From contig DAIDGZ010000089.1 in the NCBI GenBank assembly GCA_027452125.1, positions 1 to 39,818 on the forward strand: a stretch of 39,818 nt of DNA, read 5' to 3'. The DNA is from Acidobacteriaceae bacterium (GTDB lineage: Bacteria; Acidobacteriota; Terriglobia; Terriglobales; Acidobacteriaceae). The position numbers and the translations under genes were made by a program. The notes beneath the pieces were generated by a model. It was not told the origin of the DNA, made no database searches, and worked only from the letters and a program-made list of their open reading frames with translations. The stretch's first letter is position 1, and the number at the start of each line of letters is the position of its first letter. Positions 1 through 39,818 of the stretch are shown piece after piece.

Positions 1-2624
1 TTGGCGGATTCGTACGCCAATACCAGGTAAACCTTGATCCCGACAAGCTCTTCTCTTACGGCATCTCGGCCGCCACAGTCATTCAGCGCGTCCGCGAAAG
101 CACCAACGAAGTTGGCGGCGATGTGCTGGAAAAGGGAGGCGCGGAGTACATGATCCGCGGTCTGGGCTACTTCAAAACGCTCTCTGATCTTGCAAACATT
201 CCTGTAGCCACAAAGAATGGAACGCCCGTGCTCGTGAAAGATCTGGGCACTGTGAGCTTCGGTCCGGATGTGCGCCGCGGAGCCGCGGACTGGCAGGGCG
301 AAGGTGAAGCTGTGGGCGGCATTGTCGTGATGCGTTACGGCATGAATGCACTCGACGTCATCCATGCCGTCAAGGCAAAGCTCCGCGAAATCGCGCCGTC
401 GTTGCCGCCGGGCGTGGAAATCGCCTCCGGGTATGACCGCTCCTGGCTCATCGACCAGTCGATCCACACACTCAAGCGCGATCTGCTTCTCGAGGCCATC
501 ATCGTCAGCTTCGTCAGCATCGCGTTTCTCTTCCACTTCCGCTCCGCGCTGGTGCCCATCCTCACCGTGCCAATTGCCGTGCTGGCTGCAGTCATCCCCA
601 TGTACTACCTCCACGTCAGCTCCAACATCATGTCGCTTGGCGGGCTTGCCCTGGCCATCGGCGTGCTGATTGATGCGGCCATCGTGATCGTGGAAAACGG
701 CTATCGTCACCTGGCCGAGCAGCCTGAGCCGCCAGGCCCGGAGGAGCGAAGAAGCATCCTGGTCAGGGCTGCCCAGCAGGTTGGCCCGGCACTTTTCTTC
801 TCGCTCATCATCATCGTTGTCTCCTTCCTACCTGTCTTTCTTCTGGAAGCGCAGGAAGGCCGCATGTTTCGCCCGCTTGCATGGACCAAGACTCTGGCTC
901 TCGTCTTCTCCTCGCTGCTCTCCATTACGCTGGTGCCGGCTCTCATGCCATTCTTCCTGCGCGGCCGCCTGCGGCCTGAGTCGGCCAATCCTGCGGCTCG
1001 CATCACGCAGGCGCTCTATCTTCCCGTGCTGCGCTGGTCATTGCGCCACTGGAAGCTGGTGCTTGCACTGAATCTTGTCTTCCTTGCGGCCACCGTTCCT
1101 CTATACTTCCGTCTCGGCAGTCAGTTCATGCCGGCGCTCTATGAGGGATCGGCTCTCTACATGCCCAATGCCCTGCCCGGCATCTCCATCACGCAAGCCG
1201 TTGCACTCATGCAGGAACAGGACCGCATCATCCGCTCGTTTCCTGAGGTATCCACCGTGTTCGGCACTGTTGGACGCTCTGACAGCGCAACCGACAACGC
1301 GCCGCTGGACATGTTTGACACCACCATCATGCTCAAGCCGCGCAGCCAATGGCGTCCCGGCATCACCTATCAGAAGCTTATCCAGCAGATGGATGAGAAG
1401 CTCCAGTTCCCCGGCCTCACCAACACCTGGACCATGCCCGTGCAAAATCGTCTCGACATGGAGATGACTGGCATCAAGACGCCGGTCGGCATCAAGATTC
1501 AAGGCCCCGATCTCAACCGGATTGAGGAGATCTGCGCACAGATGCAGAAGATTCTCTCTTCCATGCCGCAGACCAGTTCCGTCTTCGCCGAGCGCGTCGC
1601 ACAGGGCTTCTATCTCAATGTAGTGGTCAACCGCGAGGCCGCCGCACGTTACGGCCTCACCGTTGCTGACGTGCAGCGGGTCGTCAACTCTGAGATCGGT
1701 GGCGTGGATATTGCGGAGAATATTGAAGGCCGTGAGCGCTTTCCGGTTGCCGTGCGCTATCAGCGCGGCTTCCGTCAGGACCCTGTAACCATCTCGCAGG
1801 CGTTGATTCCCACACCGGCCGGCGCACAGATTCCCATCAGTGAGGTTGCGCGCGTCTCATTCTCTCGTGGCCCTTCCATGATCCGCGACGAAGACGGCGC
1901 CCTCACCGGCTATGTCTATCTCAACCTGAAAACCAATAACTACGGAGGGTATGTTGACAGCGCGCAAAAGCTCCTGCAACAAAAGCTCACTCTGCCCCAG
2001 GGCTACACCTGGCACTGGGCCGGCGAGTACGAATTTCAGTTGCGTGCCCGCCAGCGGCTGATCGTGATTCTGCCTATCGTCTTCTTCGTCATCTTCCTGC
2101 TTCTCTATCTGGTCTTCAAGTCCGCTCTTGAGGCCGCTGTGCTGATCTTTCCCACGCTCTATGCCATGTCCGGCGGGCTCCTGCTGCAATGGGCTCTAGG
2201 CTACAACTTCAGCGTTGCCGTCTGGGTGGGTTACATCGCTCTCTTCGGCATTGCGGTAGAAACCGGCGTGGTAATGGTGGTCTATCTGCATGAGGCCTTC
2301 CAGAATCGCGCCGCGTCAGGCAGGCTCCAATCGGACGCCGACCTTGAGCAATCTGTCATCGAGGGCGCTGTGCAGCGTCTGCGTCCAAAACTCATGACCG
2401 TCACGGCAGTCATCCTCAGCCTCGCACCGATTCTATGGGAGACCGGTATCGGCTCCGACGTAATGAAACCTATCGCTGCGCCTATCGTTGGCGGCATGAT
2501 CACATCAACCATCCACGTGCTGATCCTCGTCCCCGTCTTCTTCCTGCTCATGAAGCGCCGGCATCTACGCGCAGGCAATCCATCCCTGCAAGCGGAGACA
2601 CAGCACCAGGCCGTCGCCCGCTGA
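1..2624 (+). CDS. cusA: CusA/CzcA-family heavy-metal efflux RND pump, 5'-truncated by the window edge
   Basis: Inner-membrane proton-driven pump of a tripartite metal efflux system. The frame is open from base 3, so the gene begins outside the window; roughly the last 870 residues of a protein usually near 1,040 are present. The RND signature is clear: GVLIDAAIVIVEN in the membrane segment that carries the proton-relay Asp, about ten hydrophobic segments in two blocks, and periplasmic porter domains. Methionines occur in NRLDM and GPSM. The Cu/Ag pump CusA has Met at these places and CzcA (Zn/Co/Cd) does not, so I lean to copper/silver, by inference only. The partner CusB and CusC genes would lie upstream. 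A hairpin follows the stop at once. Family assignment is secure; metal specificity is not. Confidence 0.93.
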   Translation, partial: GGFVRQYQVNLDPDKLFSYGISAATVIQRVRESTNEVGGDVLEKGGAEYMIRGLGYFKTLSDLANIPVATKNGTPVLVKDLGTVSFGPDVRRGAADWQGEGEAVGGIVVMRYGMNALDVIHAVKAKLREIAPSLPPGVEIASGYDRSWLIDQSIHTLKRDLLLEAIIVSFVSIAFLFHFRSALVPILTVPIAVLAAVIPMYYLHVSSNIMSLGGLALAIGVLIDAAIVIVENGYRHLAEQPEPPGPEERRSILVRAAQQVGPALFFSLIIIVVSFLPVFLLEAQEGRMFRPLAWTKTLALVFSSLLSITLVPALMPFFLRGRLRPESANPAARITQALYLPVLRWSLRHWKLVLALNLVFLAATVPLYFRLGSQFMPALYEGSALYMPNALPGISITQAVALMQEQDRIIRSFPEVSTVFGTVGRSDSATDNAPLDMFDTTIMLKPRSQWRPGITYQKLIQQMDEKLQFPGLTNTWTMPVQNRLDMEMTGIKTPVGIKIQGPDLNRIEEICAQMQKILSSMPQTSSVFAERVAQGFYLNVVVNREAAARYGLTVADVQRVVNSEIGGVDIAENIEGRERFPVAVRYQRGFRQDPVTISQALIPTPAGAQIPISEVARVSFSRGPSMIRDEDGALTGYVYLNLKTNNYGGYVDSAQKLLQQKLTLPQGYTWHWAGEYEFQLRARQRLIVILPIVFFVIFLLLYLVFKSALEAAVLIFPTLYAMSGGLLLQWALGYNFSVAVWVGYIALFGIAVETGVVMVVYLHEAFQNRAASGRLQSDADLEQSVIEGAVQRLRPKLMTVTAVILSLAPILWETGIGSDVMKPIAAPIVGGMITSTIHVLILVPVFFLLMKRRHLRAGNPSLQAETQHQAVAR

Positions 2625-2627
2625 CAC

Positions 2628-2671
2628 TTTCCTTCACGCCTTGCAAACTCAATCGCATGGCGTGAAGGAAA
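2628..2671. terminator. Perfect 13-bp inverted repeat just after the RND pump stop
   Basis: TTTCCTTCACGCC (2628-2640) pairs without mismatch with GGCGTGAAGGAAA (2659-2671) across an 18-base loop. It begins four bases after the cusA stop. No T-run follows, so it may stop transcription inefficiently or protect the 3' end of the mRNA. Confidence 0.55.
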
Positions 2672-2793
2672 ACCCCTGCAGCATCCGTTCAATCCGCTCA
2701 CAAAAATTTCTCTGGAGGAGTGCGCTTCACCTTCGCACACAACCTCGGATCGAGTTAGCATAAGTGTGTTCGATCGAAGGAGACCATCGCTCG

Positions 2794-3522
2794 ATGAGCG
2801 CTCTTGATGCATCGGCAACCTCATTCCACAAGCTCTGGCCCAGCGCACAGGCCGCGCTCGATGGCCTGGTGCAGGATGGCATGCTCCTCGCCATCGGCGG
2901 CTTTGGCCTGTGCGGCATTCCCGAAGCCCTGATCCTGGCGCTGCGTGACACTGGCGTACGTAACCTCACCGTAGCCAGCAATAATGCCGGCGTGGATGGC
3001 TGGGGACTGGGCCTACTGCTTGAGTCGCATCAGATTCGCAAGATGATCTCCAGTTACGTAGGCGAGAATCTTGAGTTTGAGCGCCAGTTTCTGGCTGGCG
3101 AACTCGAGGTGGAGTTTTGCCCGCAGGGCACGCTGGCCGAACGCATGCGCGCCGGCGGCGCCGGAATCGCCGGCTTCTACACACGCACCGGCGTCGGCAC
3201 CATCGTTGCCGAGGGCAAAGAGCACAAGGACTTCGACGGCGTCACCTACATCCTCGAACGCGGCATCCGCGCAGATGTGGCACTGGTCAAAGCATGGAAA
3301 GCAGATCTGCATGGCAACCTGGTCTATCGCCGCACCGCGCGCAACTTCAATCCCAATGCGACAAGTTGCGGCATGATCACCGTGGCCGAAGCGGAAATCA
3401 TCGTCCAGCCCGGCGAACTTGATCCCGATGAGATTCACACGCCCGGCGTCTACGTGCAGCGCATCGTGCACAATCCGCACCCGGAGAAGCGCATCGAAAA
3501 GCGTACGATGCGCGAGGAGTAG
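2794..3522 (+). CDS. scoA: 3-oxoacid CoA-transferase subunit A (acetoacetate/succinyl-CoA type)
   Basis: Alpha subunit of a family I CoA-transferase that moves CoA from succinyl-CoA (or acetyl-CoA) to acetoacetate. The glycine-rich CoA-binding segment GGFGLCGIPE lies near residues 34-43, followed by the family blocks TVASNNAG and the GKEHKDF region. The chosen ATG at 2794 has GAAGGAGA ten bases upstream; a GTG at 2764 in the same frame has no ribosome site. Length 242 aa fits the family. The next gene, subunit B, starts six bases after this stop, so the two form a bicistronic unit. The minus-strand operon facing it produces acetoacetate by two routes, which supports acetoacetate as substrate. 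AtoD-type acetate/acetoacetate transferase is the alternative. Confidence 0.92.
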   Translation: MSALDASATSFHKLWPSAQAALDGLVQDGMLLAIGGFGLCGIPEALILALRDTGVRNLTVASNNAGVDGWGLGLLLESHQIRKMISSYVGENLEFERQFLAGELEVEFCPQGTLAERMRAGGAGIAGFYTRTGVGTIVAEGKEHKDFDGVTYILERGIRADVALVKAWKADLHGNLVYRRTARNFNPNATSCGMITVAEAEIIVQPGELDPDEIHTPGVYVQRIVHNPHPEKRIEKRTMREE

Positions 3523-3528
3523 CTACCT

Positions 3529-4173
3529 ATGCCCTGGACACGCCAGCAGATGGCCGCGCGCGCCGCGCAGGAATTGCGCGACGGATATTACGTCAACCTC
3601 GGTATCGGCATCCCAACGCTGGTCGCTAACTACATCCCTCCTGGCATGACCGTCGTCCTCCAGTCGGAGAATGGCCTGCTGGGAATGGGCCCCTATCCGC
3701 GATCTTCGGAAGTGGATGCGGATCTGATCAATGCCGGCAAGGAGACCGTCACCACCATTCCCGGCGCAGCCATCTTTTCCAGTGCGGACTCATTCGCCAT
3801 GATCCGCGGTGGCCACCTCGATCTGGCGATTCTCGGCGCCATGCAGGTCTCCGCGCGCGGCGATCTCGCCAACTGGATGATCCCTGGCAAGCGCGTCAAA
3901 GGCATGGGCGGCGCCATGGACATCGTCAACGGAGTGCGTCGCATTCTGGTCGTCATGGAGCACACAGCCTCGGACGGCAGCGCCAAGCTGCTGCCCGCCT
4001 GCACACTGCCGCTCACCGGAAGAGCAGTAGTGCATCGCATCATCACAGACCTCTGCGTGCTGGATATCACCCCTGACGGCTTTGTTGTGGTCGAGCTTGC
4101 CAAAGGCGTAACGCCTGCGCAGGTAACAGAGCAGACCGGCGCACCCGTGCACTTTCGCTTGTCTGAGGCATAA
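3529..4173 (+). CDS. scoB: 3-oxoacid CoA-transferase subunit B
   Basis: Beta subunit, carrying the catalytic glutamate that forms the glutamyl-CoA thioester. The motif [12 protein letters not shown] places this Glu at residue 47, and GIGIPT precedes it at residues 25-30, both diagnostic of the ScoB/AtoA family. Length 214 aa is normal. It follows scoA after six bases and is surely cotranscribed. Its stop lies seven bases from the stop of the convergent enoyl-CoA hydratase gene, so there is no room for a terminator between them and the two transcripts probably overlap at their 3' ends. Confidence 0.93.
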
Positions 4174-4180
4174 TCAGCAG

Positions 4181-4960
4181 TCAACGCTGCCAATTCGGCT
4201 TGCTCTTCTCCAGGAACGCGGCAACGCCTTCGCGAAAGTCCTCTGTATCCCGAGCTGCCACACTCGCATGGATAGCCTCTTCAATTGCCGTATTCAGCCA
4301 TGCCCTGCGCTGTGCCGTCATCAGTTGCTTGGTTGCTCTCTGCGCCTGCGGGCTCGCGGCAAGCAGCAAGTCCGATAAACTGCGCAGTCTCGGCTCCAAG
4401 TCCTGCGCTGCAACCACCTCGGTCACCAGTCCAAGGCGCTGTGCCTCCACGGCGTCCATTACACGTCCCGTCAGTGCCAGATCACGCAGACGCTTCTCGC
4501 TCAACTGAAGACTGAGAAACACTGAAATGATGGCCGGCACAAAGCCAATGCGCACCTCGGTCAAGCCGAATCTCGCGGATGGCGTGGCGAGCGTAAAGTC
4601 ACACATCATCGCCAGCCCTGCTCCGCCCGCAATCGCAGCACCATGCACCAATGCAATCGTTGGGATGGGCAGTTCGTAGAGCGCGCGGAAAAGTCTTGCG
4701 GTGAGCCTTGCATCCTCTCGATATTCCAGCACACTCTTATCCTGCATCGCCCGCAACACACTCAGATCTAGGCCAGCGCAGAAAGCCTCTCCTGCACCGC
4801 GGAGCACCAGCATGCGGCTTCCATCAGCCTCCGCTTCGCCCATCGCCGCAATCAGTTCCTGCTGCATTGCTGGCGTCATCGCGTTGCGGCGCTCCGGACG
4901 ATTCAGCATAATTGTTCGCATCGGCCCATCGTTGCTCACCACAATCGTTGCGTAGCTCAC
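4181..4960 (-). CDS. liuC: Enoyl-CoA hydratase/isomerase family protein, methylglutaconyl-CoA hydratase-like
   Basis: Crotonase-fold protein. Visible blocks are LNRPERRNAM, the first oxyanion-hole segment AFCAGLDL (residues 59-66), the second HGAAIAGGAGL (106-116), and FGLTEVRIGFVPAIIS (131-146). Only one catalytic Glu (E135) is present; the second, typical of general enoyl-CoA hydratases, is replaced by the VPAIIS stretch seen in 3-methylglutaconyl-CoA hydratases (LiuC/AUH). That activity would join the carboxylase and HMG-CoA lyase genes upstream in leucine breakdown. I chose GTG at 4958-4960 because GAGG lies five bases upstream and the product then begins as the family does; a GTG at 5000-5002 would add 14 residues but lacks a ribosome site. 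Last gene of the operon. Confidence 0.85.
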   Translation of the reverse strand: MSYATIVVSNDGPMRTIMLNRPERRNAMTPAMQQELIAAMGEAEADGSRMLVLRGAGEAFCAGLDLSVLRAMQDKSVLEYREDARLTARLFRALYELPIPTIALVHGAAIAGGAGLAMMCDFTLATPSARFGLTEVRIGFVPAIISVFLSLQLSEKRLRDLALTGRVMDAVEAQRLGLVTEVVAAQDLEPRLRSLSDLLLAASPQAQRATKQLMTAQRRAWLNTAIEEAIHASVAARDTEDFREGVAAFLEKSKPNWQR

Positions 4961-5006
4961 CGTAGCCTCATTCTCTTTCTGCTGCGCGTACCGCAGCCAC
5001 ACCCGG

Positions 5007-5879
5007 TCACGCAGTGAGCGGACCGTAGGCTTGTCCTATCTCCGCACTCTCAAGCACCAACTCATTCAGAGGGGCCAACTCCGGCAGCGCCGCGCCGCAT
5101 CGCGTGAGTTCTTCCAGCAGGACTTCTGTAGCGATGTTCCCCACCAGGGTATCCTGTGCAAACGGACACCCTCCCAGGCCAGCCAGTGCCGCATCAAAAC
5201 GTCTGCATCCCGCATCCCATGCGGCGCGGATACGCGCCGCCGAGTCGTGACGACGCGCATGCAGATGAACGCCGACCTCAATGTCGGGAAGCGTCTCCTT
5301 GATAGCAGCAAACGTCTCAGCTATCTGGCTCGTCTCAGCCACGCCCGCCGTATCTGCCAGTGAGATCTGACGCACCCCGCATGCGGCAACCGCGCTGCAT
5401 GCCTCTGTGAGCGATTGCAGATCCAACGCCTCTCCGTAGGGGTTGCCAAAGGCCATAGACAGATACACAACCATGTCCAGTTCATTGCTTTGGCCAAGTT
5501 GTGCGATCTCGGTCATCGTGCGCAGCGAGTCTTCCGGCTCCTTATGTTGGTTTCGGCGCAAAAACTCCGCGGAGACCGAATGAGGATAGCCAAGTGTCAG
5601 CACCGCTTCGGTTCCGATGGCTCTCTCCGCGCCTCGCCTGTTCACAACGATTCCGATGATCTCTACATCGTCTGGCGAAGCCAGCAGCTCCAGCACGCGC
5701 TCGGAGTCGCTCATCTGCGGAACCGCTTCCGGTGAGACAAAGCTTACGGCGTCAATGTGCTTGAATCCAGCAGTAATCAATTTGCGCAGATGCGCAACCT
5801 TGCGTGCCGTCGGAATCTGCAGAGGCAGGCCCTGCCAGGCATCGCGAGGACACTCTACGATTTTCACGCGTTCCGCCAT
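5007..5879 (-). CDS. mvaB: Hydroxymethylglutaryl-CoA lyase, divergent (Bacteroidota-like) form
   Basis: TIM-barrel lyase splitting HMG-CoA into acetyl-CoA and acetoacetate, the last step of leucine degradation. The N-terminal block ECPRDAWQ keeps the catalytic Arg12 and Asp13. Metal-site residues His205 and His207 (VHLH), the mobile-loop Cys238 in GLGGCPFAQD, and Asn248 in GNIATE are all present. The Asp that usually follows VHxH (HDTxG) is Ala208, and ECPRDAWQ replaces the usual VGPRDGLQ; to my knowledge both resemble the Bacteroidota branch of the family. I chose ATG 5879 (GGGGAA upstream) over GTG 5894. It lies between the acyl-CoA dehydrogenase and hydratase genes with short gaps, consistent with one mRNA. 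Confidence 0.88.
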   Translation of the reverse strand: MAERVKIVECPRDAWQGLPLQIPTARKVAHLRKLITAGFKHIDAVSFVSPEAVPQMSDSERVLELLASPDDVEIIGIVVNRRGAERAIGTEAVLTLGYPHSVSAEFLRRNQHKEPEDSLRTMTEIAQLGQSNELDMVVYLSMAFGNPYGEALDLQSLTEACSAVAACGVRQISLADTAGVAETSQIAETFAAIKETLPDIEVGVHLHARRHDSAARIRAAWDAGCRRFDAALAGLGGCPFAQDTLVGNIATEVLLEELTRCGAALPELAPLNELVLESAEIGQAYGPLTA

Positions 5880-5903
5880 CTCGCTATTCCCCACTCTGCA
5901 TCG

Positions 5904-7094
5904 TTATCCGCGTGAAGGAGACACCTTCAGAATCTCTCGCGCAATCACCATGCGCTGGATCTCGCTGGTGCCTTCGCCGATCGTGCACAGCTTCACATCC
6001 CGATAAAACTTCTCGACCGGGTAGTCCTTGATGAATCCATATCCGCCGAACAACTGCACCGCGTTATCGCAGATGCGCACTGCGGCTTCGCTGGCAAAGA
6101 GTTTGGCCATTGAAGATTCCCGCGTCACCGTGCGCCCCGCATCCTTCAGCACGGCGGCGCGTTGTGTCAGCAGACGTGCCGCATCCAGTTCTGTCGCCAT
6201 ATCCGCCAGCTTCCACTGGATGCCCTGAAACTCCGCAATCGCCTTGCCAAACTGGCGGCGCTCCTTGACGTACTTCAACGCCGCGTCCAGCGCGCCTCGG
6301 GCAATCCCCAGCGCCAGCGCGGCAATTGATATCCTGCCGCCATCCAGAACACGCATCGCATCAATGAAACCTTCACCTTCTACTCCCAACAGATTCTCCG
6401 CAGGAATCTCGCAGTCCTCAAAGATCAGTTCGCTGGTATCGCTGGCGCGTAATCCGAGTTTGTTCTCCTTCTTCCCGGGGCGAAATCCTTTCGTTCCCTT
6501 CTCCACAATGAACGCCGACAGGCCGTGTGCGCCCTTGCTTCTGTCCGTTACCGCCATCACCACCACCACATCCGCATAACGCCCGTTGGTGATAAATGTC
6601 TTGCTTCCGTTCAGCACGTAGCGGTCGTCATGCTTCACCGCCGTGGTCCGCGCGCCACTTGCGTCCGATCCGGAACCCGGCTCCGTCAATCCCCATGCAG
6701 CCAGCCACTCGCCGCTGGCAAGCAGTGGAATATACCGTCTGCGTTGCGCCTCACTGCCCGCCAGAAAAATGTGATTCGTACCCAGCGAATTATGCGCCGC
6801 CACTGTGATGCCCAATGAGCCATCCACAGCCGATAGCTCCTCAATGGCAAGCACGTAGTCCACATAGCCCATCCCCGCACCGCCATATTCCACAGGGAAT
6901 ATAACGCCGAGCAATCCCATGGAGCCGAGTTTCTTCACCACCTCCAATGGGAACTCGTTGGCCTCATCCCACTCCATCACATGCGGCGTAATCTCGCGCT
7001 GAGCAAACTCGCGTATCTCGCGCTTCAGTTGCTCTTGCTCTTCGGTTCGCACAAAAGGATAGAGCGTTTCAACCGTCTCCAGGGTGAGAGCCAT
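5904..7094 (-). CDS. Acyl-CoA dehydrogenase, short/branched-chain type
   Basis: FAD enzyme that oxidises an acyl-CoA to the 2-enoyl-CoA and passes electrons to ETF. Family blocks are [14 protein letters not shown] (FAD/substrate loop), [22 protein letters not shown], and [19 protein letters not shown] near the C-terminus. The catalytic base is Glu374 in [10 protein letters not shown], as in butyryl-, isobutyryl- and 2-methylbutyryl-CoA dehydrogenases. Isovaleryl-CoA dehydrogenases usually have Ala here and carry the base near residue 254, where this protein has LDGGR. Context suggests isovaleryl-CoA oxidation, but the active site does not prove it. Start ATG 7094 has a near-perfect GAAGGAGG six bases upstream; the frame extends two codons further to a TTG. 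Confidence 0.92.
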
Positions 7095-7146
7095 ATACAA
7101 CCTCCTTCACGATACGTCCACTCGCCTCTTGCTGCCCGATGCGCCA

Positions 7147-8931
7147 TCAGGTTTGCAGCACGCCGGGATTGAACCGGGGAACGTCTTTGTTCTGTGCGCA
7201 GCATTCCAGTGCCGCAATCAGCGTCTCGCGCGTCTTAGCCGGATCGATGATGGCATCAATCCATAACCGCGCAGCACCGTAGCGTGGATCGGCCTGAGCG
7301 TCATACGTAGTGCGGATCTCTTCATACAATGCTTGCCGCTCCGCATCCGACAGCGTCTTCCCACTGCGCTCCAGTTGCCGCGCCCGCACTTCTGCAAGCG
7401 TCGTCGCAGCCGATGCGCCGCTCATCACGGCGTAGCGCGCGCTTGGCCAGGCAAACAGAAAGCGCGGATCGTAGGCCTTGCCGCACATCGCATAGTGTCC
7501 TGCGCCAAAGCTGCCCCCCAGGATCACAGCAATCTTAGGTACAACACTCGTGCTCACTGCGGACACCATCTTGGCGCCGGCACGAATTATCCCTGACCAC
7601 TCCGCCTCTTTGCCCACCATGAAGCCGTTGACATCGTGGAGAAAGACGAGCGGTACCAGGTTCTGATTACAGTCCATGATGAAGCGTGCCGCCTTCTGCG
7701 CTGCCTCGGTATAAATGACGCCGCCCACCTCCATCTGCGTCATTCCTGCCGCTGGCCCCATGGCAACGGTCTGGCGTTGATTGGTCTTCTGGTTAGCCAC
7801 GATGCCTACGGCATGCCCGCCCATCCATGCATAGCCGCACAGCACCGTTCGTCCAAAGTCGGCCTTATACTCATCGAACTCACTGCGGTCCACAATGCGC
7901 GCAATCACCTCGCGCATCTCGTACACGTTGCTTGCGCCCGGCTCGGGGTTGATCAGCGCGTACAAATCCTGCTGCGCGAACTTTGGCGCATCCAACACTG
8001 CATCGAACTCGCGCTTGCGAAACGCTCCCTGCAACTCAGTTGCAGAGCCACCCATCTTCGCTGCCAGCGAACGCATGCGTGCCAGACAAAGATGGTCACT
8101 CGGTTCCTTAAAGTCCACTGTGCCTGAAATGGCGGCATGCATCGCCGCACCGCCCAATTCTTCCGCATCGGTTCGCTGCCCAATCGCCGCCTGCACCAGC
8201 GAGGGGCCTGCGAGAAACAAACCCGAACCTTCCGTCATCAGCACCGTATCCGTCATCACCGGAAGATAAGCGCCGCCCGCAACGCACATGCCCATGATGG
8301 CGGTCATCTGCGGAATCCCCAGCGAACTCATCACCGCGTTATTGCGAAAGATGCGGCCAAAGTCATCCGTATCGGGAAACACATCTTCCTGCAGCGGCAG
8401 AAACACGCCTGCTGAATCGACCAGGTAGAGCGTCGGGAGGCGATTCTCCAGCGCGATTGTCTGTGCGCGCAAAACCTTCTTCGCTGTCATCGGGAAGAAC
8501 GAACCGGCCTTGACCGTGGCGTCATTGGCCACGATCATGCATAGCCGCCCGCTCACGCGCCCCAGGCCCGTCACCACGCCGGCGCCCGGCGCGCCTCCGT
8601 ATTCCGCATACATGCCCTGCGCGGCCCACAGGCCAAGCTCAAGAAACTCGCTCTCTTCATCCAGCAGCAGCTTGAGCCGTTCGCGCACAGTCAGTCGCCC
8701 CTTGGCATGCTGCGCCTTTGCCGCCAACATGCCGCCCCCGAGGCGAATGTCTGCTTCCTCGGCGCGGATCGCCTCCATCAGCGCCGTCATCGCCCGAAGA
8801 TTCTCCCTGCTCCGAGGCGTGTTCAGGTCGAGGGACGAATCCAGCGTATTGCAGAACTCCTCAGGCATCGCACCTCCTGCATGCGTGGGATGCAGGTTTT
8901 CTGCCATGCGTTTCTTGTTCTTATTCAGCAT
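7147..8931 (-). CDS. mccB: Acyl-CoA carboxylase carboxyltransferase (beta) subunit, methylcrotonyl-CoA type
   Basis: Transfers the carboxyl group from carboxybiotin to an acyl-CoA; 594 aa. Both crotonase-like halves are present. The N-half has CMIVANDATVKAGSFFP and YLVDSAGVFLP, and the C-half has VFLHDVNGFMVGKEAE and GGSFGAGHYAMCGKAYDPRF. These blocks match methylcrotonyl-CoA carboxylase beta more closely than the propionyl type, and fit the lyase and hydratase genes downstream. The biotin-carrying alpha subunit is not in the window. ATG 8931 is preceded by GGGGGAG at about six bases and overlaps the fahA 3' end by 11 bases, suggesting translational coupling; ATG 8907 is the alternative. The N-terminal 40 or so residues look longer than usual. 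Confidence 0.92.
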   Translation of the reverse strand: MLNKNKKRMAENLHPTHAGGAMPEEFCNTLDSSLDLNTPRSRENLRAMTALMEAIRAEEADIRLGGGMLAAKAQHAKGRLTVRERLKLLLDEESEFLELGLWAAQGMYAEYGGAPGAGVVTGLGRVSGRLCMIVANDATVKAGSFFPMTAKKVLRAQTIALENRLPTLYLVDSAGVFLPLQEDVFPDTDDFGRIFRNNAVMSSLGIPQMTAIMGMCVAGGAYLPVMTDTVLMTEGSGLFLAGPSLVQAAIGQRTDAEELGGAAMHAAISGTVDFKEPSDHLCLARMRSLAAKMGGSATELQGAFRKREFDAVLDAPKFAQQDLYALINPEPGASNVYEMREVIARIVDRSEFDEYKADFGRTVLCGYAWMGGHAVGIVANQKTNQRQTVAMGPAAGMTQMEVGGVIYTEAAQKAARFIMDCNQNLVPLVFLHDVNGFMVGKEAEWSGIIRAGAKMVSAVSTSVVPKIAVILGGSFGAGHYAMCGKAYDPRFLFAWPSARYAVMSGASAATTLAEVRARQLERSGKTLSDAERQALYEEIRTTYDAQADPRYGAARLWIDAIIDPAKTRETLIAALECCAQNKDVPRFNPGVLQT

Positions 8932-10210
8932 CCGCTGCTCCCCCAATTCTGCCCGCACATGCGCCAAAGCCAATCCGCGGCATCCCGTCCCGGTGTGCAT
9001 ACGCGGTCAGAACCACCTCATCACCGTCTTCGAGAAAAGCGCGCATCTCGCCATTTGGCAGACACACTGGCTCGTTCCGGTGGCGCTTCTCCAGCAGGCA
9101 GCCTTCCGATCCATCCTCCGGTCCAGACACTGTTCCGGTTGCCAGCAGATCACCCGGCCGCAGGTTGCACCCGTTGCTCGCGTGGTGCGTCACCAACTGC
9201 GCCAGCGTCCAATACAAGTGCCGCAGATTGCCGTGGCATATCCGCATCGGCTCCATTCCGCTCGCACGCATGGCGCGCGATGACAGACGGGCTTCCAGCG
9301 TCACATCAAAGGCCTGCGGATGCGACGTTCGCGAGCGCAGATACGTCATCAACTCCGGATCGCCTGCGGCCCTTTGATCCGTGCTGAGTCGATAGGGGGC
9401 CAGAGCTTCCAGCGGCACCACCCACGGCGAGATCGAGGTGGCAAAGCTCTTGGCCAGAAACGGGCCCAGCGGCTGATACTCCCACGCCTGCAAGTCACGC
9501 GCGGACCAGTCATTCACCAGGCAAAGACCAAAGATGTGCTCCTCCGCCGCGTCGATCCCGATCGTAGTTCCCTGCGCATTGCCGGGCCCGATGAAGAGTC
9601 CCACTTCCAGCTCAAAGTCGAGCGCCTGCGATGGCCCGTAAGTTATCTCTCCATTTGCACTCTTCGTCTGTCCCGCAGGCCGGTGTATCTCCGTCCCGCT
9701 GAGAACAATCGACGAACTGCGCCCGTGGTAACCAATTGGCAGATATTTGTAGTTCGGCAGCAAAGGGCTGTCAGGCCGAAACAGCTTGCCTACACGCGTC
9801 GCATGGTGAATCGACGCATAGAAATCGGTATAGTCGCCGATCTCCACCGGCAGCAGCATCCGCGCATTCTTCATGGGGATCAGCTTCGCCTGCGCATGTT
9901 GCCGCTCAACCTTGCTTGCGCGCTCGGCATGCAGCAACGCCGTCAGCCTGCCGCGCAAGGCATGCCATGCATCGGCTCCAAGCGCCATCAGTGCATTCAG
10001 CCGCGCAGCTCGGCAGGCTTCTTCCACCTCCTCGCCTGCGTCGGCAAGCAGGCCATCATCCGCACAACCATGCAAATCCAGAATCCGGTCACCGATGGCG
10101 ACAACGATCCGTGGCCCTCCCTCTCCCTCAAAAACTCCGTAAGGAAGATTCTCCAGAGGAAAATCCGTCTGCGCGTTATTCGCCGAGTTCACCCAGCTTC
10201 TCAAGGCCAT
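8921..10210 (-). CDS. fahA: Fumarylacetoacetase
   Basis: Hydrolyses fumarylacetoacetate to fumarate and acetoacetate, the last step of tyrosine breakdown. The active-site block GDYTDFYASIHHAT lies at residues 125-138, including the Asp metal ligand and the general-base His. LDFELEVG near 198-204 supplies two Glu ligands, NDWSARDLQAWEYQPLG follows, and NGCNLRPGDLLATGT sits toward the C-terminus. Length 429 aa is close to the eukaryotic-type enzyme. ATG 10210 has GGAG five bases upstream and gives a normal N-terminus (MALRSWV); ATG 10255 would overlap hmgA by 17 bases. It sits directly after hmgA, the preceding step but one. Maleylacetoacetate isomerase, which should make its substrate, is not in the window. 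Confidence 0.95.
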   Translation of the reverse strand: MALRSWVNSANNAQTDFPLENLPYGVFEGEGGPRIVVAIGDRILDLHGCADDGLLADAGEEVEEACRAARLNALMALGADAWHALRGRLTALLHAERASKVERQHAQAKLIPMKNARMLLPVEIGDYTDFYASIHHATRVGKLFRPDSPLLPNYKYLPIGYHGRSSSIVLSGTEIHRPAGQTKSANGEITYGPSQALDFELEVGLFIGPGNAQGTTIGIDAAEEHIFGLCLVNDWSARDLQAWEYQPLGPFLAKSFATSISPWVVPLEALAPYRLSTDQRAAGDPELMTYLRSRTSHPQAFDVTLEARLSSRAMRASGMEPMRICHGNLRHLYWTLAQLVTHHASNGCNLRPGDLLATGTVSGPEDGSEGCLLEKRHRNEPVCLPNGEMRAFLEDGDEVVLTAYAHRDGMPRIGFGACAGRIGGAADAE

Positions 10211-10238
10211 GCCTTCTCCGGCTTCCTGGTTATGTGCG

Positions 10239-11546
10239 TCAGCGCGCGTCTCCATTGCGTCCTGTGAAGCGTTTCTTCAATCCCTGCCAGCACTCAAAGT
10301 ATTCGTGCTGCAGAATTCTGCTCTGCATGGCGAACGGAGTGGGCCGCACCACGTAGCGCGTCTCGAACATGAACGCCAGCGTGTTTGCCAGATACTGCGG
10401 TTTCAGTTCCACATCGGTTGCACGCTCAAAAGTCTCCGCATCGGGTCCATGACCCGCCATGCAGTTGTGCAGGCTGGCTCCGCCGGGCACAAACCCCTCA
10501 GCCTTCGCATCGTAGGCGCCGAATACCAATCCCATGAATTCGTTCATCACATTGCGATGGAACCATGGCGGACGAAAGCTATGCTCAGCCACCATCCAGC
10601 GCGGCGGAAAGATCGCGAAGTCGCAGTTGGCGGTTCCCGCAATCTCTGAAGGCGATGTCAGCACCTCATAGATCGAAGGGTCGGGATGGTCGAAGGAGAC
10701 CGTATTGATGCAGTTGAAGCGCGTCAGATCATACTTGTAGGGGACATAGTTCCCATGCCAGCCCACCACATCCAGCGGCGAGTGGTCGATCGCTGCACGC
10801 CATAGCCGGCCCATGAACTTGTTCACAGCAACGAACTCTCCATCAATGTCCTCATACGCGGCAACTGGAGCGAGGAAGTCTCGCGCATTGGCCAGGCCAT
10901 TGGCGCCAATTGGCCCCAGTTCGGGCAGGCGAAACGCAAGACCGTAGTTCTCGCAGATGTACCCCCGCGCCTCGGGATCATGAAGCTCTACGCGAAACTT
11001 GATGCCCCGCGGAAGAACGCAAAGTTCCCCAGGAGCTACATCCAGCACACCCAGCTCTGTGTGAAAGCGCAGCGCACCCAGTTGCGGAACGATGAGCATC
11101 TCGCCATCCGCATTCGCGAAGTAACGCCCCTGCATGGATGCATTCATCGCGTACAGATGAATCGCCACGCCGGTCTGCATCGCCGGATCGCCGTTGCCGC
11201 CATAGGTCACCATGCCATCGATGAAATCGGTATGCTCGTCGGGAATGGGCAGCGGGTCCCAGCGTAGTTGGTTTGGCGTCGTCACTTCGTCAAACGGCCC
11301 GCTGCGCATATGCCCCAGCGCCATCTCCTCGTAGGGTCGGTGCGTTACCGAGGGACGGATGCGATACGTCCATGTGCGCCGGTTCAGAGCGCGCGGCGTG
11401 GTGAAGGCTGTGCCGCTCAACTGCTCCGTATAGAGTCCCAACGGATGTCTCTGCGGTGCATTCTGTCCTTTCGGCAGCGCCCCTGCCACAGCCTCCGTTG
11501 CGAACTCATTGCCAAATCCAGACTGATATTGGATCACTGTATTCAT
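10239..11546 (-). CDS. hmgA: Homogentisate 1,2-dioxygenase
   Basis: Non-haem Fe(II) dioxygenase that opens the ring of homogentisate to give maleylacetoacetate. The C-terminal cupin holds the iron ligands His330 and Glu336 in [12 protein letters not shown] and His366 in [10 protein letters not shown], spaced as in the human enzyme. The N-terminus [13 protein letters not shown] and the [11 protein letters not shown] segment are typical. Length 435 aa is standard. It lies 12 bases downstream of phhA and 28 bases upstream of fahA (from the chosen starts), so pathway order is largely kept in the operon. Confidence 0.97.
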
Positions 11547-11558
11547 CTCCGCCGCCTC

Positions 11559-12311
11559 TCACAGCACACCGCGCAGGACGCGCTGTTCCGCCTCATGCAT
11601 GGCTTCATAAATCTGTTCAAAGCTCTCGATGGCAAACAGCAACCGATGCAGTTCATCCACCTTCACCGGCGTCTGGATCACCTCATCCAGGCTGAAATCG
11701 TGAATCGCGCAATGGCCTCCCATCACATGCAGGCACTCACCATGTGAGCTGATCAGCCCACTGCCATACACCTTGCACGCACTTCCCTGCCGGATCACGC
11801 CAAACTCCACCGTGTACCAGAACAGGCGTCCCAGCTTTTCCAGCAGCGCCGCGTCGGCGATCGTCGCGCACACACGCCCGTAGTGCTCCAGAAAATCCGC
11901 AAACACCGCATGCGCATGCATCGGAATATGTCCAAACACGTCGTGAAAGATGTCCGGCTCTGGCGTGTATTCCAGCGCCTCCCTGCTGCGCAGCCACGTA
12001 GTGGTGGGAAAGCGGCGCACGGCCAGCATCTCAAAGAATGCCGGCGCCGGCATAAAGCCGCTCACCGCTGTTGCATTCCATCCCGTGCGCGGCTGCAGGC
12101 GCGCGCTCACTGCCGCCAGGCTGGGCAGCCGATCCTTCTCCAGTCCAATGAGGTCGAAGCCTTCCAGATACTCGCGCGCCGCATGCTTTTCCAGCTCTGG
12201 CAGCGCGCGCCCCACCAGTTCGGCCCACACACTGTGCTGTTCGTCGGTATAAGCGGCATAGTCCTGCTCTATCAGGTACGGAGCCGCGGCCGTCAGCATT
12301 GCTGTTTCCAT
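11559..12311 (-). CDS. phhA: Phenylalanine 4-hydroxylase
   Basis: Pterin-dependent iron monooxygenase converting phenylalanine to tyrosine. The catalytic core shows the facial triad His123 and His128 in FHDVFGHIPMH and Glu169 in YTVEFG, with the family block GYxxxP-like TGWNATAVSGFMP upstream. At 250 aa it is a bacterial single-domain form without the animal regulatory domain. ATG 12311 has GGAGAA a few bases upstream and lies 16 bases after the hpd stop. The frame remains open further upstream, but that part lies inside hpd and encodes no recognisable domain. Pterin carbinolamine dehydratase (phhB), the usual partner, is not seen. Confidence 0.95.
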   Translation of the reverse strand: METAMLTAAAPYLIEQDYAAYTDEQHSVWAELVGRALPELEKHAAREYLEGFDLIGLEKDRLPSLAAVSARLQPRTGWNATAVSGFMPAPAFFEMLAVRRFPTTTWLRSREALEYTPEPDIFHDVFGHIPMHAHAVFADFLEHYGRVCATIADAALLEKLGRLFWYTVEFGVIRQGSACKVYGSGLISSHGECLHVMGGHCAIHDFSLDEVIQTPVKVDELHRLLFAIESFEQIYEAMHEAEQRVLRGVL

Positions 12312-12327
12312 CGCCGTTCTCCGTGCG

Positions 12328-13485
12328 CTACAAATTTCCCCGCGCAGCCTGCTCGCGCTCAATGGCCTCAAACAGCGCCTTGAAGTTGCCTTTGCCAAAG
12401 CTCCGGCTGCCTTTGCGCTGAATGATCTCAAAGAACAGCGTGGGCCGGTCTTCAACCGGCCGGGTAAAGATCTGCAGCATGTATCCCTCATCGTCGCGGT
12501 CCACCAGGATGCCCAGTTCTTCCAGCGCATCCACCGGCTCATCGATCCTGCCCACGCGGCCTTGCAGCTCCGTGTAGTAGGTATGCGGCACGCGGAGAAA
12601 CTCCACACCCTGGCTGCGCAGCGTGGTCACCGTATGCAGAATGTCGTGCGTCGCCAGCGCAATATGCTGTACGCCCGGGCCGCCGTAGAAGTCCAGATAT
12701 TCCTCCACCTGCGAGCGCTTCTTGCCCTCGGCCGGCTCATTGATGGGAAACTTCACATAGCCATTGCCATTGGCCATCACCTTCGACATGAGCGCCGAGT
12801 ACTCCGTGGAGATGTCCTTGTCATCGAAGTGCTGGTAGAGCGAGAAGCCCATCACGCGCGCGTAAAAATCCACCCACTGCTCCATCTCATTCCAGCCCAC
12901 GTTGGCCACCATGTGATCGATGTGCCGCAGGCCGGTTGGCCGGGCCACAGGATCGCTGCTCACCGCGCGGAAGCCAGGCAGAAACGGCCCCCGATACGCT
13001 TCACGCTCGACAAAGGTATGGATCGTATCGCCATACGCGCGGATGCTCGCCACAACCGCATGCCCGTTCTCGTCCTTCAGTGCCTGCGGCTCGCCAACGC
13101 TCTCCGCTCCGCGGCGCGTGGTCTCTTCCCATGCCTGGCGGGCGTCCTCCACCCACAGCGCAATCGTATGCACCCCATCGCCATGCCGGGCCACATGCCG
13201 CGCAATCGGATGATCCGCGCGCAACGCCGTCGTCAGCACAAAACGAATCTTGCCCTGCTGCACCACGTAGGAGGCGCGGTCGCGCTGCCCGGTCTCCGGC
13301 CCTGCATAGGCCACCAGCGCCATGCCGAAGGCCGTGCGATAGAAGTAGGCCGCCTGGCGGGCATTGCCCACATAAAACTCCACGTGATCCGTGCCTTTGA
13401 GCGGAAGAAAATCCGTGCCGGAAGCCTGCGGTGCGCCGGGAGCCGTCAACACCGGGCTGGAAGCTGAACGGGGGAATGCGTTCAT
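12328..13485 (-). CDS. hpd: 4-hydroxyphenylpyruvate dioxygenase
   Basis: Fe(II) enzyme that decarboxylates and hydroxylates 4-hydroxyphenylpyruvate to homogentisate. Two vicinal-oxygen-chelate halves are visible. The C-terminal half carries the metal ligands His191 (IDHMV), His274 (VQHIALAT) and Glu353 (FFEIIQRKG), with the conserved C-terminal run SFGKGNFKALFEAIE. Length 385 aa from ATG 13485; AGAAGG lies about six bases upstream, and a GTG at 13491 is the other option. This is the first gene of the eight-gene operon. The gap upstream, shared with the divergent AsnC-type regulator, holds a palindrome that could be the operator. Confidence 0.97.
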   Translation of the reverse strand: MNAFPRSASSPVLTAPGAPQASGTDFLPLKGTDHVEFYVGNARQAAYFYRTAFGMALVAYAGPETGQRDRASYVVQQGKIRFVLTTALRADHPIARHVARHGDGVHTIALWVEDARQAWEETTRRGAESVGEPQALKDENGHAVVASIRAYGDTIHTFVEREAYRGPFLPGFRAVSSDPVARPTGLRHIDHMVANVGWNEMEQWVDFYARVMGFSLYQHFDDKDISTEYSALMSKVMANGNGYVKFPINEPAEGKKRSQVEEYLDFYGGPGVQHIALATHDILHTVTTLRSQGVEFLRVPHTYYTELQGRVGRIDEPVDALEELGILVDRDDEGYMLQIFTRPVEDRPTLFFEIIQRKGSRSFGKGNFKALFEAIEREQAARGNL

Positions 13486-13609
13486 CGCCACCTTCTTCGC
13501 TGGAGCCTTGCGACCTCTTCGCTCCAGCTCTGCCCAACAGCATAGGACGGTTGCACTCCCCAGAAAATGGGCACCTGTAAGAGAAAGCCCGCTACGGCCT
13601 AATGGAATT

Positions 13610-13627
13610 AGGAATAATATGATTCCT
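13610..13627. promoter_or_regulatory. Inverted repeat between hpd operon and AsnC regulator, candidate operator
   Basis: AGGAAT (13610-13615) and ATTCCT (13622-13627) are perfect inverted copies around the AT-rich centre AATATG. The site lies 20 bases before the regulator ATG and 125 bases before hpd. Symmetry, AT-rich centre and position suit an Lrp/AsnC-type operator for both directions; this is inference. A -10-like TAATAT overlaps the centre. Confidence 0.45.
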
Positions 13628-13646
13628 GCTTAAGGATTGCAGGCGT

Positions 13647-14150
13647 ATGACTCATCGCACCGTTCCCAACACTGTCGAACTCGATGCCTTGGCCTGGAAA
13701 ATCATCGAGGCCTTGCAGCACAATGCACGCCTCTCCTTCGCCGAGCTGGGCCGCCAGATCGGCCTCTCCACGCCGGCCGTTGCCGAGCGCGTGCATCGCC
13801 TGGAAGAGGCCGGCGTCATCACTGGCTATCATGCCGCCGTTGACATCGCCAGGCTCGGCGCGCCCGTGCGCGTACTGCTGCGCCTCACCCTGCAGGGCGG
13901 CGGCGATGTGCAGATCACCCGCGCAGTGACGGCGATCAAGGAGATGCCAGAGATCAGCCGCTGCCACCGCATCACCGGCGCCGAGTCCTACGTGATCGAG
14001 GCCGACGTCGTCTCCATCCGCCACCTTGAAGCGCTCATCGACAAGCTCTCCTCGCTCGGCGCCACCTCCACATCCACCGTGCTGTCGTCTCCAGTGCAGC
14101 GCCGCGAGTACCAGGCCAGGCAACTCGAGGCATTTGCCAAATATCTATAA
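13647..14150 (+). CDS. Lrp/AsnC-family transcriptional regulator
   Basis: 167-aa DNA-binding regulator. Residues 12-62 form the AsnC winged helix-turn-helix (DALAWKIIEAL, then LSFAELGRQIGLSTPAVAERVHRLEEAGVI in two helices). The C-terminal RAM ligand-binding/oligomerisation domain follows, with GAESYVIEADV and a short-helix end. Such proteins usually sense an amino acid or related metabolite and often act on the adjacent divergent operon, here Phe/Tyr/Leu degradation. AAGGA lies ten bases before the ATG. The C-terminal end converges on tnaA with an 11-base gap, so control of tryptophanase is also possible. The effector is unknown; aromatic amino acids or leucine are the obvious candidates. Confidence 0.93.
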   Translation: MTHRTVPNTVELDALAWKIIEALQHNARLSFAELGRQIGLSTPAVAERVHRLEEAGVITGYHAAVDIARLGAPVRVLLRLTLQGGGDVQITRAVTAIKEMPEISRCHRITGAESYVIEADVVSIRHLEALIDKLSSLGATSTSTVLSSPVQRREYQARQLEAFAKYL

Positions 14151-14161
14151 GACCCGCCCCG

Positions 14162-15514
14162 TCACAGCGATTCCAGGTGCGCCGTAAAGTGGCGCAGGAA
14201 GGGCGCCTCATAGGTCAGGCTCATCCCGCGAATCCGGTCCCGGTGATTCCACACCTCAAGGATCACTTCCACTAAATAATCAATGTGGCTCTGCGTGTAC
14301 ACGCGGCGCGGAATCGCCAGCCGCACCAGGTCCATCTGGGCCGCCCCGGCAAACATCAGCGTGCCAATCTCCACGGAGCGTACGCCGCCTTCCAGGTATA
14401 GCTCCGCCGCCAGCGCCGCTCCGGGAAACTGCTCGCTGGGGATATGCGGCAGAAACGCGCGCGCGTCCAGGTAGACCGCATGTCCCCCCGGCGGCTGCAC
14501 AATCGGTACGCCCTGTGCCGCCACGTGATTTCCCAGGTACGCGGTTGAGGCAATCCGATAGCGCAGATAGTCCTCTTCCAGCGCCTCCTGCACGCCCACG
14601 GCAATCGCCTCCAGATCACGGCCGGCCAACCCGCCATAGGTCGGATAGCCCTCTGTCAGAATCAGCAGGTCCTTCTCCTGCTGCGCCAGCTTGTCATCAT
14701 TTGTGCATAGGAAGCCGCCAATATTGGCCATGCCGTCTTTCTTGGCAGACATCGTGCATCCATCGCCGTAGCGGAACATCTCCCGCGCAATCTCTTTCGG
14801 GCTCTTATCGGCGTAGCCCGGCTCCCGCAGCTTGATAAACCAGGCATTTTCGGCAAACCGGCAGGCGTCAAAGTAGAGAGGAATGCCATGCCGCCGGCAC
14901 ACCGCGCTCACCGCCCTCACATTCTCCATGGAGACAGGTTGCCCGCCGCCGGAGTTGTTGGTTACCGTCAGCATCACCAGCGGGATGCGCTCGCGGCCCA
15001 CGCGGCCAATCAAAGCCTCCAGAGCGCCCACATCCATGTTGCCCTTGAAAGGATAGGAGAGCGCCGGCTGGCGGCCCTCGGGAATTAGCAGATCCACGGC
15101 CTCCGCGCCGGTAAACTCCACGTTGGCGCGCGTCGTGTCAAAGTGGGTGTTGTTGGGCACCACGCAGCCCTTGCGGCAGGCCACGCCAAACAAGATCCGT
15201 TCCGCGGCGCGTCCTTGATGGGTAGGAATCACATGCTTGTAGCCAAAGATGTCCTGCACCGAGGCGCGAAAGCGATCGAAGCTGCGGCTGCCGGCGTAGC
15301 TCTCGTCGCCCTCCATGATCGCCGCCCACTGGTGCGTGGACATGGCGCCGGTACCGGAGTCCGTCAGCAGATCGATCAGCACATCGTCCGCGGGCAGCAG
15401 GAACATGTTGTAGTGCGCCGCGCGCAGCAACTCCTCGCGCTCCGCGCGGGTCGTCCAGCGAATCGGCTCAACACTCTTGATGCGGAAGGGTTCGATGATG
15501 GTCCGTGCAGGCAT
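14162..15514 (-). CDS. tnaA: Tryptophanase (L-tryptophan indole-lyase)
   Basis: PLP beta-eliminating lyase, 450 aa. The PLP lysine is K259 in TMSAKKDGM; IDLLTDSGTGAMS and IPTHQGRAAE are family blocks. Tyrosine phenol-lyase and tryptophanase are close homologues and easily confused. Three positions separate them, and all read as tryptophanase here: Asp126 in HFDTT (Thr in the phenol-lyase), Ile383 in VEIG (Arg in the phenol-lyase), and His442 in LRHFTA (Phe in the phenol-lyase). The expected reaction is Trp to indole, pyruvate and ammonia. ATG 15514 has GGAAAG upstream; a TTG at 15544 is less likely. It is a third aromatic amino acid catabolic function in this region but is separately promoted. 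Confidence 0.9.
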   Translation of the reverse strand: MPARTIIEPFRIKSVEPIRWTTRAEREELLRAAHYNMFLLPADDVLIDLLTDSGTGAMSTHQWAAIMEGDESYAGSRSFDRFRASVQDIFGYKHVIPTHQGRAAERILFGVACRKGCVVPNNTHFDTTRANVEFTGAEAVDLLIPEGRQPALSYPFKGNMDVGALEALIGRVGRERIPLVMLTVTNNSGGGQPVSMENVRAVSAVCRRHGIPLYFDACRFAENAWFIKLREPGYADKSPKEIAREMFRYGDGCTMSAKKDGMANIGGFLCTNDDKLAQQEKDLLILTEGYPTYGGLAGRDLEAIAVGVQEALEEDYLRYRIASTAYLGNHVAAQGVPIVQPPGGHAVYLDARAFLPHIPSEQFPGAALAAELYLEGGVRSVEIGTLMFAGAAQMDLVRLAIPRRVYTQSHIDYLVEVILEVWNHRDRIRGMSLTYEAPFLRHFTAHLESL

Positions 15515-15599
15515 GGCGTGGCTTTCCGCGGCTCGCCGGTTCAAGCAACCCCGTCGAAGCCGCTCAATTCGCCCACCATGCTACCGCGATTCCGCCGAC

Positions 15600-15635
15600 C
15601 CTGGCGTGGAGGCTGATCACTCCTCCAACGCCAGG
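15600..15635. repeat. Long inverted repeat at the predicted tnaA transcription start
   Basis: CCTGGCGT-GGAGG (15600-15612) and CCTCC-A-ACGCCAGG (15622-15635) pair over 13 bp with one bulged base and a 9-base loop. It abuts the downstream edge of a predicted minus-strand -10 box and so would span the transcription start. It may be an operator, a 5' mRNA stem, or a terminator of the gene ending at 15669. No T-run follows on either side. Confidence 0.5.
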
Positions 15636-15664
15636 ATCATATACCCAGCACAGAAAAATATCAG
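15636..15664 (-). promoter_or_regulatory. Predicted sigma70-type promoter of tnaA
   Basis: On the minus strand, CTGATA (15659-15664, four of six to TTGACA) and TATGAT (15636-15641, five of six to TATAAT) are separated by exactly 17 bases. Transcription would start near 15629, about 115 bases before the tnaA ATG. Confidence 0.4.
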
Positions 15665-15668
15665 ATTG

Positions 15669-16676
15669 TTATTGGCGTATTACGCCGTCGGGCTGCGCTG
15701 CATCGGCCGACTCCGCCCGCAAGGCCAGCGGTTCGGTCAGCGCAAAGATCAGCACCGTGCCCGTCTCCAGATGGGCCTGCGGATGGTTCACCAGCAGATG
15801 CGCCGTGATGGCGCCCGCACCTACAATGCCGCCGACCAGCGCGCCCCCCGGACCAGCCAGCGCCGCTCCGGTTACCGCGCCCGCGCCCACCGCGCCGCCA
15901 TATTCGATGCTGTCGCGCTTCAGCCGTGAGCCCGGCACAATCTTGCCCTCGCTGGCGCCCACCTCGGTGTTCGATCCCGGCGTAGCCATCAGCTGGGCAT
16001 AGAGTTTGTAGCGCGAGCCATCCGGCAAAATCACCGTGTCTGGCCGCAGCAGCATCGAGCCATGGCCGCCAAACGAGCCCATGGAGACCCGTGCCACATG
16101 GCCATCAATCTCCGATCCTGCGGGAATCAGCACTTGCCCACCCTGCATCACGTCGGAAGCGACCTGGCTGCGGAAGGTGTCGCCCTTCTCGTTGAACGCC
16201 GTGGAGAGCCGCTGCAGCAGGCGCACCCGGATCGTGGTTCCCTCGCCCAGAGTTCCCGGCGGGGGCGGAGCAGGATGCACAATGTCTCCGTCCGGATCAT
16301 AGGCCTGTGTGCGGCGATTCAGAACCGGATGCACCGTCGTTGCGGGCTGATCCGGCGCCACCTGCACAATGTCGCCGTCAGGGTTGGACGCAGGAAAATT
16401 CTCCGACGGGTCCACAGAGGTCGGCTGCGGCTGGGTGGTTGCGGCCGCCACGGGTACCACCGGCGGCTGGCCCGGCAGTGTCACCATCGGCGTTCCCGCG
16501 CGGGGCTTGGGCAGCGGCTTGGCCGCCGGCGCCGTCTGCGGCACAGCCACGGTAATCGTGCTGTCCGGGGGCGGATTAGACACGCCTTCATACGGATCGC
16601 TCTGGCTCGCAGTCTGCGCCGTCAGGGCGGTCGCAGTGGCGGCCAGCAAAGCGCACAGCAGAACTGATCGGATCAT
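15669..16676 (-). CDS. Secreted protein with a TrbI/VirB10-like C-terminal domain
   Basis: 335 aa. Residues 1 to about 20 form a signal peptide (MIRSVLLCALLAATATALTA). A Pro/Ala-rich linker follows to about residue 135 and contains two copies of PDGDIV. The next stretch, TIRVRLLQRLSTAFNEKG then VLIPAGSEIDGHVARV, resembles the beta-barrel of TrbI/VirB10-like proteins. A Gly/Ala-rich segment (AVGAGAVTGAALAGPGG) may insert in a membrane. No other conjugation or type IV secretion gene is nearby, so a stand-alone envelope role is likelier. ATG 16676 has GGAAGGAG seven bases upstream. The specific function is unknown; the domain call rests on pattern resemblance only. Confidence 0.75.
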   Translation of the reverse strand: MIRSVLLCALLAATATALTAQTASQSDPYEGVSNPPPDSTITVAVPQTAPAAKPLPKPRAGTPMVTLPGQPPVVPVAAATTQPQPTSVDPSENFPASNPDGDIVQVAPDQPATTVHPVLNRRTQAYDPDGDIVHPAPPPPGTLGEGTTIRVRLLQRLSTAFNEKGDTFRSQVASDVMQGGQVLIPAGSEIDGHVARVSMGSFGGHGSMLLRPDTVILPDGSRYKLYAQLMATPGSNTEVGASEGKIVPGSRLKRDSIEYGGAVGAGAVTGAALAGPGGALVGGIVGAGAITAHLLVNHPQAHLETGTVLIFALTEPLALRAESADAAQPDGVIRQ

Positions 16677-16920
16677 TGCAGACTCCTTCCCACATTCCTT
16701 CATTGCGAGCAAAACTCTCCCTATTCCTGTTTAGACCCCGCCATCACGCGGAGGTTGCGCGCCGCCAGTGAACGCCCGCGCACATACACAAATCTCCCGA
16801 CATTAGCCTAACCTGTTGTCTCTTTTACCGGTTGCCGCATCTGCCGCACCCGCATCCGGCTCGGCACGAATCAACTTTGCCACCTCGTCCCGCGCTCACA
16901 ACGGACTGCGCGGCCTGTGA

Positions 16921-18414
<1,494 letters not shown>

Positions 18415-18452
18415 GCCCGCAGGCAAATCCAATTGCGGGTATCAGAACTCAG

Positions 18453-18487
18453 GCGGGGCGTGCATGGCGCGTCCCGCTTTATTTTTT
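18453..18487 (+). terminator. Rho-independent terminator of eno
   Basis: GCGGGGCGTGC (18453-18463) pairs with GCGCGTCCCGC (18467-18477) over 11 bp with two G-U pairs around the loop ATG, followed by TTTATTTTTT. Confidence 0.85.
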
Positions 18488-18590
18488 GATGCCAGTCGCG
18501 CAGCGCCTGTGGCCACGCGCACATCCCTCCTCGCAGCCCCACCGTTTATCCTTGAAGAGAACACTTTTCTCGAAGCAGAGGTAATCTTCC

Positions 18591-20198
18591 GTGGCTAAGC
18601 GTCCTGTCGTCCTGACCATCCTTGATGGATGGGGGTATCGTCCGCAAACCGAGAACAATGCCGTCGCCCTGGCCCGCAAGCCAGTCTTCGATTCCCTGAT
18701 GCGCGCCTACCCCAACACCCTCATCCAGGCCTCTGAGCGCTTTGTCGGCCTGCCGGACGGCCAGATGGGCAACAGCGAGGTAGGCCACCTGAACATCGGC
18801 GCCGGCCGCGTCGTGCAGATGGACATCACCCGCATTGACGTGATGGTGGCCGACGACACGCTCAAGAAGAACCCCCGCATCATCGCCAGCTTTGAGCACG
18901 CCCGCCAGCAGGGCCGCGCCTTGCACCTCATCGGCCTGGTCTCTGACGGCGGCGTCCACTCCCAGCAGGAACACCTGCATGCTCTGCTGCGTGCGGCGCG
19001 CGAGTTCGGCCTCACCCGCGTCTTCGTCCACGTCTTCCTTGACGGGCGCGACACTCCGCCCACCGCCGGCGCCGACTACGTAGCCAAACTGGAGCAGAAA
19101 ATGCGCGAGTACGGCGTGGGCCAGGTGGCCACCGTCAGCGGCCGCTACTACGCCATGGACCGTGACAAGCGCTGGGAGCGCCAGAAGAAGGCCAATGACG
19201 CCATGGTCGCCGGCAAGGCCGAGGGCGGCGTCGCCGCCAGCGCCATCGATGCCATCCGCGCCAGCTACAACGCCGGCGTCACCGACGAGTTTGTCATTCC
19301 CGTGGTCATCGTCGATGAAAAGAAGCAGCCCGTGGGCCTCATCCGCAGCGGCGATGCCGTGCTCAACTTCAACTTCCGCGCCGACCGCGCCCGCCAGATC
19401 ACCCGCGTTCTCTGTCGCGAAAGCGGCATCAACGCCGAGGGCGGCCGCAACCTCGATCAGTGGGAGGCCCTCGACGAACTCATTCCCCGCAGCGAGATTC
19501 CCCGGGATCTGCACTACACCTGCATGACCCAGTACGACGAGAACTTTGCGCTGCCCATCGTCAGCCCGCCGCAGTCCATGGAACACCTGCTGGGCAACCA
19601 GGTGGCCGACGCCGGCCTGCGCAATCTGCGCACCGCCGAGACCGAGAAGTACCCCCACGTCACCTTCTTCTTCAACGGCGGCGTGGAAAAGCCCTTCGCC
19701 GGCGAAGAGCGCGCTCTCATCCCCTCCCCCAAGGTAGCCACCTACGACCTGAAGCCGGAGATGAGCTCCGTGGCGGTCGGCGACACCATCGTGAACGCCA
19801 TCGAGGGCAACACCTTTGACCTCGTCATCTCCAACTTCGCCAATCCGGACATGGTGGGCCATACCGGCGTGCTTTCCGCAGCCGTCGCCGCAGTCGAGGC
19901 CGTGGACATCCAGTTGGCGCGCATCTACAAGGCCGTCCAGCAGCGCAACGCCATCTGGATCGTCACCGCCGACCACGGCAACTGCGAGACCATGGTTGAC
20001 CCCGTCACCGGCGAGCCCCACACCGCGCACACCACCAACCCCGTCCCCTTCATCTACGTCGCCGAGGAGGCCAAACACTTCCGCCTCCGCAACGACGGCT
20101 CCTTGCGCGACATTGCACCCACGCTCCTCAGCCTCCTCAACCAGGGCCTGCCCCGGGAGATGACCGGCGGCGACATGCGCATCCCGCTCGCAAAGTAG
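18591..20198 (+). CDS. gpmI: 2,3-bisphosphoglycerate-independent phosphoglycerate mutase
   Basis: Two-metal (Mn) alkaline-phosphatase-superfamily enzyme interconverting 3- and 2-phosphoglycerate. 535 aa. The N-terminus [12 protein letters not shown] carries the first metal Asp, the phosphorylated serine is Ser62 in [10 protein letters not shown], and [34 protein letters not shown] and TADHGNCE are standard blocks. The start is GTG 18591, with AGAGG nine bases upstream. It follows eno but is separated by a terminator. A UUCG-loop terminator ends the gene. Confidence 0.98.
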
Positions 20199-20221
20199 AG
20201 GCGCGGCAACAGAAACCATGC

Positions 20222-20254
20222 AGGGCGAGGCTTCGGCTTCGCCCTTGTGTTTTG
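20222..20254 (+). terminator. Terminator of gpmI with a UUCG tetraloop
   Basis: AGGGCGAGGC (20222-20231) pairs with GCTTCGCCCT (20236-20245) over 10 bp with one G-U pair, closed by the very stable C(TTCG)G loop, then TGTGTTTTG. Confidence 0.8.
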
Positions 20255-20337
20255 TCACCTCAACACGGTCCTGTCAGGCCTTGCCGGGCGAAGAAAACTG
20301 ACCCGTCGCTCTTCGCCTATCTTTCGCTTCAGCACGT

Positions 20338-20343
20338 TATAAT
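20338..20343 (+). promoter_or_regulatory. Perfect TATAAT box six bases before the uvrB start codon
   Basis: TATAAT ends at 20343 and the uvrB ATG is at 20350, so transcription would begin at or next to the ATG. No Shine-Dalgarno sequence lies between. No convincing -35 hexamer is visible. This suggests a leaderless mRNA. Confidence 0.4.
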
Positions 20344-20349
20344 GGCCTC

Positions 20350-22341
<1,992 letters not shown>

Positions 22342-22434
22342 GACGCTGCTGCGGGTCGAACTTGTGGCCCACCTATCCAGGTTGAACCCCATTCATCCCG
22401 CGTTTTTGCGGGTTGAGTAGGCGGGTCTCAGGCA

Positions 22435-22689
22435 TCACGCCGCAAAACTCGTATCCGCCCGCAAATCCCCCAGCCCCGCCAGCAAACCAGCGACAGAAAC
22501 ATCCTCGTCAAGCGCATCCCAGTGCAGCCCACGGCTCGTCAGCCGCACCAGCTGACGCTCTTCCGGCGTGGCGCGCAACAGGCGTGGGAACCAGGCGAGA
22601 GGAACGCCCAGGGTCCGCCCGTCGCTCAACTCCACCCACATCGAGTCCGCATCGAACCTTACCGCCGTCGCGCTAACCGAAGTACTCAT
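22435..22689 (-). CDS. DUF2442 domain protein
   Basis: 84-aa protein with the DUF2442 pattern: VRFDADSMWVELSDGRTLGVPLAWFPRLLRATPEER, then LHWDALDEDVSVAGLL near the end. DUF2442 genes often lie directly behind DUF4160 genes, in pairs resembling small toxin-antitoxin modules; the biochemical role is not established. Here the DUF4160 partner lies just upstream and overlaps this start by 17 bases, but is broken. ATG 22689 has GAGAGG several bases upstream. The gene itself looks intact. Confidence 0.85.
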   Translation of the reverse strand: MSTSVSATAVRFDADSMWVELSDGRTLGVPLAWFPRLLRATPEERQLVRLTSRGLHWDALDEDVSVAGLLAGLGDLRADTSFAA

Positions 22690-22915
22690 TCCACGCCCTC
22701 TCGATCCGCTCCCGATTCGCCGCAACGACTCACCACAGGCGGTGCAATGTACGCGCATCGTAGCCATCATTGTATGCCACACTCACCTCAGGACGCAGCC
22801 AGAACTTGGCCTCGGCATCGCCCTTCTCAACATGGATGTGAACCGGCTCACGCGGCGATCCCTCATTCGAATAGAAGAAGAATCGGAAGCCCTCTTCCAC
22901 CAATATGGTCGGCAT
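22673..22915 (-). pseudogene. DUF4160 gene interrupted by one in-frame TGA
   Basis: The frame from ATG 22915 reads MPTILVEEGFRFFFYSNEG, then PVHIHVEKGDAEAKFWL, the core of DUF4160. It meets TGA at 22730-22732 after residue 61. Reading on in the same frame gives VVAANRERIERAWNEYFG and then TAG at 22673-22675, which is the usual DUF4160 C-terminal helix ending in WxEYFG. One base change (for example CGA to TGA) explains the stop. The 3' end overlaps the DUF2442 start, the common arrangement of the pair. A truncated 61-aa product might still be made. Confidence 0.8.
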
Positions 22916-22924
22916 GCCCAGATT

Positions 22925-23045
22925 CTACTGCGGCCGGGTCTGGTTGTAAGACTGCCTGCTGATGACAATCGCCGGACGCTGCATGAAGGCAGTCTGACTG
23001 GTAAACGGAAAAACGCACCAGGACAACGTCCCCGAAATTAAAAGG
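22925..23045 (-). pseudogene. Remnant of a PemK/MazF-type toxin gene, frameshifted and truncated
   Basis: On the minus strand one frame reads NFGDVVLVRF, then a T5 run (A5 on the plus strand, 23009-23013) breaks the frame. Removing one base restores FPFTSQTAFMQRPAIVIS and then RQSYNQTRPQ, ending at TAG 22925-22927. Together these match the N-terminal half of PemK/MazF endoribonuclease toxins (GDVVLVxFPFT, RPAxVIS). The C-terminal half is missing and no start codon with a ribosome site is evident. The DUF4160 start follows nine bases later. Confidence 0.7.
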
Positions 23046-23084
23046 TGTATCAGACGCCGTCTTCCCATTAGCCCGCACAGCTTC

Positions 23085-23143
23085 AAACGCCGTATTGCCT
23101 GCCCCGCCCCCGCTCCCGGCGTTTCGTCTCAAACCGCAGGCAA
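23085..23143. other. Two interleaved 8-bp inverted repeats (pseudoknot topology)
   Basis: AAACGCCG (23085-23092) pairs with CGGCGTTT (23117-23124). TTGCCTGC (23095-23102) pairs with GCAGGCAA (23136-23143). The order A-B-A'-B' allows a pseudoknot or two mutually exclusive stems. It lies in the gap upstream of the receiver-domain gene. No function is known. Confidence 0.4.
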
Positions 23144-23180
23144 CCGCACGTTCTTCCGGCTCATCTTATACCTACATTAC

Positions 23181-23192
23181 GAGTACGTACTC
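23181..23192. promoter_or_regulatory. Perfect 12-bp palindrome upstream of the receiver-domain gene
   Basis: GAGTACGTACTC is fully self-complementary and lies 43 bases before the start codon at 23236. It could bind a dimeric regulator; no family is suggested by the sequence alone. Confidence 0.3.
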
Positions 23193-23235
23193 AGGCTTGT
23201 GTTCGATCCGCCTAACCGTAAAAAGGGCTTCCCTG

Positions 23236-23616
23236 ATGGCGACAATCCTACTGGTGGACGATGATCCTCTCCAGGCGCTGCAAGACAAATCCATACTTGA
23301 GCGCCGTTTCCCCCACGTGTGCCGGGTGGCCGATGCCGCCGAGGCGCTTTGCCTGATCGAAGAACAGGCTTTTGCCGAGTCTCTCGGCCTGGTTGTCTCC
23401 GGTCATCTCATGCCCGGCTTCGGCAAGCCGGCTTTCATTGCAGAACTGCACCAGCGCATGCCCTCCCTGCCGGTGCTCGTCCTCAAGGATGAGCAGGAGG
23501 ACGCAGCCTCGTACAAGGGCAACCAGGTACAGGTGCTGTCGCGCCCCTTTCTTCCGGAAGCCCTCCTCAACATGGCTGACCGCATGCTCACCCGCAAACT
23601 AGCCGCTACCGCGTAA
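23236..23616 (+). CDS. Stand-alone response-regulator receiver domain lacking the phosphoacceptor Asp
   Basis: 126-aa CheY-like fold without an output domain. The acidic pocket ILLVDDD (residues 4-10) is intact. The segment that normally reads VVSDHLMPG is VVSGHLMPG, so Gly56 occupies the phosphoacceptor position. The Ser/Thr switch position is Lys84 (VLVLKDE), and the conserved Lys before Pro-Phe is Arg103 (LSRPF). It therefore cannot be phosphorylated in the usual way and is probably a pseudo-receiver acting by protein-protein contact, or a decaying gene. ATG 23236 has AAAAGGG about nine bases upstream; the frame is open further upstream without recognisable sequence. No kinase gene is adjacent. 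Confidence 0.85.
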   Translation: MATILLVDDDPLQALQDKSILERRFPHVCRVADAAEALCLIEEQAFAESLGLVVSGHLMPGFGKPAFIAELHQRMPSLPVLVLKDEQEDAASYKGNQVQVLSRPFLPEALLNMADRMLTRKLAATA

Positions 23617-23706
23617 CTGGCTCTTCCCTGCAGAACGCGGAACAAAGCTTCTAAAGCCAGAGCGAGCTGGCAACTACGCCGTAGAAATATCTCTGGATAG
23701 CCCAGC

Positions 23707-23734
23707 CAGATGCACCCGTAACCGGGTGCATCTG
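23707..23734. terminator. Perfect 12-bp hairpin between the receiver gene and ccmF
   Basis: CAGATGCACCCG (23707-23718) and CGGGTGCATCTG (23723-23734) pair perfectly around the loop TAAC. No T-run follows, so it is only a candidate terminator; a DNA-binding site or repeat unit is possible. Confidence 0.4.
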
Positions 23735-23850
23735 CGTCTGAAGATAAAGTGAGCTGGATCACACGCAATCTCCCCTTCCCGGCTTGACAATAGCCTTGTC
23801 GCATCACGGATTGCCTTACTTCCGCGTGCGAGAATGGTCGTGGAGTCTTC

Positions 23851-25911
23851 ATGGCAGCATTCGGCAGTTTTTCCCTACTCATCGCATTGGCTCTGGCTAC
23901 GTACAATCTTTTGGCCGGCGCCCTGGCGTTGCGGCTGGTCGCTACCGGTCAGCCTTCCCGCATTGCACCCGAGCGCCTGGCAGACACCGCGCGCCGGGCT
24001 GGCATTGCCGGCTTCCTCGCTGTTTCAGGAGCTGCGTTTGCCCTGGTGTGGGCCGCCTTCACCAACGACTTCTCCATCGCTTACATCACCGAACACTCCA
24101 ATATCGCTCTCCCCGGCCCGTATAAGTTTGCGGCCCTGTGGAGCGGTCAGGAAGGTTCGCTGCTGCTGTGGGCATGGCTGCTGGCCGCCTACGGGTTCGT
24201 CCTGCGGCTGCGCCACAAGACGGACGTCAAGCTCTTCGCCTATGCGGGAACCATTCTGGCCTCTGTCCAGGTCTTCTTCCTGCTGCTGCTCAACTTTGCC
24301 GCGCCGCCCTTCTCGCTCCTCAAAGGCGCCATTCCCGCTGACGGCAACGGCCTGAATCCGCTGCTGCAATACCCTGAGATGGTCATCCACCCGCCCATGC
24401 TCTACCTGGGCTATGTGGGCTTCACCGTACCCTTCGCCTTTGCGCTCGGCGCGCTCATCATGCGCTACCCCGGCGAAAAGTGGATCAAGGTCACGCGCAC
24501 CTGGACCATGGTCACCTGGCTCTTCCTCACCTGCGGCATCTTCCTCGGCATGCACTGGGCCTACGCCGTGCTCGGCTGGGGCGGCTACTGGGGATGGGAC
24601 CCGGTCGAAAACGCCAGCTTTATGCCCTGGCTCACCGGCACCGCCTTCCTCCACTCCGTCATGATGCAGGAGAAGAAGGGCATGATGAAGAGCTGGAACG
24701 TATGGCTCATCTTCTCCACCTTCCTGCTCACCCTGCTGGGAACGACGCTGACCCGCGGCGGCCTGGTCAGTTCCGTCCACGCCTTTGCCCAGTCCCCCAT
24801 CGGCAACTGGTTCCTCATCTTCATGGGCATTGTGCTGGCGGTCTGCATCTTCGTCTACATCCTCCAGCGCAGCCACCTGCAGAGCGAGCGGCAGCTTGAG
24901 TCGCTGGTCAGCCGCGAGTCCAGCTTCCTGTTCAACAACCTGGTGCTGCTCACCGCCTGCTTCGTGATTCTCTGGGGAACGCTCTTCCCGATCATCTCCG
25001 AGTACGTGCAGGGCAGCAAGGTCACCGTGGGCGCGCCCTTCTACAACCGGGTTGCCGTGCCCATCGGTCTCTTCCTGCTCTTCCTTACCGGAGTCGGCCC
25101 GCTGCTGCCCTGGCGCGCCACCTCGCTGCGCAGCATCCGCCGCAACTTCATCCCGCCCGTCGTGGCGCTGTGGATCACCGTCTTTGTCTGCCTGGCCGTG
25201 GGCGTTCGCCCCTGGGTCAATGGCAGCTTTGACTCCGGCCACTTCTACGCGCTGGTCGCCTTCGCGCTCTCTGCCGCGGTCTTTACCGCCGTGGTCTCGG
25301 AGTTTGTTCGCGGAGCGCTGGTCATTGCCCGCCAGACCGGCCGCAATCTCTTCACCGCCACCTGGTTGCTGACCCGCCGCAACACCCGCCGCTACGGCGG
25401 CTACATCGTCCACATCGGCGTCGTCATCGTGGTCGTTGGCCTCGCCGGCTCCGCCTTCAATATCAGCCATGAGCAGGAGCTGGACCTGCACAGCAAGCTC
25501 GCCATCGGACCCTACGTCCTGGAGTGCGTCGGCTTTACCCAGGACTCCAATCTCAACTACGACTCCGAATACGCCGTCCTCAACGTCTCCGAGCACGGCA
25601 AGCCGGAGTTCCAGATCACGCCCGAGCGGCGCGTTTACCTGGTCAGCGGCCAGCCCCAGACGATGGTCTCCATCCACTCCAACCCCGGCTGGGACCTTTA
25701 CGTCGTCTATGAAGGCGCCAATCCCGATACCGGACGGCCTATCATCAAGGCCTTCCTGAATCCGTTGGTCGGCTGGATCTGGGCAGGTCTGTTCATCATG
25801 GTCATCGGCACCTTCGTCGCCCTGGCTCCGGCGCTCAGCCCGGCCACCGCTGCCGTCCGAATGCCAGTGGCTGCGGTCGCCAGCGAGGCGGCCCTGAAGG
25901 GAGGCGACTGA
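23851..25911 (+). CDS. ccmF: Cytochrome c maturation protein CcmF (haem lyase component)
   Basis: Polytopic inner-membrane protein that with CcmH ligates haem to apocytochrome c in System I. 686 aa with about 14-15 hydrophobic segments. The tryptophan-rich WWD-type motif WGGYWGWDPVENASFMPWL is clear, as are the haem-ligand-type histidines in VIHPPMLYLGYVGF and the HSVMMQEKKGMMKSWN loop. Length is typical. The stop overlaps the ccmH start (TGATG), so the two are translationally coupled. ATG 23851 has little ribosome site (GGAGTC upstream). A perfect TTGACA at 23784-23789 lies upstream but lacks a good -10. No ccmABCDEG genes are in the window. Confidence 0.96.
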   Translation: MAAFGSFSLLIALALATYNLLAGALALRLVATGQPSRIAPERLADTARRAGIAGFLAVSGAAFALVWAAFTNDFSIAYITEHSNIALPGPYKFAALWSGQEGSLLLWAWLLAAYGFVLRLRHKTDVKLFAYAGTILASVQVFFLLLLNFAAPPFSLLKGAIPADGNGLNPLLQYPEMVIHPPMLYLGYVGFTVPFAFALGALIMRYPGEKWIKVTRTWTMVTWLFLTCGIFLGMHWAYAVLGWGGYWGWDPVENASFMPWLTGTAFLHSVMMQEKKGMMKSWNVWLIFSTFLLTLLGTTLTRGGLVSSVHAFAQSPIGNWFLIFMGIVLAVCIFVYILQRSHLQSERQLESLVSRESSFLFNNLVLLTACFVILWGTLFPIISEYVQGSKVTVGAPFYNRVAVPIGLFLLFLTGVGPLLPWRATSLRSIRRNFIPPVVALWITVFVCLAVGVRPWVNGSFDSGHFYALVAFALSAAVFTAVVSEFVRGALVIARQTGRNLFTATWLLTRRNTRRYGGYIVHIGVVIVVVGLAGSAFNISHEQELDLHSKLAIGPYVLECVGFTQDSNLNYDSEYAVLNVSEHGKPEFQITPERRVYLVSGQPQTMVSIHSNPGWDLYVVYEGANPDTGRPIIKAFLNPLVGWIWAGLFIMVIGTFVALAPALSPATAAVRMPVAAVASEAALKGGD

Positions 25912-26426
25912 TGGCTGCAACCGCGCGTCTTCCCTTCTGGATCAAGTCGGCTGAAGCTCTGGTGCTGGCCCTGGCCATGTGCTTCTCCATGGGAGCCAGC
26001 AACTCCAGCTCCCGCTTCTACAGCCTGAATCACAAGCTCATGTGCACCTGCGGCTGCGCCGAACTGCTCGGCGAGTGCAACCACGTGGGCTGCACCGAAT
26101 CCACCCGCGAAAACAGCGAGTTGAGCGCCGCGCTTGCCGCCGGTGAAACCGATCAGCAGATCCTTGCCGCCTTCTCCGCAAAGTATGGCGCCACGGTGCT
26201 GGCCGCGCCGCCAACCCACGGATTCGATCTGGTCGCCTGGATCGCCCCCTTCGCCGTCTTTGCCGCTGCCCTGCTGGGCACCATCCTGCTGGTGCGGCGC
26301 TGGGCCGGCATCGCCTGCGGCAAGGAGCAAGCGGCCATTCCCGCGGACCTCAGCACCCTTGCTCCCGATGAACGCGAGCGCCTGGAACGCATTCGCCGCG
26401 AAACCGGCGCGAATGGAGGATTTTGA
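25911..26426 (+). CDS. ccmH: CcmH/NrfF-family cytochrome c maturation thioredoxin-like protein, atypical cysteines
   Basis: Membrane-anchored reductant of apocytochrome c cysteines. 171 aa. Hydrophobic signal-anchor at residues 12-29; the motif block around residues 41-61 contains NHKLMCTCGC and then GECNHVGC, giving Cys45, 47, 49, 56 and 61. The textbook CcmH motif is LRCxxC, with two cysteines. A helical region DQQILAAFSAKYG and a second membrane segment (about 106-128) follow, as in CcmH. The start overlaps the ccmF stop by one base behind GGGAGG. The context leaves little doubt about the pathway; the extra cysteines suggest altered redox chemistry or metal binding. Confidence 0.88.
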   Translation: MAATARLPFWIKSAEALVLALAMCFSMGASNSSSRFYSLNHKLMCTCGCAELLGECNHVGCTESTRENSELSAALAAGETDQQILAAFSAKYGATVLAAPPTHGFDLVAWIAPFAVFAAALLGTILLVRRWAGIACGKEQAAIPADLSTLAPDERERLERIRRETGANGGF

Positions 26427-26429
26427 CCT

Positions 26430-26708
26430 ATGAACGAGACGCAAGGCCTCATCGCCGGCTTGTTCCTGCTCTTTGCCCTGCTGGTCTACACCTTCTGGCC
26501 AGACAACGTCTTCGCCAGTCATCGTGAAAAGACCCGCCTCGAGTTCCTTCTCGAACGCAAGGAGCAGTTGTACGAGAACCTCCGCGACCTGAACTTCGAG
26601 TTCCGCGCCGGAAAGTATCCGGAAGAGGACTTCCAGGTCCAGCGCGCCCAACTCGAAAATGAAACCGCACAGCTGCTGGCTGAAATTGACCACTTGCAGC
26701 AGGTGTAA
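26430..26708 (+). CDS. Short CcmI-like membrane-anchored coiled-coil protein
   Basis: 92 aa. One N-terminal membrane segment (residues 7-24), then a charged helical region EFLLERKEQLYENLRDLNFE, the turn RAGKYPEEDF, and a second helix. This matches the N-terminal portion of CcmI, the apocytochrome chaperone, but the TPR part is missing. It starts three bases after ccmH and is clearly in the same operon. It probably links or stabilises the CcmF/CcmH complex, by inference. The motif pattern (helix, Gly-Lys-x-x-x-Glu-Glu turn, helix) also resembles the end of the next gene product. Confidence 0.75.
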   Translation: MNETQGLIAGLFLLFALLVYTFWPDNVFASHREKTRLEFLLERKEQLYENLRDLNFEFRAGKYPEEDFQVQRAQLENETAQLLAEIDHLQQV

Positions 26709-26744
26709 CGCCTTACGCAACCCAGAAGGACACCCATCACGACT

Positions 26745-28007
26745 ATGCGATCGATCCGGTTCTTTGCCTCCACGCTGGGCATTCTGCTTGCCGCCTCTCT
26801 GGCCCACGCGGCCACCCTCAGCGGCACCGTCACCAACAAGACCACCGGCAAGCCCGCGGCGGGCGACTCCGTCGTGCTGGTGGACGTGCAGGCCGGCATG
26901 GCCGAGGTAGCCAAGGCCACCACCAACGCCAGCGGCCACTACTCGCTCAACGCCCCCGGCAGCGGCCCATATCTCATCCGGGTCACCCACCAGGGCGCGG
27001 GCTACTTCATCGCCGCCCCGCAAAACGGCGGCCCCGGCGACATCCCCGTCTATGACGTAGCCGCCAAGGTACAGGGCGTCCGCATTGAAGCCGACGTGGT
27101 GGAAGTCGAAGCCGACAACGGCCAGCTCAAAATCGACGAGCGTTTCTTCGTGCACAACACCAGCTCGCCGCCCATTACCCAGTGGAGCCAGCACTCCTTC
27201 TCCATCGTGCTTCCGTCCGAGGCGGTCATCACCGACACCGGCGCCCAGCGCCCCGGCGGCCTGCCCACCTCCACCAAGCTCGATCCCGATGGCCCCGCCG
27301 GCCATTACTCGTTCAATTTCCCCATCCAGCCGGATCAGGGCGATAAGGACACCATCTTCCAGATCGGCTACACGCTGCCCTACTCCGGCAGCTACACCTT
27401 CCACTCCCACGTCACCCTGCCCGCGGATAACTTCGCCGTGCTGCTGCCCAAGAGCATGACCTTCACCGCAGGCTCCGGGCCGCAGTTCCAGTCCGTGCAG
27501 GAGGACCCCAACGTTCAGACCTTCCTCATCCGGAATGCGCAGCCCAGCCAGGACATCGCCTTCACCGTCTCCGGCAACGGCGCCATCCCCCGTGACCAGC
27601 AGGGTCAGCAGGGCAACAGCGGCCAGGTGGCCAATGGCCAGCCCGGCGGCGGCATCGGCGCTCCCATCAACACGCCCGACCCGCTCTCCAAATACAAGTG
27701 GTGGATTCTCGGCGGCCTGGCGCTGATTCTGGCTGCCGCGGCGGCCTTCCTGCTGCGCAAGCCCGAGGGAGCCGTCCAGCCTGCTGGCGCTACTGGCGCA
27801 TCCGCGGCCATGCCTGCCTATACGCCAACCGCCACTGTACCCGGCGGCCTGCCCGCGGCAAAAAATGCCGCGCTGCTGAGCGCACTCAAGGAAGAGCTCT
27901 TCTCCCTGGAAAGCGAGAAGCTCTCCGGAACCATCCAGCCGGAAGAGTACGCCACCGTCAAGGCTGCCCTGGAGACGGTGCTGAAGCGCGCTCTGAACCG
28001 GAAGTAG
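26745..28007 (+). CDS. Secreted, C-terminally anchored protein with a carboxypeptidase-regulatory-like domain
   Basis: 420 aa. Signal peptide at residues 1-22 (MRSIRFFASTLGILLAASLAHA). Residues about 23-105 form a beta-sandwich of the carboxypeptidase D regulatory-like type (LSGTVTNKTTGKPAAG, then NASGHYSLNAPG). A middle beta-rich region follows to about 285, then a Gln/Gly-rich linker, a membrane helix (about 316-336), a Pro/Ala linker and a C-terminal helical pair ALKEELFSLESEKLSG then PEEYATVKAALE. The last genes of the ccm operon and this one are 36 bases apart. Its task in cytochrome maturation is unknown. AAGGA lies 15 bases before the ATG, rather far. A strong terminator follows. Confidence 0.82.
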   Translation: MRSIRFFASTLGILLAASLAHAATLSGTVTNKTTGKPAAGDSVVLVDVQAGMAEVAKATTNASGHYSLNAPGSGPYLIRVTHQGAGYFIAAPQNGGPGDIPVYDVAAKVQGVRIEADVVEVEADNGQLKIDERFFVHNTSSPPITQWSQHSFSIVLPSEAVITDTGAQRPGGLPTSTKLDPDGPAGHYSFNFPIQPDQGDKDTIFQIGYTLPYSGSYTFHSHVTLPADNFAVLLPKSMTFTAGSGPQFQSVQEDPNVQTFLIRNAQPSQDIAFTVSGNGAIPRDQQGQQGNSGQVANGQPGGGIGAPINTPDPLSKYKWWILGGLALILAAAAAFLLRKPEGAVQPAGATGASAAMPAYTPTATVPGGLPAAKNAALLSALKEELFSLESEKLSGTIQPEEYATVKAALETVLKRALNRK

Positions 28008-28017
28008 TCTCTATCCC

Positions 28018-28072
28018 GCGGCCAGCAGCGGCCGGTGAGTTCTCTCGCCTTCCGCTGTTGGCCGCGTTTTTG
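28018..28072 (+). terminator. Rho-independent terminator ending the ccm operon
   Basis: CGCGGCCAGCAGCGG (28018-28032) pairs with CCGCTGTTGGCCGCG (28053-28067) over 15 bp with one G-U pair and a 20-base loop, followed by TTTTTG. Confidence 0.82.
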
Positions 28073-28099
28073 TTGCCGTCCGCGTAGTATCCTTCCCCC

Positions 28100-28591
28100 A
28101 TGAAGACCTTCCTGCGCACCCTCCTCTCTCTTGCGCTCATCGTCTGGCTCGGCGCTGAAATCTTCTTCCCCATCGTGGCCGCCATCACCTTCATGACCCT
28201 CCAGCCAGACACCCATCTGGCCGGCAGCATCGTCGGCCACCTGCTGCGCATCCTGCATGGCATGGGACTGGTCAGCGGCATGGTCGCGCTGGGACTGCTG
28301 GCCATCATGCCCACGCTGGGCGTCTACAAGCCGCGCCCGGTGCTGCTTCCCATGGTGCTGGTGGTCCTCATGATGGCCTTCACCGCCTACTCGCAGTTCG
28401 GAATCCTCCCCGCCATGGAGCGCGACCGCATCGCCGCCGGCGGCGCCATCGATGCCGCGCCGCCCACCAACCCCAACCGCATGGACTTTGACCGGCTGCA
28501 CAAGCGTAGCGAGCACGTCGAAGAGCTCATCCTGCTGCTCGGCATCGCCACCGTCGCCCTGGTAGCCCACGCAGAGACTACCCGCGCATAA
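28100..28591 (+). CDS. DUF4149-type four-helix membrane protein
   Basis: 163 aa with four hydrophobic segments: residues about 5-32, 48-68, 78-98 and 143-158. The pattern of small membrane protein with FFPIVAA in the first helix and FDRLHKRSEHVEE before the last fits DUF4149. No function is established for the family. No Shine-Dalgarno sequence precedes ATG 28100 (the preceding bases are CCTTCCCCC); a -10-like TAGTAT ends nine bases upstream, so the mRNA may have almost no leader. It is separated from the ccm operon by a terminator. Confidence 0.75.
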   Translation: MKTFLRTLLSLALIVWLGAEIFFPIVAAITFMTLQPDTHLAGSIVGHLLRILHGMGLVSGMVALGLLAIMPTLGVYKPRPVLLPMVLVVLMMAFTAYSQFGILPAMERDRIAAGGAIDAAPPTNPNRMDFDRLHKRSEHVEELILLLGIATVALVAHAETTRA

Positions 28592-28617
28592 GCCTGCTCC
28601 CCGCAATGGCACAATCA

Positions 28618-28648
28618 GGCCGCTCATCCATTCAAGGAAGGAGCGGCC
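28618..28648. terminator. Hairpin after the DUF4149 gene
   Basis: GGCCGCTC (28618-28625) and GAGCGGCC (28641-28648) are perfect inverted copies with a 15-base loop. No T-run follows. The remaining gap to 28758 shows nothing else. Confidence 0.35.
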
Positions 28649-28758
28649 ATAAGCAAACAACCAGGGGCAAACGAAGGGCAAAGAGAAGAGTAGGCGGTTA
28701 ACCACTCACACGCGCCACATCGTCAATAGCTGCGGCACGCTAACGACTTGTGGTCAGG

Positions 28759-29175
28759 TCATGCCGATCCATCCTCGGACGGAGAACCATTCGAGAAGAG
28801 CTTCTCTCCCACCCAAATAACTCCAAGAGTGATGAGGAGATCCGCAACTCCTATCGGCAATAGGCCGATGGCATGAAGTGTTCCAAGAGCAGCAACAATC
28901 CTCTGCGGCAAACGCATGAGCAGATAGAGGTGAAGCGCCAGAACCAACAGGATACTAACCCAGAACCACGCATGCCTCCTCAAATCCCAGCGGATCTTGA
29001 CTGCAAGAATCGTCATCCCCAAGACAATGGAGACGGCCAACCCCATATCAGGCTTATGGAAGTAGACAAAGATTAAGTACACCGGTGCTATCAATCCGAC
29101 GATCTTAAGCCCCGTGTAATCCGTTCGTTTCTTCTCTTCCTGCTCTTCTTTTGTGTCTTCTATTTGCTCGAACAT
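28759..29175 (-). CDS. Orphan membrane protein, function unknown
   Basis: 138 aa. A charged N-terminus (MFEQIEDTKEEQEEKKRTD) is followed by four hydrophobic segments at about residues 22-39, 45-61, 71-87 and 101-120, and a short polar tail. I recognise no family. Base composition is more AT-rich than the surrounding chromosome and codon use is less GC-biased at third positions, which hints at a separate origin. AAGGA is only a couple of bases before the ATG, so the start is uncertain. It is transcribed away from the DUF4149 gene end and divergently from the next gene. Confidence 0.6.
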   Translation of the reverse strand: MFEQIEDTKEEQEEKKRTDYTGLKIVGLIAPVYLIFVYFHKPDMGLAVSIVLGMTILAVKIRWDLRRHAWFWVSILLVLALHLYLLMRLPQRIVAALGTLHAIGLLPIGVADLLITLGVIWVGEKLFSNGSPSEDGSA

Positions 29176-29285
29176 TTCCTTGCCTGACCAGTCATGGATG
29201 CCATTTTAACCGCGACATCAGAGCTTCTGCCTTGTCCGGAACTGCTCTTCCGGTCGTGTCGTCGGCAACTGTTCCCTGTGGGTGA

Positions 29286-29323
29286 GCCGAGTCACCACAG
29301 GTCAGGGTGGCCGGTCACTCGGC
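29286..29323. repeat. Inverted repeat between the two orphan membrane genes
   Basis: GCCGAGT (29286-29292) and ACTCGGC (29317-29323) pair perfectly, and flanking GTG/CAC can extend the stem past one bulged A. It lies 50 bases before the ATG at 29374, in the divergent gap. Operator or RNA stem; undecided. Confidence 0.3.
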
Positions 29324-29373
29324 CACGATCCAATAGAATTATTCCGATTGTTGAACCTCGTCCAAGGGTGAGT

Positions 29374-30021
29374 ATGGAGCAAACGGTACAGAACGACCGA
29401 TCCAAAGCCATTAGCCGGCTCTGGATTTGGATGGGCAGTCTGCTTGGCCTCGTGCTCTTATCCGAAATTCTGGGCTGGTTCAATGATTTCACTGAGCTAA
29501 CTCCGGCTCACGATAATGTTGATCTATTGCTGTTTTGCATCACAGGCAGCGTTGGATTAATATCCGGCGGAATCGCAGTCTTCGTATCGAAGAAAATGGT
29601 CGTTTGGCGTCGAGTCGGGATCACCTTTTCATGCGTCTTGTTGGGACTTCTTGCTGGCTTCATGATCAGCTACAACACCGCGAATCTGATCGAGGGGTTT
29701 CTAGATTTTCCGCCGACGAATACGAGAACATATTCTGCTCTCGCTCGGATTTCCCGGGCTTACCAGACGCACGGCAAAGGCGAAAGCTGGCACATTCAAA
29801 CCATGCCATTATGGTCTGATTTAGATATAACAGCTGACGACTACAACTTCATGTTGGCGCATCGTCCGGATGGAGACCCCTCACGGAATCCCGACGAGAT
29901 TTCGAGCAAAGGCTATTTCTGTGCTCAGGTAACTGTGCAACAGGCAGGCAGCGCACTGCGTATTATGCATGCCGGAACACGCAAATTGCCAAAAGGTACC
30001 GTCATTATCTGTCCGCCCTGA
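29374..30021 (+). CDS. Orphan membrane-anchored protein, function unknown
   Basis: 215 aa. Three hydrophobic segments: about residues 16-36, 48-70 and 80-102. A soluble domain follows (about 110-215) containing SWHIQTMPLWSDLDITADDY and a beta-rich end, GTRKLPKGTVIICPP. No family recognised. ATG 29374 has AAGG about six bases upstream; the frame stays open upstream to 29194 but that part has no sensible sequence. Like its divergent neighbour it is AT-richer than the rest of the window. The gap after it (30022-30271) contains no gene I can support. Confidence 0.6.
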   Translation: MEQTVQNDRSKAISRLWIWMGSLLGLVLLSEILGWFNDFTELTPAHDNVDLLLFCITGSVGLISGGIAVFVSKKMVVWRRVGITFSCVLLGLLAGFMISYNTANLIEGFLDFPPTNTRTYSALARISRAYQTHGKGESWHIQTMPLWSDLDITADDYNFMLAHRPDGDPSRNPDEISSKGYFCAQVTVQQAGSALRIMHAGTRKLPKGTVIICPP

Positions 30022-30271
30022 AGCAGCAATGACATACACTGATCCAAACGACGCCAAGTGCACGATCAAGGATTTCTGTAGTTTCCGGGGAATAGCGTCT
30101 GCATCGTCCCCCATCCGTCAGGACCGAAGTATCAAACATCCCTCCAGCCGCCTTGCCTCCTCACCCGCAATCCACCCCACGGCGCATCGTGGTCCTGCCC
30201 TCTGCCCCGCTCCTGTATCATCTTGAGTGGCCTTTGTGTGCGCAGCCCGCATAGGCCCCCGGGGTACGACT

Positions 30272-31357
30272 ATGAAAACCGGCATCATCGGTCTGCCACA
30301 GGTAGGCAAGACGTCGCTGTTCAAGATCCTCACCAGGGCCAAACTCGATGAGCATGGTTACTCCAATCCGCGCGAGGCGCATCTCGGGGTAGCCAGGGTT
30401 CCGGATGAACGCCTGGACAAGCTCGCCGCCCTCTACTCGCCCCGCAAAACTACCTATGCCACCGTGGAATATGTCGATGTGGCCGCCATCGGGCAGGAGG
30501 CATTGAAGGAAACCGCCTTCCTCGGCAATCTGCGCAACGTCGATGCCCTGATTCACGTCCTGCGCGCCTTTGAGGACGATTCCATCCCCCACGTCGGCGC
30601 CGTCGATCCCCTGCGTGACCTGAAGAGCGTCGAGTTTGACCTGATGGTCAGCGACCTCACCCAGGTGGAAAAACGCCTGGAACGCGTCGAGAAGGACCTG
30701 CGCAAGATGCGCTCCAGCGAACTGGAGCACGAGCACGCCCTGCTGCTGCGTTCAAAGGATTCGCTGGAGAAAGAACAGCCCCTGCGCGAGCTGGAGATGA
30801 CGCCGGAAGAGAAGAAGCTCATCAGGGGCTTCATGTTCCTCTCGCAAAAGCCCATCCTCTACGTGCTCAATATCGGCGAAAGCGTCACTCTCGGCGCCGA
30901 TCTGGACGCTGCGGTCAGCCGCTTCAGGCTGGATGCGGTGGCCCAGCGCCCCAATGCCGGCGCCACCGCCATCTGCGGCAAGGTGGAAGCCGAACTGGCC
31001 GAGATGGACGACGCCGAGGCCGCAGACTTCCTCGACAGCTACGGCCTGCATGAGAGCGGCCTGGTCCGCCTCATCCGCAAAAGCTACGAACTGCTCGGCC
31101 TCATCAGCTTTTTCACCGCCGGCGAAGACGAGTGCCGGGCCTGGACCGTGCCGCACGGCTCAAAGGCCCCCCAGGCCGCCGGAGCAATTCACTCTGATCT
31201 CGAACATCACTTCATTCGGGCTGAAACCATCCGCTGGGATAACCTGCTGGAAGCCGGTTCTGAAGCAGCCGCGCGTGCCCGGGGCACGTTGCGCCTGGAA
31301 GGCAAGGATTACATCGTACAGGACGGCGACGTTCTCCACATTAGGCATAGCGGGTAA
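30272..31357 (+). CDS. ychF: YchF/OLA1-family NTPase, divergent
   Basis: TRAFAC-class P-loop NTPase that associates with ribosomes and, in studied members, prefers ATP. 361 aa. P-loop GLPQVGKTS (residues 7-15; the usual form is GxPNVGKST). A coiled-coil region KRLERVEKDLRKM then HEHALLLRSKDSLE fills the middle. The C-terminal TGS-type domain shows SFFTAGEDECRAWTV and GTLRLEGKDYIVQDGDVLHI, as in YchF. The G3 segment (VDVAAIGQEALK) is shorter than the usual VDIAGLVKGAS block, and the G4 position reads NIGE, an NxxE form. ATG 30272 follows a weak ribosome site, GGGGT. The ZIP gene begins ten bases after the stop, so they are probably cotranscribed. Confidence 0.87.
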   Translation: MKTGIIGLPQVGKTSLFKILTRAKLDEHGYSNPREAHLGVARVPDERLDKLAALYSPRKTTYATVEYVDVAAIGQEALKETAFLGNLRNVDALIHVLRAFEDDSIPHVGAVDPLRDLKSVEFDLMVSDLTQVEKRLERVEKDLRKMRSSELEHEHALLLRSKDSLEKEQPLRELEMTPEEKKLIRGFMFLSQKPILYVLNIGESVTLGADLDAAVSRFRLDAVAQRPNAGATAICGKVEAELAEMDDAEAADFLDSYGLHESGLVRLIRKSYELLGLISFFTAGEDECRAWTVPHGSKAPQAAGAIHSDLEHHFIRAETIRWDNLLEAGSEAAARARGTLRLEGKDYIVQDGDVLHIRHSG

Positions 31358-31366
31358 CTCGGACGA

Positions 31367-32092
31367 ATGATGAAAACTTCTCTCTTGCTGGGACTGCTGG
31401 CCGCTCTTGCCGATGTGGCAGGCGGCTTTGTGCTCGTGCGCGCACGCGGCGTTGAGCGCTATCTGCGCTACTTCGTCGCCCTTGGCGCCGGTTTCCTGAT
31501 GGCCACTGCGCTGGTGGAGATGGCCCCGGAGAGCCTGCGCCTCATGCCCCGTCTCGGCCCCATTCTCATCATGGCCGGCTACTGCATCGTGCATCTGCTG
31601 GAGCACACCATCGTCGCCCACTTCCACTACGGCGAAGAGACCCATCATGACGAGTTTGTCTCCGCGCGCACCGGCTACTCCGTGCTTGGCGGTCTGGCCG
31701 TGCATGCGCTCTTTGACGGCGTAGCCATCGGCTCCGGCTTCGTGGTCTCCAACTGGCTGGGCTGGCTCATCTTCCTGGCCATCCTGCTGCACAAGGCGCC
31801 CGAAGGCTTCACCATGGCCTCGGTCATGCTGGCCAGCGGACGCAGCCGCGCCGTGGCTCTCTACTCCGCCATTGCCCTGGCCGTGGCCACCATGGCCGGT
31901 GTGCTGGTCATCGAACTCGCTCCCCACTGGATGCTCTTCGGCCTGCCCATCTCCGCCGGCGTTGCGCTCTACGTGGGCGCCAGCGACCTGGTGCCAGAGG
32001 TCAACCGCGAGCCCGGCATCCGCCTGGCCCTGGTCTTCTTCCTCGGCGTTGCCGCCTTCCTGCTGCTGCGCTTCCTGCTGCCCTCGGTCTAG
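31367..32092 (+). CDS. ZIP-family divalent metal transporter
   Basis: 241-aa integral membrane protein with about eight helices. The binuclear metal site of ZIP proteins is visible: His113 and Asp117 in VHALFDGVAIG (helix 4) and His142 and Glu146 in LLHKAPEGFTMASV (helix 5). A His-rich loop (HFHYGEETHHDE, residues 85-96) lies between helices 3 and 4, as in many family members. It probably imports or equilibrates zinc or another divalent cation. ATG 31367 and ATG 31370 are adjacent alternatives. The stop codon shares the bases CTAG with the stop of the convergent GT9 gene. Confidence 0.9.
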   Translation: MMKTSLLLGLLAALADVAGGFVLVRARGVERYLRYFVALGAGFLMATALVEMAPESLRLMPRLGPILIMAGYCIVHLLEHTIVAHFHYGEETHHDEFVSARTGYSVLGGLAVHALFDGVAIGSGFVVSNWLGWLIFLAILLHKAPEGFTMASVMLASGRSRAVALYSAIALAVATMAGVLVIELAPHWMLFGLPISAGVALYVGASDLVPEVNREPGIRLALVFFLGVAAFLLLRFLLPSV

Positions 32093-33339
32093 GGCAGAAC
32101 TGTCAGCTCTGCTTCCCGCCTCTGCCTCTGTGCGCCCTGCATCACCCGGCGCACAGACTCCATCACCCGCTCCACCGTGATCATCCGCATGCACACCGGA
32201 TCATCGCACGCCGAGTTCTTCTGGTTGGCTGCCGTCACACACGGCGAGCAGGCCAGCCCGGCCGTCAGCGACTCCGTGTTGCCCAGGCTTCCGTACAGCA
32301 CTGGCGTCTCCGGCCCAAACAGCACAATCGACCGAATCGGCGTGATCGCCGAAAAATGCGCCGGGCCGCTGTCATTCGTCACCAGCACCGTGGCCAGGTT
32401 GTAGAGCGGCGTCAGCATCGCCAGCGGATGCATCCCCGCCAGGCTGCGCACGCGCGCGTGGCCAATCGAATTCTGCATGTGCATCGCTTCCTCGCGCTCC
32501 CCGCGCGAGCCGGTAATCAGCACCACGGCGTCCTCCCACTCCGTCACAATCGAGCGGGCCAGCTCCACGAAGTTCTCCTGCGGCCAGCGCCGCTGCGGCA
32601 GCAGCTCCGAGCTGTTCGGATTGAGAAGAACAATGCGGTGATCGTCGGGGTCGTAGTCACCAAACACCTGCCGCACCAGTTCCTGCGCCGCCTCCATTTC
32701 GCTCCGCGCCGGCCTCGCCGCCGGCACGCGAATCTCGTCCTCCTCCACCGGCACCTTGGCATAGGGAATTTGTGGCTCCGGCGCCAGCAGCGCGTTCACC
32801 ATGCTGATGAAGTTCCGCGCCATGTGGATGTGGCCGTTATAGTTCACGCGGTGCGTCAGCATCTCGCCGCGATACAGCCCCTCCGCATGGAAACGATGGA
32901 ACCCCACACGCCGCACCGCCCCAGACAGTCCGGTCAGCAGCGCCGAGTAGCGCGAGAACAGCTCCAGATCCACCACCGTGTCGATCCCGGCCTGCCGCGC
33001 CCAGCGCAGAAAGCGCAACGAGTCCAGCGCCAGCGCGCCCAGGCTGGTCTCGCGGATCGTCACGATATTCTGCTCCGCCACCGTGTCCAGCAGGCGCAGG
33101 CACTCCACATTGCGTTCAAAGATGAGGAAGAAGATCTCCGCGCCCAGTACATCGCGCGCCTTCTCCAGCGCCGGGTTGGCGATGATCGTGCTGCCCATCT
33201 CCGACAGCTCGATAAACAGCACGCGGCGCGGCGTGGGCGGCCCGCCCGGCCGTGGCAACAGACGCAGAATCCACGTGCAGAGAAAGCACAGCGGTATGCC
33301 CAGCCAATAATCCATGGCACGCATGGTGCGAAGTTTCAT
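32089..33339 (-). CDS. Glycosyltransferase family 9 (heptosyltransferase-like)
   Basis: 416 aa. One N-terminal hydrophobic segment (about residues 10-28), then a GT-B fold: VLFIELSEMGSTIIANPAL in the N-domain, and in the C-domain VLLNPNSSELLPQRRWPQENFVELA, LITGSRGERE and the donor-site block LVTNDSGPAHFSAI, typical of ADP-heptose-type transferases. ACSPCVTAANQKNSACDDPVCM near the end is a cysteine cluster also seen in related proteins. The GT9 family builds lipopolysaccharide core or other surface glycans. I chose ATG 33339 (MKLRTMRAMDYW); the open frame begins at 33426. It is divergent from the GT-C-like gene. Confidence 0.88.
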   Translation of the reverse strand: MKLRTMRAMDYWLGIPLCFLCTWILRLLPRPGGPPTPRRVLFIELSEMGSTIIANPALEKARDVLGAEIFFLIFERNVECLRLLDTVAEQNIVTIRETSLGALALDSLRFLRWARQAGIDTVVDLELFSRYSALLTGLSGAVRRVGFHRFHAEGLYRGEMLTHRVNYNGHIHMARNFISMVNALLAPEPQIPYAKVPVEEDEIRVPAARPARSEMEAAQELVRQVFGDYDPDDHRIVLLNPNSSELLPQRRWPQENFVELARSIVTEWEDAVVLITGSRGEREEAMHMQNSIGHARVRSLAGMHPLAMLTPLYNLATVLVTNDSGPAHFSAITPIRSIVLFGPETPVLYGSLGNTESLTAGLACSPCVTAANQKNSACDDPVCMRMITVERVMESVRRVMQGAQRQRREAELTVLP

Positions 33340-33380
33340 AGATGGCTCGTCACGCCTCCAAGTAGGCTGGTTGGTGCGTC

Positions 33381-33403
33381 CGCTACAATCTGGATTGTAA
33401 GCG
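33381..33403. promoter_or_regulatory. Inverted repeat with a TACAAT box on each strand, divergent glycosylation promoters
   Basis: CGCTACAAT (33381-33389) and ATTGTAAGCG (33394-33403) are inverted copies with one bulged base. TACAAT, five of six to the -10 consensus, appears on both strands within it, between the GT9 gene and the GT-C-like gene. No good -35 boxes were found. Confidence 0.3.
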
Positions 33404-33511
33404 GGACTCCTCAAACATCCCACCACTTGTTCATCGCTCCATCAGCGAGTCTCAGAACCCACACTTCCGCCGCAGCCGGCATCCCCGCCTGTGGCCATTG
33501 GAACCCATAGC

Positions 33512-34993
33512 GTGTCGAGCCAATCCAAGCGCAATCTTCTGCTCCTTGCCGCCTTTTCCCTGCTCTCCTTCCTGGTGATGGGCTATCATCCCGGTCTCGA
33601 AGACGATGGCGTCTACCTCGCCGCTGTGCTCAGCCGCCTGCATCCCGCGCTCTTCCCCCACGACGCCGAGTTCTTCCGCGTCCAGCTTCAGGCCACCGTC
33701 TTTGACACCTGGATGGCCGCATTCGTTCGCCTCTCGCACCTTTCCGTCGCCTGGGCAGAACTGCTCGTCCAGTTTGCCTCCATCGTTCTCATGCTCTACG
33801 CCTGCCGCCGCATCGCGGCCCGGCTCTTTCCCGAGCTGCGTGCCCAGTGGGCCGGCGTGGCCATGGTTGGGGCCATGCTCACATTGCCCGTCGCCGGCAC
33901 CGCGCTCACCCTGGCCGACCAGTACCTCCAGCCGCGCAATATCGCCTCGGCGCTCATCCTGCTGGCCATCGCGCACGTCCTGGAGAATCGCCGCTGGCGG
34001 GCCTTCTTCCTGCTGACGCTCTCCTTTGTCATCCATCCGCTCATGACCGCCTTCGGCATCTCCTTCTGCCTCTTTCTTGCGGTCATCCTCAGCCCGCGCG
34101 CCGCCGCCTGGCTCAGCTCCACCCTGCGTCCCCGTCCCGGCATGGCCGCCCTCCTCCCCCTCGGCTGGATCTTTGAGCCGCCCAACCCGCTCTGGAAGAA
34201 GGCTCTCGACACCCGCACCTACTACTACCTCTACCAGTGGACCTGGTACGAATGGCTGGGTGCTCTGGCCCCTATCCTGCTCTTCTGGCTGCTCTGGCGG
34301 CTGGCCCGCCGCCGCGGAGAAACGCCCCTCGCCCGCTTCGCGCTGGCCGTCTTTGCCTACTCCGTCTTCCAGCAGGTAGTTGCCATGCTCCTGCTCGGCA
34401 TCCCCGCCCTGGTCCGCACCACGCCCTGGCAGCCCATGCGCTACCTGCATCTGGTCTACGTCTTCCTGTGCCTCATCGCCGGCTGTCTGCTGGGTCGGCT
34501 CCTGCTTCGCGACCGCGCCTGGCGATGGGCTATCTATCTCATCCTCATCAACGGCGGCATGTTCTTTGCCCAGCGGCAGATGTTTGCCGCCAGCGCCCAT
34601 CTGGAGCTGCCCGGCATGCGCCCCGTCAATCCCTGGCTCCAGGCCTTTGCCTGGGTACGGCAAAACACCCCCCAGGATGCCTACTTCGCCCTTGACCCGA
34701 ACTACCTGTCTGCCCCGGCCGAGGACTATCACAGCTTTCGCGCCCTGGCCCAGCGCAGCCAGCTCGCCGACGCCATCAAGGACGCGGCCGTCGTCACCCA
34801 GGTGCCCGAACTCGGCACCGAGTGGAACCGCGAAGTCGAGGCGCAGGCCGGCTGGAAGCACTTCCGCATCGCGGATTTTGAAAGACTTAAGGCGCAATTC
34901 GGCGTAAATTGGGTGCTCCTCGCTTCCCCGCCGCCCGGCGGGCTGGACTGCCGCTGGCACAATGCCATGCTCACCGTCTGCCGCATACCGTAG
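33512..34993 (+). CDS. GT-C-like polytopic membrane protein, paralogue 1
   Basis: 493 aa with about ten hydrophobic segments up to residue 365, then a soluble C-terminal domain. After the first helix comes GYHPGLEDDGVY; an acidic motif in the first outer loop is the hallmark of GT-C transferases that use polyprenyl-phosphate sugars. The middle has YYYLYQWTWYEWLGALAP and the C-domain has NPWLQAFAWVRQNTPQDAYFA. All of these are shared with the protein at 35965-37455. GTG 33512 (GGAA upstream) gives an N-terminus like the paralogue; GTG 33491 is the alternative. Family 2 transferase next door could supply the lipid-linked sugar. Function inferred from architecture only. Confidence 0.75.
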   Translation: MSSQSKRNLLLLAAFSLLSFLVMGYHPGLEDDGVYLAAVLSRLHPALFPHDAEFFRVQLQATVFDTWMAAFVRLSHLSVAWAELLVQFASIVLMLYACRRIAARLFPELRAQWAGVAMVGAMLTLPVAGTALTLADQYLQPRNIASALILLAIAHVLENRRWRAFFLLTLSFVIHPLMTAFGISFCLFLAVILSPRAAAWLSSTLRPRPGMAALLPLGWIFEPPNPLWKKALDTRTYYYLYQWTWYEWLGALAPILLFWLLWRLARRRGETPLARFALAVFAYSVFQQVVAMLLLGIPALVRTTPWQPMRYLHLVYVFLCLIAGCLLGRLLLRDRAWRWAIYLILINGGMFFAQRQMFAASAHLELPGMRPVNPWLQAFAWVRQNTPQDAYFALDPNYLSAPAEDYHSFRALAQRSQLADAIKDAAVVTQVPELGTEWNREVEAQAGWKHFRIADFERLKAQFGVNWVLLASPPPGGLDCRWHNAMLTVCRIP

Positions 34994-35170
34994 ATCGCTT
35001 AGGCCTGTTGCCCGGGACGAGCAAATGCTCTCCTGCGGCGCAGCGCCACACGACCGCGCCTCCACCGCCACAAAACCTGCAAATACCTGAAATTCTGCTT
35101 ACTGTAACCACTCTCCAGCGTCGTATCATTACCCTATCGGGGCTCATTAAGCGCACGTCCGGCAAATAAC

Positions 35171-35968
35171 ATGATCAATGGAAAGAAAGTGGTCGTCGTT
35201 CTTCCTGCTTACAACGCTGAGAAGACCTTGGAAAAGACGATCCAGGAAGTCTCAGGCGTCGTGGACGCCTGCATCTTAGTCGACGACCGCAGCAGCGACA
35301 AAACCGTGGAACTCGCCCACCGCCTGGGTCTCCAGGTGATCGTGCACGAGCGCAATCGCGGCTACGGCGGCAACCAGAAGACCTGCTATGCGGCTGCGCT
35401 CAATGAAGGCGCGGACATCGTCGTCATGCTGCACCCGGACTACCAGTACTCGCCGCTTCTCGCCGAGCCCATGGCCAGCATGATCGCCTACGGCGTCTAC
35501 GACATCGTCCTCGGCTCGCGCATCCTAGGCGGCGGAGCCCTGCGCGGCGGCATGCCGCTTTACAAGTACATCGCCAACCGCGCGCTTACGTTCTTTGAGA
35601 ATCTGCTGCTGGGCGCCAAGCTCTCGGAGTACCACACCGGTCTCCGCGCCTACAGCCGTGAACTGCTGCTCTCCCTCCCCCTCGAAGCCAACTCGGAGGA
35701 CTTCGTCTTCGACAACGAATTGCTGGCGCAGTGCATCTACATCGGCGCCCGCATCGGCGAGATCTCCTGCCCCACGCGCTACTTCCCTGAGGCCTCGTCC
35801 ATCAATCTGCGCCGCAGCACCATCTACGGTCTCAGCGTGCTCAAGACCACCGTGGATTGCGTGGCCGCGCGGCTTGGCATCTACCGCAAGCCCATCTTTA
35901 ACTTTCCCCCGATCCACCTGAAGCAGAGTAAGACATCCATACCGCTATCAGCGGAGGAGATTTCATGA
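35171..35968 (+). CDS. Glycosyltransferase family 2 (polyprenyl-phosphate sugar synthase-like)
   Basis: 265-aa GT-A enzyme. VVVVLPAYNAEKTLEKTI at the N-terminus, ILVDDRSSDKT (nucleotide-sugar Asp pair), ERNRGYGGNQKTCY, and MLHPDYQYSP with the DxD-type acidic site are standard. YHTGLRAYSRELL follows in the acceptor half. It resembles dolichyl/polyprenyl-phosphate mannose or glucose synthases and has no membrane helices at the C-terminus. The stop overlaps the next start by four bases (ATGA), so the GT-C-like paralogue 2 is translationally coupled to it. The gap upstream (34994-35170) holds a possible -10 (TATCAT) but nothing firm. Confidence 0.9.
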   Translation: MINGKKVVVVLPAYNAEKTLEKTIQEVSGVVDACILVDDRSSDKTVELAHRLGLQVIVHERNRGYGGNQKTCYAAALNEGADIVVMLHPDYQYSPLLAEPMASMIAYGVYDIVLGSRILGGGALRGGMPLYKYIANRALTFFENLLLGAKLSEYHTGLRAYSRELLLSLPLEANSEDFVFDNELLAQCIYIGARIGEISCPTRYFPEASSINLRRSTIYGLSVLKTTVDCVAARLGIYRKPIFNFPPIHLKQSKTSIPLSAEEIS

Positions 35969-37455
35969 AGTTTCCCCAGGACGGGCGCCTGCCCATCCTC
36001 CGCCTGGCTGCCCTCACTGCTGCCGCGCTTGTGATCCACGGTTATCATCTTGGCGTTGAAGACGGAGAAATCTACATCCCAGCCGCGCGGCGGCTCATCC
36101 ACCCGCATCTGTATCCATTTGCGCCTGAGTTCTTTCTGTCCCATGCGCATCTCTCGCTCTTCAGCCCCATTCTGGCGGTAACGGCGCGCCTGACGCATAT
36201 GTCCATCGACTGGACCATCTTCGTCTGGTACCTCATCAGTCTCTTCGCTACGCTGACCTCGTGCTGGCTGTTTGCCTCGGCATGTTTCTCCAGCGCCCGC
36301 GCCCGCTGGACGTCCATGGCGGTCATTACGGCGGTGCTCACCATGCCTGCCACGAATACCGGGCTTTTGCTCATGGATCCTTACCTGACCGCGCGCTCCC
36401 TCTCCACGCCGCTCACCCTCTTCGCCCTGGCCGCGTTTCTTCAGGGCAGCTATGTGTGGATGGGCGTGGCCATGCTGCTTACCGCGTCGGTTCACCCCCA
36501 GATGGTCGTCTACCTGCTCTTCCTCGTTGGGGTCATCTGGGTAGCAGAGCGCAAACGATCCACCGTCCGCGAACCGGAGCCGGCGCTGGCTTCGGCCATC
36601 GCCCTCATGCCCACCGGCTTTCATCTCAGTCCAGCCACCGGCCCCTATCGCGAGGCGCTCTTCTCCCGCGATTACTTCTTCCTCTACAACTGGACCTGGT
36701 ATCACTGGCTCGGCCTGCTGGGCCCGCTGGCCATCCTGGCCTGGTTCTGGAAAGCCGACCTGCGCGGCACCCTGCCCGGCTTCCGCCGCATCTGTTTTGC
36801 TCTGCTGCCCTTCGGCTTGCTCTCCATCGCCGCAGCGGCGCTCCTCTGCTCCTCGCCGGACTTTGAGATGTTCGTCCGCCTTCAGCCATTGCGCTCCTTC
36901 CATCTGATTACGCTCATCTTTGTCCTGCTCTTCGCCGGCGTCGCAGGGGAGTATCTGGCCAAAGGCCGCCCCTGGGTCATAGCGGCAATCGCATTGCCGC
37001 TGGCCATCGGCATGTTTGTGGTCTCCCGCCAGACCTATCCCCACAGTCCCCAGATCGAGCTGCCCTCGAATACCAGCAGCAACCCCTGGGTCAACACCCT
37101 GCTCTGGATCAGATCCCACACCCCCACGGACGCTGTCTTCGCCGTGGATTCCCGCTACTTCAAGGACCCGGTGGTCGATGTGCACGGCTTCCGCGCCATC
37201 TCCGCGCGCTCTGAACTGGCTGACTACTACAAGGACGGCGGCGTCGTCTCCCTGTTCCCCGCCCTCGCCCCGGAGTGGAAGCGGATGAGCAACGCCACCT
37301 ACGGCCTCAACCACTTCACCCCCGCGCAATTCCGCGCGCTGCGTCAGGAGTACCCTGCAGTCTCCTGGACCGTCATCCATGGCCAGGCGCCAGCCTCCAT
37401 GACCTGCCCCTACCAGCAGGGCGGATTCAGCGTCTGCCAGATGCCGCAGAGCTGA
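35965..37455 (+). CDS. GT-C-like polytopic membrane protein, paralogue 2
   Basis: 496 aa; same plan as the protein at 33512-34993. First-loop acidic motif GYHLGVEDGEIY, about ten hydrophobic segments, the central FLYNWTWYHWLGLLGPL and the C-terminal NPWVNTLLWIRSHTPTDAVFAVD with FRAISARSELADYYKDGG. Start ATG is inside the GT2 stop codon, behind GGAGGAG. The two paralogues are clearly related but only moderately similar, so the duplication is old. They probably transfer different sugars, or the same sugar to different acceptors, outside the membrane. I do not recognise a characterised homologue. Confidence 0.77.
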   Translation: MKFPQDGRLPILRLAALTAAALVIHGYHLGVEDGEIYIPAARRLIHPHLYPFAPEFFLSHAHLSLFSPILAVTARLTHMSIDWTIFVWYLISLFATLTSCWLFASACFSSARARWTSMAVITAVLTMPATNTGLLLMDPYLTARSLSTPLTLFALAAFLQGSYVWMGVAMLLTASVHPQMVVYLLFLVGVIWVAERKRSTVREPEPALASAIALMPTGFHLSPATGPYREALFSRDYFFLYNWTWYHWLGLLGPLAILAWFWKADLRGTLPGFRRICFALLPFGLLSIAAAALLCSSPDFEMFVRLQPLRSFHLITLIFVLLFAGVAGEYLAKGRPWVIAAIALPLAIGMFVVSRQTYPHSPQIELPSNTSSNPWVNTLLWIRSHTPTDAVFAVDSRYFKDPVVDVHGFRAISARSELADYYKDGGVVSLFPALAPEWKRMSNATYGLNHFTPAQFRALRQEYPAVSWTVIHGQAPASMTCPYQQGGFSVCQMPQS

Positions 37456-37465
37456 CAAATTCCAT

Positions 37466-37514
37466 GGGCCGGACCGCAGCCATCGGGACTGTACTCCCTG
37501 CTTGGTTCCGGCCC
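37466..37514. terminator. Hairpin after the GT-C-like/GT2 operon
   Basis: GGGCCGGA (37466-37473) and TCCGGCCC (37507-37514) are perfect inverted copies. A smaller GGGA/TCCC stem can form inside. Only a short T-containing stretch follows, so this is a weak terminator candidate. Confidence 0.4.
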
Positions 37515-37600
37515 TATACCTTTGGATAGCTTGGCGATTTAGCCTCTATCCCGCACAATAGAAATACCAATGTCTTCTGCGCCGTTGAGGAGACGGCTTC

Positions 37601-39007
37601 ATGCTCAATCTCTCGCAACGATTGATCCTGGGCTGCGTGTTGCTGGCAGGCCTCACCGTCGGCCTTGTCCTGCTCACGCATCGTGTGCTGGTCGCGGCCG
37701 GCCTTGGTAACCTCGCGCTCGGCTTCGCGATTGCCGCGGCCGTCGTCGCCCTCGCCACCATCGCCCTGGTCCTGCTGCCCATCCACACCCTGGCCCGCGA
37801 CGCGCGCCGGCTTGCCGAGGGCAACCTCGACCATCATGTCGAGTGGAGCAGCCGCGATGACTTCGGCGTGATCGCCAGTGAAATGAGCCGCATCGCCGTG
37901 CGGCTGCGCGAGCTGCGCGACACCGAGGCCGGACGCCGCCAGATGGAGTTCCAGCTCTCCGACGCCGTCCTCCAGTCCATCTTTGAACCCATCATCGTCA
38001 CGGACAGCAAAGGCCACGTGCTCAAGGTGAACCAGGCCGCCGCTGAGGTTCTCGGCGAGGCCGCGGGCGACCGCATGGCGCTCACCACCACCCCCGGCGG
38101 TGGGAAGATTCTCACCGCCATCCGCGACGCCGTCGCCATGCAGAAAGCAGTAGCCGGCGAAGGCGATGCCGCCATGCTGCCCATGCGCATCGGCAAACAG
38201 TCGCGTAGCTTCCGCCTCCGCACCACGCCCATGCGCGACTCCGAAGGACGCCTGCTCGGCGCCGTCACTACGCTCGAAGACGTCACCACGTTGCAGGACA
38301 CCGATCGCTTCAAATCCCAGTTCATCGCCGTTGCCAGCCGCAAGCTGCGCGATCCCCTCCTCCAGTTGCGCCGCGGCCTCTACGCTCTTGGGCATGGCTT
38401 CGCCGGCAGCCTGCAGCCGCTTCAGGCCGAACTGGCCAACATGGCCATCGCTGAGGCTGAAAATCTGAATGACCTCATGGGCGACCTCATCGAAGTGGCC
38501 GAGCTCGACATCGGCACCCGCGAGTTCAAGAAAGAGCAGCTTCGCCCGCTGCGGGTTCTTACCCTGGCCCGCGACCGCCACTGCGACGAAGCCACCCGCA
38601 AGCATATCCGCATCGATGTGAATGCCTACGCCGATCTCTCCGTGATTGAAGCCGATCGGCGGGCCGTCCGTTCCATCTTTGACAATCTGCTCTCCAACGC
38701 CCTGCGCTACACCCCTGAAAACGGCGAGATTCTGCTTGCCGCCGAAGAGATCAAGGACTTTGTGCAATTCACCGTGCGCGACACCGGGCGAGGCATCGAG
38801 GCCGAGCGCCTGAGCAAGATCTTTGACCGCTTCAATCCCTTCTCTGAGCGCGGCTCCGGCCTGGGCCTGGCCCTGGTCCGCCGCCTGGTTGAGTCGCTCG
38901 GCGGGCAGATCGCCGTGGAGAGCCGCCTCGGCCACGGAACCACCTTCCGCTTCACGCTTCCCGTCGCCTCCGTCAGCGAGGCCCGGCATCCTGTGGAGGT
39001 AGGCTGA
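37601..39007 (+). CDS. HAMP-PAS sensor histidine kinase with Arg in place of the phosphoacceptor His
   Basis: 468 aa. Two membrane helices (about 8-28 and 38-60) with almost no periplasmic loop, HAMP (60-110), PAS (about 120-230), dimerisation helices (235-300) and an ATPase domain (310-455). The H-box reads FIAVASRKLRDPL, so Arg247 stands where SHELRTPL has His; the codon is CGC against CAC. The ATPase domain looks complete: N-box NLLSNALRY, G1 DTGRGI, G2 GSGLGLALVRRL. It may bind ATP and signal without autophosphorylation, or act in heterodimers. Start ATG has GAGGAGA upstream. The KdpD sensor gene starts two bases after the stop. Confidence 0.88.
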   Translation: MLNLSQRLILGCVLLAGLTVGLVLLTHRVLVAAGLGNLALGFAIAAAVVALATIALVLLPIHTLARDARRLAEGNLDHHVEWSSRDDFGVIASEMSRIAVRLRELRDTEAGRRQMEFQLSDAVLQSIFEPIIVTDSKGHVLKVNQAAAEVLGEAAGDRMALTTTPGGGKILTAIRDAVAMQKAVAGEGDAAMLPMRIGKQSRSFRLRTTPMRDSEGRLLGAVTTLEDVTTLQDTDRFKSQFIAVASRKLRDPLLQLRRGLYALGHGFAGSLQPLQAELANMAIAEAENLNDLMGDLIEVAELDIGTREFKKEQLRPLRVLTLARDRHCDEATRKHIRIDVNAYADLSVIEADRRAVRSIFDNLLSNALRYTPENGEILLAAEEIKDFVQFTVRDTGRGIEAERLSKIFDRFNPFSERGSGLGLALVRRLVESLGGQIAVESRLGHGTTFRFTLPVASVSEARHPVEVG

Positions 39008-39009
39008 GC

Positions 39010-39818
39010 ATGGCTGAACTTCATCTCGAGCACCCGCAGGAGCAGGCCAAGCTCCGCATCTACATCGGCGCAGCCCCCGGCGTCGGCAAAACCTATCACA
39101 TGCTCGATGACGCCTACCTGATGCGCCATCAGCAGGGTATGGACGTGGTCATCGGCCTCGTCGAGCCGCACAGCCGCCCGGAGACCGCCGCCCGCATCCG
39201 CGACCTGGAGCAGGTGCCGCTGCGCGAGATCCCCTATCGCGGCGTCACCCTCAGGGAGATGGACCTCGACGCCATCCTGGCACGCCGTCCCCACACCGTC
39301 ATCGTCGATGAGCTGGCCCACACCAACGTCCCCGGCTGCCGCAACCGCAAGCGCTACGAGGATGTGCTGGAGCTGCTCGACGCCGGCATCAACGTGATGA
39401 CCGCCGTCAACATCCAGCATCTGGAGACGCTCAACGACGCCGTCAACCGCTCCGCCGACACCGTCATCCGCGAAACCGTTCCTGACAGCTTCTTCAAGCG
39501 CGCCGATGAGGTCGTCAACATCGACATCACCATCGATGAGCTGCGCAATCGCCTGCGCCAGGGCAAGATCTACGCTCCTGAAAAGGTCGAGCAGGCCCTC
39601 GCCAACTTCTTCCGCAAGGGCAACCTGAACATGCTCCGCGAGCTGGCCCTGCGCACCACCGCCGAACAGGTCAGCAGCCGCGCCGCCGAGTACCGCCGCA
39701 CCCAGGGTCTGGAGCAGGCCCCCATCCCCGAGAAAGTCATGGTCTGCCTGAGCAGCCGTCCCGGCACCGAACGCCTGCTGCGCGTGGGCACCCGCATCGC
39801 CGGCCGCCTGGCCACCAA
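39010..39818 (+). CDS. kdpD: KdpD sensor-domain protein, 3'-truncated by the window edge
   Basis: 269 codons present, open to the last base. The N-terminal KdpD domain is unmistakable: Walker A GAAPGVGKTY (residues 20-29), Walker B TVIVDELAHTNVPG near 97-110, NIQHLETLND, and the block VEQALANFFRKGNLNMLRELALR. A universal-stress-like domain begins near residue 245 (EKVMVCLSSRPGTERLL). In K+ sensing this region modulates the kinase. It directly follows a separate kinase gene, so it may be a split system with a short KdpD lacking its own kinase domain, or a full KdpD; the window ends too soon to tell. Position suggests translational coupling. Confidence 0.93.
   Translation, partial: MAELHLEHPQEQAKLRIYIGAAPGVGKTYHMLDDAYLMRHQQGMDVVIGLVEPHSRPETAARIRDLEQVPLREIPYRGVTLREMDLDAILARRPHTVIVDELAHTNVPGCRNRKRYEDVLELLDAGINVMTAVNIQHLETLNDAVNRSADTVIRETVPDSFFKRADEVVNIDITIDELRNRLRQGKIYAPEKVEQALANFFRKGNLNMLRELALRTTAEQVSSRAAEYRRTQGLEQAPIPEKVMVCLSSRPGTERLLRVGTRIAGRLAT

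Follow-up and report, generated by a model that had tools for sequence, protein, structure and literature searches.

A histidine kinase without its phosphoacceptor histidine is kept beside a short KdpD in Acidobacteriaceae and may act as its receptor

Introduction

What does a histidine kinase do after losing its histidine but keeping its ATP site, and why should such a protein be encoded directly ahead of KdpD? Roughly 1% of histidine kinases are reported to have the phosphoacceptor His replaced (PMC5361649). Few of these bacterial pseudo-histidine kinases have a known partner; the one described here is retained next to a single, defined one. The locus lies at the end of the window, by which we mean the whole stretch of 39,818 nucleotides that was analyzed. 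It comprises all of contig C89, from a genome of 2.72 Mb that is 67% complete and whose nearest relatives are Acidobacteriaceae, Terracidiphilus included.

A kinase fold with an intact ATP site and no phosphoacceptor

The gene at 37601 to 39007 (forward strand, as are all features below) encodes a pseudo-histidine kinase of 468 amino acids (P0001), whose arrangement of transmembrane, HAMP, PAS, DHp, and CA segments was read from the open reading frame, Pfam, a structural model, and orthologs. Two predicted helices with almost no external loop (residues 4 to 72; 37610 to 37816) are taken as membrane helices from the AlphaFold model and the alignment. A HAMP-like segment falls under the Pfam cutoff (residues 56 to 103; 37766 to 37909), and a PAS domain spans residues 121 to 231 approximately (37961 to 38293). 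The DHp helical hairpin (residues 229 to 266 and 272 to 304; 38285 to 38512) is delimited by Pfam and the model, although its HisKA match of 17.7 bits lies under the curated cutoff of 26.9. Two His-less relatives, L199 and L169, have HisKA matches above that cutoff. The CA domain (38654 to 38968) is a strong HATPase_c match, at 99.5 bits against a cutoff of 26.4. Pfam finds no DUF4118 membrane domain in this protein, and the NCBIfam names that it attracts (WalK and others) all score far under their cutoffs.

The AlphaFold model is of moderate quality (mean pLDDT, 72.6; pTM, 0.45) and backs the domain folds, not how the domains are arranged. By alignment, the N-terminal part is about 120 to 150 amino acids longer in other genera and in family f19 than in the window protein. 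The external sensor region is missing from the window, Terracidiphilus, and Acidicapsa proteins but is kept by other genera and f19.

The H-box reads FIAVAS-R247-KLRDPL, with the codon CGC for Arg247 at 38339 to 38341 occupying the phosphoacceptor position. The ATP-site boxes are intact (N362/N366, D394-x-G396-x-G398, and G418-x-G420-x-G422). Both the sequence and Pfam thus bear out the original prediction of Arg for His with intact N, G1, and G2 boxes, to which can be added that the usual H-box Glu and the following Thr are replaced by Lys248 and Asp251.

The His-less state is conserved

The first alignment comprised 68 rows, i.e., the window and 67 of the 76 loci found, the nine omitted loci being distant kinases only 22 to 25% identical. 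Among the 67 rows with a residue at column 247, there are 61 Arg, 2 Gln, 2 Ser, 1 Ala, and 1 Asn. The gene is present in all 36 genomes of the genus that were initially searched and absent from one further genome, G201. Among 200 sampled genomes of the family, 46 are carriers, distributed over 15 of 79 genera, and 154 lack the gene, a patchiness that counts against the best explanation offered below. Position 247 in the 46 carriers, a set that overlaps with the 67 rows, is Gln in 20, Arg in 14, Glu in 5, Ala, Ser, and Asp in 2 each, and Leu in 1. Conservation of Arg247 in orthologs had been set beforehand as the test of the original prediction of signaling without the histidine; none has His at this site in either set, nor does Tyr occur there.

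Position 248, usually the catalytic Glu, is Lys in 42 carriers and Arg in 4, and position 251 is Asp in 32 and Thr in 3; the 22 His-bearing rows of the tree described below have Glu or Gln at 248 and Thr at 251. N362, N366, D394, G396, G398, G420, and G422 are kept in 46 of 46 carriers, and G418 is kept in 42. Because the His, Glu, and Thr positions are replaced but the ATP boxes are kept, the residues of kinase and phosphatase action are gone and the ATP pocket is retained. With an entropy of 2.1 bits, column 247 is the 8th most variable of the 76 DHp columns, and its neighbors are nearly invariant.

Across 22 close ortholog pairs, all more than 86% identical and none including the window sequence, dN/dS ranges from 0.038 to 0.180, and the ATP pocket and fold are held by purifying selection. 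Sequencing error and recent decay as causes of Arg247 are ruled out by this conservation and by the dN/dS values. No other His in the DHp of the window protein is conserved among the 46 carriers. The only common one, His463 (44 of 46), is in the C-terminal tail, which overlaps a possible ribosome-binding sequence of kdpD. Judged from these sequences, the protein very likely signals without a conserved histidine.

A stable partnership with a short KdpD

As originally predicted, a gap of two bases separates the pseudokinase stop codon, ending at 39007, from the ATG of kdpD at 39010. The contig ends within the kdpD gene (39010 to 39818), 269 amino acids into its product, which matches PF02702 with 305 bits against a cutoff of 26.1. 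The original prediction raised the possibility that KdpD carries its own kinase domain, which was looked for in relatives: the three checked by Pfam consist of KdpD and Usp domains only, in approximately 375 amino acids, and have none. Against NCBIfam NF038185 (KdpD_non_kinase), the truncated window copy scores 347.8 bits and the full-length L077 copy 412.8 bits, both under the cutoff of 550. The Walker A motif, GAAPGVGKT, is at 39067 to 39093 by sequence and KdpD alignment. The Walker B pair, Asp100-Glu101 (39307 to 39312), would correspond to D109/E110 of E. coli (PMC11018627); equivalence to E. coli residues, including the Arg that pairs with adenine, was assigned by motif and numbering offset and not by an alignment with the E. 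coli protein.

KdpD follows the His-less kinase directly and on the same strand in 62 of 62 loci with enough contig (of 67), with a gap of three bases in 43 of the 62. By coordinates, the two are also neighbors in 45 of the 46 carriers of the family; in the exception, G252, the kinase reaches a contig end and KdpD lies on a different contig. A single KdpD is present in 41 of 46 carriers. The best 30 KdpD loci of the family include 19 of the paired type, every one with the His-less kinase upstream. The remaining 11 have a different KdpD type, which in 8 cases lies beside a divergent kinase with His. The best explanation is that part of the Acidobacteriaceae, and at least one other family, have long kept the His-less protein as a partner of stand-alone KdpD. 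Of the routes originally proposed for the signal, passage through the KdpD protein is the best reading.

Within the last pseudokinase codons, GGAGG (38995 to 38999) is a possible ribosome-binding site for kdpD. In 62 of 63 loci, the final part of the kinase gene contains GGAG, GAGG, or AGGA, a count that carries no chance level and to which conserved Glu-Val/Ala codons alone contribute GAGG. The arrangement suggests that pseudokinase and KdpD may be translationally coupled.

A separate kinase with His accompanies kdpABC

The kdpABC loci of 14 carriers were compared (15 regions were fetched, one of which is the pseudokinase-KdpD pair itself). The kinase beside kdpABC has His in all 14 relatives, 13 by the motif TH(E/D)LRTPL and the 14th, L239, by the reading AHDFLTPL. 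In the three loci checked by Pfam (L238, L240, and L168), it is a DUF4118-HisKA-HATPase protein accompanied by an OmpR-type regulator that is KdpE-like and scores under the NCBIfam KdpE cutoff. The C-terminal half of KdpD is built in the same way. PF13493 occurs in 29 of 31 genomes, often within a few kilobases of kdpA. In family f19, locus L168 contains in one stretch kdpA, kdpB, kdpC, the His-less kinase, KdpD, a DUF4118 kinase with His, and the KdpE-like regulator, and L169 has kdpA, kdpB, kdpC, the His-less kinase, and KdpD as consecutive genes. Since a separate His-bearing kinase accompanies kdpABC, and since both kinases occur in the L168 operon, the His-less protein is a third component. 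The original reading of kinase and KdpD as the split halves of a canonical KdpD fails for the same reason: a different kinase, of the DUF4118 type and with His, is found by kdpABC, which rules out the His-less gene as the split-off kinase half.

Whether kdpE or the pump genes accompany the pair had been named as a check: L168 has kdpABC and a KdpE-like gene in one stretch with it, but in the Acidobacteriaceae carriers compared, kdpABC lies on a different contig or at a distance of about 50 kb or more; for that reason, the link to the pump in this family rests on the known role of KdpD. The window's own incomplete genome yielded no kdpA, kdpC, or DUF4118 match. KdpA or KdpC is present in 42 of 46 carriers; both are missing from G077 (99% complete) and G232 (90%), two genomes that count against the role in pump control proposed below, as well as from G116 and the window genome, both less complete. 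KdpA is present in 40 of 46 carriers versus 112 of 154 other genomes, and by hand tally in 31 of 33 versus 90 of 113 near-complete genomes, a weak association.

Loss of the histidine goes with absence of a receiver gene

A phylum-wide search of 396 genomes was made by KdpD and by kinase alignment, and the latter gave matches in 31 genomes at an E value of 1e-75. The resulting tree has 65 rows, with H-box columns removed; 22 rows are His-bearing. The 42 His-less rows from Acidobacteriaceae and f19, among which one gene was entered twice, form one clade (SH-aLRT, 100). Because f19 is assigned to a different class, the gene may have been transferred between classes. The remaining His-less row, L214 (family f79, FIATAAQALQEPL), has damaged CA boxes as well and groups with five His-bearing rows (SH-aLRT, 100). 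A single origin of His loss is rejected (AU test, P = 6.6e-5), although the long branch of L214 calls for caution. The histidine has been lost at least twice.

Receiver genes were checked at 13 His-bearing loci from 12 genomes, representing part of the 22 His-bearing rows. All 13 have a receiver-type gene immediately next to the kinase gene and in the same orientation, downstream in 8 and only upstream in 5 (L323 to L327, which encode longer proteins). Five proteins of L174, L175, and L177 were confirmed as receivers by Pfam, the others being identified by a small custom profile. In the 67 His-less loci, 46 of which extend at least 2 kb past KdpD, no adjacent receiver was found; the two matches are kilobases away on the opposite strand. 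L169, L183, L200, L201, and L250 have no receiver, L199 has distant ones only, and the sole receiver at L168 is the regulator after the DUF4118 kinase. Loss of His and absence of a receiver appear to go together in both His-less lineages. The original prediction had also linked the kinase to a pseudo-receiver about 14 kb away (at 23236), for which we found no support.

KdpD chemistry and the missing c-di-AMP input

The KdpD domain of E. coli is described as an atypical serine kinase that phosphorylates Ser162 of KdpB and shuts the pump, an activity that requires neither the His nor the DHp-CA part of KdpD (PMC11018627). The short KdpD of Deinococcus geothermalis is described in the same source as carrying out the same KdpB phosphorylation, stimulated by c-di-AMP. 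All 64 paired-type KdpDs retain Walker A GVGKT, D100, E101, and R181, with an aromatic residue at position 29, and KdpB retains TGES, target serine included, at 19 of 19 kdp loci. By homology, we infer that the acidobacterial KdpD is a serine kinase that probably targets the TGES serine of KdpB.

No diadenylate cyclase was found in the 25 family carriers searched, 24 of which are at least 93% complete, by a search that was positive in 11 of 14 control genomes. The enzyme is also missing from 6 of 7 family genomes without the pair, such that its absence is not special to carriers, and it is present in all three His-less carriers outside the family (G262, G492, and G521). Families f19, f30, and f79 have a cyclase. 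The S. aureus-type c-di-AMP motif of Usp, SxS-x20-FTAxY (PMC4686210), was found in none of the 63 paired-type, 30 intermediate, or 7 other KdpDs. Being absent from every KdpD type checked, it does not discriminate among them, and its absence says little. Of the paired-type proteins, 55 of 63 have the E. coli-type motif, as do 21 of 30 of the intermediate type. Control of the paired KdpD by c-di-AMP is not supported in Acidobacteriaceae carriers; the published input of short KdpDs is missing there but not in the three carriers outside the family.

A proposed role for the pair, and the alternatives

With the c-di-AMP input missing in Acidobacteriaceae and the K+-sensing membrane part of E. coli KdpD not on the same chain, the pseudokinase would be the natural supplier of an input. 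By analogy with NifL and DivL, we propose, at about even chances, that this membrane pseudokinase controls the serine kinase of KdpD by contact and so sets the phosphorylation of KdpB. The state of its HAMP, PAS, and ATP-binding parts would be passed to KdpD by direct contact, the contact would set the activity of the Walker-type serine kinase, and phosphorylation of the TGES serine of KdpB would shut the K+ pump. The pseudokinase would replace the K+-sensing membrane region carried in cis by KdpD of E. coli, and transcription of kdpABC would be left to the separate His-bearing kinase and the OmpR-type regulator beside these genes. A broader claim, which we hold more tentatively and at somewhat less than even chances, is that the histidine kinase fold was converted at least twice in the Acidobacteriota into a membrane receptor subunit of the serine kinase KdpD, with the pump switched without a His-Asp relay and, in Acidobacteriaceae, without c-di-AMP.

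An unlikely alternative, and the one that survives best, is that the pseudokinase heterodimerizes with the His-bearing kinase beside kdpABC, or binds its OmpR-type regulator, and tunes kdpABC transcription, with KdpD only a coregulator. A potential partner with His is available in 14 of 14 relatives; in the three checked, it belongs to the DUF4118 type and is accompanied by an OmpR-type regulator, and in f19 it shares an operon with the pseudokinase. There is precedent in the ChrS/HrrS pseudokinase-kinase heterodimer (PMC9491836) and in the binding of a receiver by DivL (PMC4211667). However, the Acidobacteriaceae compared encode the two kinases apart from each other, whereas the KdpD pair is kept in 62 of 62 loci; the kinases also differ in architecture (HAMP-PAS versus DUF4118), and G077 keeps the pair without any DUF4118 match.

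We also regard as rather unlikely a role of the pair outside the Kdp pump, such as control of another K+ or envelope system. The 99% complete genome G077, with the pair and neither KdpA nor KdpC, speaks for such a role, as does the lack of linkage between the pair and kdpABC in the family carriers compared, but the pair is situated within the kdp operon in f19, and 42 of 46 carriers have KdpA or KdpC and 41 of 46 have one KdpD only.

The intact ATP site would permit autophosphorylation on another residue and signaling to an unlinked response regulator. This is improbable, in that the DHp of the window protein has no other conserved His, the H-box Glu and Thr are replaced too, and no receiver is adjacent; moreover, a position 247 that accepts Gln, Arg, Glu, Ala, Ser, Asp, and Leu is not a phosphoacceptor. 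A decaying two-component system in which the His-less gene is the kinase half of a split KdpD, as the kinase-KdpD gene order and the failure to find kdpA in the window's incomplete genome might suggest, is highly improbable in view of purifying selection, the conserved ATP site, the existence of a separate kinase of the KdpD C-terminal type with His, and conservation over 15 genera of the family.

The pair is of interest in that the chemistry and target of the partner are known from other bacteria and that His-bearing sisters show what was lost. The pair makes the control of a short-KdpD serine kinase without c-di-AMP directly testable, and loss of the phosphoacceptor together with absence of a receiver gene is a possible signature for other pseudokinases with changed jobs.

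Comparison with known systems

Relatives by alignment and tree include the HAMP-PAS kinases with His from other Acidobacteriota families (L174, L175, L177, L318, and L319), the first three of which are also encoded directly beside KdpD. They differ in keeping His, Glu, and Thr and in having an adjacent receiver gene.

Short KdpDs are already known. Those of Deinococcus (D. geothermalis KdpD and D. radiodurans kdpD-N) are described as similar stand-alone KdpD and Usp proteins that lack a kinase domain and keep the serine kinase residues, with the kinase half and the regulator encoded separately (PMC11018627, PMC5716572). In contrast to the Deinococcus systems, the family carriers searched yielded no c-di-AMP synthase, and they encode a His-less kinase together with KdpD.

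DivL of Caulobacter likewise has a histidine kinase fold with PAS domains and a replaced phosphoacceptor. Its structure 4q20 gives the highest sequence score in the PDB (101.8 bits), 1 bit above an ordinary kinase, and DivL is among the good fold matches of the pseudokinase model, as are many ordinary kinases. DivL differs in having Tyr at the site, in binding a receiver, and in controlling CckA, as described in PMC4211667 and PMC5361649, whereas the pseudokinase has a variable residue 247, lacks a linked receiver, and has kdpD as its partner gene. One DivL has Ala at the phosphoacceptor site; Ala at 247 accounts for 1 row in the 67-row set and 2 in the 46-carrier set.

NifL resembles the pseudokinase as a histidine kinase-like PAS/DHp/CA protein that controls its partner by binding, without phosphotransfer; the published account describes it as neither phosphorylating nor being phosphorylated in its role and as working by binding NifA (PMC11509896). 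The NifL-NifA structure (9qq6) ranks 46th in the fold search, among many ordinary kinases, and the partners differ, NifA being a transcription activator and KdpD a serine kinase. The likenesses to NifL, DivL, and ChrS concern the mode of working and not family membership. Each part of the pair is known alone; among the papers listed in the literature searches, none described a His-less kinase stably paired with a short KdpD, with the receiver absent.

Conservation of the pseudokinase tail

The histidine-less pseudokinase ends in the C-terminal tail HPVEVG (window 38987-39004), which, in the alignment, is kept across the Acidobacteriaceae rows but is missing from the aligned histidine-bearing sister kinases. 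The possible ribosome-binding sequence of KdpD (GGAGG, 38995-38999) accounts for part of this conservation, but not for that of His-Pro. Upstream of the pseudokinase-KdpD pair, at 33491-37455, a glycosyltransferase-like gene is flanked on both sides by large membrane proteins, and related loci carry similar kinds of genes (DUF6798, family 2 glycosyltransferase).

Receiver proteins and kdp genes

Downstream of the histidine-bearing kinases lie receiver proteins (4577-6066 in locus L174, 4231-5699 in L175 and 10858-11778 in L177), whose C-terminal ~110 to 140 amino acids match no Pfam family; both loci of genome G608 encode two such proteins in tandem. The window itself encodes a receiver-like protein at 23236-23616 with glycine at the phospho-Asp position (VVSGHLMPG), as placed via the MPG anchor.

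The near-complete genome G077 (loci L200 and L213) retains the pseudokinase-KdpD pair, and searches there for KdpA, KdpC and DUF4118 returned no match. Locus L203 contains a tandem pair of KdpD-like genes (6755-9036) that score 237 and 137 bits; the second of them has diverged strongly. Inside the kdp operon of L183 (genome G521), a gene at 5790-7622, which is also the gene of L214, encodes a histidine-less kinase adjoining KdpD. Its H-box carries His-to-Gln, Glu-to-Ala and Thr-to-Glu substitutions, and because its N and G2 boxes are damaged as well, this kinase probably does not bind ATP. It is a second, independent case of a histidine-less kinase next to KdpD.
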